Of a stretch of DNA of 64,000 nt, positions 1 through 64,000 are shown in pieces. This stretch comes from Desulfosoma sp. (GTDB lineage Bacteria; Desulfobacterota; Syntrophobacteria; Syntrophobacterales; DSM-9756): contig JBBFKY010000002.1 of the NCBI GenBank assembly GCA_037481875.1, positions 62,001 through 126,000 of the forward strand. The letters run 5' to 3'. The notes below the pieces were generated by a model that was not told the DNA's origin, ran no database searches, and saw nothing but the letters and a program-made list of their open reading frames with translations. Within the stretch, counting starts at the first letter, position 1, and every line of letters starts with the position of its first letter. The position numbers and the translations under genes are program-made.

Positions 1-485
1 TGTTTCTGGTCGGCCAATACGAAAGCTGGAATATTCCGTTGGCCATCATCTTCTACGTGCCTGTGGCGGCTTTGGGAGCCATGGCCGGTTTGACCCTGCT
101 GGGGATGCCTTTGAGTATCTACGCCCAGATCGGCCTGGTGCTCTTGGTCGGGCTTTCCGCCAAGAACGCCATTCTTATTGTGGAATTTGCTCGAGACAGC
201 CGGGCCCAAGGGTTGTCCATTTCCGAAGCGGCCCTGGCAGCGGCCGGCATTCGGTTTCGTCCCGTGCTTATGACGGCTTTTACCTTTATCCTCGGCGTGG
301 CTCCGATGGTGATTGCCACAGGGGCCGGAGCGGGCAGCCGCCGAGCCATCGGCACCACGGTTTTTTCAGGCATGTTGGTGTGCACGGTCTTCGGCATTTT
401 TCTTATTCCATACCTTTTTTATGTCTTCCAGACGGCTCGAGAAAAAGGGCGGGCATGGCGCGAAAAGCTTCGTGGCGAACATTAA
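1..485 (+). CDS. RND multidrug efflux permease, C-terminal end (partial)
   Basis: This is the last ~160 residues of an inner-membrane proton-driven RND pump of the AcrB/HAE1 type; the gene starts before the window and the reading frame is open from base 3. Visible are the segment [20 protein letters not shown], the [20 protein letters not shown] transmembrane helix with the Lys-Asn-Ala-Ile signature of TM10-11 in this family, and the [19 protein letters not shown] segment followed by [18 protein letters not shown]. These match the extreme C-terminal membrane domain of AcrB-like pumps. A TolC-like lipoprotein gene follows on the same strand, so the usual tripartite pump operon is likely, with the adaptor gene presumably upstream of the window. 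Family assignment is very secure; the exported substrate cannot be inferred. Confidence 0.95.
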
Positions 486-697
486 GGAGCTTCATGGAGG
501 CGAAAGACTCGATGAAGTGTTGTGGAACCGGGTCTGCAAGCAAAATTTCAGGATGCTGTCCGAGTCGAGATCATTCGCCTGGGAGCGCGCCCGTCTATGC
601 CTGTACAAATGGAAGGCCGGAGGCCCGAGCTTTCAGGAAAACAGAGGTTTTGGGCCGTAGCGGCAGGACGAGCCGTCCCCCTGCGCCTTGGGCCGGA

Positions 698-2149
698 ATG
701 ATTTGTTCTAAGTTCTCGGGCAGCCTCCTCGGACTGATCTTTTGGGTTTGGATGACGGCGTGGGCTTGCGCACCCGTAGGTCCTCAATACACCGCCCCAC
801 AAATCCATGTCTCGGAACGCTGGCACGCGCAGGAGAACGGGCCCTGGGATGCCGCAACGCCCAATGCCGACCTTTTGGCCCGTTGGTGGACAGCCTTGGA
901 AGACCCGATTCTGACCGACCTGGAAAGTCAAGTGCTCAAGGCCAATCGGGACCTTAAGATCGCCGTCGCTCGTGTGCGGGAAGCTCGAGCGGTCCTCGGG
1001 GTTCAAAAAGCCGGGCTGTTTCCCACCCTCGATGCCGCAGCGGAAACTTCACGACGTCGCACCAGTGCTCATGGCACTACGGGTCGCGCTGTGGAAACGG
1101 GATTTTATCAGGCTGGTTTTGATGCAGGATGGGAATTGGACTTGTTCGGGGGTACGCGAAGAGCCGTGGAAGCAGCCGTCGCCGACTGGCAAGCGGCTCA
1201 AGCAGCCCACGATGCCGTGCGGGCAAGCCTCATGGCCGAAACGGCTTTAGCCTATGTGGAACTTCGCACCTTTCAGGATCGATTGGATCTGACGCGTCGA
1301 AACATCGCCGTGCAGGAAGAAACCTACGCTTTGAATCTTTCCCGCTATGAAGCCGGCCTGATCGATGAACTTCCCGTGCAGCAGTCCCTCTACAATCTGG
1401 AACATACACGCGCGGCCCTCGCGCCCCTGGAAGCAGGTCTGGAAGCCGCCAAGAATCGACTGGCCGTTCTCACGGGCCATGAACCGGGAGTGCTGGAAGA
1501 GGTTTTGCGAGAACGCCGCCCTGTTCCGGCCGTACCACCTCGCGTGGCCATAGGTATTCCCGCCGAAGCCCTTCGAAACCGCCCCGATATTCGGCAAGCC
1601 GAACGGGATTTGGCAGCCGCCACAGCCCGTATCGGGCAGGCGACGGCGGAGCTTTACCCCAAGCTTCGCCTTTTAGGAACCATTGGTTTGGAATCCTTAA
1701 AAGCGGGAGATCTCTTGGAATGGGCGAGCCGCTTCTGGGCTGTGGGTCCCTCCGTGCAATGGCGCGTCTTTGATGCCGGAAAGATCCGTCAGAATATTGA
1801 AATTCGATCGGCCCAACAGGAACAGGCACTGTTGCGCTATGAATCGCTTCTTTTGAAGGCCCTGGAAGAAGTGGAAAACGCTTTGGTCGCCTTTGCTCAG
1901 GAACAAAGGCGCCTGGAACAACTGGAAAAAGCCGTCGCAGCTGCTGAAAAGGCGGAATATCGAGCCAGAGACCGCTATCAGGCTGGCCTGGTAGATTTTA
2001 CCGATGTCCTGGACGCGCAGCGTACTTTGCAGAATTTTCAAGATGAACGGGCGCAAAGCCGCGGGGCGGTCACCGCCGGCCTGATTCGGCTCTACAAGGC
2101 TCTAGGAGGCGGCTGGCAACCTCAGCCCTTTCAATCCGAAACCGATTAA
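698..2149 (+). CDS. TolC/NodT-family outer-membrane efflux lipoprotein
   Basis: Outer-membrane channel of an RND tripartite efflux system, about 483 residues, the usual length for the NodT family. The chosen ATG gives a signal peptide ending in a lipobox-like AWAC, so the mature protein would be lipid-anchored at Cys. Two outer-membrane efflux repeats follow, with coiled-coil-rich Ala/Glu helices (for example LKANRDLKIAVARVREARA) and the motif ALRNRPDIRQAERDLAAA typical of the second repeat. It lies 212 bases after the RND pump and should form one operon with it. The frame is open far upstream, and an ATG at 494 has a much stronger ribosome site (AAGGAG at 484-489), but that start would bury the signal peptide 68 residues inside; I prefer 698. 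The stop is at 2147-2149. Confidence 0.9.
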   Translation: MICSKFSGSLLGLIFWVWMTAWACAPVGPQYTAPQIHVSERWHAQENGPWDAATPNADLLARWWTALEDPILTDLESQVLKANRDLKIAVARVREARAVLGVQKAGLFPTLDAAAETSRRRTSAHGTTGRAVETGFYQAGFDAGWELDLFGGTRRAVEAAVADWQAAQAAHDAVRASLMAETALAYVELRTFQDRLDLTRRNIAVQEETYALNLSRYEAGLIDELPVQQSLYNLEHTRAALAPLEAGLEAAKNRLAVLTGHEPGVLEEVLRERRPVPAVPPRVAIGIPAEALRNRPDIRQAERDLAAATARIGQATAELYPKLRLLGTIGLESLKAGDLLEWASRFWAVGPSVQWRVFDAGKIRQNIEIRSAQQEQALLRYESLLLKALEEVENALVAFAQEQRRLEQLEKAVAAAEKAEYRARDRYQAGLVDFTDVLDAQRTLQNFQDERAQSRGAVTAGLIRLYKALGGGWQPQPFQSETD

Positions 2150-2303
2150 CCGGAAATTTTCCGTCCAGAAAACCCTGCCTGAAAGCGCTTTTTCCACGGA
2201 ACATGCGTTTTCGAACCTCATCGAGGGCGGGTGTCCCGGCCTCGCAATGAGCGGTCCGAAAGCCCGCGCCCCAAAAAAGGACACAACCACAGGTCTGGAG
2301 CCT

Positions 2304-2331
2304 GTAGGGGCAAGGCGGCGTCTCGCCCCGA
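2304..2331 (+). repeat. REP-like palindrome (GTAGGGGC type)
   Basis: Starts with GTAGGGGCAAGGC and folds back through a GCGTCTCGCCCC arm. Closely similar elements occur at 2381, 30945 and 43308. The GTAG head plus imperfect palindrome is the hallmark of REP elements mobilised by RAYT transposases; none is encoded in the window. Confidence 0.55.
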
Positions 2332-2380
2332 ACATGAAACGGCATGAGAGAGCTTGAGATGGCGAGTTTTCGAAAAGCTT

Positions 2381-2412
2381 GTAGGGGCACGGTGCGCCGT
2401 GCCCTTGCCCCC
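2381..2412 (+). repeat. REP-like palindrome (GTAGGGGC type)
   Basis: Begins GTAGGGGCACGG and returns through CCGTGCCCTTGCCCCC, so the arms GGGCACGG and CCGTGCCC pair exactly. It is the second of two copies downstream of the efflux gene. Confidence 0.6.
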
Positions 2413-2460
2413 TTAAAACCACCTTGCCAAGAACGAATGACTGGAAATTTTGGGGTGCTC

Positions 2461-5400
2461 CTAAGCTCCTGCCAGAAGGTCCCCCAAGCGTTTCTTTTCG
2501 ACGGCCGCAGCGTGCCAATCGGACACGACGCCTCCCAAAAAGAGTTTCGCCCATTCCTGATAAACCGCGTCCAGGTTTTTTGGAAATGGAGCGCCATCGG
2601 CCGCCATAAGGCGACTGATGCCGTCCCAGTCTGGTAGGCTTTCCCCATGTCGGCCGAGCGCCTTTTGAAGGGTCAGAAGACGGCCTTCCTGGTTGATGAC
2701 AATACCTTCCTGTTCGCCAAAAGCGGCTGTCGGGAGCACCACGTGAGCCCACGCGGTAGCGGGTCCCAGTGTGTTTTCCTGAACCACGAGGAATTCCAAT
2801 CGGCTTAAGGCTTCCAGATCCTGTGCCGAAACTTCTCCAAGGAGCGCGCTGTCCTGAAGGAACAGGGCTCGAATCTCCCCTTTTTGCAAGGCTTCCATGA
2901 CACCGATGCCAGGTCCTTGAGGAAGGGGTGTGTCATCCCATAAGGTTCGAAGCTTTGCCACATCCGATTCACGATCAAACGATATGCAGCCCGGAAGCGT
3001 CTTGGGACTCATGCCCACAAAGCACGCTCCCACCGCATTGGCATAGGGAGCCGCCAGGAAGAGTCCCGTCCCATTTTTTCGAACCTGTTTTTTCATGACC
3101 GAAACAAGCGCCGTCACGGCTTGCACGGCTCGATCAATTTCCGGCTCACTGAGCTGTTCCAGTGCCGCGAGATCCAGCACCACAGCCACACCGCCCACCG
3201 CGCTCATGCCATGAACCAAACTTTCCAGAGCATTCCTTTCAAAGGTTTCCAAGGACAGCTTTTTGACGGCCTCAAGCGGTTGCGAGCCCCAAAGGTCCTT
3301 GAGGTATTCCAAGGCCTTTTCTCCACTTTTTTCCGCAAACTGCAGGGTCAGGCATGACAGAAGATCCGGCCATCTTTTCACTTCGGCCGCGTAGGAAAGG
3401 GCAGCCATCGGTCGAAGGGATTCCGACAGTCGGCCCATGCCCCACAAAGGGACATGACCACTCCGAACGGCTCGACGAATGGAAGTCACCGTCACCGGGT
3501 TTGTTTCTTCCAAGCGCTCCCCCACGTAAAGAATGGCCTGCGCATGAGCCAGTTCGGCCATGGAAGGCACCAGAGGGGATCCACCTTTGGGAATCAGAGC
3601 GTGTCGCAAAACGGCTTCGGCCGTCTTTCGGCCCAGGGTGTCCACAAAGGGGGTGCCGAAACGTGTGCGCATCCATTTTTGCAGAAGGTAGAGTCCTTCA
3701 CAGGTCAGCCGAGGGGATCCCAGGGCACCGATGGATTCCTGGCCGTGTTTTTGCGCCACGGCTCGAAGTCCTTGCAAGGCGGCTTCCACAGCTTTTCCCC
3801 ATGAAGTTTCTTTGAGCTCCCCGTTTTCGCGCACCATGGGCTGAGTGGCTCTTTGGCCGCGCCAATGGTCGTCGTAAGAACGGAACCTTCCTTTGGAACA
3901 GGTGGAAGCCCGATTGGGAAGGGTGTCTCGCCCATCGGCGATCCATACGAGCCGTTCTCCTTTGACCTTGAGCTCCAGTTCGCATCCATAGCCGCAGTGG
4001 ACACAATGGCTGGGAACGGATTGCCAATCCAATCGTTCCACCGGACGCCCCTGGCGCCGTTCCATGAGAGCTCCTGTGGGGCACAGGTCGACACAAAGGC
4101 CGCAGGAGACGCATTTGGCGTTAAACTTGGGCCAGTCCTTGAAATCAATGGCGTCGCTGCATTGGAAGGTCTGACAAGCCACGTAGCAACGTTCACAGCG
4201 GATGCATTTGTTGGGGTCCAAGGCAATGAGGGGATGCGTGTCGATGGCGGCGACCCTTTGAAAATGGATCTTTTTGCTGGGTTGTTCGCGCCAATCCACC
4301 TGAAATTCGTTCATCAGGTCCCTCAGGCGGCAGTCGAACGCCGCACTGCAGCCGCACACCAGGCAACGTTCCGCTTCCCTTTTGGCCTGAGCCTCATCAA
4401 AGCCCAATTCCACTTCCATGAAGTTTTTAAGCCTTCGAGAAACTTCCACTTCAGGCATGCGTTCCCGAGGAATGACCTTGTAGACCCCGAAAGGCTCCTT
4501 GTCGATGTGCGCAAGGTCGCCCTTGCTGATGTTGAAATGCAAGGGTTCGGGTTCCACACGACCCGCTTGGAAAAACCGGTTCAGTGAGTAGGCGGCTTTG
4601 CGGCCGTCTGCCAAAGCGGCCACCACGGTCATGGGGCCTCGGAACAAGTCGCCCCCGACGAAGATCATTTCCGCCCCCGTGTGCATACTTCGAGGATCCC
4701 CGCCGATGGTGCTCCACCGGGTGATGGGGATCTTTTCCATGCCGGGGTCTTGGTCCGGGGTCAGCACCACCGGATATTGGCCGATGGCACTGATGACCTG
4801 GTCTACGTCCAAAAGGGTTTCCGATCCTTCCACGGGTACCGGTCGCCGACGACCGCTGGCGTCGGGTTCTCCCAATTCCATGCGAATGAATTCCAACTGA
4901 CGCACATGGCCGTTTTCGCCCAAAACCCGTGTAGGAGCGGCCAGAAGATGTATTTCCACGCCTTCCGCTTCCGCGGCTTCGATTTCTTCGTGACTTGCGG
5001 GCATTTCTTTTCGGGATCGACGGTAAAGGATGGTGACTTTTTCCGCACCCAGGCGTAAAGCGGACCGAGCCGCATCAATGGCCACGTTGCCGCCCCCGAT
5101 GACCACGACGCGCCGACCCACTTTCACCGGTCGTCCGGCGGCGATATTTTCCAAGAAATCGACGCCGCTTTCCACGCCTTCCAGTTCTTCCCCGACGATA
5201 CCCAGCTTACGGCTGGCCCAGGCGCCGATGGCGAGAAAGATGGCCCCAAACCCCTCCTTTTTCAAATCATCCAGGGTGAAATCCCGACCCCACATGACCC
5301 CCGTGCGCACCTTAACCCCCAGGCTCAAAATCCCCTCGATTTCCCAGTCCAGGATTTTCTTGGGAAGCCGGTATTCAGGAATCCCGTAGCGCAGCATACC

Positions 5401-6090
5401 CCCAAGTTTTTCTCGGGCTTCGAATATGGTCACGCCATGTCCGAGAGCCCTCAAGTAATAGGCGGCGCTCAACCCCGCCGGGCCACCTCCCACCACCGCC
5501 ACATGATGCCCGGTTTCCGCAGGCACCTGGGGAAGTATCCGCACTCCGGACTTCATTTCAAAATCTGCCAGAAATCGTTTGCAATGATTGATATTGACAG
5601 GTTCATCCACCAGATGCCGTCGGCATGCCCCCTCACACGGATGCGGGCAGACACGGCCGATCGTGGCCGGCATGGGGATCTTTTCCTTGATAAGCCGCAC
5701 GGCTTCCAGATATTCCCCATGGCGAAGGAGCGCGAGGTAGCCTTGAATATCCACGTTGGCCGGGCAGGTGACTGAACAGGGAGCCACACAGTCGCCGTAG
5801 TGAGTGTCCAGGAGTAGTTCGAGAAGGAGTTTTCGTGTTTGGGCCAGATCCTGGCCGGAAGTGCGAATGATCATGCCGTCTCGCACGGGGGTGCTGCAGG
5901 CCGCCTTGAACTGCTTTTCCCCTTCTACGGCCACAACGCACAGCCGGCAGTTTTCCAAAGGACGCAACAGGTGTGTGTAACACAGTGTCGGAATATAAAC
6001 CCCTTCGCGTCTGGCCACGTCCAAAATGGTGCTGCCTTCCTGAGCCTGCACCGTTCTTCCATCCAATGTGACCGTCACCGTCTTCGCCAT
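2461..6090 (-). CDS. Fe-S/FAD oxidoreductase fused to NuoG-like degenerate molybdopterin domain
   Basis: A 1209-residue cytoplasmic electron-transfer protein. Order of domains: plant-type [2Fe-2S] ferredoxin (Cys37, Cys48, Cys51, Cys65); His97 plus cysteines 101, 105, 109, then 148, 152, 156 in the GltD/PreT-style Fe-S region; FAD site VVGGGPAGLSAAYYL at about 199; a second dinucleotide site VVIGGGNVAIDAARSA; two ferredoxin-like [4Fe-4S] motifs (CIRCERCYVAC and CVSCGLCVDLC); then a CVHCGYGC motif opening a molybdopterin-oxidoreductase fold of about 450 residues. Where formate dehydrogenases carry catalytic Sec/Cys after the VDxC stretch, this protein reads VDTLGRKTAEAV with neither, so that domain is probably structural, as in NuoG. 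It probably moves electrons between NAD(P)H and ferredoxin-like partners. A two-component pair lies immediately upstream on the same strand. The overall function is inferred. Confidence 0.85.
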   Translation of the reverse strand: MAKTVTVTLDGRTVQAQEGSTILDVARREGVYIPTLCYTHLLRPLENCRLCVVAVEGEKQFKAACSTPVRDGMIIRTSGQDLAQTRKLLLELLLDTHYGDCVAPCSVTCPANVDIQGYLALLRHGEYLEAVRLIKEKIPMPATIGRVCPHPCEGACRRHLVDEPVNINHCKRFLADFEMKSGVRILPQVPAETGHHVAVVGGGPAGLSAAYYLRALGHGVTIFEAREKLGGMLRYGIPEYRLPKKILDWEIEGILSLGVKVRTGVMWGRDFTLDDLKKEGFGAIFLAIGAWASRKLGIVGEELEGVESGVDFLENIAAGRPVKVGRRVVVIGGGNVAIDAARSALRLGAEKVTILYRRSRKEMPASHEEIEAAEAEGVEIHLLAAPTRVLGENGHVRQLEFIRMELGEPDASGRRRPVPVEGSETLLDVDQVISAIGQYPVVLTPDQDPGMEKIPITRWSTIGGDPRSMHTGAEMIFVGGDLFRGPMTVVAALADGRKAAYSLNRFFQAGRVEPEPLHFNISKGDLAHIDKEPFGVYKVIPRERMPEVEVSRRLKNFMEVELGFDEAQAKREAERCLVCGCSAAFDCRLRDLMNEFQVDWREQPSKKIHFQRVAAIDTHPLIALDPNKCIRCERCYVACQTFQCSDAIDFKDWPKFNAKCVSCGLCVDLCPTGALMERRQGRPVERLDWQSVPSHCVHCGYGCELELKVKGERLVWIADGRDTLPNRASTCSKGRFRSYDDHWRGQRATQPMVRENGELKETSWGKAVEAALQGLRAVAQKHGQESIGALGSPRLTCEGLYLLQKWMRTRFGTPFVDTLGRKTAEAVLRHALIPKGGSPLVPSMAELAHAQAILYVGERLEETNPVTVTSIRRAVRSGHVPLWGMGRLSESLRPMAALSYAAEVKRWPDLLSCLTLQFAEKSGEKALEYLKDLWGSQPLEAVKKLSLETFERNALESLVHGMSAVGGVAVVLDLAALEQLSEPEIDRAVQAVTALVSVMKKQVRKNGTGLFLAAPYANAVGACFVGMSPKTLPGCISFDRESDVAKLRTLWDDTPLPQGPGIGVMEALQKGEIRALFLQDSALLGEVSAQDLEALSRLEFLVVQENTLGPATAWAHVVLPTAAFGEQEGIVINQEGRLLTLQKALGRHGESLPDWDGISRLMAADGAPFPKNLDAVYQEWAKLFLGGVVSDWHAAAVEKKRLGDLLAGA

Positions 6091-6301
6091 AGAAGTCCTC
6101 CGCAGCCCAGTGGAATCATCTTTACTGACTCTTCTTTGTTCAGGAATATTCCGGTCACCGAGACGGCACCCGCCACATTGACCGGCCTACAGATTGCGAG
6201 GCGGAAAGCGAAGGCAAGGCAGCTTAAGGAAAGCCAACGAGCGCGTGATCGGGATCAGGATCAACCACGGTGCCGAATCGATACCGTTGCGGTACCTTTG
6301 G

Positions 6302-6700
6302 TTATTGTTCTCGTTTAAGAAGCAGTTCAATGTTGTGGCGTAGTGCTTGCGGGTCCACCGGCTTTTCCATGAAAATGTCGGCGGCGATCCAATCTAAATC
6401 CTCGTCAACGGTTCGTGTGTACCCCTTTTCCGATTCCGGCTGCGCCGAGACGATGATGATGGGAAGCTTGCGCAAGGCCTCGCTCTGTCTCAGCTTCACC
6501 GCGAAACGTAGACCTTCGTCCACGGTCGCCATCATGATATCCAGCACCAGCAGATCGGGTTGTTCTTCTTCAATGAGCCGAAGGCCGTCTTGCGTGTTGC
6601 TCGCCGTCATAACCTCATAGCCGAACCGGCGGAGAATGGCCCCCGTGATCTCCAAGAAACTTGGATCATCATCAATGATCACTATACGTTTTCCGCTCAT
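6302..6700 (-). CDS. Single-domain CheY-like response regulator
   Basis: A 132-residue receiver domain with no output domain. The acidic cluster IIDDDPSF near residue 10, the phospho-acceptor Asp in LLVLDIMM (about residue 54), the switch Ser in IIIVSAQP and Lys in FMEKPVD are all present, so it should be phosphorylatable. Its ATG directly abuts the TGA of the sensor kinase (TGAATG), which implies translational coupling and a cognate pair. With no DNA-binding domain it must act by protein contact or in a phosphorelay. It is followed by the large Fe-S flavoprotein gene 211 bases downstream; regulation of that gene by this pair is only a positional guess. Confidence 0.93.
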   Translation of the reverse strand: MSGKRIVIIDDDPSFLEITGAILRRFGYEVMTASNTQDGLRLIEEEQPDLLVLDIMMATVDEGLRFAVKLRQSEALRKLPIIIVSAQPESEKGYTRTVDEDLDWIAADIFMEKPVDPQALRHNIELLLKREQ

Positions 6701-8791
6701 TCAATCATCCTCCCCTTCCGACAGCGACTCAGCCTGTGCCTCCAGCCCCGGTGGCACTTCCAAAAGAAAAGCAACCCCTTTCCCTGGAGCGCTCTCCACC
6801 CAAATGGTGCCTCCATGCCGTTCTACCACGATCTTAGTGATAAAGAGCCCAAGACCTGTGCCTCGAGTGGCCGACCGCCGAGCAGACGACAACCTCTGGA
6901 ACTTACGAAATAATCTAGTCTGATCTTCTTCGGAAATTCCGGGTCCCGAGTTCCATACTTTGAGGCGCAGACGCCCTTGGGATGTGACAACTGCGTTGAG
7001 AAGAATTCTTCCCTGAGGTTCTCCGTACTTGACGGCGTTGCCCAAAAGATTGGTCATGACACCCCGAAAGAGTTCCGGATCCAGGGTCCAGACAAGATCC
7101 TTGGGAACATCCACTTCCACGCGCAATCCCTTTTCCTGAATGCTGGGATCCAGGGCTGAAAGGACTGGAGCGATCACCTGGTTGAAGAGATTCACCTTTC
7201 GAGGACGTACCGGCAATTCATCTTTTTCGATTCGAGAAAGGTCCAGATAATGCCGAATCATCTCCATGGACTGATCCAAATTGTTGCAAATGGCCTCCAC
7301 CATTCTTTTTTGATCGTCCGTCAAAGGCCCGAAGATTTCCTGCCTCAACGCATTAGCGCTCATGTATCCGTTGGCGATGGGGGATTTCAATTCATGGGTG
7401 ACAAAACTGAGCATTTCCAAATAGTAACGGTTAAGACGTTCCAGTTGAAGATTGGCGGCGTTGAGATTCTCGTTGGTTTGCACCAGAGCGTCCATGTGGG
7501 CTTTTAACTCGCTAAGGTCGTGAAAGAAACCCACAATGGAATAAGAATCTCCATCTTCAGCAAGCATCGTGGCCGAAAGCCGAACCGGCAGCATTCGCCC
7601 GTCTTTGGTCCGGACCGTGGTATTGTAATTGACCAACACGCCAGGGCCACCGTATTCAGCGCTTTGCAAGGCTTTTTTGATAGCCGATGCTTCCCCCTGA
7701 GGATAAAGGTCGCGAACGTCGAGTCGATAGAGCACTTCGGCGGCTTTGTAGCCCAAGAGCCGTTCGGCGCCTGAATTAAACAAAATGACGCGACCTGTGG
7801 CATCGTTGGCCACAATACCGTCGGGACACGCCGCCAAAAGGCGTTCTTCGAACTCATAGCGTTTCTTGAGTCGTTCCTGGTAGGAGCGAATCTCATTGGC
7901 CATAAAGTGAAAGCTGTAGAGAAGCCGAATGAGTTCATTTTCTCCCACTTTTGAGGGGACGTGGCATTGAGAGCACAATGGATGTGCGGTCAACTGAACT
8001 TTTTCGGTACCGCGACACCATGGGAAAAGATTTTGGACATCCGATTGACTGAGATACGGGCACATACCGGGCGCCGGCACCTCTCGGTCCCAGGTGCCCC
8101 CTGTCGATGCCGGGCGGCATAAAGGGCTGACATCCACGGTTTTCAGAACGTCCTGCATCCGGCCTTGTGCCAAGAGCTGGGTCATTTCCGAAAGACGTTG
8201 GACAGGGCGTGTGATTCGGGCTGTAAACCAGCGGCTGATAAAGTACCCGGCAGTCAGAATGAGGGCCGTGATGAGAAAAAGGGTTTGAAGAAGACGTTCG
8301 CGCAAAGGCTTCAGGATGGGATATTGAAAACCCGTGCGCACCACCATGGGGGTTTCGAGTCCTGGCCGAGCCGTTTGAAACACAAGCTCATACCAAGGAT
8401 CCCCCTTGCCTTTCGACCGTGTCAGTTCCATGCCGTTAACGCGGCGCCGAACCTCCGCGTGGCCGCTCGTCTCTTTTTGAGATTCCCCGGAAAAGAACAA
8501 TGTCTTTCCTCGAGCGTCTTCCAGCCGCAGGGAACGAAAACCTGGATAAAAGGAAAGCTGCTCATAGAGTCGTGCTCCCAATTCCTCGAACTTGGCGCGG
8601 CTTGGTGCGGTCTCCATCCATCGCTGCAGACTTTCCCCTAGGGCCTGTAATTGATCTTCCGCCTGCTCTTCAATGGCAGGCAGGATGGACATGCGGATTC
8701 CCACCCAGGCGGCAAGGGCCACAGAGAAGATCATGGTGAGCGAAACCACGCTAATGGTCGTTTTGAACTTCAGTCGTTCGAGAAACTCCAT
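6701..8791 (-). CDS. Membrane sensor histidine kinase with Cys-rich insert in the HAMP region
   Basis: A 696-residue sensor kinase. It has TM1 at about residues 13-36, a periplasmic sensory segment of about 130 residues, TM2 at 169-188, a HAMP linker, a PAS domain (about 315-430), a coiled segment, the H-box FVTHELKSPIAN (His466), N-box LLGNAVKYG, G1 VWNSGPGIS and G2 GTGLGLFI. The HAMP is interrupted by about 65 residues containing Cys225, Cys244, Cys259 and a CSQCH motif (Cys273, Cys276, His277). These face the cytoplasm, so an Fe-S, zinc or redox-thiol sensor is more likely than a c-type haem. The response regulator follows without spacing. The ATG at 8791 was preferred over a GTG two codons upstream. 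Confidence 0.93.
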   Translation of the reverse strand: MEFLERLKFKTTISVVSLTMIFSVALAAWVGIRMSILPAIEEQAEDQLQALGESLQRWMETAPSRAKFEELGARLYEQLSFYPGFRSLRLEDARGKTLFFSGESQKETSGHAEVRRRVNGMELTRSKGKGDPWYELVFQTARPGLETPMVVRTGFQYPILKPLRERLLQTLFLITALILTAGYFISRWFTARITRPVQRLSEMTQLLAQGRMQDVLKTVDVSPLCRPASTGGTWDREVPAPGMCPYLSQSDVQNLFPWCRGTEKVQLTAHPLCSQCHVPSKVGENELIRLLYSFHFMANEIRSYQERLKKRYEFEERLLAACPDGIVANDATGRVILFNSGAERLLGYKAAEVLYRLDVRDLYPQGEASAIKKALQSAEYGGPGVLVNYNTTVRTKDGRMLPVRLSATMLAEDGDSYSIVGFFHDLSELKAHMDALVQTNENLNAANLQLERLNRYYLEMLSFVTHELKSPIANGYMSANALRQEIFGPLTDDQKRMVEAICNNLDQSMEMIRHYLDLSRIEKDELPVRPRKVNLFNQVIAPVLSALDPSIQEKGLRVEVDVPKDLVWTLDPELFRGVMTNLLGNAVKYGEPQGRILLNAVVTSQGRLRLKVWNSGPGISEEDQTRLFRKFQRLSSARRSATRGTGLGLFITKIVVERHGGTIWVESAPGKGVAFLLEVPPGLEAQAESLSEGEDD

Positions 8792-9259
8792 GGGCACCCG
8801 TTCCGCAGAGGGGGTTCGCGTCTCGCTTCAGCCTCTCGATGCACTGCAGGACGGATCAGTATGTTTAATCTATCACGAGCAAGCCGCCTTGTCACACCCC
8901 TTTTGCAAGGAACCCCCCGGCGAACACACATTAAGCTCCACACGGGGCGGGTCCCGTCCATGCTCAACATCCTGGAACGGACCCTACCCTTTTGTCAAAG
9001 CGCATTCTTAGGACGGTCCTGGTGTCCGCTGAAAAAAACGGCCAGGACATTACGCCCTCGTGGGACAAAACGCCCTGTAAAAGCGGACTGATGTGTCAGC
9101 CCCAGAACACGATCATAAGGGCGGGCCGATGTGTCCGCCCGGAATATGGGGTCGCACTCGGACGCACCCCATAGGGATCGGCTCTTGAAAATATGCCGCG
9201 ATGTGCCGGTTCCATTTCTAAGAATCCTTCCCTGGTATTCAAAAACCTCTTCTTTTTCT
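8792..9259. other. Intergenic region with REP-like units
   Basis: No gene is visible between the kinase start and the end of the TRAP permease gene. The left part should hold the promoter for the kinase-regulator genes, although I cannot place it. The right part (9083-9170) carries three palindromic units. Confidence 0.5.
9083..9170. repeat. Three REP-like palindromic units
   Basis: Units lie at about 9083-9103 (GCGGACTGATGTGTCAGCCC), 9119-9140 (GGGCGGGCCGATGTGTCCGC core) and 9148-9170 (GGGGTCGCACTCGGACGCAC core). The shared core is a GC-rich arm, then GATGTGTC, then a complementary arm. They belong with the array at 10573-10782 and the units at 46415, 63295 and 63375. Confidence 0.55.
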
Positions 9260-10540
9260 CTACCGCTGCAGGATTGAAGGCAGCCACATGGTGAGCGGCG
9301 ACCACAGGGAGATAAGCACCAGGTCAACCAAAAGGACCAAAAGAAAGGGGCCGATACGGGCGACGACTCTTTCCATACGGCATTGAGCAAGGGTACAGGA
9401 AACCACCAGACAAATCCCCAGGGGCGGCGTCAGCATACCGATGGCCAGGTTCACCACCACGATCGCTCCCAATTGCACGATGTCCAGGCCCAGCGTTGGT
9501 ATCAGGGGAAGAATTACGGGTACGAGCAGAATAAGGGAGGCGGTGGTTTCCACAAAGGTTCCCGCCAAAAGAAGAATGCCGTTCAAGATCATGAGAAGCG
9601 CCGTGGGGTGCATGGTCACGGAAAGGAGTCCTCGTGCCAGTCGAGCCGGAATGTCTTCAATGGCCATGAACCAGCTGAAGATGGAAGCCGTGGCGATGAT
9701 AAACAAAACAAGACTGGCCGTGACGGCCGATCGAATGAAGAGTTCCGGAAGGTCTTTCCAGCGAAGTTCTCGATGCACCCAAAGACCGACAAGCAGCGCG
9801 TAAAAAGTTGCCGCCGCCGCCGATTCCGTCGCGGTAAAAACACCGCTGAGAATGCCGCCCAGAATCACCACGGGCGCCCCCATAGCCCATTTGGCGTCCC
9901 ATATGGATGTCACCAATCGTCGCCAGGAAAACGCCACCACCGTGCTGTATCGGTTTTTCCAGGAAAGAATCGTGGAAACCAGGATAAGACTTACACCCAT
10001 GAGAATGCCGGGCAAGATACCTGCAGCAAAGAGCTTTCCAATGGAGGCTCCCGTGAGAAACCCAAAAATGATCATGGGAATACTCGGCGGAATCACCACA
10101 CCGATGGATCCGCCGGCTGCTTGGACTGCCGCCGCAAACCCTTTATCGTAGCCTCGACGAATCATGGACGGGATAAGAATCGTGCCTACCGCGGCCGTAT
10201 CGGCGGCGGCCGAACCTGAAATGCCGGCAAAAAACATGGCGGAAACGACGGCAACAGCGGCAAGACCTCCGGGAAGCCATCCCACGATGGATTCTGCAAG
10301 TTGCACCACCCGCCTCGAAATGCCTCCGGCTTCCATGAGCGCCCCGGCACACATGAAGAGTGGCACGGCCATGAGCGGAAAGGAGTCCACTCCCGCGTAG
10401 AGTCTTTGAATCACCATCATGAGAGGTAGATCACCGTGAAGCCATAGAGCGGTCAGGGAAGCCACGCCGATGGCCAAAGCTATGGGCATATTGGCCAAAA
10501 ACAAAAGCATGAGAGTCACAAAGAGCACCATCGGTAACAT
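9260..10540 (-). CDS. dctM: TRAP transporter large permease (DctM family)
   Basis: Twelve-helix integral membrane subunit of a tripartite ATP-independent periplasmic (TRAP) transporter, which imports organic acids or related anions on a sodium gradient. The 426-residue length is normal. Typical segments include LLFLANMPIALAIGVASL at the N-terminus, GISGSAAADTAAVGTILIPSM with the conserved Gly/Ser/Ala loop, AAGGSIGVVIPPSIPMIIFG, and LAIGMLTPPLGICLVVSC near the C-terminus. The start at 10540 has GGAG seven bases upstream; a longer reading would begin inside a repeat array and was rejected. It is the last gene of the cluster with dctQ and dctP, but 245 bases of palindromic repeats separate it from dctQ, so its expression may differ from theirs. 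Confidence 0.95.
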   Translation of the reverse strand: MLPMVLFVTLMLLFLANMPIALAIGVASLTALWLHGDLPLMMVIQRLYAGVDSFPLMAVPLFMCAGALMEAGGISRRVVQLAESIVGWLPGGLAAVAVVSAMFFAGISGSAAADTAAVGTILIPSMIRRGYDKGFAAAVQAAGGSIGVVIPPSIPMIIFGFLTGASIGKLFAAGILPGILMGVSLILVSTILSWKNRYSTVVAFSWRRLVTSIWDAKWAMGAPVVILGGILSGVFTATESAAAATFYALLVGLWVHRELRWKDLPELFIRSAVTASLVLFIIATASIFSWFMAIEDIPARLARGLLSVTMHPTALLMILNGILLLAGTFVETTASLILLVPVILPLIPTLGLDIVQLGAIVVVNLAIGMLTPPLGICLVVSCTLAQCRMERVVARIGPFLLVLLVDLVLISLWSPLTMWLPSILQR

Positions 10541-10572
10541 GGTTTGGCTCCAGATAGGGATGATGGATTCAT

Positions 10573-10782
10573 GGGCGAACACATGGGTCCGCTCCTACAA
10601 AAGATCGGCGGGCGAATCCATGTGGCCGCGCAAACAGATGGTTGGCGGGTGGACAAGTCGGTCCGCGCCAACAGGAGATTGGTTTTGGGGCGGACAAATA
10701 GGTCCGCCCCCACGGTTGGTTGGCGAATCCATGGGGCCGCCACAACGAATGGTTGGTGGACGGACACATCCGGCCGCCGCTA
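10573..10782. repeat. Six-unit palindromic REP-like array inside the TRAP operon
   Basis: Six related units with a spacing of 33-41 bases have cores near 10578, 10614, 10651, 10692, 10725 and 10762. The cleanest is at 10687-10710, where GGGGCGGAC and GTCCGCCCC pair perfectly around AAATAG. Linkers are also alike, containing variants of GATGGTTGG. The array fills the gap between dctQ and dctM. Transcribed, it would form consecutive GC-rich hairpins that may stabilise or attenuate the messenger. Confidence 0.8.
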
Positions 10783-10785
10783 GGG

Positions 10786-11253
10786 TTATTTTTTATGTTC
10801 CAAACCTAGGCTGGCGGTATGCACAAGAAAAATCAGGCCGCTTAAGGGGATCACCGTATAAGGGAGGCCCATGGGAAGGCCCAAAGCGGGCGTTCTCTGG
10901 CTGGCGATGAAGCGTATAAATTGGCACCCGAAAACGATAAGGACCAAGAAAAACAGGCTCGACACGACAAGCAGCAGGCGTTCCAACACCCCTTGGGACT
11001 TAGGGGCAAGACGCCGCACCATGACATCGATCCCCACATGAGCTTTTCTTCGATAGGCAGCGGTCGCTCCCAGAAAGGTGATCCATACCAGCAGAATTCT
11101 TCCCAATTCCTCTGACCAAAACAATGAATGGTTCAGCACGTACCGGAAAAATACCTGAAGACCGGTGACCAGGGCCATAAGCATGGCCAGCACACCGATG
11201 GTAACTTCCACTCCCCGGTTGAGTCCGAAGCTCAAGCGATGCAGCCACCCCAT
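10786..11253 (-). CDS. dctQ: TRAP transporter small permease (DctQ family)
   Basis: A 155-residue protein with four predicted membrane helices. Visible are VTIGVLAMLMALVTGLQVFF and FWSEELGRILLVWITFLGAT; the SEELxR motif followed by FLGA is diagnostic of DctQ. It then has AYRRKAHVGIDVMVRRL and a final segment ending near HTASLGLEHKK. It forms the membrane complex with DctM. The gene starts 15 bases after the stop of dctP, consistent with one transcript, but is separated from dctM by the repeat array at 10573-10782. Confidence 0.93.
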   Translation of the reverse strand: MGWLHRLSFGLNRGVEVTIGVLAMLMALVTGLQVFFRYVLNHSLFWSEELGRILLVWITFLGATAAYRRKAHVGIDVMVRRLAPKSQGVLERLLLVVSSLFFLVLIVFGCQFIRFIASQRTPALGLPMGLPYTVIPLSGLIFLVHTASLGLEHKK

Positions 11254-11268
11254 GGCCCTTGAAACCCC

Positions 11269-12267
11269 CTATTTTCCGCGCACCTCGGCAACCGCATCCA
11301 GAAAAACCTGCAGCATGTTCTGAACCTTGGGATCCTTGTAGATCTCTAGATCCTTAAGCACCGATGCCTTGGCTCGAAACGATTCCAAATCGGGGGATTC
11401 GTCCACCACCATGCCTGCGGCTTTGACTTTGGCCAGGAAGTCTGCTTCGTTGTCTCGATTCCATTGCCTCTGATAAGCCGCCGCCTCCTTCATGGTCTGA
11501 ACGATCATCTCCTGGTCCTTAGGGGAAAGACCGTTAAACCATTCCAAATTGGCCACATCGATGTGGGCCGAATAAACGTGCCCTGTGAGGCTCATGTATT
11601 TTTGCACTTCGAAGATCTTGTAATTCCATATAACCCAGAGAGGGTTTTCCTGGGCGTCTATGGTTCCTTGCTGAAGCTCCGTGTAAATGGGCCACCCCAT
11701 GGGGGTGGGGTTGGCCCCAAGAACTCGCCACAGCTCCTTGTGCAGGATGGATTCCATCACACGAATCTTAAGACCCTTGACATCATCCACTCGATGGACG
11801 GGTCGTACGTTGTTGGTAAGATGCCGAAAACCGTTTTCAGAAAAAGCGATTCCTTTGAAACGGGCTCTTTCCAGAGCCTTCAGGAGAGCCTGGCCGGCGG
11901 GACCGTCCAGAACCAGGTCGGCTTCCCGGCTGTTGGCAAAAAGAAACGGATAATCGATCACTCGCGCCTCAGGCACAAAGACATCAAAAGGGCCGGAAGT
12001 GATAACGCCCATCTGAACGGAATTCATTTGAATCTGCTGCAAGATTTCCGTTTCCGTACCCAAGGAGGCGCTGTGAAAAATCTTGACTTCGAAATCGGAC
12101 CGAGACTCCAGGAGCTCTTTGAATTTTTCTGCGCATACATTCTGAGCCGACCCAGGTTTGGTGACTACGCCCAGCTTGATCACACCGCCCGCCCAAACTT
12201 GGCAAACGGCTGTTAAACAAAATACCGCCACAAAGAACGCCGTCACACCTGCCCTCTTTCCCATCAT
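11269..12267 (-). CDS. dctP: TRAP transporter solute-binding protein (DctP family)
   Basis: Periplasmic receptor of the TRAP system, 332 residues. A cleavable signal peptide (AFFVAVFCLTAVCQVWAGG) precedes the mature protein. Family features include KFKELLESRSDFEVKIFHSA near the N-terminus, LGTETEILQQIQMNSVQMGV, and GLKIRVMESILHKELWRVLG, whose conserved Arg in this position normally salt-bridges the carboxylate of the ligand. The ATG has AAGGAGG seven bases upstream. The ligand is probably an organic or sugar acid anion; sequence alone does not define it. The gene sits between the isomerase-like gene and dctQ in a five-gene minus-strand cluster. Confidence 0.94.
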   Translation of the reverse strand: MMGKRAGVTAFFVAVFCLTAVCQVWAGGVIKLGVVTKPGSAQNVCAEKFKELLESRSDFEVKIFHSASLGTETEILQQIQMNSVQMGVITSGPFDVFVPEARVIDYPFLFANSREADLVLDGPAGQALLKALERARFKGIAFSENGFRHLTNNVRPVHRVDDVKGLKIRVMESILHKELWRVLGANPTPMGWPIYTELQQGTIDAQENPLWVIWNYKIFEVQKYMSLTGHVYSAHIDVANLEWFNGLSPKDQEMIVQTMKEAAAYQRQWNRDNEADFLAKVKAAGMVVDESPDLESFRAKASVLKDLEIYKDPKVQNMLQVFLDAVAEVRGK

Positions 12268-12298
12268 GGTGCACCTCCTTGTGCCGAAGCGTTAAGCG

Positions 12299-13147
12299 TT
12301 AAGAACCTTGATCAAAGGCATAGCCGTTTCGCATGAGATAATCTCGGCTTGCCGTCACCACTTCTTCCGGGGACCGATCCTCGCAGCGCACGGAAATGAT
12401 CACGTCCCCTTGATATTGGCATTCTTCAAGACATCTCAGAAAAGGCAGCAAGGGAAACTGGCCTTCGCCGAGCTGCACATGGCGATGGGCATCCGGACAC
12501 TGCATATCCGAAAGGCGCACAAAGGCCACAAAGTTTTTAAGCTTTTGAAAGGTCTCGCAGGGATCTTCTCCGACCACCAGAGCATGCACAGGATCATAAT
12601 CCACAGCCAATGCCAACGGCTCTCCAACCTCGTCCATGAGTTCCAGAACCTGATCGGCCGTGCGAATGAGTTGATCCGGGTCAGGCTGAACGCACAAACG
12701 CACGTTGAGCTTTTTAGCCAAGGGGGTGACTCGATGCATGTTGGCCACAAAAAGGCGCCAGGCTTCCATTTTATTCATGGATTCCGGTATGGGCCCGCCC
12801 CCGTTGGTGGATACCGTACCGACACCTAAAGCGGCCGCCACTCGCAAACAATCCAAGGTGTAACGAATGCGCAATTCTCGTTCCTTCCAGTCTTCCTCAA
12901 GCCAACCTGGATGGGCTCCATCCCCTAGGGCGGTTACTCGAGAAGCGTTGAGGTTGACCAGCTTGACGTTTTTCTCCGCCAAGCATTGTTGCAGCGCCGA
13001 CATTTGGGCCGCTCCGAAATCCTCGGGAAACAGTTGCGGTCGGTCGGCCAAAAGCTCCACCCGACGAAAACCCGCTTTGGCTATTGCATCTACGGATTCT
13101 TTAAGGTTTTTCAATCGAAAGGAAAGCGTACTGTAGGCAAATTTCAT
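12299..13147 (-). CDS. Sugar phosphate isomerase/epimerase-like TIM-barrel protein
   Basis: A 282-residue protein of the AP-endonuclease-2/xylose-isomerase-like TIM-barrel superfamily. It opens with MKFAYSTLSFRLKNLKESV, followed by GFRRVELLADRPQLFPEDFG, LGVGTVSTNGGGPIPES, LNVRLCVQPDPDQLIRTADQ, LALAVDYDPVHALVVGEDP and VRLSDMQCPDAHRHVQLGEG. The acidic and His residues on successive strands that would bind a divalent metal are present. The ATG at 13147 has GAGGAT just upstream, better than the start six codons earlier. Clustered with a TRAP transporter, it may isomerise or epimerise the imported compound, but the superfamily is diverse and the reaction is unknown. Confidence 0.85.
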   Translation of the reverse strand: MKFAYSTLSFRLKNLKESVDAIAKAGFRRVELLADRPQLFPEDFGAAQMSALQQCLAEKNVKLVNLNASRVTALGDGAHPGWLEEDWKERELRIRYTLDCLRVAAALGVGTVSTNGGGPIPESMNKMEAWRLFVANMHRVTPLAKKLNVRLCVQPDPDQLIRTADQVLELMDEVGEPLALAVDYDPVHALVVGEDPCETFQKLKNFVAFVRLSDMQCPDAHRHVQLGEGQFPLLPFLRCLEECQYQGDVIISVRCEDRSPEEVVTASRDYLMRNGYAFDQGS

Positions 13148-13209
13148 GGTTATCCTCGCCCTCATCTGATTCTAAAGAGCTTTGTCCCATGGATTTTTCC
13201 ATTAAGTGC

Positions 13210-15264
13210 TCAGGTCGTGGACATGACAGCACGCCAATCCAGAACCGCACACCCCACTTCATGAACACGTACGGGATTTAAGTCTAACTCACGGACTCGA
13301 GGAAAATCATACAGAAACCAAGACACACGTACCAGCACATCCACGAGAGCATTTTCATCCAGAGGTTTTTGGCCTCGCACCCCATCGAGGAGCGCCGCTC
13401 CACGACATTGACGCACCAAAGCCCGCGCATAGGCTTTGGTCAAAGGACCGATGCCCAGCGCCGTTTCCTTGAGCACTTCCACATAAATGCCGCCGAGCCC
13501 CACCAGAATCACGGGACCAAAATGTTCATCCTGGCGGCCTCCAACGATCCATTCCATCCCAGGTTCGGCCGTTTTTTGCACCATCACGTGAGCGCCGAAA
13601 CGGGCAAGATGGGCGTAGGCATCACGAACGTCGGCTTCATCCTTCAGGTGCAAACGCACGGCACCCACGTCGGTCTTATGCACCACGTTCAAAGACGCCG
13701 TTTTCATGACGACGGGAAAACCCAATCGAGTCGCCTCCTTCACGGCTTTATCGGCGCTGTCCGCCATGGCCCAAGGCACCGTAGGTATGCCGTAACAGGC
13801 TAGAGCCGACGCTAAGAGGTCGGGAGCCATGAGGCCGTCGGCGCCGGAGTTCAAAAGACGCTGAGCGCTTTCCATGTCGATGTCTGTGGGTCGTTGCGTT
13901 GAAAAGACCTCCTGGGAGCGGACGGAAAAATCTCGGTTCCAGGCCAAAGCCCGCACGGCATCTCTAGGATCGGTAAAAATAGGATACCCGGCCGTTTTAC
14001 GGTTGTGTTCCAGTTCCTTATGCATGGTAAAAACGCACACGGCAATGGGTTTCCCCGTGTCGCGCATCAGGCGCCCCAGGCTGGCCACAAGCCGACGGGA
14101 TCCTTCCGCATCAAAGATACCTTGGTAATTGTGAATGAAAAGAAGGCCGTCGATATCGGAACGATTTAAAGTCTCCAGGGCAAGCTTTTCATAAAGCTCT
14201 AGCTCAAATACATCTCCCAAGTCCATGGGGTTGTGGAATTGAATAACGCCAGCCCGCGCATGACTTTCAGCCATTTTCACAAGGTCGTCAGGAAACGGCG
14301 GCAGTTCAAAACCGAACTCGTCCGCCGCGTCGGCCGCCATGACCGCATGCCCCCCGGAACGGGAAATCACCGCCAATCTTCGCCCACGCATCTTGGGTAA
14401 CAAAAAGCCCTTGATGGCCGTCAGACCTTCGTTTTGATCGGCTACACGAAGAATACCGCATTGACGAAAGGCGGCATCGGTTACGGCATCATCTGTGGAA
14501 AGAGATGCGGAATGAGATCGTGCAATGACGGCTCCGGCACCTCCGCGGTTGGATTTATGGATGACAATAGGCTTGCCGGCCCGTGCCGCAATTTCCATGA
14601 GTTCCCTGCCCTGGGCAATGCCTTCAAGATAGCCGAAGATGACATCGGTGTGCGGGTCCTTTGTGTAATACCTAATGAGATCGTTTTCGTTGACATCCAG
14701 CTTGTTGCCGATGCTCGCAAACTTGGAAAAACCAATGCCTTCTGCGGCGCAGTGGTTGATCATGGTGGCTCCCACACCGCCGCTTTGCGAAAGGATAGAC
14801 ACACGCCCCAAAGGCGCTTCCGCCCTCATGGGCATAAAAGGCACCGCCAACCCGGTCTGTCGATGAATGATACCGATGCAGTTCGGCCCGATCATCCGCA
14901 TGCCGTAGCGTGAAAGAGCCTCCCGAATCTCTTTTTCCAGATCCAGCCGATCCTCCCCCAGCTCGCGAAACCCTGCAGATTCCACGATGATTCTTGAAAT
15001 ACCTTTTTCCCCACATTGACGCACCACTTCCGGAACCGCTCGAGCAGGCACCAGGACGGCGGCCAAATCGACAGGTTCCGGAAGTTCCGCCACCGACCGA
15101 TAAATCTTGTGGCCCGCAAAAACACCGCCTTTGGGGCCTACCAGATAAATGAGTCCCTGGTATTGAAATTCCAAGAGATTGAAAACAATGGCACGCCCTA
15201 AATTCGTCGGTGAACTGGATACTCCGATGACGGCGACACTCCTTGCATTGAAAAACCTCTCCAT
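13210..15264 (-). CDS. ADP-forming acyl-CoA synthetase (fused alpha-beta)
   Basis: A 684-residue NDP-forming acetate/acyl-CoA ligase: acyl-CoA + ADP + phosphate = acid + CoA + ATP, reversible. The N-terminal CoA-binding Rossmann domain opens with RSVAVIGVSSSPTNLGRA and contains MIGPNCIGI. The succinyl-CoA-ligase-like domain contains ILSQSGGVG and the phospho-His loop ARSHSASLSTDD (His251). A C-terminal ATP-grasp domain includes GFPVVMKTASLNVVHKTDVG and ends with RELDLNPVRV. Two ATGs lie near AGGAGG; the one at 15264 has proper spacing and was chosen over 15270. It heads the TRAP/isomerase cluster and could either activate the imported acid or recover ATP from its CoA ester. Confidence 0.93.
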   Translation of the reverse strand: MERFFNARSVAVIGVSSSPTNLGRAIVFNLLEFQYQGLIYLVGPKGGVFAGHKIYRSVAELPEPVDLAAVLVPARAVPEVVRQCGEKGISRIIVESAGFRELGEDRLDLEKEIREALSRYGMRMIGPNCIGIIHRQTGLAVPFMPMRAEAPLGRVSILSQSGGVGATMINHCAAEGIGFSKFASIGNKLDVNENDLIRYYTKDPHTDVIFGYLEGIAQGRELMEIAARAGKPIVIHKSNRGGAGAVIARSHSASLSTDDAVTDAAFRQCGILRVADQNEGLTAIKGFLLPKMRGRRLAVISRSGGHAVMAADAADEFGFELPPFPDDLVKMAESHARAGVIQFHNPMDLGDVFELELYEKLALETLNRSDIDGLLFIHNYQGIFDAEGSRRLVASLGRLMRDTGKPIAVCVFTMHKELEHNRKTAGYPIFTDPRDAVRALAWNRDFSVRSQEVFSTQRPTDIDMESAQRLLNSGADGLMAPDLLASALACYGIPTVPWAMADSADKAVKEATRLGFPVVMKTASLNVVHKTDVGAVRLHLKDEADVRDAYAHLARFGAHVMVQKTAEPGMEWIVGGRQDEHFGPVILVGLGGIYVEVLKETALGIGPLTKAYARALVRQCRGAALLDGVRGQKPLDENALVDVLVRVSWFLYDFPRVRELDLNPVRVHEVGCAVLDWRAVMSTT

Positions 15265-15270
15265 GCACAT

Positions 15271-15576
15271 CCCTCCTCACGTAGAACCATCCCCACTGCA
15301 GCTTTCATCCACCTGTGCCCCTCCTCGAGGTCTTCGAGCCGTCAGCCCATTCCACGATAGGCCTTCACCATGCCACAATGAATCGCAATCGAAAAGCCCT
15401 TCCCTCCGCCATCGGTCGTCTTGAAAGCATTCTTTGAAAGGAGTTCGTCCTTTCTGGGGGGTTGACCAGCGGTAAAGAAATTGGTTCCGAGGGATGGTTC
15501 CACGGTGTTTATCCGAAGTTTGTCAGTATTGTGTGTAAAATATGAATTCTACTGGAATGTTCTTTCGCATTCTCCA
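15271..15576. other. Intergenic region between decayed transposase and acyl-CoA synthetase
   Basis: No gene is visible. The right-hand half may contain the outer end of the decayed insertion sequence, and the left-hand part should hold the promoter of the minus-strand cluster, but I could identify neither terminal inverted repeats nor a clear promoter. Confidence 0.4.
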
Positions 15577-17400
15577 TTACAAATTTTTCACTTGATAGTG
15601 GTTAGCCTTTGCCATGGCCGATCCGTCAGTCCGAGAGCCTTGTCCATGGCCAGGTGAAGCGCTTCCGGCTCCAAAGTGTGGTCTATGGATAACCTGACCC
15701 CTATCGTTAACCATGCTGGTGGTCACGCGGACCTGGCCACTCAGATGCGTTTGCATGGTGGTCAGGTGGTGGCGAATCCCACGTTCGTGCGGTTTCCTCT
15801 GGATGACCCACAGAAGAAGGTAGGCGAGGACGGTGACGAAAAGGTGCCCTTGGATCCGGCGTGACACACGATGATAGACCGACCGTAGTGAAAGGTCGTG
15901 CTTGAGGCTGCGAAAAGATACCTCCACCTGGGTCAGCATGTTGAAGAGATCGCAATGCTCCTTGCCCGAAAGATCCGTTCGTGAAGATAGAATTCGGTAA
16001 CGACGGGAAAATCTCTTCCGGAGCCCTTGCTCACCCTTGAGTTCCCGAGAAAGCCTTGCCACCTTGGCGTCTTTTTCTTCAACGTCGATCTCGTAGCATC
16101 GAGCGTCAAGGCCATACGCGATGCGTTCCAAAACCTTCTCGTATCACTTGATTCCTCTTTTTTTTGGGGAGGAATAGGCCAATCTTTGAAGATCCTGCTC
16201 AAAACCCATCTGGAATCTACTCTCAATGGACTCTTTCTCGTGTTCTCTGCCCATGCTCCAGCAAAACAAAAGAGCCTCGAAAGAATCACCGCTTCTGAGC
16301 GCCTTGACGACGCCCGAGGGACCATCGTGAATAACGTGTGGATCACCTTTCGGAACCTCTTGACCTCGCCGTCGGTCCACGCACACGTAGTCCAACCCTT
16401 TATCGCGAAGGAAGCCCAGATTCGCCTTCGGGGCTATGCCCGCGTCAAGGACCACCGTAGGCTTCTGGTCGGGCAGGCACAGCTGCCGTAGACGATGAAG
16501 CAACATCTCATTCACTATGGCCTTCAAAGTGCCCGGTCCCGAGATATTTTCAGGAAAGACTTCATACATCTTGGGAAATCCGTCCTCATTCAATACGATT
16601 TCCAAGGCGGCAAGAGGTCGGTCCGAGCGCTTTTCTTTGGAGCCACCTCGCCGGGCCTCTTCCGCTCAGGGGTTGCCTTCACAGGACGTATGGGTCAGAT
16701 GACAAAGGACGAGCTTTTCTTTCAGCCCGAAAAGACTTGTTTCCTGTTCCACCGAAAACGCTTCAATGGTCTTCTTTTGGGGGACCAGCCGATGGCAGGG
16801 GTGATACAAATTGGAAACAGAGACGTGATTTGCATGGATATCCATCACCTCCTGGAGGGCGCTTCTTTGGTGAAACCACTCGGTGGGTTTCCCGCTTGCT
16901 TGCGGGATGGATGAGCTTTCCAAGGATCAAAACCTTGGCCCGAGCAATGTCAGTCTCTCTGAAGCCGGATGTCCTAAAGGTCTCTGTCATCTCAAGCTGT
17001 TTGTAAGCCCAGGCTCCTACAGGTTTAGCTCCCACGGTCCGAACATTCTCGCATTTGAGCGAGTCAAGCGGCAGCGTCTGCCATGTACCTTCCCGGTCAC
17101 AGCTCTGAGGTTGACCTGTTTCGAAACGTTGCGTACGCAAAAGCGAGGCGAAATGAAGCGCCAACCGCTCAATCTCCTGATCGGCGGGAAAGCCTCATTG
17201 CCCGCCGAGAATTTCTTCAATGGGCTTTGCCAATATTTTAAGGTTCTTAGGCTCCAGATCCAGCTTTCCTAAATTGAGTAGAGTTCTCTGCGTGGGACCC
17301 CTGGGAGTTTTGTAGGACTCAACCTGCTGGTGAAAGAAGTAGATGGTTCTCGTTTTGGAATCCTTTTTTCTGACTCTAGGAATGAACCGAGCAAAAGGAG
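15577..17400 (-). pseudogene. Decayed IS1634-family transposase
   Basis: Remnant of an IS4/IS1634-type DDE transposase reading leftward. It begins near FIPRVRKKDSKTRTIYFF and includes LLNLGKLDLEPKN, EGNPxAEEARRGGSKEKRSD, VVLDAGIAPKANLGFLRDKG, YEKVLERIAYGLDARCYEID and VEVSFRSLKHDLSLRSVYHR, in family order. Damage: three in-frame TGA stops (17195-17197, 16666-16668, 16144-16146), one frame change near 16900, no evident start codon, and the first catalytic Asp apparently replaced by His (HLTHTSCEG where the family has DLTxTYFEG). The second Asp (LDAG) and Glu (QVEVSF) remain. It cannot encode an active enzyme. Element ends were not resolved. Confidence 0.85.
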
Positions 17401-17707
17401 ATTAGCATGGGACATAGGGAGAGGTCAGCATTTGACTACATGATTCTACCACCGCATTCAATTCTCGGTGATCCTGCAAACTATTTTCATGTGGTTCGAT
17501 GAACAAAATCGACAAATGGACGTATTCTGCGACACATATGTGACAGACTTGAGTGAAGTCATTCGGACGAATTCATGAGGACGTCCCGAGGTGCCGGTCA
17601 ATCTGACGATTATACAAAGAGGTCCCGTTGACAGAGATGTTTTGGTTGTGCGAAACTTTTAAAAACTTTTTCTTTCCACCGCTTACCTTGCGTTGAGGAG
17701 GGAAGCC
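17401..17707. other. AT-richer intergenic region upstream of a secreted-protein gene
   Basis: Visibly AT-richer than its surroundings and without a gene. It includes the flank of the decayed transposase and the upstream region of the secreted-protein gene. A TTGACA hexamer near 17630 lacks a convincing partner, so no promoter is claimed. Confidence 0.4.
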
Positions 17708-18679
17708 ATGTCTCGGAATTGCAGACTATTAGCCATGATAGGCGCTCTGGTGATGGCCCTGTGGTTGAAGGCGCAGGCTCAAGGAATGCCTCTGCCTCAG
17801 GGACAGCAAGGATTTTCTTATGTACCTACGGCCAATCCCATAGTGGCCGCCGATCCGGCGGTCGCTCGTCCCATTGGTGTCGGCCCTGTCGCCGAAGGAG
17901 GCCCTACCGTTCGATTGCGAATCAGCCTTGCCGCTTTTGGCGGGCCCGTGGACCTGTACGTTGGGATTATCGCGCCGGCCTTGGACCCTTTTCACCTCTA
18001 CCTCGTGAATCCCGACGGACAGCTGCTGGTTTTTGAAACAGAACTGGTCGCCTGGAAAAGGTCCGTGAAGCAACCGGTGGACGCCTTCTTGTTCGGGGAT
18101 ATTCCGGTTTCAGCCTTGCCTCCCGGACAGTATCACTGTTACCTGATGGCGACTCCCACGGGTGATTCGACACGATACTATCTGTGGCACACATACTTCG
18201 TGGTTCGGGACAGTGTGGGCGGATGCGGGGTCTACAACGGAAGGCGGTCTTTTACCATGACTTACGATCACTTGTACACTGCTGATTTCGAAGGATTTCA
18301 TCAAGAGCTTCGTTGGGAAGGTGTGGTTCCTTTTGTCCTAAGGGAGGATAATACCATCTCCGGTGAAGGAACTGTAACCAACAGCACTGTGTTTTACGCT
18401 CATGATGTGTACTGCTGGGGATCGACACATGCACATGTGAAACTAAGTGGACATCTTTATTTTGACGAAAATTGTCAGGCGATGCTTAGAATAGATTTTG
18501 ATGAAGAAATTGACTCCGTGCCGTTAATCTGTAGTCCTGGGGGTGGGGGCATCCTGCCTGGTGGCCGTAACAACTATACTTTATATTTCCCTGTAAGAGA
18601 CGGGGCGACGGTTTCCGGCCCACCAATGGGTCCTGGTCTTACCGGGAGCAGCAATTATATCCTTCACATCGTTCCTTAG
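17708..18679 (+). CDS. Secreted protein of unknown function
   Basis: A 323-residue protein I do not recognise. The ATG at 17708 follows a strong GAGGAGGG site. An N-terminal signal peptide (LLAMIGALVMALWLKAQAQG) indicates export. The central region (LYVGIIAPALDPFHLYLVNP, then ALPPGQYHCYLMATPTGD) looks like a beta-sandwich module similar to those in bacterial surface or lectin-like proteins. The C-terminal half is rich in aromatic and beta-prone residues with several cysteines that could form disulphides, and ends HIVP without an anchor. It lies alone between a decayed transposase and fabD, in locally AT-richer DNA, which suggests acquired accessory content. No function is assigned. Confidence 0.75.
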   Translation: MSRNCRLLAMIGALVMALWLKAQAQGMPLPQGQQGFSYVPTANPIVAADPAVARPIGVGPVAEGGPTVRLRISLAAFGGPVDLYVGIIAPALDPFHLYLVNPDGQLLVFETELVAWKRSVKQPVDAFLFGDIPVSALPPGQYHCYLMATPTGDSTRYYLWHTYFVVRDSVGGCGVYNGRRSFTMTYDHLYTADFEGFHQELRWEGVVPFVLREDNTISGEGTVTNSTVFYAHDVYCWGSTHAHVKLSGHLYFDENCQAMLRIDFDEEIDSVPLICSPGGGGILPGGRNNYTLYFPVRDGATVSGPPMGPGLTGSSNYILHIVP

Positions 18680-18801
18680 GCCAGGCGATCCTTGTTTCGG
18701 GATCCAGAGAATTTCTCATGGCGTGCTTGACAAAAGAGGGGCTTCTGACTAAAAGCGGCGCACGAGAGAAAGAACTTCCTTCACGAGAAAGAGCCTGCGT
18801 C

Positions 18802-19725
18802 ATGAAAAAATGGGTTTTCTTGTTTCCCGGTCAAGGATCGCAGTATGTGGGCATGGGGAAAGATTTCTACGAAAACTATTCCGAGGTGCGAGAACTCTTT
18901 GACCAGGCCGAAGCGATTCTCGGCATGGACATCAAGAAGTTGTGCTTCGAAGGTCCTGAGGACGTTCTCACCCAAACTCAAAACGTGCAACCGGCTATCA
19001 CGGTGGTTAATTTGGCGTGTCTTGCCGTGCTTGCTCACCACGAAATTTTTCCTGCGGCCACAGCAGGTCATAGCCTAGGAGAATACAGCGCTCTTTATGC
19101 TGCCGGCGTCTTGTCGCTCAAAGATACCTTGAACCTGGTGCGATGGCGTGGCCAATACATGCACGAAGCTTCGCTTGAAACTCCGGGAGCCATGGCGGCT
19201 GTTATGGATATGCCGGAAGGGAAGCTTCAAGAGATCTGTCGTCTGTACGATGTGGAAATTGCCAATGTCAATTGCCCGGACCAACTTATTATCACAGGTC
19301 CCGTGGACGCCGTGGATAAGGCTCTGGAAGCCAGTGCCGCGGAAGGTGCCAAGAAATGCGTCAAGCTCAATGTGAGCGGTCCTTGGCATAGTCGGTGCAT
19401 GGAATCAGCTCGTCAAAAGTTCGAACCCCATGTGCGTGCTACCTCCTTTGCGCCTCCCAGGATTCCCGTGGTGAACAACATCGATGCCATGCCGCTGCAG
19501 ACATCCGACGAAGCCCCGGAAAAGCTCGTAAGACAACTCTGCGGCGCCGTTTTATGGAAGCAATCCATTGAGTGGTTTTTGAGCAACGGCTACGATCATT
19601 TTGTGGAAGTGGGACCGAAAAAGGTTTTACGAGGGCTTGTGCGCCGCATCGACCGTAACGTGGTCATTCATAACGTGGAAGATTCCGCCTCATTGGCTAC
19701 TTTTCTTCGAGCCAACGGAACCTGA
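18802..19725 (+). CDS. fabD: Malonyl-CoA:ACP transacylase
   Basis: Transfers malonyl groups from CoA to acyl carrier protein to supply chain extension in fatty acid synthesis; cytoplasmic. The 307-residue length is typical. Motifs: FPGQGSQYVGMG at the N-terminus (oxyanion Gln), the nucleophile elbow TAGHSLGEYSAL with catalytic Ser, GAMAAVMDM, and PWHSRCM with the catalytic His. The start at 18802 (MKKWVFLFPGQG) matches the family; a longer in-frame extension adds residues with no family resemblance. It is not next to other fab genes here: it follows the secreted-protein gene and converges on aroB with about 20 bases between the stops. Confidence 0.96.
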   Translation: MKKWVFLFPGQGSQYVGMGKDFYENYSEVRELFDQAEAILGMDIKKLCFEGPEDVLTQTQNVQPAITVVNLACLAVLAHHEIFPAATAGHSLGEYSALYAAGVLSLKDTLNLVRWRGQYMHEASLETPGAMAAVMDMPEGKLQEICRLYDVEIANVNCPDQLIITGPVDAVDKALEASAAEGAKKCVKLNVSGPWHSRCMESARQKFEPHVRATSFAPPRIPVVNNIDAMPLQTSDEAPEKLVRQLCGAVLWKQSIEWFLSNGYDHFVEVGPKKVLRGLVRRIDRNVVIHNVEDSASLATFLRANGT

Positions 19726-19745
19726 CACCTAGCCTTCTTGACTTT

Positions 19746-20951
19746 CTAAGTCTCGGGCTCTTGGATCACACGGAGTGCCTCGCGAAGGGTTGTTTCCGAA
19801 ACATTCGTGTGTCGTTCCACACGGCCCACATCTCGAGGCACGATCCAGGCAAGCCCGGCGGCACCCTTTTTCTTGTCATGACGGATGTGGTGCAGAAGCG
19901 CCTCGGGGTCTTGAGCGAGGGGTGTTGTCAACGGCAGTTGGTACGCCTTGAGGATTCGATTCAGACGTTGGGCCAGATTCGGGTTCGTCACCCCCATAAG
20001 GATGCCCAACTGAACCGCCACCTTCATTCCCAGAGCCACCGCAGACCCGTGTGGCAGCGTGTAGCCGCTCAAAGCTTCCAAGCCATGCCCTGTGGTGTGT
20101 CCCAGGTTCAGGAACTGGCGCAACCCGAAGTCTCTTTCATCAGCCGAAACATAACGCGCCTTGATGTTCAGGCTTTGAAACACGAGATATTGTGTCATCT
20201 GTTGGGGCAGAGGATAGGAAACGCCTTGAGCGCTTTCTGTCTGGGCAAAGGATTCCAAAGTCTCCAGAAGCCCGCTGTCTTCCAAAAGAGCGTATTTGAT
20301 AACTTCCGCCATCCCGTTTCGCCATTCTTCCTCGGGCAGGGTTTCGAGAAAAGCCGAATCCACCAAAATGCCCTGAGGCTGATGAAAAGTGCCCAGAAGA
20401 TTTTTTCCTTCGTCAAGATCTACGCCGGTTTTGCCCCCCAGGCAGCTGTCCACTTGAGCCAGCAGCGTCGTGGGCACCTGCGCCACAGGAACACCTCGCA
20501 TAAAGATGGATGCCAGGAAACCGATCACATCCCCCGTTACGCCGCCTCCAAGAGCGACAAAAACGCTTTCACGGTCAGCTCCTCGAGCCAAGGCCGTTCG
20601 GGCCAGATCCTCTACGGTAGCAAGGCGTTTCCTGTCTTCTCGAGCATCCCACGGAATCCAGGCTTCGGCGAAGTTATCGGCACCCAGAGCTTCTCCCCAC
20701 AAAGAAGCCACGTTCCGGTCAATGAAAAGATAGGGGCGTCTTTGAGGAAAGTGCTGTTGAAGCCATAAACTAAGAGAACGAGCGCCGTGGAGCTTAAAGG
20801 TTACATGAAACGGCTGAAGAGCCTCCTCTGTTTCGGTCACGCTTTTGGAACCGCTCGGCTTATGGGTGTTCACTCGGTGCTCGAAAAAGCTACCTTCACT
20901 TTCCAAGCATCTCGAGCAGGGATTTTGTCCAGAGGGCATGATGTCAGGCAT
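19746..20951 (-). CDS. aroB: 3-dehydroquinate synthase
   Basis: Second step of the shikimate pathway: converts DAHP to 3-dehydroquinate using NAD and a divalent metal. The core motifs are GGGVTGDVIGFLASIFMRGV, QVPTTLLAQVDSCLGGKTGV, GKNLLGTFHQP and LNLGHTTGHGLEAL, the last carrying metal-binding His residues. The start at 20951 has GGAGAAGG just upstream and overlaps the end of tyrA by 8 bases, implying coupled translation. It yields 401 residues, roughly 40 more than usual; the extra N-terminal part has no recognisable domain, so a later start is possible. It is the last gene of aroF-tyrA-aroB and should share control by the attenuator upstream of aroF. Confidence 0.93.
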   Translation of the reverse strand: MPDIMPSGQNPCSRCLESEGSFFEHRVNTHKPSGSKSVTETEEALQPFHVTFKLHGARSLSLWLQQHFPQRRPYLFIDRNVASLWGEALGADNFAEAWIPWDAREDRKRLATVEDLARTALARGADRESVFVALGGGVTGDVIGFLASIFMRGVPVAQVPTTLLAQVDSCLGGKTGVDLDEGKNLLGTFHQPQGILVDSAFLETLPEEEWRNGMAEVIKYALLEDSGLLETLESFAQTESAQGVSYPLPQQMTQYLVFQSLNIKARYVSADERDFGLRQFLNLGHTTGHGLEALSGYTLPHGSAVALGMKVAVQLGILMGVTNPNLAQRLNRILKAYQLPLTTPLAQDPEALLHHIRHDKKKGAAGLAWIVPRDVGRVERHTNVSETTLREALRVIQEPET

Positions 20952-21924
20952 AGACCTTCTCTCCGTGTAAAACCTCACGCGCCGCAGAGCCCTTCCCATC
21001 AGGCGCAGTGTGGCTTTCGGACTGATGGGTGAACAAGACCTCTTGAGTTCCATGATTGTTGGCATTGTGGTGCCAGGTCAGCAATCGGTTGGTTTCGTGC
21101 AAGGCTTGTGCACAAAACTCTCCGAAATGGGCTCGAGTCTGCTCAAAGGCTTGCAAAAAGGCATGCCAGCGATCGTTTTCCACATCGTCCATGGTTTCAA
21201 AAAACACCTGGCGCAGAACATTCAGGGCCTCGTTCTTATACGGGTTTTCCATGGCGATGGCGGCATAAAGGGCCGGGTCTTGGGCAAAGAGTCGGCCGAT
21301 AAGGTCCAGTTCCAGACGATAAATGGGGCTGGTGAAGCGAAGGCTTTCAACGGGGTCGATACCCATTTCTCTTAGACAGTGCCCCAGCACGACCGTGGTC
21401 ATGTGAGGAATAAGCTGGATCACGGTCATCATGCGGTCATGGTCTTCGGCTGAACAGACGTGTATTTTAAGTCCTGCATGCTCGAGGACGCCCATAAGCC
21501 AGTTCCATGGTTCCCTGGTCACGCGGTCCGGACACACGATCATGGTTTGGCCTACAAAGTCCGAAACATACGGACCGTACATGGGATGCAGCCCCACGTA
21601 CCATGCGCTGCACCCCTGCATGGCTTTTTTGGGTGGCACCTTGAGGGAACAGATGTCCAGGACCAGCTGTCCTTCCTGAAAGTGTGGGGCCAGGTTGCTC
21701 AGAATGTTTGAAGCCTTGTGCAGAGGGACGCTTACAAGGACCACGTGGGATCTTGCAATGACGTCTTCATTGCTCAGATCGGTCCCCACATCGGAAATGG
21801 AGACCGACGCGCCAAGGTTTGTAAAAAAGCGGTGAAAAAGCCTACCCATGGCACCCAGTCCCCCGATGATGCCGATGTGGGGAAGTTTCGGCCAGCCTTT
21901 AAAGTCCGAGGGATTTTCCGTCAT
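20944..21924 (-). CDS. tyrA: Prephenate dehydrogenase (TyrA family)
   Basis: NAD(P)-dependent oxidative decarboxylation of prephenate (or arogenate) on the route to tyrosine. The 326-residue protein has the nucleotide-binding motif HIGIIGGLGAMGRLF, then VLVSVPLHKASNIL, LVLDICSLKVPPKKAM, VGLHPMYGP with the conserved His, and DHDRMMTVIQLIPHMTT, all typical of TyrA. No fused chorismate mutase or ACT domain is visible. It sits 92 bases after aroF and overlaps aroB by 8 bases. Placing tyrA with the first two shikimate-pathway enzymes in one operon fits control by aromatic amino acids. Whether prephenate or arogenate is the preferred substrate cannot be told. Confidence 0.92.
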   Translation of the reverse strand: MTENPSDFKGWPKLPHIGIIGGLGAMGRLFHRFFTNLGASVSISDVGTDLSNEDVIARSHVVLVSVPLHKASNILSNLAPHFQEGQLVLDICSLKVPPKKAMQGCSAWYVGLHPMYGPYVSDFVGQTMIVCPDRVTREPWNWLMGVLEHAGLKIHVCSAEDHDRMMTVIQLIPHMTTVVLGHCLREMGIDPVESLRFTSPIYRLELDLIGRLFAQDPALYAAIAMENPYKNEALNVLRQVFFETMDDVENDRWHAFLQAFEQTRAHFGEFCAQALHETNRLLTWHHNANNHGTQEVLFTHQSESHTAPDGKGSAAREVLHGEKVYA

Positions 21925-22016
21925 GCTGCCTCCCTAACATGCCACTTCGTCAACCGAGGCTCCAGCAAGATTTTTTTGCTCTCCATGACCCCCTTGGTGA
22001 GCGTCACACTGGGGAT

Positions 22017-23090
22017 TCAGGAGGTGGCTTGCAGAGTATGAGGCTGTCCCTTGGAACGGGCCGTTGCGGTTCGCAAAAGGGTTCGTCCCACAGCGTTGGC
22101 CACAGGTTCCAGCCGATCCAGGAGTTCCTGCATGGCCTCAGGGGTCAAGGATTGGGCTCCGTCGCTCTTGGCTTCGTGCGGTCGCACGTGGACTTCCAAC
22201 ATGAGTCCGTCAGCACCGGCGGCGACAGCCGCACAGGCCATGGCGGGTATCAGGTCCGTTCGCCCCAGGGCATGGCTGGGATCCACAATGACGGGCAGAT
22301 GGGTCAGTTTTTTCAGCAAAGGCACAGCACTCAGGTCCAAGGTGTTTCGCGTTTCCGTTTCAAAGGTGCGAATGCCTCGCTCGCAGAGAATCACCTTCTC
22401 ATTGCCGTGGCTCACGATATATTCCGCGGACATGAGAAATTCCTTGATGGTCGCTGCCATTCCCCTTTTAAGAATCACGGGCTTGTCCACCTGGCCCACT
22501 TCCGTCAGGAGTTTGAAGTTTTGCATGTTTCGTGTTCCGATTTGCAAAACGTCCGCATATTTGTAGACCAAGAGAAGTTCTCGAGCGTCCATGACCTCGG
22601 TGACCACAGGCATGCCGGTACGGCTTCGCACATCGCTCAAGAATTTCAGAGCCAGTTCCCCGAGACCTTGAAAGCTGTAAGGCGATGTGCGCGGCTTAAA
22701 AGCGCCTCCTCGCAGCATGGGAATGCCCATGGCATGCAAAGCGTCGGCGATTTCATCGAGAACTTCACGACCTTCCACGGCACATGGCCCGGCGATGATG
22801 GGAATGGCCTGTCCTCCCAGTTCTACATGTTCGCCGATACGTATTTTGGTGTTTTCTTCTTTGAATTCTCGACTTACCAACTTGTAGGGCTGCAAAATGG
22901 GATGGGCCGCTTCCACACCGGGAAAGCTCGTAAAAGGAATCTCCTGAATCAAATCCCTTTCGCCGATGATTCCCACAATGGTGCGTCGTTCTCCTCGAGA
23001 CAAATGCGTGCGCAGCCCCATTTTTTCGACGCGCGCAATGAGTTTGCGAAGATCTTCGTCTGTGTGTTCTGGTTTCATGACAACAATCAT
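22017..23090 (-). CDS. aroF: 3-deoxy-7-phosphoheptulonate (DAHP) synthase, type I-beta
   Basis: First committed step of aromatic biosynthesis: condenses phosphoenolpyruvate and erythrose-4-phosphate. The 357-residue protein has an N-terminal regulatory segment of about 65 residues (MIVVMKPEHTDEDLRKLIAR), the form usual for feedback-regulated I-beta enzymes, followed by the KDO8P/DAHP-type TIM barrel: IIAGPCAVEGREVLDEI, LRGGAFKPRTSPYSFQG, DVLQIGTRNMQNF, PVILKRGMAATIKEF, VILCERGIRTFE, PVIVDPSHALGR and MLEVHVRP. It is the first gene of aroF-tyrA-aroB, 196 bases after the leader-peptide stop, and the intervening RNA folds into the switch at 23180-23309. Confidence 0.96.
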   Translation of the reverse strand: MIVVMKPEHTDEDLRKLIARVEKMGLRTHLSRGERRTIVGIIGERDLIQEIPFTSFPGVEAAHPILQPYKLVSREFKEENTKIRIGEHVELGGQAIPIIAGPCAVEGREVLDEIADALHAMGIPMLRGGAFKPRTSPYSFQGLGELALKFLSDVRSRTGMPVVTEVMDARELLLVYKYADVLQIGTRNMQNFKLLTEVGQVDKPVILKRGMAATIKEFLMSAEYIVSHGNEKVILCERGIRTFETETRNTLDLSAVPLLKKLTHLPVIVDPSHALGRTDLIPAMACAAVAAGADGLMLEVHVRPHEAKSDGAQSLTPEAMQELLDRLEPVANAVGRTLLRTATARSKGQPHTLQATS

Positions 23091-23181
23091 GGCGGGTCCT
23101 CCTTACCGGACTTGGTGGGGGAAAGCTTGGACTTTCCCGTTTCTTGGAATATCGGCGCAAACGTGCCGAGCCTTCAAAAAC

Positions 23182-23211
23182 GACAAAGGCCGTGAGCTTG
23201 TGCCCACGGCC
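23182..23211 (-). terminator. Intrinsic terminator of the aro attenuator (segment C:D)
   Basis: The RNA arms GGCCGTGGGC and GCTCACGGCC form a 10-bp stem with one G-U pair and an ACAA loop, followed by TTTGTCGTTTTTG. It lies between the leader peptide and aroF, so it must be bypassed for the operon to be expressed. Confidence 0.75.
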
Positions 23212-23285
23212 TAAGAACTCAAAAGGCCGTGGGCTTTGGGGTTAGCCCACGGCCTTGGTGCCGGCGTCCTGCGGCTTCGGACGGC

Positions 23286-23372
23286 TCAGCGCGGTGGTCG
23301 GCCAACCCCTAAGGGGCCCTGATACCACCCGTAATAAAAGTAAAAGCCCTGAACCGTTCCGTTGCGATGCAT
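23286..23372 (-). CDS. Aromatic-rich leader peptide upstream of aroF
   Basis: A 28-residue open reading frame starting with ATG at 23372, with AAGGA upstream, and ending in TGA. Codons 9-19 read GFYFYYGWYQG: two Phe, four Tyr and one Trp within eight codons, far above chance. The C-terminal end reads GRPPR before the stop. Such runs are the sensing element of amino-acid attenuators like pheL and trpL; here all three aromatic amino acids are represented, matching an operon that starts with the common DAHP synthase step. The peptide itself probably has no further function. The frame ends about 30 bases before the first hairpin. Confidence 0.82.
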   Translation of the reverse strand: MHRNGTVQGFYFYYGWYQGPLGVGRPPR

Positions 23373-23526
23373 CCTGTTTTCCTTCTTGAGAAGCTTCAAC
23401 GCCCTGCATCTTTGTGACAGGGTGATGCTTTATAGGGGACAATTCTTGAGCCTGTCAAGAGGTATGTGCGTTTTTTTTCGAAGGATGAAAAGAAAAGGAT
23501 CGACGGGCCCGAAGGAGAACTTTTGC

Positions 23527-23555
23527 TTGACAAGGTCAGGGGGATTTCCTATAGG
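23527..23555 (+). promoter_or_regulatory. Candidate sigma-70 promoter for rplM-rpsI
   Basis: A perfect TTGACA (23527-23532) is followed after 17 bases by TATAGG (23550-23555). Spacing is optimal and the position, about 50 bases before the rplM start, fits. Confidence 0.6.
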
Positions 23556-23604
23556 ACAATGCTTCGAGTCGAACACCTGAAGTGGTTTAAGTGGAGATAT
23601 CTTT

Positions 23605-24045
23605 ATGAAAACGACGAGTGCCAAGTTCGATGCCAACGGAAGAAAATGGATTGTGGTGGATGCCGAAGGTCAGATTTTGGGCAGACTGGCCAGTGAGATC
23701 GCCGTGAGGCTTCGAGGCAAGCATCTGCCGACCTTTTCTCCTCATGTGGACACGGGTGATTTCGTGGTGGTCATCAACGCCGAAAAGGTGCGTTTGACCG
23801 GCCGCAAGTGGGAGCAGAAAAAGTATTACCGGCATTCGGGATACCCCGGCGGCTTGAAGGTCACGACGGCCAAAAAGCTGAACCAGGAACATCCTGAACG
23901 GCTCATTGAATTCGCCGTTCGAGGCATGTTGCCCAAGAATCGCCTCGGCCGCAAGCTTCTCAAAAAGCTGAAAGTTTATGCCGGCGCCGAGCATCCTCAT
24001 GAAGCCCAGCAACCCACGGCCCTGAACCTGGGCAGCCGTAAGTAG
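23605..24045 (+). CDS. rplM: Ribosomal protein L13
   Basis: Large-subunit ribosomal protein that binds 23S rRNA early in assembly. It has 146 residues, with the family pattern [60 protein letters not shown] and [20 protein letters not shown], then [14 protein letters not shown]. The start has GGAG upstream. It is followed 15 bases later by rpsI in the near-universal L13-S9 pair, and by argC and truA, an arrangement in keeping with other Desulfobacterota. Confidence 0.98.
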
Positions 24046-24060
24046 TCAAGGAGTCGTCAC

Positions 24061-24453
24061 ATGGCGGAACAGAGTTTTTATGCAACAGGAAAGCGCAAAT
24101 CAGCGGTCGCTCGAGTATGGCTCAAACCCGGTACGGGTCGCGTTGTGATCAACAACAAGCCTATCGACGAATACATTGTGCGTGAAACCAGCAAAATGAT
24201 CATTCACCAACCCTTGATGCTCACGGGCACTTTTGGAAAGCTGGACGTGTACGTCAATGTGAGCGGCGGCGGCTTGAGCGGCCAAGCCGGGGCCATCAAA
24301 CACGGCATTTCCAAGGCTCTCATTGAATTCAATCCGGAGTTCCGCCAGGTCCTGAAGCGAGCCGGCTTTCTCACGCGCGATTCCCGCGTCAAGGAACGCA
24401 AAAAATACGGGCAACGTGGCGCACGAGCTCGGTTCCAATACTCCAAACGCTAA
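24061..24453 (+). CDS. rpsI: Ribosomal protein S9
   Basis: Small-subunit protein whose basic C-terminal tail reaches into the decoding P site. It has 130 residues, beginning with [19 protein letters not shown] and containing [20 protein letters not shown] and [20 protein letters not shown], and ends in the invariant KR (YSKR). An AAGGAG ribosome site precedes it by a few bases. It is co-transcribed with rplM. Confidence 0.98.
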
Positions 24454-24544
24454 GATTTTTTCAGCACGGCATCTTTTTCAGGGGCTCTCGCCAACGGTGT
24501 GGGCCCCTGAAGTTTGTCTGGGGGGTTACAACAGGGAGGCGGCC

Positions 24545-25582
24545 ATGGTGCCAGTGTCCATTGCCGGTGCGTCCGGGTATACGGGCTTTGAGCTGATTCG
24601 GCTTTTGAGCGGGCATCCTCGAGTGCGCGTCACAACCGTCACGTCCCGAGCGAATCAAGGGGAAACTCTGGCCGACGTTTATCCCGCCTTGCGCGGCCAT
24701 GGGGATCTGCGCTTTGAAGATACAGACCCGGAAGTGCTGACGCGTGAAGCTCGGTTGGTTTTCACCGCCCTTCCCCACCATGCCGCCATGGAAATTGTTC
24801 CGTCCTTGTTGGATCGCGGCGTGAGGGTGGTGGATTTAAGCGCCGATTTTCGGTTTCGAGACGCGTCCGTCTACGAAACCTGGTACCAAAAACACAGTGC
24901 CCCACATCTTCTGCAGGAAGCCGTCTACGGCCTTCCCGAGCTGTACCGAGAGCAAATCGCGTCCGCCCGCCTTGTGGGCAACCCGGGATGTTATCCCACA
25001 AGCATCATTCTTGCCTGTGCGCCCCTTCTTAAGGAAAAGCTCATCGCTGCAGAAACCATCATCGCTGATTCCAAGTCAGGCGTGAGCGGCGCGGGCCGAG
25101 GTCTGGCGCTTACAACCCATTACTGCGAAGTCAATGACGGGTTTCGCGCTTACAAAGTAGCCGAACATCGTCATACCCCTGAAGTGGAGCAAGAGCTGAG
25201 CCTTTTGGCGGGAAAGCCGGTACGTATCAGTTTCACGCCGCACCTTGTGCCCATGAGTCGCGGGATTTTAAGCACCGTCTATGCGCAATTGGAACCAGGG
25301 GTGCTGGAGCGTCATGTGGCGGAAGCTTTTCATGCTTTTTATGCGTCCGCACGCTTCGTGCGACTGTGCCCCTCCGGTCAATTTCCTACGACATTGCAGG
25401 TGCGGGGAAGCAACTATTGTGATCTCGCATGGAAGATGGATTCCCGCACGGGCCGGATCATCGTGGTTTCCGTGATTGACAATCTTACTCGAGGGGCTTC
25501 GGGCCAAGCGGTTTGCAACATGAACCTGATGCTGGGCTTTCCGGAAGACTGCGGACTAGAAGCCGCTCCATGGCAACCCTAA
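24545..25582 (+). CDS. argC: N-acetyl-gamma-glutamyl-phosphate reductase
   Basis: Third step of arginine biosynthesis: NADPH-dependent reduction of N-acetylglutamyl phosphate to the semialdehyde. The 345-residue protein opens with the nucleotide-binding [18 protein letters not shown] and has the catalytic Cys in [14 protein letters not shown], the catalytic His in [14 protein letters not shown], and [10 protein letters not shown]. The ATG at 24545 has GGGAGG a few bases upstream; a longer frame reaching into rpsI was rejected. Its end overlaps the start of truA. Between rpsI and argC, CAGGGGC and GCCCCTG arms (24479-24509) could form a weak hairpin of unknown role. Confidence 0.96.
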
Positions 25583-26442
25583 ACGAGTCTTTCGTCACCG
25601 AATGTTCGGTACCCATGCCCGCTCCCAAGGCCGTTTCCGTGCCGTTGGACCCTCAAGTCAAGAGAAACTTCAAAGTCATTCTGGAATACGACGGGTCCCA
25701 TTACCACGGCTGGCAGCGACAAAAAGGGGTTCTCACCATTCAGGAAGTGGTGGAATCCAAACTGGGAGTTATCCTAGGGCGGCCTGTGACGGTGCGCGCT
25801 TCAGGCCGTACCGATGCGGGGGTGCACGCCTTGGGACAAGTGATCAATTTTTACGCCAGGACACGGCTCAGCCCTCAAGACTTTCAACGGGGACTGAATG
25901 GTCTTTTACCGCCGGATATCGTGGTTCGGCACGTGGAAGAGGTGCCCGATTCTTTTCATGCATCCTATTCGGCCGTCAGCAAAACTTATGAGTACCGTAT
26001 TCTCAACCGAGTGCTGCCGTCGGCTTTGGAACGCCTCTACACCTGGCATGTGCCCAAACCCTTGAACCTGGAAGCCATGCAACAATGCCTTCCCGTCTTG
26101 TTGGGAACCCACGATTTTCGTGCCTTCATGGCTGCCGGGTCCTCGGTGACACAGACGGTTCGCACCATGATAGCTGCCCATATATGGAAACCCGATCCTG
26201 ATCACATCTATTTGCGCTTTCAAGCTACGGGGTTTCTAAGGCATATGGTTCGCAATCTTGTGGGCACTTTGGTTCGTGCCGGCCGCGGCCTTATGACACC
26301 GCAGGAACTGGAGGCCATCCTTGAGAGTCGGGATCGAAGCCGCGCGGGCATGACGGCGCCAGCCCATGGACTTTATCTGGTCTGCGTCGAGTACGGGAGG
26401 GGAGACAAGAACACAGCACCGCTAAGAGGGGAAGAAACATGA
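25570..26442 (+). CDS. truA: tRNA pseudouridine(38-40) synthase
   Basis: Converts uridines 38-40 of the tRNA anticodon stem to pseudouridine. The core begins at [20 protein letters not shown], with the catalytic Asp in [19 protein letters not shown], then [29 protein letters not shown] and [16 protein letters not shown]. The start is uncertain: 25570 overlaps argC and adds about 30 residues before the conserved core, while ATG 25615 or GTG 25640 are alternatives closer to family length. The stop TGA overlaps the ATG of the aminotransferase gene (ATGA), showing tight coupling. Confidence 0.94.
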
Positions 26443-27641
26443 AACTTTCGCAACGAGTGCAGCAGGTCAAACCGTCGGCGACCCTTGCCATCAACGCCAA
26501 AGCCAAGGCTTTACGCAGCCAAGGGGTACGGGTCATCAGTTTCGGTGTGGGAGAGCCCGATTTCGACACACCCCATCACATCGGGCAAATGGCCGTCCAG
26601 GCCATTTTCCGGCGGCAGACACGCTACACGCCTGTCCAGGGTATTGCGGAACTGAAAAATGCCGTGATTCGCACCATTGAAGCCGATTACGGCCTAAGGT
26701 ACGAACCCGATGAAGTGCTGGTCTCGTGCGGCGGAAAACATTGTCTCTACAACCTGTTTCAGGCCGTACTGGATCCCGGTGATGAGGTGATCATTCCCAG
26801 CCCCTACTGGGTGTCCTACCCTGACATGGTGCGCCTGGCCGGAGCGGAACCCGTGTTCGTGCCGTCTCAAGAGGATCGCGGTTTCAAAATGACGGGCGAA
26901 GAGCTGCAAAAAGCCATCACACCACGGACCCGCATGCTTGTTCTCAACAGCCCGTCCAACCCTACAGGAACCCATTATCGGCCCGAGGAACTGCGGGATC
27001 TGGCCGATGTTCTCATGGAACACGACCAGGTCATCATCGTCTCCGATGACATCTACTATCGCATTCTCTTTGACAACCTTCGCTGGGCCAATCTGGCCAT
27101 GGTGGAGCCGCGGCTTAAGGCACGTACTTTTGTCGTCAACGGAGTGAGCAAGACCTATGCCATGACGGGCTGGCGCATCGGCTATTTGTTGGGGGACCGG
27201 GAAGTGATCAAGGCAGCGGGAAAAATTCAAAGCCAGTCCACCAGCAATCCGTCATCTGTGGCTCAATGGGCGGCTGTAGGGGCTCTTGAGGGGGATCAGG
27301 AAACCTGCAGACACATGGTTCAAGTGTTTGCTGAAAGAAGGGCGTATGTCATGGAACGGCTTTCTCGAATTCCCGGAGTGACCTGCCCCATGCCTGACGG
27401 AGCTTTCTACGTGTTTCCCAACGTGAGCGCTTACTATGGGGGCACGGTGAGTGGTCGGTCCATTCAAGGCTCCGCAGACATGGCCGACTATCTCATGGAA
27501 GAAGTGCACCTGGCGGTGGTGCCCGGGGATGCTTTCGGCGAAGATCGCTGTATTCGGCTTTCCTTCGCTCTATCGATGGAGGAGCTTCGAGAAGGATTTG
27601 ACCGGCTGGAACAGGCACTTCGAAAGATCGGGAAATCATGA
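26439..27641 (+). CDS. Class I pyridoxal-phosphate aminotransferase, aspartate type
   Basis: A 400-residue class I/II aminotransferase. It begins [19 protein letters not shown] and has ISFGVGEPDFDTPHHI, the NSPSNPTGTHY substrate loop, VSDDIYYRILF with the ring-nitrogen Asp, and the Schiff-base Lys in NGVSKTYAMTGWRIGYL. Near the C-terminus CIRLSFALS carries the carboxylate-binding Arg. These fit the I-gamma aspartate aminotransferases found in thermophiles and many anaerobes, some of which also accept prephenate. A GAGGGGAAG site precedes the ATG, which overlaps the truA stop. It is the last gene of the rplM-rpsI-argC-truA string. Confidence 0.94.
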   Translation: MKLSQRVQQVKPSATLAINAKAKALRSQGVRVISFGVGEPDFDTPHHIGQMAVQAIFRRQTRYTPVQGIAELKNAVIRTIEADYGLRYEPDEVLVSCGGKHCLYNLFQAVLDPGDEVIIPSPYWVSYPDMVRLAGAEPVFVPSQEDRGFKMTGEELQKAITPRTRMLVLNSPSNPTGTHYRPEELRDLADVLMEHDQVIIVSDDIYYRILFDNLRWANLAMVEPRLKARTFVVNGVSKTYAMTGWRIGYLLGDREVIKAAGKIQSQSTSNPSSVAQWAAVGALEGDQETCRHMVQVFAERRAYVMERLSRIPGVTCPMPDGAFYVFPNVSAYYGGTVSGRSIQGSADMADYLMEEVHLAVVPGDAFGEDRCIRLSFALSMEELREGFDRLEQALRKIGKS

Positions 27642-27818
27642 AGCCGTGAAATCGGGAAATCGGAAAGTCGTGAAGTCGAGAAGTGGCGATGTCGTGAAAT
27701 CGTGAAGTGGGCAGGGTTGATCCGATGTACGATTTCGAACCCTGTCCTTTGACGTTCATTCGACCCCCACGCCCCACTCCACGATGCACGACTTCACGAT
27801 TCACAATGGATTCACAAA
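27642..27818. repeat. Degenerate short repeats and inverted repeats between convergent genes
   Basis: From 27642 the plus strand repeats variants of an 8-9-base motif, TCGTGAAAT/TCGTGAAGT, at least seven times. A matching inverted version (CACGACTTCACGATTCAC) lies at 27786-27803, and an inner pair CAGGGTT/AACCCTG sits at 27712-27718 and 27738-27744. The region lies between two convergent genes and can fold into a long hairpin on either strand, so it may act as a bidirectional terminator. Confidence 0.6.
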
Positions 27819-29243
27819 CTAGATGACACCCTTTTCTTTGAGCTGCTGGAGCTTTCCTTTGCCCAACCCGAGATACCTTTGATAGATGAACTCGTTGTCG
27901 GCGCCCACCGGACGGCAGATCCACTTGATTCGCCCCGGTGTGCGACTCATGGCCTTAAAGGACGAGTTCTGCACGAGCACTTCGCCGTAATAAGGATCTT
28001 TTCGCTTGACGAAGCTTTCGCGCACCCGCCAGTGATCTCGAGTGAGCACTTCGGTCGGGGTTTCCAGCCGTCCCGTCACCACGGTGCCTTTTTTGTCAGG
28101 GCGTCGACTGTATTCGGTGAGCATTTGAAGGATTTCTTCGGAGGTGTAGTTTTCTGTAAATTTTTCGATTTCGTGCTGAATCTTCGGCTGATTTTCGGGA
28201 GTCAACCGTTCCTTGATGGTAGGAAACATCTTCTGTAAATCGGGCCGGTTCATGATCTCACAGAGGGCAGCCCAGTTAGGATCCGTAAAACCGGACATGA
28301 AAGTATAGCCGTCCTTGCACTTCACGTAGGTGTAAGGAAAGACAGCGTAGTCATAATTGCCGGCTCGAGGCATTTCATTGCCGGACATGTGGTAGTATTG
28401 CATGACGTAGTTGGAAATGGAAAGAAGCCCTTCAGGGGGTGAACAGTCCACGAATTGTCCTTTGCCGGTGCGCCTTTTGACGAACATAGCGGCTTGAATA
28501 CCGAAAGCCGCCCAAGCGCCGCCCACGTACCAACCCATCCAGTTGCCGTGTTTGAGAGGTCTTTTGTATTCGGGGGGGACTTCCGGGTCCAAATCGGGTT
28601 CACCGGTAATGGACATAATGACACCGCGTGCCTGAGCTACAATGTCGTAATCGGGTTGATTGGCGAATTTTTCCGAATCCTCACCGAAATGCCCCATGCT
28701 GTGCATACCGCAATAGATCAAGCCCGGGTTCAAGGCCTTGAGTTGCTCATAGCCGATGCCCAAAGAATCCATATAGCCAGGCTTAAAGGCTTCGATAACC
28801 ACATCGGCCTTTGAGGCCAGGTTGCGAAACATGGCTTGCCCTTCGGGCGATTCCAAATTGAGCGTGATGTGAAATTTATTCCTTGCCTCGGTAAGGTACG
28901 CCAGCCCCGTGTCCTTGATCATGATGCCGTAAGGGGTCATCTTTCGGGCCAGGTCCCCGGCCGGAGGTTCAATGCGGATCACTTCAGCTCCAAATTCCGC
29001 CAAAATGGAAGAGGCGTACAGGGCGCCGAAGTTGGCGTAACTCACATCCAGAACCAGCATGTCATCGAGGGCTTCAGGCTTACGAAAAATATCTTTGGGA
29101 TTGGTTTCCGCATAGGCCCATTTCGCGTAAGCTTCGTTGATGGCAAGCCCCACGATGGTCTTGTCTTCCTTGAGCATCGCCGCCAAAGCTTCATCGTCGA
29201 ACATATCGTCATAGACCGAAGGTCCCATTTTTTTGTCTGTCAT
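27819..29243 (-). CDS. CaiB/BaiF family (class III) CoA-transferase
   Basis: A 474-residue class III CoA-transferase, moving CoA between organic acids via an aspartyl anhydride. Visible: [20 protein letters not shown] and [18 protein letters not shown] (the nucleotide-binding start), [20 protein letters not shown], and the catalytic Asp in [20 protein letters not shown]. The ATG at 29243 has AGGAGG six bases upstream; an ATG six bases earlier abuts that site and was rejected. A paralogue follows directly upstream on the same strand, suggesting a two-subunit enzyme as in BbsEF. Substrate unknown. Confidence 0.9.
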
Positions 29244-29280
29244 TCTCATCCTCCTGAAACGAATCGTCCAGTCCCTGTTT

Positions 29281-30615
29281 TTAGGCCAACTTCAGACCGC
29301 TCTTTCCATCCCAATCGGGGGGCGGGCAATGGGAAGGCACCGCCGGGTTCCACTGGAAGATGACCTTTTCCTCTTTCAGCTTTTCCACTTCTTCGTGGGG
29401 TAAACCAAGAAGTTTGGTCAGCACGTACTCATTGTCAAAACCCAAGGGACGGCATCCCCAGAAGAGGCGGCTCGGGGTTTCACTCAGGCGCGGCGGGTAC
29501 ACCTGTTGCACCATGGGCCCGTAAAGGGCGTCCTCGTATTCTTGGATGGCACCCCGTTGACGAAAATGGGGCCGATGGTAGGCGTCCTTGGCTGTGATGA
29601 CTCGAGATGCCGCAAACCCGTATTGGTTGCCCAAAGCTTCCACCTCTTCAACTTTCTTGGTGCGAGTCCAAGCATCGATGATCTTTAAAAGTTCGCGGGC
29701 ATTTTCATCCTTGAGCCGTTCCAGAGGATCGGCAAACCTTTGGCATAGTTCGGGCTTACCCATGGCCTGGCACAGACCTTTAAAGGAAGCGTCATCAAAA
29801 GCGGCCAGAGCAATCCAACCGTCGGCACAGTCAAAAAGATCCGAAGGACACACGGCCAAATCGCGGTTTCCGGATCGAGGGCGGTCTTGGCCGGTGAGAT
29901 AAGCGTAGAGCCAGGTCCAGTCGAGGAATCGAATGACGTTTTCCACCTGCATATAGTCGATGAATTGCCCTTCCCCGGTACGCTCTCGATAGTTGAGAGC
30001 GGCCATGATGGCTACGGCGCACATCAAGGCTGTGATCCAGTCGGCAATCCACACCCCCGACTTGATGGGGCCTCGACCTTCAAAACCCGTAATGGGCGAA
30101 AGCGCGCCCATGCTTTGGGCCACAGCGTCATAGCTGGTACGACCGGTCCAAGGTCCCCAGCTACCGTAACCGGACACGTGCAGCTGAATGATACGAGGGT
30201 TGACTTCCTTGAGATCTTTATAGCTCAGGCCCCATTCCGCCATGCGTCCCGGTGTTAGGTTGTCCGCCACCACGTCGGCCTTCTTGACCAGTTCCAGGAA
30301 AAGTTCCTTGGCCTTAGGATGGCCCAAATGCATTCCCACCCAATATTTGTTGTGATTCTCAATTTCCAGTCCGGGCGACATATTCTTCCAGAAGAACGCA
30401 TAAGGCGTCACAAAGCGCATCTGGTCGCCCTTTTGCCCCTCAAACTTGATCACCTCCGCGCCGAATTCCGCCAGATAGTCACAGCACGCCGGGCCCAGCA
30501 CCACGTAACACACTTCAAGGACCCGCACGCCCTCCAGAGGCATTCGCTTACCAAAGAGATTTTCCACATTGAACAGTTCCTTCATGCGCTCCTGGTACGA
30601 TTTGCCTTGGTCCAT
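29281..30615 (-). CDS. CaiB/BaiF family (class III) CoA-transferase, second subunit or paralogue
   Basis: A 444-residue class III CoA-transferase. Motifs are [20 protein letters not shown] and [37 protein letters not shown], and [19 protein letters not shown] with the catalytic Asp, then [22 protein letters not shown] ribosome site precedes the ATG. It is separated from the first CoA-transferase by 37 bases and is the promoter-proximal gene. The pair is divergent from the livKHMGF transporter, 576 bases away, so the transporter might bring in the acid that these enzymes activate. Confidence 0.9.
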
Positions 30616-30870
30616 TCAGATACCTCCTCTTCGTTGACGAACCGATCTTCTGGCTCGAATGCCTCGAGCCGCCCTTGGGTGGGATGAAATGGATGGGACT
30701 TTGCCTTTCGGACCGATCGGTGCCAAGACATCGCACAGGAAATGACCAGAACCGCAGGGTCCGAAGGAGTAGGAGGCGTGCAGGAACAGCGAGACGATCC
30801 AAAGGTGAAGAGGAACGCGTGAAAGCAGAAGCCCTCGTGTGCGCCCGAACGGTCTTTTCTGTGAACCGAG

Positions 30871-30904
30871 TTTGCTTGTAGCAAATTATCTTTTTCACGG
30901 TCAA
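30871..30904 (-). promoter_or_regulatory. Candidate promoter with operator-like palindrome for the CoA-transferases
   Basis: On the minus strand TTGACC (30899-30904) is followed after 18 bases by TACAAG (30875-30880). The 15-base palindrome TTTGCTtgtAGCAAA (30871-30885) covers the -10 element, where a repressor could block the polymerase. No regulator gene is adjacent. Confidence 0.42.
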
Positions 30905-30944
30905 GAAGGAAGTGCGGCATCGTCCGTGTTTTGTTTGAATAGAC

Positions 30945-30973
30945 GTAGGGGCGGGGCTTCGCCTCGCCGCGAC
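30945..30973 (+). repeat. REP-like palindrome (GTAGGGGC type)
   Basis: GTAGGGGCGGGGC, then TTCGCCTCGCCGCGAC. It is nearly the same as the unit at 43308 and related to those at 2304 and 2381. Confidence 0.55.
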
Positions 30974-31067
30974 CTTAAAATGGCCTTGAAGACCTTGGTA
31001 TTGTGAGGTTTCGAACAAGCCGGCACGATGGAGGAGGAGTTTTTCTGGAGGACATTGGGGTTTTTGG

Positions 31068-31096
31068 TTGACAGGCAAGAGCGAGTCAAGTAGAGA
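31068..31096 (+). promoter_or_regulatory. Candidate promoter for the liv operon
   Basis: A perfect TTGACA (31068-31073) is followed after 17 bases by a poor -10, TAGAGA (31091-31096). It lies about 95 bases before livK. The weak -10 suggests activator dependence or a false match. Confidence 0.35.
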
Positions 31097-31191
31097 GCAG
31101 GAAGTCTTTTTCAGTGAGTGATCTTGAGGTGTTGGAAGAGTTCTCAAGGGGTGTTTTGAGGGTTTGAAAAAGCAAGAACAAGGAGGGCACT

Positions 31192-32322
31192 ATGGCACGT
31201 AGAAGATGGTTGGCTTTTGTGGCAGGGCTTTGTGGTGTGGCTTTGGCCTTGACAGGACCTGTGTCGGCTCAGGAAACCATCAAGATCGGAGCCTATCTGC
31301 CCATGACGGGGGCGGTGGCGGCCTACGGCCAAATGGAATGGGACGGCATTCAAATTGCCAATGAAATGAAGCCGACGGTTTTGGGCAAGAAGATCGAGCT
31401 TGTTCTTGTGGACACCAAGAGCGACAAGATTGAAGCGGCCAACGCCGTGAGCCGTCTGGTAGAAAAGGAAAAGGTCGTGGGGATCATCGGGGAGGCCATC
31501 AGCGGTAATTCCATGGCGGGCAACCCCATTTCCGAAGCGGCTAAGATTGTTTCCGTGAGTCCTACGGCGACGAATCCTCTGGTCACCCAGGGAAAGCAAT
31601 ACGCTTTTCGCGCCTGTTTCATCGATCCTTTTCAAGGAGAAGTGGCCGCTCGGTTTGCCGTCAATGAACTGAAGGCCAAAACCGCCGCCGTCATCATCGA
31701 CATCGCGCAGGATTATTGCGTGGGTTTGGCCAACTTCTTTGTGAAGGAATTCGTGAAGCTGGGCGGCAAAGTGGTTTCCACCACCTACATTCAGACCGGC
31801 GACCAAGATTTTTCGGCCCAGCTTTCTTCCGTGCAGGCCGCGAAACCTGACATCATTTACGCTCCCAACTACTACACGGAAGACGCCCTCATGGCCAAAC
31901 AGGCTCGAGATCTGGGCATCAATGTGCCCATTCTCACGGGAGACGGCGCTCAGGCCGAGGAATTGATCAAGATCGGCGGCAAGGCCGTGGAAGGCATGTA
32001 CTTTACCGGTCATTTCCACAAAGAGGGGGCCACAACGGACCTGGCTAAGGAATACATCAAGCGTTTTGAAGCCAAAAAAGGCAAAGAAGCGGACGCCTTT
32101 GGAGCCTTGGGGGCTGATGCTTATTTCCTGCTTGTGGAAGCCATCGAAAAGGCGGGGTCTACGGAAGGCCCAAAGGTTCGTGAAGCCATGGTGGCCATCA
32201 AGAACTTCCCCGGGGTGTCCGGCCTCATCACCATGCAGGACAATGGGAACCCCATCAAGAGTATGGTCATCAACAAAGTGAAAGACGGCAAGTTTGTGTA
32301 TGTGACGACGGTCAACCCGTAG
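31192..32322 (+). CDS. livK: Branched-chain amino acid-type ABC transporter substrate-binding protein
   Basis: Periplasmic receptor of a LIV-type ABC importer, 376 residues. A signal peptide (WLAFVAGLCGVALALTGPVS) precedes the mature start at AQETIKIG. The fold is that of type I periplasmic binding proteins: IKIGAYLPMTGAVAAYGQME, VLVDTKSDKIEAANAVSRLV, VSPTATNPLV, FRACFIDPFQGEVAARF, DIIYAPNYYTEDALMAKQA and GVSGLITMQDNGNPIKSMVI. An AAGGAGG site precedes the ATG. It is the first gene of the cluster and is followed by a strong terminator, which would raise its expression over that of the membrane and ATPase genes, as is common for such receptors. The ligand may be an amino acid or another small organic acid or amide. 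Confidence 0.95.
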   Translation: MARRRWLAFVAGLCGVALALTGPVSAQETIKIGAYLPMTGAVAAYGQMEWDGIQIANEMKPTVLGKKIELVLVDTKSDKIEAANAVSRLVEKEKVVGIIGEAISGNSMAGNPISEAAKIVSVSPTATNPLVTQGKQYAFRACFIDPFQGEVAARFAVNELKAKTAAVIIDIAQDYCVGLANFFVKEFVKLGGKVVSTTYIQTGDQDFSAQLSSVQAAKPDIIYAPNYYTEDALMAKQARDLGINVPILTGDGAQAEELIKIGGKAVEGMYFTGHFHKEGATTDLAKEYIKRFEAKKGKEADAFGALGADAYFLLVEAIEKAGSTEGPKVREAMVAIKNFPGVSGLITMQDNGNPIKSMVINKVKDGKFVYVTTVNP

Positions 32323-32487
32323 GGCCGCGCCGTGCAAGCTCCTTGCGGCTTCGGGCTCTTTGAAGGGCGCCTTGAAATGGAAGACGCTTCAAAAGCCCGA
32401 AACCTTGCCGCGGCTGAAAGCCCTATTGTGGAAAGTTCCAAAGGGCGCTACGGATAAAGATTCTACAAAGCGCGTGAACCCATCAAG

Positions 32488-32522
32488 GAGCAGGGCCGGC
32501 ACCGCACGCCCTGCTCTTTTTT
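32488..32522 (+). terminator. Intrinsic terminator after livK
   Basis: Arms GAGCAGGGC (32488-32496) and GCCCTGCTC (32508-32516) form a 9-bp stem followed by six T. Since livH follows without another obvious promoter, partial read-through is likely. Confidence 0.85.
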
Positions 32523-32559
32523 GCGTAACGCCAAGAGCAAGAAATTAAAGGACGGCCTC

Positions 32560-33453
32560 GTGACGATTGACATCTTCATGCAGCAGGTCATCAACGGGAT
32601 CTCCTTGGGCAGCCTTTATGCCCTGGTGGCCATCGGCTATACCATGGTCTACGGGATTCTTCGGCTGATCAATTTCGCCCACGGCGATCTGCTCATGGTG
32701 GCCGCCTATGCGGCCATTTATGCGGTGACCCTGTTAAGTCTTCCGTGGCAGCTGAGTTTTCCTTTGGTCATGGTTTTGACGGGTTTATTCGGCGTCCTTT
32801 TGGACCGGGTGGCCTACAAACCCTTGCGGGACGCTCCACGCATCTCTTTGCTTATTTCCGCCATCGGCGCCTCTTTTCTTCTGGAAAACCTTGCCATCGT
32901 CATCATCGGCGGTGTCCCCAAGGGTTTTCCTCGACCGGACGTCTTTGCCAAGGTCATCGATTTGTGGGGGTTGCGCATTCAAGTCCTGACCATCTACACG
33001 CCTGTGCTGACCCTCGCGCTTCTTCTGGGTCTTTTGTACATCGTGCATCGCACCAAGGTCGGAAAAGCCATGCGGGCGGCCTCCAAGGATTTTGAAACCA
33101 CACGCCTCATGGGCATCAACCTGGACCGCATCATCGCCGTCACATTCTTTCTGGGCTCCAGCCTCGCCGCCGCCGGCGGCATCATGTGGGCCATGAAATA
33201 TCCTCAGGTCAACCCCTTCATGGGGGTCATTCCCGGACTCAAAGCGTTTATCGCCGCCGTGTTGGGAGGTATCGGCAATATCGTCGGTGCCGTGGTCGGT
33301 GGCTTTGTTTTGGGGCTTGGCGAGATCCTCATTGTGGCCCTATTCCCCCAGATGGCCCAGTACCGAGACGCCTTCGCCTTTACCGTTCTCATTCTTGTGC
33401 TGCTTTTTCGTCCTACGGGCATCATGGGTGAACCCATTACCGACAAGACGTGA
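32560..33453 (+). CDS. livH: Branched-chain amino acid ABC transporter permease LivH
   Basis: Inner-membrane permease of the LIV importer, 297 residues from a GTG start with AAAGGA seven bases upstream. The N-terminus QQVINGISLGSLYALVAIGY is the family signature, followed by MVYGILRLINFAHGDLLMVA. Near the C-terminus GLKAFIAAVLGGIGNIVGAV is the EAA-like loop that contacts the ATPase. An ATG at 32578 is also possible; a TTG at 32521 would start within the terminator and was rejected. It pairs with LivM to form the channel. Confidence 0.94.
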   Translation: MTIDIFMQQVINGISLGSLYALVAIGYTMVYGILRLINFAHGDLLMVAAYAAIYAVTLLSLPWQLSFPLVMVLTGLFGVLLDRVAYKPLRDAPRISLLISAIGASFLLENLAIVIIGGVPKGFPRPDVFAKVIDLWGLRIQVLTIYTPVLTLALLLGLLYIVHRTKVGKAMRAASKDFETTRLMGINLDRIIAVTFFLGSSLAAAGGIMWAMKYPQVNPFMGVIPGLKAFIAAVLGGIGNIVGAVVGGFVLGLGEILIVALFPQMAQYRDAFAFTVLILVLLFRPTGIMGEPITDKT

Positions 33454-33474
33454 TTCGATGTGAAGGAATCCAGG

Positions 33475-34518
33475 ATGAACAGATCTACACGAAATATTCT
33501 GTGTAACATTTTGTTGTTGGCGGTTCTCACCGTTATTCTTTTTTTATTTGAAAAGTATGGGTCGGAATATCAAATCCGTATCCTTAACAATATGGCCATT
33601 TTTATCACGCTGGCGGTGAGCTACAATCTTGTAAACGGTTATTGCGGTATTTTGCATTTGGGACCCAACGCCTTCATTACCATCGGCGCGTACACGTCCG
33701 CCCTGCTGACCATGTCCCCGGCTGAAAAGCAGATGAGTTTCATCATTGAACCGCTCATTTGGCCTTTGAGCGTCATTCAGGTGCCTTTTGCGGTTTCCTT
33801 GATGGCGGGCGGCATCACGGCGACCGTTTTCGCTTTTCTGATCAGTTTTCCCGTTTTTCGAGTGCGTGGTGACTATCTGGCCATTGTGACCCTAGGTTTC
33901 GGTGAAGTGATTCGTGTGCTGTGCAACGCCATGCAAAGTCTCACCAACGGCCCGCTGGGCCTCAAGGGCCTCACCCCCTACACGACCCTGTGGTGGTCAT
34001 GGGGTGTGGCCGTCTTCACGGTGGTGGTTATCACCCAATTGGTGAACAGCAGTTATGGCCGGGCCATGAAGGCCATTCGCGAGGACGAGACCGCCGCCAA
34101 AGCCATGGGAGTCGATCCCTTCAGGCATCTTCTGCTGGCTTTTCTCATCAGTGCGTTCTTTTCGGGGGTTGCCGGAGGTCTTTTGGCTCATCTCATCACG
34201 ACCATTTCACCGACCCTTTTCACCTTCTTTCTCACCTTTAATTTGCTCATCATCATCGTTGTGGGCGGATTAGGAAGCACCAGCGGAGCAGTTATTGCGG
34301 CGGCTTTGTTCGCTTGGGGTGGAGAGGCTCTGCGTGTTGTGGAGAGCCCTATGAATTTTGGGTTGTTTACCATTCCCGGCATTCCAGGCATGCGCATGGT
34401 CCTGTTCAGCATCATTCTCATGGTGGTGATTCTTTTTGCTCGACGGGGCATTATGGGGCGAAGCGAACTGTCCTGGGACCGTTTCTTTGCCGCGCTTCGT
34501 CTGCAGAGCAAGGTATAG
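33475..34518 (+). CDS. livM: Branched-chain amino acid ABC transporter permease LivM
   Basis: Second permease of the importer, 347 residues with about ten membrane helices. Family motifs include LAVSYNLVNGYCGILHLGPN, VRGDYLAIVTLGFGEVIRVL, LTNGPLGLKGLTP, SSYGRAMKAIREDETAAKAM and LIIIVVGGLGSTSGAVIAAA. The ATG at 33475 has an AGG-rich site directly upstream and was preferred to the GTG at 33460. It lies 21 bases after livH and just before livG. Confidence 0.94.
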   Translation: MNRSTRNILCNILLLAVLTVILFLFEKYGSEYQIRILNNMAIFITLAVSYNLVNGYCGILHLGPNAFITIGAYTSALLTMSPAEKQMSFIIEPLIWPLSVIQVPFAVSLMAGGITATVFAFLISFPVFRVRGDYLAIVTLGFGEVIRVLCNAMQSLTNGPLGLKGLTPYTTLWWSWGVAVFTVVVITQLVNSSYGRAMKAIREDETAAKAMGVDPFRHLLLAFLISAFFSGVAGGLLAHLITTISPTLFTFFLTFNLLIIIVVGGLGSTSGAVIAAALFAWGGEALRVVESPMNFGLFTIPGIPGMRMVLFSIILMVVILFARRGIMGRSELSWDRFFAALRLQSKV

Positions 34519-34527
34519 GTGTTGTGC

Positions 34528-35301
34528 ATGAACGATTTCTTTCGCCTCGACAATTTGGTCATGCAATTCGGGGGGCTTACAGCCGTCAAAGATTTCTCCA
34601 TCGTCATTGAACCCGGGGAATTGGTGGGCCTTATTGGACCCAACGGAGCGGGGAAGACCACGGTCTTCAATATGATTACCGGGTTTCTGACTCCTACGTC
34701 CGGCAGGGTATTGTGGCAAGGAAAGGACATTACCGGAGCGGCGCCGCATATGGTGACGGCTCAAGGGATTGCCCGCACCTTTCAAAATATTCGCCTCTTT
34801 ACGGACATGACCGTTTTGGAAAATGTGATGGTTTCTTTCCACCACACCATTCGTTCCCGTTTTTTCAAGGCGATGCTCGGACTTCCTTCCCACAAAAAAG
34901 AAGAAGCTCGCATCAAAGAAGAAGCTCGTGGTTTCCTGGAAGAACTCCATCTCGGCCACCTTGCCGATGAAAAGGCCGGTGCCCTGCCCTACGGTCAGCA
35001 ACGCCGCTTGGAAATCGCTCGAGCCTTGGCCGCTCGCCCCAAACTCTTGTTGCTGGATGAACCGGCTGCAGGCATGAACCCTCAGGAAACCATGGAACTG
35101 GCCCAGCTGGTACGCCAGATTCGAGACCGGCATCGCCTCACCGTCTTTCTCATCGAACACGACATGAAATTCGTCATGGGACTGTGTGAACGCATCAAGG
35201 TGTTGGATTACGGCATCACCATCGCTGAAGGAAGCCCTGCAGAAATCCAACGTCACCCGGACGTCATCAAGGCTTATCTCGGAGAGCCCAAGCATGCTTG
35301 A
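34528..35301 (+). CDS. livG: Branched-chain amino acid ABC transporter ATPase LivG
   Basis: Cytoplasmic ATPase of the LIV importer, 257 residues. Walker A is GPNGAGKTTVFNMI, the family-specific segment ARTFQNIRLFTDMTVLENVM follows, and the signature is LPYGQQRRLEIARALAARP in place of LSGGQ, as usual for LivG. Walker B is LLLLDEPAAGMNP, with the switch His in TVFLIEHDMKFVMGL. The C-terminus IQRHPDVIKAYLGE is typical. A TTG nine bases upstream is an alternative start. It overlaps livF by 8 bases. Confidence 0.95.
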   Translation: MNDFFRLDNLVMQFGGLTAVKDFSIVIEPGELVGLIGPNGAGKTTVFNMITGFLTPTSGRVLWQGKDITGAAPHMVTAQGIARTFQNIRLFTDMTVLENVMVSFHHTIRSRFFKAMLGLPSHKKEEARIKEEARGFLEELHLGHLADEKAGALPYGQQRRLEIARALAARPKLLLLDEPAAGMNPQETMELAQLVRQIRDRHRLTVFLIEHDMKFVMGLCERIKVLDYGITIAEGSPAEIQRHPDVIKAYLGEPKHA

Positions 35302-35998
35302 AGTCAAGGATCTGCATGTCTACTATGGCGGTATTCATGCCCTGAAGGGGATTCATCTGAAAGTGCCTCAAGGGCAGATCGTGACCCTCATCGGGGCCAA
35401 CGGTGCCGGCAAGACCACGACGTTGCGGGCCATTTCGGGCCTTGTGCGCCCGAAAAGTGGAAGCATTCTGTTTTTGAATCACGAACTGACCCGCATGCCT
35501 ACATACAAGATCATTCGGCTCGGTATCGGCGTCGCTCCCGAGGGGCGAAGAGTTTTTCCCAACCTGACCGTTCTGGAAAACCTTGAACTCGGCGCTTACA
35601 ATCGACCCCCTGGAGAACTTCGAAAAGATTTGGAATGGATTTACTCCCTTTTTCCACGGCTTAAGGAACGCTCCAAACAACTGGCCGGCACCTTGAGCGG
35701 GGGGGAGCAGCAAATGTTGGCCTTGGGGCGAGCCCTCATGAGTCGGCCTAGCCTGGTGCTTTTAGACGAGCCGTCCCTGGGGTTGGCACCTCTGGTGGTG
35801 GAAGAGGTTTTTCAAACCATTCAGAGTATCAACGCTCAAGGAGCGACCATCTTGCTGGTGGAACAAAACGCCATGGCCGCCCTGCACGTGGCCCACTATG
35901 GTTATGTTCTGGAAACAGGCCGTATCACTTTGGAAGGTACGGGAAAGAATCTTCTGGCGGATGAACGCGTTCGCAAAGCCTATCTTGGCGAGGATTGA
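35294..35998 (+). CDS. livF: Branched-chain amino acid ABC transporter ATPase LivF
   Basis: Second ATPase of the importer, 234 residues, pairing with LivG. It begins MLEVKDLHVYYGGIHALKGI and contains Walker A GANGAGKTTTLRAISGL, GIGVAPEGRRVFPNLTVLEN, signature LSGGEQQMLALGRALMSRP, Walker B LVLLDEPSLGLAPLVVEEVF and the switch region ILLVEQNAMAALHVA. The start at 35294 overlaps the end of livG. Its 3-prime end overlaps the convergent TrpF-like gene by 19 bases. Confidence 0.95.
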   Translation: MLEVKDLHVYYGGIHALKGIHLKVPQGQIVTLIGANGAGKTTTLRAISGLVRPKSGSILFLNHELTRMPTYKIIRLGIGVAPEGRRVFPNLTVLENLELGAYNRPPGELRKDLEWIYSLFPRLKERSKQLAGTLSGGEQQMLALGRALMSRPSLVLLDEPSLGLAPLVVEEVFQTIQSINAQGATILLVEQNAMAALHVAHYGYVLETGRITLEGTGKNLLADERVRKAYLGED

Positions 35999-36738
35999 GA
36001 AGGTTGAACAAGGGCAGACTTGTTTGAAAGCGCGGCAAAGGCGGCTCGAGCTTCGCGAAGAAAGGCTTTCACTTTTTCCGCATCCTTTCGTCCTGAAGAA
36101 TCTTCCAGCCCCGTATGAGCGTCAACGCCGGCAGGACGCACCATGCGAATGGCAAGGGCCACATTCTGAGGGTTGAGTCCTCCGGCAAGAATCACCGGTT
36201 TGCCGGATCGCTCCACGATCCATCGGCTCACCGTCCAGTCATGGGTTTTTCCCGTGGCTCCGCAGGCCCCTGTTTTCGGATCCCAGGTGTCTGTAATCAG
36301 AGCCTGCAGATATGGGAGGAGCGGCTTCAATTTTTCTAAACAATCTTCGCCACTCATTCCAGGTCTGACAATGACGCTTTTGATGATCCATAAGCTCGGC
36401 CAGGCCTCTTTCAGGCGACGAAGTTCCTCCGGAGTGATGTCACCGTGTAACTGCACGGCTTTCACGCCCAAGAACCTGGACAGATGGTAGATTTCACGCC
36501 ACCGATTTTCGTAGGTGATCAGCACGGGAGTCACAAAAGGGGGAAGAAGGGCAATCAGGCCGGCGGCCTCCCGCTCCGTCACATCCTCACAATGCAACGC
36601 CAGACGCAAGGGAAATCCCAACCAAGGAACGCCCAGCGCTGCAAGCATGCGGCATTCCTGAGCATCACACACTCCCGCCACTTGAATAATCGGGGTCTGA
36701 AAACCCTGAGGGGCATTGGGCGGCATGGGTGACCCCAT
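35980..36738 (-). CDS. Phosphoribosylanthranilate isomerase-like protein lacking the catalytic Cys
   Basis: A 252-residue TIM-barrel protein resembling TrpF, which isomerises phosphoribosylanthranilate in tryptophan biosynthesis. VKAVQLHGDITPEELRRL, DTWDPKTGACGATGKTHDW with the general-acid Asp, VILAGGLNPQNVALAI and GVDAHTGLEDSSGRKDAEKV all align with TrpF. The N-terminal strand reads IIQVAGVCDAQE where TrpF has the catalytic Cys in a KICG motif, so the general base is replaced by Ala. No other trp gene is nearby. It may be a TrpF relative with another substrate or an inefficient enzyme. An ATG four codons in is an alternative start. Confidence 0.75.
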   Translation of the reverse strand: MGSPMPPNAPQGFQTPIIQVAGVCDAQECRMLAALGVPWLGFPLRLALHCEDVTEREAAGLIALLPPFVTPVLITYENRWREIYHLSRFLGVKAVQLHGDITPEELRRLKEAWPSLWIIKSVIVRPGMSGEDCLEKLKPLLPYLQALITDTWDPKTGACGATGKTHDWTVSRWIVERSGKPVILAGGLNPQNVALAIRMVRPAGVDAHTGLEDSSGRKDAEKVKAFLREARAAFAALSNKSALVQPSQSSPR

Positions 36739-36832
36739 CCTGTCGACCTTCGAGGATCAACACGTGTTGGAAACCTTTACAAAATCCCTTATAAATTAAA
36801 AGGATTTCATCGGAGTGGAAAGGAGAAAAGCC

Positions 36833-38179
36833 TTGTGGAAGACGCCTCAAAAGCCGTCCCTGTCTAGCGCTCCAACATTGTCGGCTCCGCTGGCGGATCG
36901 AATGCGGCCCCGTCGCCTTGAAGAATTTGTGGGCCAAAAGCATCTTCTGGGTGAAGGCAAGATTCTTCATCGGCTTTTGAGTCGAACCCTTTTTCAGTCG
37001 CTCATTTTATGGGGGCCACCCGGCTGTGGCAAAACCACCTTGGCCCAGCTCATCGCAGCCCACACTCAAGGCCACTTCATGGCCCTTTCGGCTGTCACGG
37101 CGGGAACCAAGGAAATTCGCGAATCCGTAGAGGAGGCGCGCCGAGTTTTTGCCACGGAACAGAGACGTTCCTGGCTTTTCATGGATGAAATCCATCGCTT
37201 GAACAAAGCCCAGCAGGACGTCCTACTGCCTCATGTGGAAAAAGGAACCCTCTATCTTTTGGGGGCTACCACCGAAAACCCTTCCTTTGAAATCATTCGT
37301 CCTTTACTTAGCCGTTGCCATGTGTTGGTTCTGGAACCTTTGTCCGAGGAAGACCTTACGCAGGTGATCACAAGGGCCCTCAGGGATCCGGATCGAGGCT
37401 TGGGGATGCTTCGTCCCGTCATGAGCGAAGAGGCCCTGAGGCTTTTAGTCAAGGCTGCCGGCGGGGATGCCCGTGTGGCTCTGAACCTGCTGGAAACGGC
37501 CGTTTTAAGCACAGCTCCTGACCCGGACGGTTTTCGACGTCTCGAACCCTCAGCGCTGGTCGACGTCTTGGAACGGCCCTCGCATTACGACAAGAGCGGT
37601 GAAGAACATTACAACTTGATTTCCGCCTTTCACAAGAGCCTTCGAGGTGGCGATCCGGACGCGGCCCTTTACTGGATGACTCGAATGCTTCAAGCCGGAG
37701 AGGATCCCCTTTACATCGGGCGTCGGCTTGTTGTGGCTGCGTCCGAAGATGTGGGACTTGCCGATCCTTTTGCTTTGGTCTTGGCCATGAACGCCGTTCG
37801 TGCCTATGAGTTGCTGGGAAGTCCTGAAGGGGAACTCCACTTGGCTCAGGCGGCGGTGTATGTCAGTCTTGCGCCGAAAAGCAACAGCGTCTACAAGGCC
37901 TTGAAAGCGGCTCGTGAATGCGCTCGAAAAACCCCATACGACCCCGTGCCTTTTCATCTCAGAAATGCCCCGACGGCGCTTCTGAAGGAGCTGGGATACG
38001 GAAAAGATTATCGATATCCTCATGACTCGCCGGAAGGATGGGTTCCCGAAGTGTATCTGCCCCAAGGGTTGGCTGGGACCGAGTTTTATGAACCCAAGGA
38101 GCGGGGTTGGGAAGGAAAGTGGAAGGAGGCTTTGGCTCGACGCCGAGCCTTGGTGAAAAAACGGGATGATCAAAGATAA
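36833..38179 (+). CDS. rarA: Replication-associated recombination ATPase RarA/MgsA
   Basis: AAA+ clamp-loader-like ATPase acting at stalled or gapped replication forks; about 448 residues. It contains [20 protein letters not shown], Walker [18 protein letters not shown], Walker [17 protein letters not shown], sensor 1 [31 protein letters not shown] and [13 protein letters not shown], and the C-terminal tetramerisation region ending in PPNSVYK-type [16 protein letters not shown] chose TTG at 36833, with AGGAG seven bases upstream; GTG at 36815 is also in frame. It overlaps the following kinase gene by 14 bases. Confidence 0.95.
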
Positions 38180-39752
38180 AAAAAACCATGGGGTCATGTC
38201 CTTGACTGTGTTAGAGAGAAGGGATGATGGGTCTCCTTCCAAATCCTGGCGACTCAAGAACGCCGTTTTGCCCCTCAGAGACTCAAAAGCGGATGCGGTC
38301 CCGATCCCCGTGAACCTTGCCACGGGAAAACCTTTTCGATTGGTGAAGTACGTAGCGGTATCCAGCCTGATCGTTATCTTGGTCTGCACGTTGCTCCTTT
38401 CCACTTTTCTTTCTCACAAGGCTCGAAAAATTCTCGTCCAAAAGAGTGAGGAGTATGCTTTTCTGACGGCCGAGAACTTGAACCATCAGGTTTTCTTTCA
38501 ATTTACGACCGTTGTGGTCGCCGTAGAGGGTGAAGTTCGACTCAGTCGCAAAGAGCAGTACCAACGTTTGGACAAAGTGGTTCGAAACGCCATTTACGGA
38601 CTGGCCGTAGAGAGTGTGAACATCTACACTGACGAAGGTGTTTTGGCCTACAGCACGGAAGATGTGCCTTTGGGGGAAAAGAAAGATCTGGGAGAGGCTT
38701 TTCAAAAGGCTCTCAATGGAGGCATGTTTTCCATCATGGAAGGCCGGCATCTTTCGATTCTGGGGATTTCCTGGCCCATCGGGCCTCAAAAGCTACGCAC
38801 CTATTTGCCCATGTGGGAGGAGCGTCCTTTAAGCTGGAAGCGGGGGCGTATTCTCGGCGTCTTTGAATTCACGCAGGATGTCACGGCTGACCATGTGAAC
38901 ATCGCCCGTTTTCAGGTGATCATTTTTGCCAGCATTGCCACTTTTGTGGGGGTGCTGTTTGCCGCGCTTGTGGCCATTTTGCGTCGTGCGGAGAAAATTC
39001 TTGAAGCACGGGCTCGTGAACGCCAGAAACTTGAGCAGGAGCTGCAACGGACGGAGAGGCTCGCGGTTCTTGGGGAAATGATTGCAGGGGTGTCGCACGA
39101 AATCAAAAATCCTTTGGGAATCATTCGAAGTACCGCAGAACTTTTGGAAAAACGTCTGCAGGAACCTCGGCAGAAAAAGCTGGCATCCATCATGATTGAA
39201 GAGGCTACGCGGCTCAACAATATCGTGACGGAATTTTTGGACTTCGCTCGTCCTAAGGACTTGAGGCCCGAGCCTTGCCGAGTGGAAGAGATTCTTGAAC
39301 GAAATCTTGCGGTGATCGAGGCGGAATGCCAAAAACGAAACATTCGCATTGAGAAGGATTTTCAAGCGGGGGAGGCTGTTTTGAAAGCCGACGCCAATCT
39401 TTTATACCGCGCTTTCTTGAACCTCTTAGTCAATGCGGTCCAGGCGATGGAAACGGGAGGCACTCTGGAAATCGCCACGTCTCTAAAGTGTGTGGACAGT
39501 CGAAAGCAACCGATGCTGGAAGTGCGTGTCAACGATACGGGACCCGGCATTCCTCCGGAATTGCTGCCGAAGATTTTTAACCCCTTTTTCACAACCCGTG
39601 AAAAAGGAACTGGACTGGGATTGTCCATCGTGCTGAGCATCATTCAGAGTCATCAAGGCTCGGTGGAGCTCAAGCCTCGGCCGGAAGGAGGCACGAGTGC
39701 CGTGGTGCGATTGCCTTTGAGCCTTTCGGATCAGGGCGAAGCCACATCTTGA
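38166..39752 (+). CDS. Membrane sensor histidine kinase (NtrB/ZraS-like)
   Basis: A 528-residue kinase with TM1 near residues 60-80 (SSLIVILVCTLLLSTFLS), a periplasmic sensory region of about 180 residues, TM2 near 264-284 (FASIATFVGVLFAALVAILR), a short coiled linker and the transmitter. The H-box is MIAGVSHEIKNPLGIIRSTA, N-box LLVNAVQAMETGG, G1 VNDTGPGIPPELLPKIFNPF and G2 KGTGLGLSIVLS. Asn two residues after Glu in the H-box (HEIKNPL) is the NtrB/ZraS subtype that partners NtrC regulators, and an NtrC-type gene follows 59 bases later. The start within the rarA end lacks a strong ribosome site; ATG 38196 is an alternative. Confidence 0.93.
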   Translation: MIKDKKNHGVMSLTVLERRDDGSPSKSWRLKNAVLPLRDSKADAVPIPVNLATGKPFRLVKYVAVSSLIVILVCTLLLSTFLSHKARKILVQKSEEYAFLTAENLNHQVFFQFTTVVVAVEGEVRLSRKEQYQRLDKVVRNAIYGLAVESVNIYTDEGVLAYSTEDVPLGEKKDLGEAFQKALNGGMFSIMEGRHLSILGISWPIGPQKLRTYLPMWEERPLSWKRGRILGVFEFTQDVTADHVNIARFQVIIFASIATFVGVLFAALVAILRRAEKILEARARERQKLEQELQRTERLAVLGEMIAGVSHEIKNPLGIIRSTAELLEKRLQEPRQKKLASIMIEEATRLNNIVTEFLDFARPKDLRPEPCRVEEILERNLAVIEAECQKRNIRIEKDFQAGEAVLKADANLLYRAFLNLLVNAVQAMETGGTLEIATSLKCVDSRKQPMLEVRVNDTGPGIPPELLPKIFNPFFTTREKGTGLGLSIVLSIIQSHQGSVELKPRPEGGTSAVVRLPLSLSDQGEATS

Positions 39753-39811
39753 CGAGTTTTTGAGAAGGCGCATGCTCAAGACTTACCGAGACCAGTGTGA
39801 GACGTAGTTTC

Positions 39812-41296
39812 ATGGGAAACGTTCTGATTATCGACGACGAAAAGAATTACCTCATTATTTTGGAAGATTTGCTTACCGAAGAGGGGCACCATGTGATGAC
39901 GGCCGAAAGCGGCCGGGACGGTTTGGAAATCGTTCAAAACAACGATCTGGATGTGGTGATTACCGACATGAAAATGCCGGGGATGGACGGCATGCAGGTT
40001 CTGGAACAGGTGCTCGCCTTCAATGCGGATCTTCCGGTGATCATGATGACGGCTTTCGGTACGGTGGAAAAGGCTGTGGAAGCCATGAAGAAAGGAGCCT
40101 TTCACTATATTCTCAAGCCCTTTGAAAACGAAGAACTGAAAGTTCTTGTGCAAAAGGCCGTGGAGCACCACCAAATTAAGCGTCAGAACCGGCAGATGAA
40201 AGATATACTGGCGGAGCAGCACCAGTTTCATAACATTGTGGGAAAAAGCGAGCCCATGCAAAGGGTCTATGCACTGATTCGTAAAGTAGCCCCCACTAAG
40301 GCGACGGTGCTTATCACGGGAGAATCCGGTACGGGAAAAGAGCTTATCGCTCGAGCGATTCATTTCAATAGCCCTCGAAAGACAGGTCCTTTCATCTCGG
40401 TCAACTGTGGCGCTCTTCCGGAAAATCTTTTGGAAAGCGAGCTCTTCGGCCATGAGCGGGGAGCGTTTACGGGAGCTGTCGGGTTACGTAAGGGTCGATT
40501 TGAACTGGCCCACGGTGGGACTCTCTTTCTGGATGAAATCAGTGAAATGTCCCCGCCCCTTCAAGTAAAGCTGTTGCGAGCTTTGCAGGAAATGCGTTTT
40601 GAACGTGTGGGTGGCACAGAAACCCTTCATGTGGATGTCCGCGTCGTGGCCGCTTCCAACCGAAATCTCAAGGAAGAAGTTGCCGCCGGTCGATTCCGCT
40701 CCGACCTTTTCTTTCGTTTGAATGTGGTCCATGTGCAATTGCCGTCCCTTCGAGAACGTCCGTCGGACATCCCTCTTCTTGCGCAGCATTTTCTCAGAAA
40801 ATACGAGAAACAGACAGGCCGAGAAGGCCTTCGCTTTCGGCCTGAAACTCTTCGTGCCCTGCTGGACTATTCTTGGCCGGGAAATGTTCGAGAATTGGAA
40901 AACGTCGTGGAACGCGCCGTCATTCTTTGTCCAGATCAGGAAATTACCCTCGAGGACTTGCCGGCGGAGATCCTGTCTTCGGCACCGAGTCTCTCCCCCG
41001 GTTCGATAACCTCGCCGCCGGAGCCGTCTGTTCGCCTGGAAGGTGGGAGGGAGACATCGGATCGACGAGAAGCCTTGAAGATTCTTCCTCCAGGTCCACA
41101 GCGCGTCCGACAGCTTCGTGCCTTGGATTTCGTGCAGTCGCAAGGCTACATTACCAACCGAGATTATGCGCGCCTCAACGAGGTTTCCGAACGCCAGGCT
41201 TTGAGGGAATTGACGGACATGGTGGATAAAGGCCTGTTGGTGCGTATGGGAAAAGGGCGAAGTTGCCAGTACGTTTTCGCCCAAGAAACCTCATGA
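39812..41296 (+). CDS. Sigma-54-dependent response regulator with winged-helix C-terminus
   Basis: A 494-residue NtrC-type activator. The receiver domain ([20 protein letters not shown], phospho-Asp in [14 protein letters not shown]) is followed by the AAA+ domain with Walker [17 protein letters not shown], the sigma-54 contact loop [10 protein letters not shown], Walker [15 protein letters not shown] and the R-finger segment [20 protein letters not shown]. The C-terminus is unusual: after a Pro/Ser-rich linker it has [20 protein letters not shown] and [20 protein letters not shown], a winged helix resembling those at the end of RecG-like or Fic-related proteins rather than the Fis-type helix-turn-helix. 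It follows its presumed kinase. ATG 39812 was preferred over GTG 39797. Confidence 0.93.
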
Positions 41297-41490
41297 AAGG
41301 CACGCTGCGTGGTGTTCCCGCCCCTTTTCTGGAATCTTTCGTCCTAGAACGGGTTTTTCCTTGGAAGCGCGAACGTCTCGACCGCACAAAGCACGGGTTG
41401 GACGCATGCGCTTCCATGGGAAAACCATCGCCTTTCGTCAAGGTCGAACAGTTTTCCGGGTTTTCGTTTCCCAGAGACTCGGCAAAGCGC

Positions 41491-41518
41491 TTGACATCGT
41501 GGGGCAAGCCAATAGAAT
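41491..41518 (+). promoter_or_regulatory. Candidate sigma-70 promoter of the carboxyltransferase gene
   Basis: TTGACA (41491-41496), a 16-base spacer, then TAGAAT (41513-41518): six and five matches to consensus. It lies about 70 bases before the carboxyltransferase ATG. The rest of 41297-41587 shows no gene. Confidence 0.65.
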
Positions 41519-41587
41519 TGCGCGGAGCCCCAAGACGGCTAGGCCTATGATCCCTCCACGTGACCAGAATCAACAGGAGAATCACTT

Positions 41588-43141
41588 ATGCAGACGGTGG
41601 CGGACAAAATCAAGGAACTGCGAGAGCGCGAAGCGAAGATCAAAGAGATGGGCGGCGAAAAGGCCGTCGCTGCGCAGCATGAGCGGGGAAAAATGACCGC
41701 GCGGGAACGTTTGGAATATTTCTTTGACCCCGGAACGTTTCGTGAACTGGACATCTTCGTCAAGCACCGCGGGACCTTGTTTGGCCTGGACAAGATGGAC
41801 ATTCCTGCAGACGGCGTCATTACGGGTTACGGCCTGGTGAATGGTCGACAGGTGTTCGCCTTTTCCCAGGACTTTACCGCTCGAGCCGGCACTTTGGGGG
41901 AAATGCATTCACGCAAGATCTGTAAAGTTATGGACCTGGCCCTCAAAGCCGGAAAACCCTTTGTGGGTTTCAACGATTCAGGGGGTGCTCGTATTCAGGA
42001 AGGGGTGGATGCCTTGTCCGGATACGGTCAGATCTTTTATCGCAACGCCATCAGTTCCGGGGTGATTCCCCAGATTTCCGCCATTATGGGACCGTGCGCC
42101 GGCGGTGCGGTGTATTCTCCGGCCATGACGGACTTCGTCTTCATGGTGAAAAACACCAGCTACATGTTCATTACAGGTCCTGATGTCATTAAATCGGTGC
42201 TGGGAGAAGAGATCACCCAAGAAGAGCTGGGCGGAGCCATCGCCCACAGCACCAAGAGCGGGGTTGCGCATTTCGCCTGCGAAAACGATCAGCATGCTAT
42301 CGATGAAATCAAAAGGCTCCTGACTTTCTTGCCGGATAACAACATGGAAGACCCTCCCATTGTGGATACCGGCGATGATCCGTATCGGCTGGCTCCCGAG
42401 CTGGATACGATCCTTCCGGATAATCCCATGGGTGCTTATGACATGAAGGATGTCATTCGTGCCATTGTGGATCGAGGGGATTTTTTTGAGGTCCACGAAG
42501 GATATGCTCAAAACATGGTGGTAGGCTTTGGGCGACTCAACGGCCGAACCATCGGAATCATTGCCAACCAGCCTAAAGTGTTGGCCGGCTGCTTGGATGT
42601 GGATTCTTCCGATAAGGCCACGCGGTTCATTCGCTTCTGCGATGCTTTTAACATTCCTTTATTGACCTTGGCGGATGTGCCCGGCTATTTACCTGGTAAG
42701 CAACAGGAATGGGGCGGCATCATTCGTCATGGTGCCAAACTTCTGTGGTGCTATTCCGAAGCGACGGTACCGAAGGTCACCCTCATTATTCGCAAGGACT
42801 ATGGTGGATCCTACTTAGCCATGTGTTCCAAGGATCTGGGTGCCGATATCGCTTTGGCATGGCCGACGGCGGAAATCGCCGTCATGGGCGCCGAAGGTGC
42901 GGCCAATATTATCTTTCGAAAAGATATTCAGTCGGCACCGGATCCCGTGGCGAAGCGAAAAGAAAAAATCGAGGAGTATCGAAATCTCCTCTACAACCCC
43001 TACATTGCCGCTTCTCGAGGATATATCGACGCAGTTATCGTTCCCAGTGAAACTCGGGCTCGCCTCGTGGAAGCCTATGAACTTCTGGCGACCAAACGGC
43101 AGGCTTTACCTCCCAAAAAGCATGGGAACATTCCCATGTAA
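41588..43141 (+). CDS. Acyl-CoA carboxylase carboxyltransferase (propionyl/methylmalonyl-CoA type)
   Basis: A 517-residue biotin-dependent carboxyltransferase subunit of the PccB/MmdA family. Family motifs are RGKMTARERLEYFFDPGTFR, FSQDFTARAGTLGEMHSRKI, GFNDSGGARIQEGVDALSGY, GPCAGGAVYSPAMTDFVFM, MFITGPDVIKSVLGEEIT, GIIANQPKVLAGCLDVDSSD, LTLADVPGYLPGKQQEWGGI and YGGSYLAMCSKDLGADIALA. The two oxyanion-hole regions (GGAR and the YGG loop) are intact. In propionate-forming or propionate-oxidising anaerobes this subunit works in methylmalonyl-CoA decarboxylase or transcarboxylase. No biotin-carrier or biotin-carboxylase gene is adjacent, so the exact complex is uncertain. It appears to be a single-gene transcript, with its own promoter and terminator. 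Confidence 0.95.
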   Translation: MQTVADKIKELREREAKIKEMGGEKAVAAQHERGKMTARERLEYFFDPGTFRELDIFVKHRGTLFGLDKMDIPADGVITGYGLVNGRQVFAFSQDFTARAGTLGEMHSRKICKVMDLALKAGKPFVGFNDSGGARIQEGVDALSGYGQIFYRNAISSGVIPQISAIMGPCAGGAVYSPAMTDFVFMVKNTSYMFITGPDVIKSVLGEEITQEELGGAIAHSTKSGVAHFACENDQHAIDEIKRLLTFLPDNNMEDPPIVDTGDDPYRLAPELDTILPDNPMGAYDMKDVIRAIVDRGDFFEVHEGYAQNMVVGFGRLNGRTIGIIANQPKVLAGCLDVDSSDKATRFIRFCDAFNIPLLTLADVPGYLPGKQQEWGGIIRHGAKLLWCYSEATVPKVTLIIRKDYGGSYLAMCSKDLGADIALAWPTAEIAVMGAEGAANIIFRKDIQSAPDPVAKRKEKIEEYRNLLYNPYIAASRGYIDAVIVPSETRARLVEAYELLATKRQALPPKKHGNIPM

Positions 43142-43185
43142 TGAAAAACAGCACAAAAGCCTTTGGAAAAAGGAAATGGTTGAAA

Positions 43186-43212
43186 GGGACGGCCGTTGCG
43201 CCGTCCCTTTTC
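43186..43212 (+). terminator. Intrinsic terminator after the carboxyltransferase gene
   Basis: Arms GGGACGGC (43186-43193) and GCCGTCCC (43200-43207) around CGTTGC, followed by TTTTCATTTTT. Confidence 0.88.
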
Positions 43213-43307
43213 ATTTTTCCAAAAGGGTTCATGTTCTCAGGTACAGGTTTCTTGAAGGCTGTTCGAGAACGTCCGAGGACCGTTGGGCCGAATGCGGTTG
43301 TAAAAGA

Positions 43308-43331
43308 GTAGCGAGGCACGCCTCGCCACGA
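43308..43331 (+). repeat. REP-like palindrome (GTAG type)
   Basis: GTAGCGAGGCACGCCTCGCCACGA: a GTAG head and arms CGAGGC and GCCTCG. It resembles the unit at 30945. The rest of 43213-43478 shows no gene. Confidence 0.55.
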
Positions 43332-43478
43332 CAAGGCTTCAAGGGGGTCTTTTCCTAAAAACACAAAACTTCGACACGCTCTTTATGCACGAGGGACGCG
43401 CGCACCTTCAGATAAAAAACCGTTCTCGGAAGAAATTTTGAAAGGCTAACTTGCGCTTTTCCTTGAAAAAAAAGAGGA

Positions 43479-43958
43479 TCATGGTCGGTCGGTCAGGCGG
43501 TAGGATTGGCCTGCCACTTGCAACACGTACTTTTGGGATTGGGAATCGTAGACCAGTCGAGAGGCCAGTTCGTAATAGGCAGGCTTGGCAAACCGTGCCA
43601 AAAGGTTTTTTCGCGTAGCCAGGCAGTAAAGGGCGCTTTCCGCCCTGACCGAAAGGGTTTCCGGCCTCAAGGCTTCCCTGCGCCCATCTTCCAACTGAAT
43701 GTGAACAGCCTGAATATTCCCGTCGGTGTCCTCATCCAAGAACACATACCGAACCCACAAAGGCGCATCGGCAACCCGTACAGGATGAACTTCCCCTTCG
43801 CAACGCACGTAATAACGACCGTCTCTTTCAAAAAGGGAGCGGCTCAGCATGCGAAAAAGTTCAGGGTCCGTCACGGGATTTCCTTCACAGAACCAATTTC
43901 CATGCGCATCGATAAAGTAGTCATAAACGTGTTTTTGCTGCGGCATGCCCTTGTCCAC
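43479..43958 (-). CDS. DUF1285-like protein of unknown function
   Basis: A small soluble protein of about 159 residues. Its N-terminal portion YDYFIDAHGNWFCEGNPVTD, then YYVRCEGEVHPVRVADAPLW, resembles the DUF1285 family, whose members contain a WFHEGxPI-like segment and an ADAPF-like motif. No signal peptide or membrane helix is visible. The start is uncertain: GTG at 43958 or ATG at 43946, neither with a strong ribosome site. It follows the Dabb gene on the same strand with a gap of 15 bases. No biochemical function is known to me. Confidence 0.72.
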   Translation of the reverse strand: MDKGMPQQKHVYDYFIDAHGNWFCEGNPVTDPELFRMLSRSLFERDGRYYVRCEGEVHPVRVADAPLWVRYVFLDEDTDGNIQAVHIQLEDGRREALRPETLSVRAESALYCLATRKNLLARFAKPAYYELASRLVYDSQSQKYVLQVAGQSYRLTDRP

Positions 43959-43973
43959 GCCGTCGCTTCGGAT

Positions 43974-44264
43974 CTAGAAGGTGAAATCCACGGCAATGAT
44001 CTGGTCACAGAGGCTTCGAACCAATTCCAAGACTTTCATGTGTTCCGGGTGCGCTTGATATCGTTTCAGGGCTTCCATGTCCTGAAAGCTGGAAACCAAA
44101 GCAAAATCATAGGATCGTTGGGATCGAACGATGTCACGTCCAAAATCATAGGAAAGTATCTCCGGAATGGTTCCAGGGAGCCGATCCAGCCCCTGTTCCA
44201 ACCGTGTGATATCCTCTTCGCCGACTCCCGGTTTGAATTTCATCACCACCACGTGTTTAATCAT
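43974..44264 (-). CDS. Stress-responsive alpha/beta-barrel (Dabb) domain protein
   Basis: A 96-residue single-domain protein of the Dabb family. It begins MIKHVVVMKFKPGVGEEDIT and has the central SYDFALVSSFQDMEALKRYQ and HPEHMKVLELVRSLCDQIIA, ending VDFTF, which matches the dimeric ferredoxin-like barrel fold. Members include stress proteins and a few enzymes of polyketide or cannabinoid synthesis, so no function follows. The ATG at 44264 has GGAGG seven bases upstream; a longer frame to 44312 was rejected. Confidence 0.9.
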   Translation of the reverse strand: MIKHVVVMKFKPGVGEEDITRLEQGLDRLPGTIPEILSYDFGRDIVRSQRSYDFALVSSFQDMEALKRYQAHPEHMKVLELVRSLCDQIIAVDFTF

Positions 44265-44359
44265 GGACGCCTCCGTTTTTCTTGATGTCACTTGTCGCCA
44301 AAACCCTTTCAAGACACCGCGTCACGCTTTTTTTCACGTCGCTTTTTCATTGCGACGGC

Positions 44360-46288
44360 TTATCCAGCTGTCTTGCTGTCTCTCAAGCGTCGTACGTCGC
44401 CGATACGAATCGTAAGCTTTTGCCCGTCAAAGTATTCCAGGAGAGGGATGGTGTACTTGCGGCTGGCCTGCGTCATTTCCTTAAACTGAGCCGCCGAAAT
44501 CTCGCCATGTTGTTGCAGAAAGGCCACCAATTTATCCTGTAAGTCGGCGATGGCTTCGGCGTGGAAAAATAAATCCTCCTTGACCTTGATCAAACGTCCC
44601 TGATTCAGCATCCAATCCAGAACGTCTTTATGCTGCCGGGATGTTCCGGGAAGTCGACTGGACACATCTTTAAAAAAGGGAGGCTGTAGGCCGGCTTCTC
44701 GGTAAGTTTTTTCCATGTGCTCCTGAATCGCCTTTTCTTCAGCGCTCAAATCTCCCTTATGGCTGGCAAGACGCACCCATTCCTTTTCCAGGACCACGGT
44801 CCCTTCTTCCCCAAGTCGACGCAGCACGTAGTGAAGCAGCTTCGGATCCACGGGCCGGTCGGTCTGAGCCGGAATCTCCTCCTTGGGCATGCCGGGTTTA
44901 AGAGGGTTTTTTGCGTGGTAGGTTTCCAAAATGGTTTTGATGTCGGCCTGCAGGGAGGCTAAGGACTCGGGATCGATAAACCGACGGTTTTCTCGGTCGT
45001 AAAGGACGGCCTTTTTCCGGGAAAGGAGCGTTTCCAAGGCCTCGGAAAAAGATTTTCCGAAAAGGTTGGCTCGAATTTGGAGTTCTTTTTCAGAAACGCC
45101 AAGCCACCCGGCATCGCGAAGATGCCACCGAAGCACCTCGGAAGCTTCTCCGTCTTCCAAAGTTCTCAGGGCTTGGGCTGCCAAGGGTTTGTCTTTTCCC
45201 TTGTGCTTTTTGGGCACCGGATGCAAGACCGCGCCACCCCCCAGGGTTCGAATGGGCGAATAGGAACGCAAAACATAACGGTCTCCTCGAAGGACCGCTA
45301 AAGGTCGATCCAACCGTACCTGAGCATAGGTTTTTTCTCCTGGAGCCAGCTGCTCTCGGTCCAGAAGAACCAGGGTCGCCACCGTTTCGGTGGTTCCCGT
45401 ATGAAACCGAATCTTCTGGCGGTCTTTGATCGGCTGGGGAATTTCGGGCAAGAGTTCCAGGGAAACATCCAGCATGTAACTCGAAAGCAGCGAATCCGGT
45501 GTTGCCACCACTTCGCCCCGTTGCAATGCTTCACGTTCCACACCTTGAAGATTGATGGCCGTCCGTTGCCCTGGAAAAGCTACCTGAACCTCCTGATTGT
45601 GGACCTGAAGACCTCGCACCTTGGTGCTTATCCCAGAAGGATAAACGGTCACGGGGTCCCCCACATGAAGCGTGCCTGAAAGACTGGTGCCGGTAACCAC
45701 CGTGCCGAAACCTTTCATAGTGAAAACACGGTCGATGGACATGCGAAAGGGGCCTGAGGTGCTTCGAGCCGGGACTTTCGGGACCATTTGAAAGAGGACC
45801 TGTTTGAGGGTGTCCAGTCCTTCACCTGTGACCGCCGAAACCCGAACAATGGGGGCCTTTTCCAGGAAGGTTCCCTTAAGGAAATCGCGAATATCTTCTT
45901 CCACCATATCGACCCATTCACCATCGTCCACTAGGTCGATTTTGGTGAGCACCACCAGCCCTTCCTTGACACGAAGCAGTTGGCAGATTTCCAAATGTTC
46001 ACGCGTTTGCGGCATCACGCCTTCGTCGGCGGCAATGACCAAAGCCACCAGATCGATTCCTGTGGCGCCGGCCACCATGTGCTTGACGAATCGTTCATGC
46101 CCGGGGACATCCACGATACCAAGCCGCGTGCCGTCGGGCAGATCCAGATAAGCAAAACCCAATTCGATGGTAATACCGCGGCGCTTTTCTTCCTTCAGCC
46201 TGTCCGTGTCGATGCCTGTCAGCGCACGAATAAGGGACGTTTTGCCATGGTCGATGTGACCGGCGGTGCCGAGCACGACTTGGTGCAT
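44360..46288 (-). CDS. selB: Selenocysteine-specific elongation factor SelB
   Basis: GTPase that delivers Sec-tRNA to the ribosome at UGA codons bearing a SECIS hairpin; 642 residues. The N-terminal EF-Tu-like part has G1 [20 protein letters not shown], switch [21 protein letters not shown]3 [20 protein letters not shown] and G4 [11 protein letters not shown]. The domain 2 region [20 protein letters not shown] and the C-terminal winged helices, for example [20 protein letters not shown], bind the SECIS RNA. The ATG at 46288 has GAGGGAGG upstream. No selA, selD or tRNA-Sec gene is visible in the window, so the rest of the selenium pathway must lie elsewhere. Confidence 0.97.
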
Positions 46289-46676
46289 GGTGCCTCCCTC
46301 GCTCACACGAAAAGCAAATGCAGTATCCCATTTTCTTCGGCATAGTGCCATAATCAGCACTGCAATTCAACGCCACAGTCCGCCAAGCTCCATAACCCAC
46401 GGACTTTTGGCCATGTAGGGGCGGTTCGATGTGTCCGCTCCCCACCGAGCTCCATAGCCGACACACCTGTGTCAGGATAACATCAGACGAATTCTGCGGG
46501 CCGAACGCCGGCGTTCCTGGAAAATCGGCCGATTTGAAACGTAGCGTCATGGTATGCCGTGCTTCTGCCGCTTAAAATGGGGCCAGAGGTGAAGGAGGAA
46601 GGCTTGAGAAAGATGGGGTGCTGTGGTAGGAGGCGGCGAACGCCAGAATGGAATCGGCTTCCCTGAGGCAAAGCGC
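46289..46676. other. Divergent intergenic region between selB and mltG
   Basis: No gene is visible. It should hold divergent promoters for selB and mltG, which I could not place with confidence. A REP-like unit lies at 46415-46447. It was inspected for tRNA-Sec and none was recognised. Confidence 0.5.
46415..46447 (+). repeat. REP-like palindrome with GATGTGTCCG core
   Basis: GTAGGGGCGG, then TTCGATGTGTCCG, then CTCCCC: a GTAG head and imperfect palindrome. The GATGTGTC core is shared with the units at 9083-9140. Confidence 0.5.
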
Positions 46677-47765
46677 ATGAGTCAAGCACGTCGTCGAAGA
46701 ATACAAATAGGGGCGGTTTTTTTGTGGATTGTTCTGGTCATGGTCGCCGTGGCCGCAGTCTTGGGTTTTCGACTGCTCCTATTCAGTCTCACTCCCACTC
46801 CGAAACTTGAAGCCTCCACAAAGATTTTCATTCGGCCCGGAACAGGGGCTCACGCCGTGGCGGCTCTTCTGGAAAAAGAGGGTGTCATCACTCAGGCGAA
46901 CCTTTTTTACTGGTACGCTCGAGTCCGTGGCATGGCCGGCAAGATGAAAGCTGGAGAATATCAATTCTCTGCGGCACCGACTCCGAAGCTCGTTCTGGAA
47001 ACTCTGGTCGAAGGCAAGGTGGTGGCCTACAAGGTGACCATTCCGGAAGGGGCCACCGTGAAGGATGTTGCCCGTCTCGTAGCTGCTTCAGGACTGGCCG
47101 ATACCGATGAGATCTTGGAGCTGGCTCGAGATCGACACCTTGTCACGTCCCTAGGCCTGCCAGATAGCACTTCCCTGGAAGGATATCTTTTCCCGGAAAC
47201 CTATCTCTTTCGGCGTAGCGACCGACCTCGGGACATTCTCAAGCGCATGGTGCTGGAATTCTGGCGAAGATTTTCACCGGAGCGGCAAGCCCAAGCCCGC
47301 CGAATGGGTTTTACGGTTCATGAAACAGTGACGTTGGCTTCCCTGGTGGAAAAAGAGGCGGTTATGGACAGGGAACGGCCTGTGATCGCGGGGGTTTTTT
47401 TGAACCGCCTCCAGCGCAATATGCCTCTTCAAAGTGATCCCACTGCGGTCTATGATCTTGAAGATTTTTCAGGTCCCATTCTTCGACGTCACCTGGAACG
47501 GGAAAGCCCCTACAACACCTACGTTCATAAAGGGCTTCCTCCTGGACCCATTTGTAACCCGGGTGAAAAATCCCTGCGAGCCGTCCTGGAAGCTCAAAAG
47601 ACTCCATTCCTCTATTTCGTCAGTAACAATGATGGTTCTCACACATTTTCGAGCAGTTACGACGAACACCTGCAAGCGGTGGCTCGTGTTCGTGCTCTGA
47701 AACGAGAAAACCGAAACGGGGCCAAACTGGAAGCGGATCATCTCAAAACAGAGGATATTCCATGA
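46677..47765 (+). CDS. mltG: Endolytic murein transglycosylase MltG
   Basis: Inner-membrane lytic transglycosylase that cleaves nascent glycan strands. The 362-residue protein has one N-terminal membrane helix (FLWIVLVMVAVAAVLGFRLL), a LysM-like region (FIRPGTGAHAVAALLEKEGV, VTIPEGATVKDVARLVAASG), and the YceG fold: LEGYLFPETYLF, VTLASLVEKEAVMDRERPVI with the catalytic Glu, IAGVFLNRLQRNMPLQSDPT and SPYNTYVHKGLPPGPICNPG. The ATG at 46677 has GAGG seven bases upstream. Its stop overlaps the next ATG (ATGA), so it is coupled to the nucleotidyltransferase gene. Confidence 0.95.
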   Translation: MSQARRRRIQIGAVFLWIVLVMVAVAAVLGFRLLLFSLTPTPKLEASTKIFIRPGTGAHAVAALLEKEGVITQANLFYWYARVRGMAGKMKAGEYQFSAAPTPKLVLETLVEGKVVAYKVTIPEGATVKDVARLVAASGLADTDEILELARDRHLVTSLGLPDSTSLEGYLFPETYLFRRSDRPRDILKRMVLEFWRRFSPERQAQARRMGFTVHETVTLASLVEKEAVMDRERPVIAGVFLNRLQRNMPLQSDPTAVYDLEDFSGPILRRHLERESPYNTYVHKGLPPGPICNPGEKSLRAVLEAQKTPFLYFVSNNDGSHTFSSSYDEHLQAVARVRALKRENRNGAKLEADHLKTEDIP

Positions 47766-48592
47766 GTTCAGAAGCAGGATACCCCAAAGAGCTTCGAAGG
47801 GCGGCAAGCCTTATTCTCGCCGCCGGAAAGGGCAGTCGCATGCTCGGGTACGACGGCAACAAAACCCTATTGCCCCTTTCCCCCCTTCCGCAAAACCCTT
47901 ACCAGGGCTCTCGACCGATGCTTTTGGAAGTTTTGGAAAACCTTCCTTTGGGCCCTAAAGGCATCGTGGTGCATCACCGTGCCGAAGATGTCCGCCGTGA
48001 AACTTCCCTTTACCCCTGCACCTATATTCATCAGCCTGTCACCGACGGTACCGGAGGGGCTGTGCTGGCGGCTCGACCTTTCCTGAAAAACCTTGACGAA
48101 GACGCGGTGATCATCACCATGGGCGATGTGCCTCTCATCCGTCCCGAAACCTATCTGCGTCTTTTGCAAGGGCTTCAGGAAGCTTCCATGACCCTTCTGG
48201 CCTTTCGACCCGAGGATGCGGCCCAATACGGAAAACTCGACGTGCACAAGAATCGTGTGCGACGCATCGTGGAATGGAAATATTGGAACACTATGCCGGG
48301 ACAAATGCATGGAGCTCCTTGCAATGCGGGTGTTTACGCCGTGCATCGGGAGACTTTGCTGGAAGGTCTGGAGACCCTCTGCCGCCTTCCTCATGAGGTC
48401 CAAAAGCAAAGAGACGGGCAATGGGTGACGATCCAGGAGTATTTCCTCACCGACTTGGTGGAAATCCTTCACACTAAAGGCTTTGTGGTCACCTTTACCA
48501 TGGCGGAAGCGTGGGAGGTCATGGGAGTGGACACTCCCGAGGCTTTGCAAAGGGTTCAGAAAATCTACCGTTTACGTCAAAGAGACAATTGA
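47762..48592 (+). CDS. Sugar-1-phosphate nucleotidyltransferase (GlmU N-domain-like)
   Basis: A 276-residue protein of the NTP-transferase family, most like the uridylyltransferase half of GlmU. The nucleotide-binding loop is SLILAAGKGSRMLGYDGNKT, followed by QPVTDGTGGAVLAARPFLKN (the GlmU QxExLGTGGAV region), IITMGDVPLIRPETYLRLL, FRPEDAAQYGKLDV and PCNAGVYAVHRETLLEGLET. The left-handed helix acetyltransferase domain of GlmU is absent, so it would make UDP-sugar only. It may feed UDP-GlcNAc or a related sugar nucleotide to envelope synthesis, as its coupling to mltG would suggest. The exact sugar is unknown. Confidence 0.86.
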   Translation: MSSEAGYPKELRRAASLILAAGKGSRMLGYDGNKTLLPLSPLPQNPYQGSRPMLLEVLENLPLGPKGIVVHHRAEDVRRETSLYPCTYIHQPVTDGTGGAVLAARPFLKNLDEDAVIITMGDVPLIRPETYLRLLQGLQEASMTLLAFRPEDAAQYGKLDVHKNRVRRIVEWKYWNTMPGQMHGAPCNAGVYAVHRETLLEGLETLCRLPHEVQKQRDGQWVTIQEYFLTDLVEILHTKGFVVTFTMAEAWEVMGVDTPEALQRVQKIYRLRQRDN

Positions 48593-48703
48593 CCGTTAAA
48601 GAGGAATTGTTTTATTGTGCTCTTCGGTACAAACCGAAGCCGCAAAGCCGTCTTGGGAAAAGGTCCACGCACAAAGTTCCATCAACTGTCGAAGGAGGAA
48701 TCC

Positions 48704-50350
48704 ATGCCAGTTAAGCTTGTCGATCGAACCCCGTCCGCCTACTCCTACCCGCTCCTTATTAAGCATCTGCTTCACAAACCCTTGAGGTGCACACCTAATC
48801 AGGAAATCGTGTATCGGGACCTGTATCGATTCACGTACGCTCAGATGTTTCAAAGGGTTCATAAAGCAGCCAACATGCTTCGACAGCTCGGAGTCGAGCA
48901 AGGTTCCACGGTAGGAGTCATGGATTGGGACAGCCATCGGTATTTGGAATTGTTTTACGCTGTGCCCATGATGGGAGCCATTTTGCACACGGTCAATATT
49001 CGATTGTCTCCCGAGCAGATCCTTTTCACCATCAACCATGCGGAAGACGATGTGCTCTTGGTGCACACGGACTTTTTGCCTATCGTGGAAGCCATTCAGG
49101 ATCAATTCCAAACCGTCAAGAAGATCCTTGTGCTTAAAGACGGCCCGGACCTGCCTGCCACAAAGGTCCGTTTGGACGGCGAATATGAAGAGCTTCTTTC
49201 GCAAGCCTCGGATTCTTACGACTTTCCTGATTTCGATGAAAACGCGAAAGCCACCACCTTTTATACCACGGGCACTACAGGACTTCCCAAAGGGGTTTAT
49301 TTCAGTCATCGCCAGCTGGTGCTGCATACTCTGGCCGTATTGGCGGCGGCCGGATCCTACCATACGGCGGCCACCTTTCGATCCAACGATGTGTACATGC
49401 CTCTCACGCCCATGTTTCACGTGCACGCATGGGGAATACCCTTTGTGGCCGGCCAATTGGGCGTGAAACAAGTGTATCCAGGACGCTACGATCCGGCCGT
49501 GATCCTGAAGCTTTTGGTGACGGAAAAAGTGACTTTTTCCCATTGCGTGCCGACCATTTTGCATATGATTCTTACCAGCCCCGCGGCCAAGAGCGTGGAT
49601 CTTTCCGGTTGGAAAATGATTATCGGCGGCTCCGCCCTTACCAAAGGCCTTTGCAAAGCGGCCATGGACCGAGGCATTGACCTGATCACGGGTTACGGTA
49701 TGTCGGAAACCTGCCCGGTGCTCACCTTGGCCCAGCCTCAACCCGACATGATGCAATGGTCCGTGGATGAACAAATTCCCGTACGGTGCCGAACGGGTCA
49801 ACCTATTCCTTTGGTGGACCTGCAGGTGGTCACTCCGGACGGCGTTCCCCTCCCCCACGATGGAAAAAGCACCGGAGAAGTGGTGGTTCGTTCACCCTGG
49901 CTGACCCAAGGGTATTTTAAGGATCCGGAACGTGCCGAGGAACTCTGGGACGGTGGGTGGCTTCATACAGGGGATGTTGGTTTTATCGACGAACGAGGTT
50001 ATTTGCAGATCACCGACCGTATCAAGGATGTCATCAAGACCGGTGGGGAATGGATTTCCACTCTGATTCTGGAAGACATTCTCATGCAACATCCAGCGGT
50101 GAGTGAAGCGGCAGCCATTGGGGTGCCCGACGAAAAGTGGGGTGAACGCCCCATGGCTCTCGTGGTCCTTAAGGAAGACTTCAAGGGCAAGGTGACCCAA
50201 GAAGAGATTCGCCAGCATTTCATGCGCTTTGTGGAAGAAGGAACCATCACCAAATGGGCCGTTCCGGACAAGATCGGTTTTGTAGAGGCTCTGCCCAAGA
50301 CCAGTGTCGGCAAACTGGACAAAAAGGTGATGCGTCAGCAATATCGTTAA
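48704..50350 (+). CDS. AMP-forming acyl-CoA synthetase (fatty acid-CoA ligase family)
   Basis: ATP-dependent activation of a carboxylic acid to its CoA thioester through an acyl adenylate; 548 residues, cytoplasmic. Motifs are the P-loop-like TFYTTGTTGLPKGVYFSHRQ, YMPLTPMFHVHAWGIPF, GYGMSETCPVLTL, LHTGDVGFIDERGYLQITDR, IKTGGEWISTLILEDILMQH and the catalytic Lys region PKTSVGKLDKKV. It resembles medium- or long-chain enzymes of the FadD-like group in syntrophic bacteria. The ATG at 48704 follows AAGGAGGAATCC; the preceding extension was rejected. It is transcribed with or shortly after the mltG pair and ends at a strong hairpin. Confidence 0.94.
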   Translation: MPVKLVDRTPSAYSYPLLIKHLLHKPLRCTPNQEIVYRDLYRFTYAQMFQRVHKAANMLRQLGVEQGSTVGVMDWDSHRYLELFYAVPMMGAILHTVNIRLSPEQILFTINHAEDDVLLVHTDFLPIVEAIQDQFQTVKKILVLKDGPDLPATKVRLDGEYEELLSQASDSYDFPDFDENAKATTFYTTGTTGLPKGVYFSHRQLVLHTLAVLAAAGSYHTAATFRSNDVYMPLTPMFHVHAWGIPFVAGQLGVKQVYPGRYDPAVILKLLVTEKVTFSHCVPTILHMILTSPAAKSVDLSGWKMIIGGSALTKGLCKAAMDRGIDLITGYGMSETCPVLTLAQPQPDMMQWSVDEQIPVRCRTGQPIPLVDLQVVTPDGVPLPHDGKSTGEVVVRSPWLTQGYFKDPERAEELWDGGWLHTGDVGFIDERGYLQITDRIKDVIKTGGEWISTLILEDILMQHPAVSEAAAIGVPDEKWGERPMALVVLKEDFKGKVTQEEIRQHFMRFVEEGTITKWAVPDKIGFVEALPKTSVGKLDKKVMRQQYR

Positions 50351-50357
50351 GGCTTAT

Positions 50358-50385
50358 GCGGAAAGGCGCTTCGGCGCCTTTCCGC
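50358..50385 (+). terminator. UUCG-capped hairpin between convergent genes
   Basis: GCGGAAAGGCGC and GCGCCTTTCCGC pair over 12 bp around a TTCG loop. No T-run follows on the plus strand. It lies between the acyl-CoA ligase stop and the trkH stop and may protect or terminate both transcripts. Confidence 0.7.
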
Positions 50386-50411
50386 CCATCTGTCCATCCC
50401 CTCGAACACGT

Positions 50412-51866
50412 CTACGGACGCCAGAATTCCGGAATCAAAAGCACCAGAACCGTGTAAATTTCTAAACGCCCCACAAGCATGCTCAAAGACAAAAGCCATT
50501 TGGCGGCTGTGGGAAGGCCCGCGTAGTTTTCGGCAGGCCCTACGGCACCAAAACCCGGCCCGACGTTTCCCATGGTGGCGGCTACGGAAGAAAAGGCGGT
50601 GAGAAGGTCCAGTCCCAAAGCGGCCATCATCAGGGTAAAAAGCACGTAAAGGCCCAGGAAAAGTATAAAAAATCCCCAGACGCTGTAGAGGACATCCGAG
50701 GGTACCATGCGGCCTCCAAGTTTCACCTGATAGATGGAGTGAGGGTGAATGAGGCGCATTATTTCTCGGTATCCATGCTTGATCAAGAGCATGACCCTCA
50801 GGCACTTGATCCCTCCGCCCGTAGAGCCGGCCGAGCCCCCTAAGAACATGCAAAAAAACAGGATTGCTTGGGTCAGGGGAGGCCATGTTTCATAGTCCGC
50901 CGTGGCAAATCCTGTGGTGGTTAGAATAGAGACGACCTGAAAGGCGGCGTACCGAAAGGCTCTCAAGGTCGAGTCATAGACCGATCCGTAAAGGCTTCCC
51001 GCGGTCGCCGCCGCGAGAACCATGCAAACCCCAAGGAAAAAGCGGCACTCGGGATCCCGCCAAAAGACTTGAGGTTTTCCTCCTATGGCCAAGTAGTGAA
51101 GAGAAAAATTAATGCCGGCCAGAAGCATAAAGATCGTGACCACACCATCGACGTAAGCGCTTTGGAAATGGCCCACCGAGGCGTTTCTAGTGGAAAAGCC
51201 ACCGGTGGCCAGAGTGGTAAAGGTATGGCACAGGGCCTCAAAAAGGTTCAAACCGCCGGCCATTAACAGGGCCGTTTCAGCCACGGTAAAGATGATGTAG
51301 ACCTTCCACAAAGCCACTGCAGTGTCTTTGATGCGAGGACGCAGCTTGTCCGGTACGGGAGAAGGAACTTCAGCCTTGTAAAGTTGCATGCCCCCGACGC
51401 CGAGAAAAGGAAGAATGGCCAAGGAAAGCACGATGATGCCCATACCTCCCAACCATTGCGTCAGAGCCCGCCACAGGAGAATTCCTTGAGGAACGCTTTC
51501 AATGTCGATCAGAACGGAAGCTCCGGTGGTGGTAAAGCCTGACATGGATTCAAAAAAGGCATCGGTGAATGACGGAAAGGTTTCGGCCAAATAGAAAGGC
51601 AAAGCCCCTAAAACCGCTGCACCGAACCAACCGCAAGTCACGATGAGAACGCCTTCTCGGTGAGCGATGACGGGAGAGATTTCTTTCTTGTAGGTCGACA
51701 ACATGAGAACGGCGCCCGAAGCCGCCGCCACCGCCATGGTGAGGAGGATGGCGGTGTGGGCCCCGTCTTTGAAGGCGATGGAAAATCCCAAAGGAAGGAG
51801 CAGTGTTGCGCCGACGCACCACAGAAGGGCTCCGACGGCGCGCCCCACGAAAGGCCATGAAATCAT
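50412..51866 (-). CDS. trkH: Trk/Ktr potassium uptake channel subunit TrkH
   Basis: Potassium-translocating membrane subunit, 484 residues with four MPM repeats. Filter-type segments are seen, such as SMSGFTTTGASVLIDIESVP, ALCHTFTTLATGGFSTRNAS, AFQVVSILTTTGFATADYET and AFSSVAATMGNVGPGFGAVG, together with LGGMGIIVLSLAILPFLGVG. The start ATG at 51866 overlaps the trkA stop (ATGA), so TrkA and TrkH are translationally coupled. Together they form a nucleotide-gated K+ uptake system important for osmotic and pH homeostasis. Confidence 0.95.
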   Translation of the reverse strand: MISWPFVGRAVGALLWCVGATLLLPLGFSIAFKDGAHTAILLTMAVAAASGAVLMLSTYKKEISPVIAHREGVLIVTCGWFGAAVLGALPFYLAETFPSFTDAFFESMSGFTTTGASVLIDIESVPQGILLWRALTQWLGGMGIIVLSLAILPFLGVGGMQLYKAEVPSPVPDKLRPRIKDTAVALWKVYIIFTVAETALLMAGGLNLFEALCHTFTTLATGGFSTRNASVGHFQSAYVDGVVTIFMLLAGINFSLHYLAIGGKPQVFWRDPECRFFLGVCMVLAAATAGSLYGSVYDSTLRAFRYAAFQVVSILTTTGFATADYETWPPLTQAILFFCMFLGGSAGSTGGGIKCLRVMLLIKHGYREIMRLIHPHSIYQVKLGGRMVPSDVLYSVWGFFILFLGLYVLFTLMMAALGLDLLTAFSSVAATMGNVGPGFGAVGPAENYAGLPTAAKWLLSLSMLVGRLEIYTVLVLLIPEFWRP

Positions 51867-53227
51867 GACGGCTTCACTCGAACCGAAAGGTGCTTTTCCA
51901 CCAGAGGGACCGCTTTTCGGGCACACAGAACCACGATGCGATCCCCCGCTTGAATAACCGTTTTCCCCGTGGCAATAACCACCTCATTGGCTCTCACCAC
52001 CGCCAGCACCAGAGCGCCTTTAGGAAATTTGACATCTTTCAAGGGCCGATTCACGATGGGTGAATGGGCCACGGCTTCCGCCTCCAGCACCTCGGCCTCT
52101 TCCCCTCGAAGTGACACGGCCGAAAGGATTTTTCCTTGGCGCACGTACTGCAAAATGCTGTTGATAGCCGAAAGCCGCGGATTGACCACACGCCCCAAAC
52201 CTACCGCTTGGGCGATAGGCATGTAAGCGAACTTGCTCAGACGCGTGATGATCCTTTGCGCTCCCAACCGCTGGGTCAACAGGGAGCAGAGCATGTTGGT
52301 TTCTTCGTCGCCGGTAAGAGAGAGGACCAAGTCCATCTGGGCGATGTTTTCCTCCATCAGGATGTCCTGGTCTGTTCCATCCCCGTGAAGCACAATGGTT
52401 TTGTTGAGGGTTTGCGAAAGCACATCACAACGAGCGCGATCCTTTTCCAGCAGCCGCACACGGACATCTCGTTTTTCCAATTGCTTGGCCAGTCTCAGCC
52501 CGATATCCCCTCCCCCGATGATCAAAATGTTTTCCGGAGGTCTTCCTCGACACCCAAAAAAAGCCAGCACACTCCGCATGTGGTCCTTGTCGGAGACCAC
52601 GTAGATCAAGTCCCCGGCACGTAGAAAATCTTTCCCGGTAGGGACGATCAAGTGGTCATGGCGAAAGACGGCGCCAACAATGTAGGGAAGGTTTGGGGAC
52701 GCTTGACCCAATTCAATGAGGGATTTGCCCTCGAGAGGGGATCGGGAAGGCACTCGAAGACCGACGAGCTGAATGCGTCCCTCAGCCAATTCCCAAATAT
52801 CTTCCGCATCCGGGACGGCCATGAGGCCTTCGATGGTGCGCACCAGTTCCTGATCTGGGTTGATGATCTTGTCAAGGTTAAGGTGCTTTTCCAGTAATCC
52901 GGGTTGAAACTGGGTGTAGGCGTCGTTGCGTATACGAGCCAGTTTTTTGATGTGTGGAGCAAGAATGTTGGCGTAAAAGGTGGCGATCAGATTGGTTTCG
53001 TCGGCGTCTGTCACCGCCAGAAAGGTCTGGGCCTCTTCAATGCCGGCGGCCTGAAGCATACGCGGGTCACTGCCGGAACCTTCCAAAGTCTGCACATCGG
53101 CCAAGTCCGAAAGGCGCTTGAGGGCCTCCGGGTTCCTGTCAATGACGACCACTTCCTTGTGTTCTAGGGACAGTCGTTGCGCAATATGAAAGCCGACTTC
53201 ACCCGCTCCAACAATGATAAGCTTCAA
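51863..53227 (-). CDS. trkA: Trk potassium uptake regulatory subunit TrkA
   Basis: Cytoplasmic nucleotide-binding gating ring of the Trk channel, 454 residues, the usual length for the duplicated form. The first Rossmann domain starts KLIIVGAGEVGFHIAQRLSL and the second NILIIGGGDIGLRLAKQLEK; each is followed by a TrkA-C domain. The start is a TTG at 53227 with GGAGG upstream: it reproduces the normal N-terminus exactly, whereas a longer frame adds 109 residues with no family resemblance. It is divergent from the small membrane-protein gene at 53391. Confidence 0.94.
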   Translation of the reverse strand: MKLIIVGAGEVGFHIAQRLSLEHKEVVVIDRNPEALKRLSDLADVQTLEGSGSDPRMLQAAGIEEAQTFLAVTDADETNLIATFYANILAPHIKKLARIRNDAYTQFQPGLLEKHLNLDKIINPDQELVRTIEGLMAVPDAEDIWELAEGRIQLVGLRVPSRSPLEGKSLIELGQASPNLPYIVGAVFRHDHLIVPTGKDFLRAGDLIYVVSDKDHMRSVLAFFGCRGRPPENILIIGGGDIGLRLAKQLEKRDVRVRLLEKDRARCDVLSQTLNKTIVLHGDGTDQDILMEENIAQMDLVLSLTGDEETNMLCSLLTQRLGAQRIITRLSKFAYMPIAQAVGLGRVVNPRLSAINSILQYVRQGKILSAVSLRGEEAEVLEAEAVAHSPIVNRPLKDVKFPKGALVLAVVRANEVVIATGKTVIQAGDRIVVLCARKAVPLVEKHLSVRVKPS

Positions 53228-53390
53228 AGATCCGCCTCCACCCCTCACCTTTTCGCCACAGGGTTCGGTCCCCTCTCCTTTAGCAGAACCAAGCCCACAA
53301 TGGAAGATGGAGTGGCAGAATCTCTTGCGTGAAGTTTGCGAATCTGCTAGAAGGGAACATTGTGAAATAAAACGCGCACAGGAGGGAACG

Positions 53391-53582
53391 ATGTCGCAAT
53401 GGGCATGGCGTCTTGGAATGTTGGTGGTAGGTTGTGTTCCCGCGATCATCGGCGGGGGATTGTTTTGGCATTTTTTTGAAAAGTGGACGGCGGTTGTGGT
53501 TTGGGAAATCGTGCTGCTTTTCCTTTTAAGCCTTATCATTGCCAAAGGCGACAAAAAAGCGGCTCAGGAAGCCCATCACTAA
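53391..53582 (+). CDS. Small two-helix membrane protein
   Basis: A 63-residue protein preceded by an AGGAGG site. Two hydrophobic segments are visible (LGMLVVGCVPAIIGGGLFWH and AVVVWEIVLLFLLSLIIAKG), followed by a short charged tail ending EAHH. I do not recognise a family. It lies between trkA (divergent) and a cysteine-rich small protein gene that begins 22 bases later, so it may be co-transcribed with that gene. Confidence 0.7.
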   Translation: MSQWAWRLGMLVVGCVPAIIGGGLFWHFFEKWTAVVVWEIVLLFLLSLIIAKGDKKAAQEAHH

Positions 53583-53604
53583 AGACGGCTTTCAGGGGAA
53601 CCCT

Positions 53605-53808
53605 ATGGAATGCAAGAAGGAAAAAAATCTGCAGCTGTGCGTGTGTTCTTATGAACCTTGTGCCAAGAAGGGCCTTTGTTGTGAATGCCTTCAATACCAC
53701 TTGAAAAGCCGCCAACTTCCGGGCTGTTGTTTTCCCAAGGATGCGGAACGCACCTATGATCGTTCTTTTGAACACTTCGCCCGTCTCGTGCAGGAAAAAA
53801 AGATCTGA
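53605..53808 (+). CDS. Small Cys-rich protein (DUF6485-like)
   Basis: A 67-residue soluble protein with nine cysteines (residues 3, 12, 14, 19, 25, 26, 28, 40 and 41) arranged as CVCSYEPCAKKGLCCECLQY followed by LPGCCFPKDAERTYDRSFEH. This resembles the DUF6485 family of small metal-binding-like proteins in anaerobes; zinc or Fe-S binding is an inference. AGGGGA precedes the ATG. No function is known to me. Confidence 0.78.
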   Translation: MECKKEKNLQLCVCSYEPCAKKGLCCECLQYHLKSRQLPGCCFPKDAERTYDRSFEHFARLVQEKKI

Positions 53809-53845
53809 GGCTTTTCTGAAAAACCCATATTTCTTCCGGCCTCTT

Positions 53846-53867
53846 CATCCCCGCCTCGGCGGGGATG
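53846..53867 (+). terminator. Strong hairpin after the small Cys-rich protein gene
   Basis: CATCCCCGC and GCGGGGATG pair over 9 bp around CTCG. Only TTCCCC follows, so it may stabilise or weakly terminate the transcript ending at 53808. Confidence 0.6.
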
Positions 53868-53894
53868 TTCCCCGATCTCCCTCAAGGATTCCCA

Positions 53895-53923
53895 TTGACC
53901 CCATTTGCGGGCTCGTGTAGATA
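53895..53923 (+). promoter_or_regulatory. Sigma-70-type promoter of the exopolysaccharide operon
   Basis: TTGACC (53895-53900), exactly 17 bases, then TAGATA (53918-53923). It is the best promoter match upstream of the operon. The predicted start near 53930 lies before a terminator at 53947, so transcripts must pass it to reach 54041. Confidence 0.65.
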
Positions 53924-53946
53924 TGGCGCCCGACCGCTTCTTTGGA

Positions 53947-53974
53947 CCCTCTCACGTATGCGAGAGGGTTTTTT
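53947..53974 (+). terminator. Intrinsic terminator in the exopolysaccharide leader
   Basis: CCCTCTC (53947-53953) and GAGAGGG (53962-53968) pair and are followed by TTTTTT. It lies about 20 bases after the predicted transcription start and about 70 bases before the first gene, an arrangement expected for a conditional terminator. Confidence 0.8.
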
Positions 53975-54040
53975 ACCATGGGCGCTAGGCAACCCGTAGA
54001 ATGATCGATTTTAAGGGTTTGCCGGAGGAGAGACCGACAT

Positions 54041-55006
54041 ATGCAAAAGGACGCATCCCGAGGCTTCGTGATGGATCTTATGGACCTTGTGGTCTATTCA
54101 TGGAAGTATCTTGTGCTAGGCATTGCGGTATGCCTGGCGGCGGCGACGCTTTATCTTTGGAAAGCGACCCCGCTTTATGCCGTGAAAATGCAGGTGCGAC
54201 CCGGTATCACGGCTTTTGACGAAACGGGAAAAGAAATCCGTAGCTGGAACGTCGGGGATGTGATGGATTTTTTCCGGCAGGATGCCTACCGAGCTTTCCT
54301 TCCCGAGGATGGGGGTCTCCGTCGATCGCTCTCTTTGCATCCCGCGCAAGGCCGAAGCGCCACCACGGTCACGGTGACCTTGTATCATGCCGACCCCGCC
54401 GAAGGGGTTCAAATCCTTCGGCAATTCTATGAAAATGTGCTTCAGTACTATCAATCGTCGGGAAAAGAACCACTGATTGCCGTTTCCACCAAAAAGATTC
54501 AGGAAAGGATGCAAGCACTGGAAAGCTTGATCCATCATGTGGATTCCGTGGAACGACCATCTCTGAACATGGAAATAGAGGGCCGCAAAGCGGATCTTGT
54601 GACCAAAAGGCGTCTTTTGGAGTCCGTGGAAAAAAGGCTTCAGGAAATAACGGCTTTAAAGCCCGATGCCAACATGTTCCACGTGCTTCTGGAACATGAA
54701 AGCATGGTGAAAACGTTGCGCAATGAAATCGCTGAAGAGTCCCGAGTGTTGGCAAGCCTTCAACTGGCTCGAGACGCTCTAGACCTTAAAAAACGTCGTT
54801 TCGAAGCAGAAATGGCTCTGGAACGTCAGAAATTGGTCTCGCTGGTTCCTCTCGAACAGGTGGTGCCTCCCGTAGCCGGTCCCTCCCCTGTTCGACCTCA
54901 AAAGAAATGGCATCTGGTCGGGGCCGTTATGGCAGGAAGCTTTTTGGGCTTGTTGCTGGGTCTAGGCATGCGGGAGCGGCATGTTCGCAAAACCACCCTT
55001 CGGTGA
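54041..55006 (+). CDS. Wzz-like polysaccharide co-polymerase
   Basis: A 321-residue inner-membrane protein that probably sets polysaccharide chain length. TM1 is at about residues 19-39 (YLVLGIAVCLAAATLYLWKA), followed by a long periplasmic, coiled-coil-rich domain (for example RKADLVTKRRLLESVEKRLQ), then the proline-rich PPVAGPSPVRPQKKWHLV motif just before TM2, as in the Wzz family. No C-terminal tyrosine-kinase domain is present. A GGAGGAGAG site precedes the ATG. It is the first gene of an eight-gene cluster and follows the promoter-terminator leader. Confidence 0.85.
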   Translation: MQKDASRGFVMDLMDLVVYSWKYLVLGIAVCLAAATLYLWKATPLYAVKMQVRPGITAFDETGKEIRSWNVGDVMDFFRQDAYRAFLPEDGGLRRSLSLHPAQGRSATTVTVTLYHADPAEGVQILRQFYENVLQYYQSSGKEPLIAVSTKKIQERMQALESLIHHVDSVERPSLNMEIEGRKADLVTKRRLLESVEKRLQEITALKPDANMFHVLLEHESMVKTLRNEIAEESRVLASLQLARDALDLKKRRFEAEMALERQKLVSLVPLEQVVPPVAGPSPVRPQKKWHLVGAVMAGSFLGLLLGLGMRERHVRKTTLR

Positions 55007-55063
55007 AGCCGCATCAGTCGGTTCCGAGAAACACTCACGGAAGGGAACGAAGGAGGAATTTTC

Positions 55064-56065
55064 ATGCATTTGCAAAAGCGTGTCCTCGTCACTGGCGGCG
55101 CCGGTTTTTTGGGATCCCATCTCTGCGAAAGGCTTCTGGATCTGGGACATGATGTCTTGTGTGTGGACAATTTTTATACGGGCACCAAAGGAAATATCGT
55201 GCACCTTTTGAATAACCCGTTTTTTGAATTACACCGTCATGATATTACCTTTCCGCTCTTTGTCGAGGTGGATCAAATCTACAACTTGGCCTGCCCTGCC
55301 TCCCCCGTGCATTATCAGAATGATCCCGTGCAGACGACCAAGGTGTGCGTCCATGGCTCCATTAATATGCTCGGACTGGCCAAGAGGCTTAAGGCTCGCA
55401 TTCTGCAAGCTTCTACCTCGGAAGTATATGGTGATCCCACGATTCATCCTCAAACGGAAGATTACCGTGGCAACGTGAATCCCATCGGTCCCCGTTCTTG
55501 TTACGACGAGGGTAAAAGATGTGCGGAGACCTTGTTTTTCGATTACCGTCGCCAGCATAAGCTTTCCATCAAGGTGGCTCGTATCTTCAATACCTATGGA
55601 CCCCGTATGCACCCCAATGATGGAAGGGTCGTGAGTAATTTCATCGTTCAAGCGCTCTTAAACAAGCCTTTGACGGTCTACGGCGATGGCTCTCAAACCC
55701 GATCCTTTTGCTATGTGGATGACATGGTTGAAGGTCTCATTCGACTCATGGAATCCCCGGAAGAAGTGACGGGCCCCATCAATTTAGGAAATCCCGACGA
55801 ATTCACCATCATGGAGTTGGCTCAGTTGGTCTTGGAACTGACCGGATCCAAGTCCGAGATTCGCTTTGAACCTTTGCCCAAGGATGATCCCGTTCGCCGT
55901 CGTCCGGATATCACGCGAGCGAAACAGATTCTGGGTTGGGCGCCGACGGTGCCGCTGCGGGAAGGACTTCGCAAGACCATCGACTATTTTGATGACTTCT
56001 TGCGGGAACGAAGCCTCAGTGCCGAAGGCTTGGCGAAGACGCCACAAGATTCCGCCGGTTTTTAG
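55064..56065 (+). CDS. UDP-glucuronate decarboxylase (UDP-xylose synthase) family protein
   Basis: A 333-residue short-chain dehydrogenase/reductase of the extended type, converting UDP-glucuronate to UDP-xylose with bound NAD. It has [80 protein letters not shown], the catalytic SCYDEGKR (Tyr-x3-Lys), [20 protein letters not shown] and [16 protein letters not shown]. These are characteristic of UXS enzymes. It implies xylose, or a xylose-derived sugar, in the polysaccharide. An AGGAGG site precedes the ATG. Confidence 0.9.
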
Positions 56066-56070
56066 GCCTT

Positions 56071-57330
56071 ATGGAGAGGGGTTTCTTGAAAATCCCGGCG
56101 TCGGCATCCCTTATTCGAAACACCCTGTGGATGCTCGGTGGATTTGGTTTTCGCCTCGGGGTGCAGTTTGCCACCTTTGTCCTGGTGGCTCGTCTACTTC
56201 GCCCGGAAGCATTCGGTGTTTTTTCAGGGTGTTTGGCCGTCGTTTCCGTTTTGGTGCCTTTCGCCACATGGGGCACCGGCAATATTCTTATCAAACACAC
56301 GGCACGCCAACCGAAACTCTTTGCCACTTATTGGGGTGCGGCACTGCTTACGGCCATCCTCTCAGGATTGGCACTCATAGCCTGCGCTGTAGGTCTCGGG
56401 ATCGTGCTCTTTTCACCTCAGCTGGCCTTAACCGTCATGGCTCCCATCGCCGTTGCCGATCTGCTGGGAACACGGTGCGCGGACTTGGCCAGTCAAGCTT
56501 TTCAAGCCCAACAGAAATTATCCGGAACGTCGATCATCTGGAGTGCCGTAAGTCTGTTGCGCCTTTTGGGGGCGGTTGCTCTGGGGTGGCTTCCCATGGA
56601 AAAAACGGCAGCCCTATGGTCTTTCTTTTATATGCTCAGTGGGTTGGGGTCCGGCCTTTTCGGCGTTCTGTGGGTAAGGGTGCTTTGGGGACGGGCTTCG
56701 TGGTCCTTGAAACCGCTCCGCGGACAATGGCGCGAAGGTTTTTATTTCGCTGTAAGTCTTTCGGCTCAGGGGGCCTATAATGACATTGATAAGACCATCC
56801 TTTTGAGATTAGGGTCTGGGGACATGGCGGGAGCTTACGCGGCGTGCTATCGGTTGGTGGATGCCGGCTTTACGCCCATCAAAGCGCTTTTGGCTTCCAC
56901 GTATCCCAGGTTTTTTCAGGAAGGGGCCAAGGGGCTTGGGGCGGCTTTGCAGTTTTCACGAAAACTTTTGCCCTGGTCCTGCGCCTACGGCACTCTTGCC
57001 TGGGTAGGCCTCACGGTCTGCGCTCCCATTTTTCCATGGATTTTGGGACGTGACTACGCTCTGACCCCTGCCATCATTCCTTGGCTGGCTCCATTGCTTC
57101 TCATTCGAACGGTGCATTTTTTGGCGGCGGACGCTTTAACAGGTTCCGGCTATCAGGGACACCGAACAGTCGCGCAGGTGGGTGTGGCTGCGCTCAACCT
57201 GGTGCTTAACCTGTGGTGGATTCCGCGTTATGGATGGCTCGGCGCGGCTTGGAGTAGTCTAATTTCGGACGGAGCATTGGCTGTGGTCTTGTGGATCCTG
57301 GCTCGAACCTTGAGAAGGCGCCATGGTTAA
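56071..57330 (+). CDS. Polysaccharide flippase (Wzx family)
   Basis: A 419-residue integral membrane protein with about twelve helices, which flips undecaprenyl-linked repeat units across the inner membrane. Its N-terminal RNTLWMLGGFGFRLGVQFAT and FVLVARLLRPEAFGVFSGC correspond to the first helices of Wzx/RfbX. Arg and Lys residues occur in the otherwise hydrophobic helices, as is usual. The ATG at 56071 is six bases after the preceding stop; a TTG at 56086 has a better ribosome site (GGAGAGG) and may be the real start. Its end overlaps the polymerase gene. Confidence 0.87.
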   Translation: MERGFLKIPASASLIRNTLWMLGGFGFRLGVQFATFVLVARLLRPEAFGVFSGCLAVVSVLVPFATWGTGNILIKHTARQPKLFATYWGAALLTAILSGLALIACAVGLGIVLFSPQLALTVMAPIAVADLLGTRCADLASQAFQAQQKLSGTSIIWSAVSLLRLLGAVALGWLPMEKTAALWSFFYMLSGLGSGLFGVLWVRVLWGRASWSLKPLRGQWREGFYFAVSLSAQGAYNDIDKTILLRLGSGDMAGAYAACYRLVDAGFTPIKALLASTYPRFFQEGAKGLGAALQFSRKLLPWSCAYGTLAWVGLTVCAPIFPWILGRDYALTPAIIPWLAPLLLIRTVHFLAADALTGSGYQGHRTVAQVGVAALNLVLNLWWIPRYGWLGAAWSSLISDGALAVVLWILARTLRRRHG

Positions 57331-58546
57331 GCGTCTGGGTTTGGTCGCGGAAAAACTTCTGCACATGGCCGTTCTCTGGCTTCTCATGGACTTTTTTCTT
57401 CCCTTATGGGCGGAAATGAAGGGTCTTCCTGAACCCGCCGGCTTGGAACCTGAACAGGTGTTCGTGGTATTGTTTTCCTTGGGCTTTGTAACGGCCGTGG
57501 TCTTCACAACCCCGTGGAAATTCCTTCACACCTTGTGGCGTTCATCCCTGGTGTGGATCCTTCTTTTGTGGGCCGCCTTTTCCTTTTTCTGGTCCGAAGC
57601 ACCGGATTTGACCTTACGTCGAACGGTAGGTGTTGCCATCGTTGCCGTTTATGCTATGGCCCTTCGGGTTCGCTTCACCGACCAGGAATTTTTGACCTTG
57701 CTGGGATGGACGTTCTTCATCGCCCTTGGCATCAGCCTGATGCTAGTGCTGGGAGCGCCCCATTGGGCGGTGATGGAATATCCCCATGAAGGCGCATGGA
57801 ACGGTGCCTTTCTTCATAAGAATGTTCTTGGGCGAATCTCGGCACTGGGAGTGCTGACTTTCGGTTTTGTTCGCTGGACCGACCAACGGCCCCACCTGTG
57901 GAACGTCGCTTTGGTGCTTGCCGTGGTAAGTCTCTGGAAATCACAGTCGGCTTCGTCCCTTGTGGTTGTCGTTGTCTTGAGCGCTCTGGGGCTTGGGCTT
58001 CGTGAACTGCCCCGTCGACGTCTCTGGAAAGGGCCCACCATCTTCGTCTTTGCTCTGGGATTTGCCACCGCAGCCTTTTATGCCATGCTCAATTTCGATC
58101 TGATTTTACAAGTGCTTCGGCGAGATGTAACCTTAACCGGGCGCACGCCGCTCTGGGCCGCTTTGATTCCCCTTCTTCGGGACAGGCTCTGGACCGGGTA
58201 TGGTTTTCGAGCTTTTTGGCTGGGATGGGAAGGACCTTCCGCAGAAGTTTACAGAGTCCTGACCTGGTTGCCGGAACATGCGCACAACGGTTTTCTGGAT
58301 CTCTGGCTGGAACTGGGGCTTGTGGGAATGATGCTCGGAGCCGGCTTGCTGCTCAGCCCTCTTGTTTTTCACTGGCGGACCGCCACCCAAGGACGCCCCC
58401 TGGCCTTGTTTTGGGTTCTTCTCGGCTTGTTTATTCTGTTTTATAACCTTCCGGAATCCTATTTCATGCGCCCCAACAGTATTCTCTGGCTGTTGGCGGT
58501 GGCCGCGGCCACTGTGCCGCCGGATCAGGAGGAGGAACGCTCTTGA
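57323..58546 (+). CDS. O-antigen ligase/Wzy-type polymerase
   Basis: A 407-residue membrane protein with 10-12 predicted helices and the periplasmic-loop region LRRDVTLTGRTPLWAALIPL followed by WLPEHAHNGFLDLWLELGLV, the H-x-H-N-x2-L pattern of the Wzy_C/WaaL family. It polymerises lipid-linked repeat units or ligates glycan to an acceptor. It overlaps the flippase gene by 8 bases and the next glycosyltransferase start by 4, so it is in the same operon. Since Wzz and Wzx are present, polymerase is the more likely role. Confidence 0.86.
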   Translation: MVKRLGLVAEKLLHMAVLWLLMDFFLPLWAEMKGLPEPAGLEPEQVFVVLFSLGFVTAVVFTTPWKFLHTLWRSSLVWILLLWAAFSFFWSEAPDLTLRRTVGVAIVAVYAMALRVRFTDQEFLTLLGWTFFIALGISLMLVLGAPHWAVMEYPHEGAWNGAFLHKNVLGRISALGVLTFGFVRWTDQRPHLWNVALVLAVVSLWKSQSASSLVVVVVLSALGLGLRELPRRRLWKGPTIFVFALGFATAAFYAMLNFDLILQVLRRDVTLTGRTPLWAALIPLLRDRLWTGYGFRAFWLGWEGPSAEVYRVLTWLPEHAHNGFLDLWLELGLVGMMLGAGLLLSPLVFHWRTATQGRPLALFWVLLGLFILFYNLPESYFMRPNSILWLLAVAAATVPPDQEEERS

Positions 58547-59703
58547 AGACCCGTCCACGCATTCTGGCCTTTAGGGATCACCTCCTTCCCTTAAGTGAAA
58601 CCTTTGTGGTCAATCAAACGCTTGGCTTGGAAAATTTTGAAGCCTACTTGCTCGGATCCAAACCCGGCCATGAACCTCGGATTCAGCTTCCGCCGGATCG
58701 AATGCGATTGATCAATCCAGGAACTCGCCGAGGATTTCTTCGGGAAATCCTTTTCAAGTTTTTTGGTATGATTCCTCGAGACATTTTGGATTGGTGCCGG
58801 TCCGTGCGCCCTGTGCTCATCCATGCCCACTTCGGCCCGGACGGAAGCCTTGCCATGCCTTTAGCTGAACGACTTAAGGTACCGCTTATCGTCAGTTATC
58901 ACGGAAGTGACGCTACGGTTAAGGATGAGTATTCCTGGGGTTCCTCTGTGGGTCACCGACTTTATCGCCTGCGCCGTAAAAAATTGGTACGGACGGCGCA
59001 AGCCTTTGTGACTCCAAGTCGTTTCGTCAAGGCTATGGCGGTGAGGCGACAGGGAATTCCTGAACACAAGATCGAAGTCATTCCTCACGGGATTGACCTG
59101 AACCGTTTTCGGCCCGACGCGTCTCCGAAACCAGGTCGCATTCTCTTTGTCGGACGCCTTGTTGAACAAAAAGGACTGCACCATCTCATCGAGGCTGCTG
59201 CAAGGATTCGGGACTCTTTTCCTCAATTGCACCTGAGGATCGTCGGTGACGGTCCTGACCGCTCCATTTTTGAAACGCTTGCCCGAAATAAGCTCGGGGC
59301 CGCGTGCACTTTCCTGGGAGCCCTGTCCCATGACGCCGTGCGCCATGAAATGCAGAAAGCATACGTTTTTTGTATGCCGACCCTCAGGATGCCGAACGGT
59401 GAAGCGGAAAGTTTTGGAATGGTCTACGTGGAAGCGCAGGCCTGTGGTGTTCCTGTGGTGGGTTATGCCGTAGGAGGCGTTCCTGAAGTTGTGCTCCACG
59501 GCGAAACCGGGTTTCTTGCCCCAGAACACGATGCTTCGGCCCTGACATCCTATCTCAAGACCTTGATGGAAAACGACGATCTTAGGAATGCCATGGGTCG
59601 AGCCGGGCGGGCCTGGGTGGAAGGCCGTTTTGATCGACGCGTTCAAAACACGGTCTTGGAAAATTTGTACCGTCGAGTCTGTGGTCTAGGTGAGAAGCCA
59701 TGA
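58543..59703 (+). CDS. Glycosyltransferase family 4 protein
   Basis: A 386-residue GT-B glycosyltransferase. An unusual TTG start at 58543 has a strong AGGAGGAGG site upstream and overlaps the stop of the preceding gene. Features include VLIHAHFGPDGSLAMPLAER, IVSYHGSDATVKDEY, VIPHGIDLNRFRPD, RILFVGRLVEQKGLHHLIEA, LRIVGDGPDR, and the donor-binding PNGEAESFGMVYVEAQACGV followed by PVVGYAVGGVPEVVLHGETG (the E-x7-E pattern). It adds a sugar to the lipid-linked repeat unit; donor unknown. Confidence 0.9.
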   Translation: MKTRPRILAFRDHLLPLSETFVVNQTLGLENFEAYLLGSKPGHEPRIQLPPDRMRLINPGTRRGFLREILFKFFGMIPRDILDWCRSVRPVLIHAHFGPDGSLAMPLAERLKVPLIVSYHGSDATVKDEYSWGSSVGHRLYRLRRKKLVRTAQAFVTPSRFVKAMAVRRQGIPEHKIEVIPHGIDLNRFRPDASPKPGRILFVGRLVEQKGLHHLIEAAARIRDSFPQLHLRIVGDGPDRSIFETLARNKLGAACTFLGALSHDAVRHEMQKAYVFCMPTLRMPNGEAESFGMVYVEAQACGVPVVGYAVGGVPEVVLHGETGFLAPEHDASALTSYLKTLMENDDLRNAMGRAGRAWVEGRFDRRVQNTVLENLYRRVCGLGEKP

Positions 59704-60893
59704 ATCCGAAAAGACTTGGTTACCTTTCCGGAGCTCCTCGAGTGTCCACACGGCCGGAAGCAGAAGCCGCTGGACCCAGGTCGCATATTTTGGGTTTTAT
59801 CGGGGCATTTCGCAATCTGGGCTGGGAGGTGCGTCCGTTTATCGTTGGGGATCGCATGCCTGCGGCATGGGTAAACGCAGGCTCAGAACAGAAACTGCGC
59901 CGGGGTTTGGGGACTCGAATGGCCGCCGATCTGGTGCGGCTTGTCCTCGCTTATCGTTATCGCCGCACGGCATGGCAGGAAGTTGGACCGGTAGACTGGG
60001 TCTATGAGCGCTTTGGGATTTTTCAGTCTCTCGGGCGAGCCTTTCAGAAGCGTGGTATTCCGTGGATTTTGGAAACCAACGGGCCCTTTTTTTATGAAGC
60101 TAAAATGGAAAGGCGCAGCATCGCCCTGGGTCCCGTGGCGCGCCGATTAGAAATTCAAGCGTACCGTGACTGCGATGTTCTCGTGTGCATTACGAGTCCC
60201 TTACGGGATATCATCATGAGAGAAGCCGGCATACCTGAAGAAAAGATTGTTATTGTGCCCAACGGCGTCGACACCCATCGTTTTGATCCCGCCAAAGCCG
60301 ACGGATCTCGCTATTTTGAAATGCCCACCTTGGGTTTTGTGGGAAGCCTCATCGCTTGGCAGGGGTTGGACCGCCTTATCATGGCTTTGGCTGAACTCAA
60401 GGAAGAAGGGATTCATTGGGCTCTGGTGGTCGCCGGAGACGGTCCGGAACGAAATTCTTGGGAAACCATGGCGCGAGATCGAGGGCTCAGCGATCGAGTC
60501 CTGTTTTTGGGGGGAGTTCCCTGGGACGACGTTCCCTTGGTGCTTGGGCGTGTCGACTTGGGGTATTCCGGGCAAGTTCCTTTAAAAATAGGCACCATGT
60601 ACCATTCCCCCTTGAAGCTTTATGAATACCTGGCCATGGCCAAGCCCGTGGTGGCTGCGGCTTATGAAGATGCACTTCGCGTTGTAGTCCCGGAAGAAAC
60701 GGGATATCTTTTCGCTCCGGATTCCATGACCGACCTAAAGGACGTGCTCCGTCGTGCTTACCGGGATCGGGATCGCTGGTCAAGCATGGGAACTAAGGCC
60801 CGAGAGCATGCCTTGACCCGTCATGGATGGGAAGTGCGAGTTCGACATCTCATCACAGAAGTGCAACGCATCTTGTCTCGAAAAGGGTCTTGA
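59700..60893 (+). CDS. Glycosyltransferase family 4 protein
   Basis: A 397-residue GT-B glycosyltransferase, the second in the cluster and only moderately similar in layout to the preceding one. It has RLGYLSGAPRVSTRPEAEAA and DWVYERFGIFQSLGRAFQ in the acceptor half, then VIVPNGVDTHRFDPAKADGS, LGFVGSLIAWQGLDRLIMAL, LVVAGDGPERNSWETMARDR, and SPLKLYEYLAMAKPVVAAAY with the conserved Glu. The start overlaps the preceding stop (ATGA), and its own stop overlaps the start of the next gene (TGATG). The sugar transferred is unknown. Confidence 0.9.
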   Translation: MNPKRLGYLSGAPRVSTRPEAEAAGPRSHILGFIGAFRNLGWEVRPFIVGDRMPAAWVNAGSEQKLRRGLGTRMAADLVRLVLAYRYRRTAWQEVGPVDWVYERFGIFQSLGRAFQKRGIPWILETNGPFFYEAKMERRSIALGPVARRLEIQAYRDCDVLVCITSPLRDIIMREAGIPEEKIVIVPNGVDTHRFDPAKADGSRYFEMPTLGFVGSLIAWQGLDRLIMALAELKEEGIHWALVVAGDGPERNSWETMARDRGLSDRVLFLGGVPWDDVPLVLGRVDLGYSGQVPLKIGTMYHSPLKLYEYLAMAKPVVAAAYEDALRVVVPEETGYLFAPDSMTDLKDVLRRAYRDRDRWSSMGTKAREHALTRHGWEVRVRHLITEVQRILSRKGS

Positions 60894-61666
60894 TGGAAGC
60901 CGTTCAACTTTTAGGTGTCACGGTTCATGCACTCACTACTGAACAACTGACCGCAAGCGTCGTGGAAGCGGTGGAAAAAAAAGGCAAAGTGATTGTGGCC
61001 AATCACAACCTGCATAGTGTCTACTTGTACCATCACAATGCAACTTTTCGGGCCTTTTGCGATGCCGCCCGTATCATTCATGTGGATGGCATGTCTCTTG
61101 TGTTGTTGGCCAAAATTTTAGGCGTTCCTTTGCGTACGGAACATCGCACCACTTATGTGGACTGGATTGTTCCCCTGATGCAAGCGATGGCCCATAGGGG
61201 TTACCGAGTCTTTCATCTGGGAGGACGTCCCGGTGTGGGAGAAAAAGCTGTGGAAGTCTTGCGGCGCGCGGCTCCGAAGCTGCAGATACAAACCCACCAC
61301 GGCTACTTTGATACAAAAGGACCGGAAAATCGGGCTGTCCTTGCTACGATCGCCGAATTTCATCCACATATTCTCATGGTCGGCATGGGTATGCCTCGCC
61401 AGGAAGCATGGATCCTTGATAATTTGGATGCCTTAAAAACCTCCGTGATTCTTAATTCGGGAGCCTGTTTTGACTTTGTGGCAGGCGTGGTGCCCATGCC
61501 GCCACGATGGATGGGCCGTTTGGGATTGGAATGGCTTTATCGGCTTATGAGTGAGCCGAAACGTTTGTGGAAACGATATCTGGTGGAACCCTTTTACCTG
61601 ACCGGGCTTGTGGCTTCGGAATTCATCACCCGTCGTCTCGCACCGCGAACCAAGAATCGAGGATGA
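60893..61666 (+). CDS. WecG/TagA/CpsF family glycosyltransferase (GT26)
   Basis: A 257-residue membrane-associated glycosyltransferase. Its diagnostic motifs are QLLGVTVHALTTEQLTASVV, VANHNLHSVYLYHHNATFRA, IIHVDGMSLVLLAKILGVPL (with the active-site Asp), RVFHLGGRPGVGEKAVEVLR, ILMVGMGMPRQEAWILDNLD and GACFDFVAGVVPMPPRWMGR. Known members transfer ManNAc(A) to undecaprenyl-linked GlcNAc, so it may add the second sugar. The start at 60893 overlaps the previous stop as TGATG. The C-terminal basic segment (PKRLWKRYLVEPFYLTGLV) probably binds the membrane. Confidence 0.93.
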   Translation: MEAVQLLGVTVHALTTEQLTASVVEAVEKKGKVIVANHNLHSVYLYHHNATFRAFCDAARIIHVDGMSLVLLAKILGVPLRTEHRTTYVDWIVPLMQAMAHRGYRVFHLGGRPGVGEKAVEVLRRAAPKLQIQTHHGYFDTKGPENRAVLATIAEFHPHILMVGMGMPRQEAWILDNLDALKTSVILNSGACFDFVAGVVPMPPRWMGRLGLEWLYRLMSEPKRLWKRYLVEPFYLTGLVASEFITRRLAPRTKNRG

Positions 61667-61672
61667 ACCCCT

Positions 61673-63064
61673 ATGAGTGAAGGACGTCTTCGCTCTTACG
61701 AACCGCTGCTTATTTCCACACACCGAGTGCTGGACCCTCTGGTGGCCGCCTTGGTGTTTCTCGCCGTCAGTGTCTATTTTCACAGCTACCATGAACCTTT
61801 ATATCCGGCAACGGCCACCGTTATTTTTCTTCAAGGTCTCGGGATATTTCATCTTGCCGGAATTTATCGCTCTTGGCGGGGCACTCCTTTACGTCAGGAA
61901 CTGTACCGAGTGCTTCTTGGCTGTCTTATTCTCTTCGGCACTTCTCTCATATTGGCCTATGCCGTCAAGATGAACGCCATTTATGCAAGGGAAGTGGTTT
62001 TGTCGTGGATGGTGATCTTGCCGATCCTTTTATGTTCCGAAAGACTGGTGCTACGCACCATTGTGCGAAGGTTGCGTGCCAAAGGCTGGAACATCCGCCA
62101 GGGTGTGGTCGCCGGTCGAGGGCATCTGGCTGAGCACCTTATTGCCTGTTTCAAGGAAAACCCTTGGATCGGAGTCAAGATCACGGGATTCTTTGACGAC
62201 AAAAGCGACGAGCCTCTGGACAGCCTGCCCTACTTGGGACCGCTGAAGGATCTTCCTCAGTACGTCAAGGAAAAGAACATTCACCACGTTTATTTGGCCC
62301 TTCCCACCAAAGCCTATGAAAAAACGGAATGGCTGGTGAGGGAACTGGCGGACACGACGGCGTCTGTCTTCGTGGTTCCTGACGTTTTTCTCTTGGATGT
62401 GTTCCTCGGCGGCCACATGATCCGTCTGGACAACATGGCTTTTGTGGGACTCTGGGATTCTCCCCACATGGGCGTGAACAATCTCCTCAAACGCACCGAA
62501 GACCTGGTTCTGGGGAGCCTGGCGCTTCTCCTCGCTGCTCCTGTCATGGCCGTGATTGCCGTTCTTGTAAAACTGACGTCTCCTGGACCGATTCTCTTCA
62601 AACAATGGCGGTACGGCTTGGATGGGCAACCCATCAAGGTTTACAAGTTTCGCACCATGACGGTGTGTGAAGATGGGTATACGTTCAAACAAGCGACTAA
62701 GGGTGATCCTCGTGTGACCCCTCTTGGAAGCTTTCTGAGAAAGTCATCTCTCGACGAGCTTCCTCAACTTATCAATGTTCTTCAGGGGCGCTTGTCTCTT
62801 GTGGGACCTCGACCACACCCCGTAGCTTTAAATGAAGAATTTCGAAAAAAAGTTTTCGGCTACATGCTTCGCCACAAGGTGAGGCCCGGTATTACAGGGT
62901 TGGCCCAGATCAAGGGGTGGCGAGGAGAAACGGACACGCTGGAAAAGATGCAAAAAAGAGTGGAATTCGATCTGGAATACCTAAGGTCCTGGTCCTTGTG
63001 GCTTGATATCAAAATTCTCTTTTTGACCATTTTTCAAGTGTGGAAAAGCGAAAACGCCTATTGA
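61673..63064 (+). CDS. Undecaprenyl-phosphate sugar phosphotransferase (WcaJ/WbaP type)
   Basis: Initiating enzyme that loads sugar-1-phosphate onto undecaprenyl phosphate. The 463-residue protein has four N-terminal membrane helices, a soluble Rossmann-like CoA-binding-type region (GVVAGRGHLAEHLIACFKEN), and a C-terminal bacterial sugar transferase domain: LLLAAPVMAVIAVLVKLTSP, ILFKQWRYGLDGQPIKVYKF, RKSSLDELPQLINVLQGRLS, LVGPRPHPVALNEEF and RPGITGLAQIKGWRGETD. The Lys-Phe-Arg-Thr-Met and Asp-Glu-Leu-Pro-Gln catalytic features are intact. It is the last gene of the operon, seven bases after the GT26 gene. Glucose or galactose is the usual sugar. Confidence 0.94.
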   Translation: MSEGRLRSYEPLLISTHRVLDPLVAALVFLAVSVYFHSYHEPLYPATATVIFLQGLGIFHLAGIYRSWRGTPLRQELYRVLLGCLILFGTSLILAYAVKMNAIYAREVVLSWMVILPILLCSERLVLRTIVRRLRAKGWNIRQGVVAGRGHLAEHLIACFKENPWIGVKITGFFDDKSDEPLDSLPYLGPLKDLPQYVKEKNIHHVYLALPTKAYEKTEWLVRELADTTASVFVVPDVFLLDVFLGGHMIRLDNMAFVGLWDSPHMGVNNLLKRTEDLVLGSLALLLAAPVMAVIAVLVKLTSPGPILFKQWRYGLDGQPIKVYKFRTMTVCEDGYTFKQATKGDPRVTPLGSFLRKSSLDELPQLINVLQGRLSLVGPRPHPVALNEEFRKKVFGYMLRHKVRPGITGLAQIKGWRGETDTLEKMQKRVEFDLEYLRSWSLWLDIKILFLTIFQVWKSENAY

Positions 63065-63294
63065 ACCCATAGAGGATTTTGTTTAAGGGAAGGCCCCCTT
63101 CAGGCAGGTCCATCGAGTAGGTCACGCAAGAACCTCTATCGCCGGCATCTGCTGAACGCACGGCATCCGTGTGGTTGTAGCCACAGGACCATCCCCTTTT
63201 TCATAGCCCCTAACAGCCGCGCCGAAGGCAGACATTTTCATGAAGGGGCGCACCGGCGTGGGCGTTCTAAAAACCTGCCCCGACGGCGGGTTCT

Positions 63295-63319
63295 GGGGCG
63301 GACATATGGGGCCGCCCTT
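63295..63319 (+). repeat. REP-like palindrome
   Basis: GGGGCGGACATATGGGGCCG, followed by CCCTT; arms GGGCGG and CCGCCC. It shares the ACATATGGGGCC core with the unit at 63375. Confidence 0.55.
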
Positions 63320-63374
63320 GCAACGCTTTGGTTGCGAACCGAACAAGGATCCACCGTGACTCGGCGTTCATTTC

Positions 63375-63401
63375 GGGTCGGACATATGGGGCCTCCCCTA
63401 C
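63375..63401 (+). repeat. REP-like palindrome
   Basis: GGGTCGGACATATGGGGCCT, followed by CCCCTAC. The terminal CTAC is the complement of the GTAG head, so this copy is inverted relative to those at 2304 and 46415. Confidence 0.55.
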
Positions 63402-63455
63402 AGAATGAAGGTGAAAGAACGGGTCTGCCTCTCCAAAATGTCTGGGATCTAGTGT

Positions 63456-64000
63456 TTATGCCCGCGTAGGTTTGAAGCATGGCAAGGTAGGGGTTTTACT
63501 GATGGCTTTTTTCTTGATGCGCAGAAGTCCTGGGCTCTTGTGAAAGTACATGTGCGGAGAATCCACACCAAGAGATCGAAAAAGACTTTCGATGGTATCA
63601 AAAAGCACGAGGCGGTCCGGATAAGTAAAAGTCTTTTCGGCGGTTCGTAGTTCTTGCCAAAGTTCGGCGGCTTCGGGCCGGGCTGAAAAGACCAAATCTT
63701 TGACTTCTTCACAATAAAACATGGCGCATGAGATAGGAGGCAGTTTCCACACACAACCCTCGGGCCCCAAATACACGCAGCGGTCGGAGCGGTAAGGCCT
63801 AAGGAGAGCTTCAAAAAGCTGCTCCCTTTCGTGGGCTTTTGAAAGAATATAAGTGATCACCTGGTCTGCAAAAAAGGTAAAAATACTTTCAAAACCGCAG
63901 CAAGCGCTTCGATGTGTTTCAAAGCAAAGGGACACGCAAGAACGCTCAAAAAACCTTTCATGAAAGACGCGCAGTTTTCGTCGAAAAACGAGATAAGGCT
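63456..64000 (-). CDS. Cys-cluster protein, YkgJ-like (partial)
   Basis: The reading frame is open from the window edge (reading PYLVFRRKLRVFHERFFE), so the gene starts beyond 64000. About 180 residues are visible. Cysteines occur as CVSLCFETHRSACCG and later CVYLGPEGCVWKLPPISCAMFYC. The second pattern, Cys-x7-Cys-x8-Cys-x4-Cys with LPP before the third Cys, recalls YkgJ-family zinc or iron cysteine-cluster proteins, but similarity is limited. No signal peptide is visible in the part present. Function unknown. Confidence 0.6.
   Translation of the reverse strand, partial: PYLVFRRKLRVFHERFFERSCVSLCFETHRSACCGFESIFTFFADQVITYILSKAHEREQLFEALLRPYRSDRCVYLGPEGCVWKLPPISCAMFYCEEVKDLVFSARPEAAELWQELRTAEKTFTYPDRLVLFDTIESLFRSLGVDSPHMYFHKSPGLLRIKKKAISKTPTLPCFKPTRA

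Follow-up and report, generated by a model that had tools for sequence, protein, structure and literature searches.

Ribosome-mediated attenuators of the E. coli pheL-pheA and trpL-trpE type consist of a short ORF with a run of codons for the sensed amino acid, mutually exclusive antiterminator and terminator structures and a biosynthetic operon downstream, and each senses a single amino acid. The actinobacterium Corynebacterium glutamicum has an aromatic leader, aroR, directly before its DAHP synthase gene aroF; this leader contains Phe-Tyr-Phe, and ribosome-mediated attenuation has been proposed (Neshat et al. 2014, following the description in PMC11802643 and a note on the sequence in PMC4046766). 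The enterobacterial his leader operates through a relay of alternative hairpins (AB, CD and EF versus BC and DE; PMC10989985) in which a freed strand re-pairs with the next one and EF is the sole terminator. E. coli has three DAHP synthases (AroF, AroG and AroH), one for each aromatic amino acid, which are controlled by the DNA-binding repressors TyrR and TrpR (PMC5343134), and E. coli aroF is co-transcribed with tyrA.

The aroF-tyrA-aroB operon of a sulfate-reducing Desulfosoma (genome of 3.4 Mb, 99.6% complete) lies in a 64 kb stretch of the genome analysed here (the window), and its upstream region is very probably a trp/phe-type ribosome-mediated transcription attenuator, predicted from sequence and modelled folding to read charged Tyr-tRNA and Phe-tRNA. 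The locus has the components of the pheL and trpL systems but differs from them in its mixed Tyr/Phe run, its control of a DAHP synthase, its tandem terminators and the position of the antiterminator strand, which forms part of the leader ORF and is complementary to the terminator 5′ arm and loop. It resembles aroR-aroF in the position of the leader and in the proposed logic, although aroR has FYF only, whereas here there are seven aromatics in a run that is Tyr-dominated order-wide, two terminators, and an aroF-tyrA-aroB operon. As in the his leader, a freed strand may re-pair with the next, but both putative terminators (A:B and C:D) have U-rich tails and the amino acids sensed would be Tyr and Phe. 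The order of the window's genome also has three DAHP synthases divided by amino acid, as in E. coli, but its isozyme classes are each preceded by a putative attenuator leader specific for one amino acid, where E. coli uses repressors.

The mechanism is classical and already known, and it is the arrangement of isozyme-specific leaders that is seemingly unreported. The initial annotation knew of no account of this exact arrangement, and neither these leaders nor sets of isozyme-specific attenuators turned up as described in a search of the open-access literature. The window and 20 related loci have no match at gathering score among 4227 Rfam families, including the Trp, Phe and His leaders, and a permissive Rfam search returned unrelated families only, below the cut-off.

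Organization of the aroF locus and its leader ORF

The locus is organized on the minus strand in the order promoter, leader ORF, two hairpins (23256–23222 and 23212–23187) and aroF-tyrA-aroB (Table 1). The 28-codon leader with seven aromatics in eight codons, the segments L, A, B, C and D and the three genes all lie where the initial annotation had placed them. The aroF-tyrA gene order is kept in the relatives checked. A single 670-aa frame spans both tyrA and aroB in Desulfacinum infernum (L034:5119-7131), whereas the window has an overlapping pair of frames. The promoter elements (TTGAC..TATAA) are aligned and conserved in all seven members of the window's family, and TTGACA-18-TATAAA is missing from the list of a strict promoter scan because its −10 element ends in A.

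Table 1. Features of the aroF leader region and operon (window coordinates)
Feature	Coordinates	Strand	Basis or remark
Promoter: −35 TTGACA (23458-23453), 18-base spacer, −10 TATAAA (23434-23429)	23429..23458	-	Sequence, family alignment
Ribosome-binding site AAGGA of leader ORF	23380..23384	-	Sequence
Leader ORF, 28 codons + stop, MHRNGTVQGFYFYYGWYQGPLGVGRPPR	23286..23372	-	ATG at 23372; orthologous leader in 29/29 order-level relatives
Protector strand 1	23346..23355	-	Minimum-energy fold; pairs with 23292-23283, sequestering L in the untranslated leader
Putative stall codons F Y F Y Y G W Y (codons 10-17)	23322..23345	-	Sequence; permissive stall at codons 8-18 in folding scan
L, GGGGTTGGCC, putative antiterminator strand inside leader codons 22-25	23300..23309	-	Family pairing, 15-genera swap test
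Protector strand 2 (GCGCTGAGCC)	23283..23292	-	Minimum-energy fold; CTGAGC conserved in family
A, terminator 1 5′ arm and loop	23238..23256	-	
B, terminator 1 3′ arm, then TT at 23222-23221 (CCTTTT tail)	23223..23235	-	
C, terminator 2 5′ arm, identical to stem part of A	23202..23212	-	
D, terminator 2 3′ arm	23187..23197	-	
T-rich tail of terminator 2 (TTTGTCGTTTTT)	23176..23187	-	Sequence
aroF, DAHP synthase	22017..23090	-	Profile match, NF006421/TIGR01361 family, 3e-145
tyrA, prephenate dehydrogenase	20944..21924	-	Profile PF02153, sole match in genome
aroB, 3-dehydroquinate synthase	19746..21065	-	TIGR01357 above cut-off; start uncertain, frame overlaps tyrA

The order is represented by 39 genomes, of which 30 have an aroF orthologue and 29 have enough upstream DNA; further aroF homologues from the same phylum and from other phyla were used for comparison, and the compared genomes are mostly metagenome assemblies. 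All 29 orthologues are preceded by a leader ORF with 5–8 aromatics per nine codons (e.g. FYFYYGWY in the window's family, LYYYCFYYYPLGGAASGMLGY in genus g13 and RYYYYPCYHIGEAGRGMR in family f2), and an intrinsic terminator is located soon after the leader stop codon in all 29 (the terminator hairpin of L016 being added to this count by hand). Such runs are rare elsewhere. No second frame with seven aromatics in nine codons is present among all frames of the 64 kb window, dinucleotide shuffles of the window's upstream DNA gave none with six aromatics (0/3000), and a shuffle control for the order-level leaders gave 0/580 with seven and 1/580 with six. Among the aroF homologues of other taxa, 4 of 130 upstream regions contain six aromatics (L062, L066, L160 and L162). 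The ORF is short, and in this one respect it is compatible with a chance frame adjoining an ordinary terminator; the conservation in 29/29 relatives, the shuffles and the out-group controls already refute that explanation, leaving it a negligible probability.

The four aromatic-run frames outside the order may be independent attenuators. Those of L062 (Desulfurellaceae), L066 (Gemmatimonadota) and L162 (Desulfobacterota) read NFYFYTYYWF, YRYYYYY and YFWFYFYF, respectively, and L062 has the same stall profile in the folding scan described below as the order-level leaders. A broad occurrence of this attenuation across the Desulfobacterota was considered and rejected, as aroF homologues outside the order are mostly without such a leader.

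Alternative pairing of leader and terminator strands

The RNA has the potential to form the four helices initially described, with recounted lengths of 13 bp for A:B (counting A-U pairs), 11 bp for C:D (one G.U), 10 bp for L:A (one G.U) and 11 bp for B:C (perfect); weaker pairing extends L to about 23289. The terminator region is predicted to fold much more stably than its shuffled counterparts (z = −5.9). Across the relatives the terminator 5′ arm and loop are complementary to the last leader codons, though the apex sequences differ by genus: the complementary pairs are GGGGUUGGCC and GGCUAACCCC in the window, CUUCAGG and CCUGAAG in g13, GUUCAGGGUAU and GUAUCCUGAAC in g18, and GGUAUGC and GCAUACC in f2. 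When leaders are swapped among 15 genera the L:A duplex weakens from −20.3 kcal/mol (native) to −17.2 kcal/mol (p = 1e-4); the controls give p = 0.74 (upstream flank), p = 0.16 (downstream flank) and p = 0.36 (L:B). The L:A signal is weaker when the window's family is left out (p = 0.015), and for several genera a shuffled leader does at least as well as the native one in L:A energy.

The initial annotation had proposed a comparison of relatives in which conserved aromatic codons and compensatory changes would support the switch. The aromatic codons and the L:A relationship hold across the order, but compensation within the family is sparse: in the alignment of its seven sequences 98.6% of L:A cells are paired, changes in L:A are one-sided only and a single two-sided change occurs in B:C, although variation inside this family alone is too low for covariation counts to decide and the covariation evidence is that of the wider order. 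A further suggestion, that the GRPPR end of the leader peptide adds ribosome pausing, does not survive the comparison; the tail is not conserved as a peptide (GMLGY, GMHR and GMR in other genera) and is a codon shadow of the L strand.

In the folding scan the RNA ahead of the ribosome was folded with each codon in turn in the A site and the transcript ending before B. For the window, predicted L:A pairing is ~1.0 at codons 8–17, 0.9 at codon 18 and 0 at codon 21 and all later codons, and leader:A pairing is 0.01 when there is no ribosome, because the protector fold holds L. This model agrees with the proposal that a stall in codons 10–17 frees L and that a ribosome at the stop codon blocks it. 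Averaged over all relatives, A pairs with the leader at 0.65 if the ribosome stalls within the aromatic run and at 0.07 if it sits on the stop codon. The method is validated by E. coli pheL and trpL, whose profile is the same. After transcription of B, A:B is favored over L:A at equilibrium even with a stalled ribosome; equilibrium folding therefore fails as a proof of antitermination when B is present and is informative only for transcripts that stop short of B, and the switch must be kinetic. A kinetic mechanism is accepted for the trp attenuator.

Conservation, the swap test and folding together support the initial reading of an attenuator in which L:A plus B:C and A:B plus C:D are exclusive folds, controlling the first aromatic enzyme. 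When charged tRNAs are plentiful, the ribosome would reach the leader stop codon and cover L, so that A:B and C:D would form as tandem terminators and transcription would stop near 23220 or 23180. With Tyr- or Phe-tRNA uncharged, the ribosome would wait at codons 10–17 and break the protector helix, and newly made A would at once pair with the freed L; B, deprived of A, would then pair with C, terminator 2 would fail too, and RNA polymerase would enter aroF. An untranslated leader would remain locked in the protector fold and terminate.

A quite different function, with constitutive termination and a leader that works mainly as a small RNA in trans or as a translated uORF, is very unlikely. 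Leader RNAs are able to act in trans, as with Sinorhizobium rnTrpL/peTrpL (PMC7298713), and the aroF attenuator and the trp leader of the same genome have the CCGTGGG terminator core in common; but such a function leaves unexplained both why stall window and aromatic run coincide in almost every relative and the joint change of leader and terminator loop.

Tandem terminators and the putative B:C helix

The initial annotation had described a T-rich tail for C:D. A:B is also a predicted terminator: a U-rich tail follows A:B as well as C:D (CCTTTT after A:B in the window, CCTTTTTTTT in a congener, with a longer U tract in relatives), so that A:B is a terminator in its own right as well as an intermediate. 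A:B and C:D are predicted to be two near-identical terminators in tandem. The GCCGTGRGC hairpin is found at the aroF leader locus alone in the 3.4 Mb genome, so the resemblance between A and C is local; derivation from a general genomic terminator motif was rejected on the same grounds. The seven family members all have tandem terminators, as do genera g8, g12, g16 and g18; other relatives have one terminator.

The simplest reading of B:C is a relay like that of the his leader, because a second terminator without relief would silence the operon. All 12 tandem loci (seven genera) preserve 10–12 bp of complementarity between B and C, and wobble pairs are commoner in C:D (19/131) than in B:C (11/127); both observations count against a single switch in which L:A versus A:B alone matters, the second hairpin being a fail-safe from local duplication and B:C incidental. 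That single switch is possible though doubtful. In its favor, the f2 families and most of genus g13 have one terminator and no C:D, there is almost no independent covariation in B:C, the predicted stability of C:D nearly equals that of B:C, and B:C could be a by-product of the terminator duplication. However, a fail-safe without relief would always block the operon, whereas with B:C it would be relieved together with terminator 1, and the trp leader has tandem terminators too. The relay is a candidate action of B:C in vivo.

Probable sensed amino acids and DAHP synthase classes

The runs of the 29 order-level leaders contain 138 Tyr, 48 Phe and 8 Trp codons, with Tyr present in 29/29, Phe in 24/29 and Trp in 8/29. 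Judged from codon content, the primary signal is most likely Tyr and the second Phe; Tyr is placed first because of these counts and because the operon contains the genome's only prephenate dehydrogenase, a Tyr-specific step. Codon content does not fix specificity, since the FYF leader before C. glutamicum aroF is reported to respond to Phe and not to Tyr (PMC11802643). The joint sensing of Phe, Tyr and Trp favored by the initial annotation is unlikely. Codon 16 is Trp, is kept in 6/7 family members and is a position at which the folding scan permits L:A; but the run is Tyr-dominated order-wide, Trp is often lost or replaced by Cys where Tyr occurs in every run, one Trp codon among seven has weak leverage, and Trp is served by a separate attenuated DAHPS-trp operon in the same genome. 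The single Trp codon would be a minor input at most.

In that operon a second DAHP synthase heads trpE-G-D-C-F-B-A, and its leader (L173:2168-2440, G000:C7; MNFKRKVCTVGSSVCRHNARFWWCWWWCVVHGCAYGGVSL) has the run FWWCWWW followed by two tandem CCGTGGG terminators. A third class, often present in relatives, is a DAHP synthase fused to prephenate dehydratase (PDT), with leaders such as FFGFFFFFF. Trp-class leaders contain 68 Trp, 17 Phe and 2 Tyr codons (16/20 loci) and Phe-class leaders 54 Phe, 1 Tyr and 1 Trp codons (9/9 loci). Phe-run leaders (up to FFFFFF) precede DAHPS-PDT fusion genes at L197, L198 and L200–L204. One genome of the window's family (G003) has a fusion with a Phe-rich leader (L196), and no aroF orthologue of the Tyr class was found in it.

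No DAHPS-PDT fusion is present in the window's genome, where pheA is a separate gene; the searched flank of this pheA contains no convincing aromatic leader. Tyr-class leaders have on average 2.15 Phe codons in the 13 genomes without the fusion versus 0.93 in the 15 with it (Mann-Whitney p = 6e-5; phylogenetic contrasts p = 0.0013), a post hoc correlation in which fusion absence is maybe imperfect in fragmented assemblies. The Phe codons of the window's leader are probably due to the lack of a separate Phe-regulated DAHP synthase: where the Phe isozyme is absent the Tyr leader would also listen to Phe, and this would explain the mixed run.

For the order containing Desulfosoma, Desulfacinum and Syntrophobacter, we lean toward a system with one attenuator for each DAHP synthase class (Tyr for aroF-tyrA, Trp for DAHPS-trp and Phe for DAHPS-PDT), in which the Tyr leader is retuned to Phe when the Phe isozyme is missing and the two terminators of the window's family are driven by the relay. 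The three entry isozymes that repressor proteins control in E. coli appear here to be controlled by three leader peptides, and attenuation of DAHP synthase by aromatic leaders would then range far outside Corynebacterium. The locus is also a candidate case in which a single stall would switch both terminators by way of a relay, and it suggests a testable rule with which the data already agree, that the codons of a leader follow the isozyme set of its genome.
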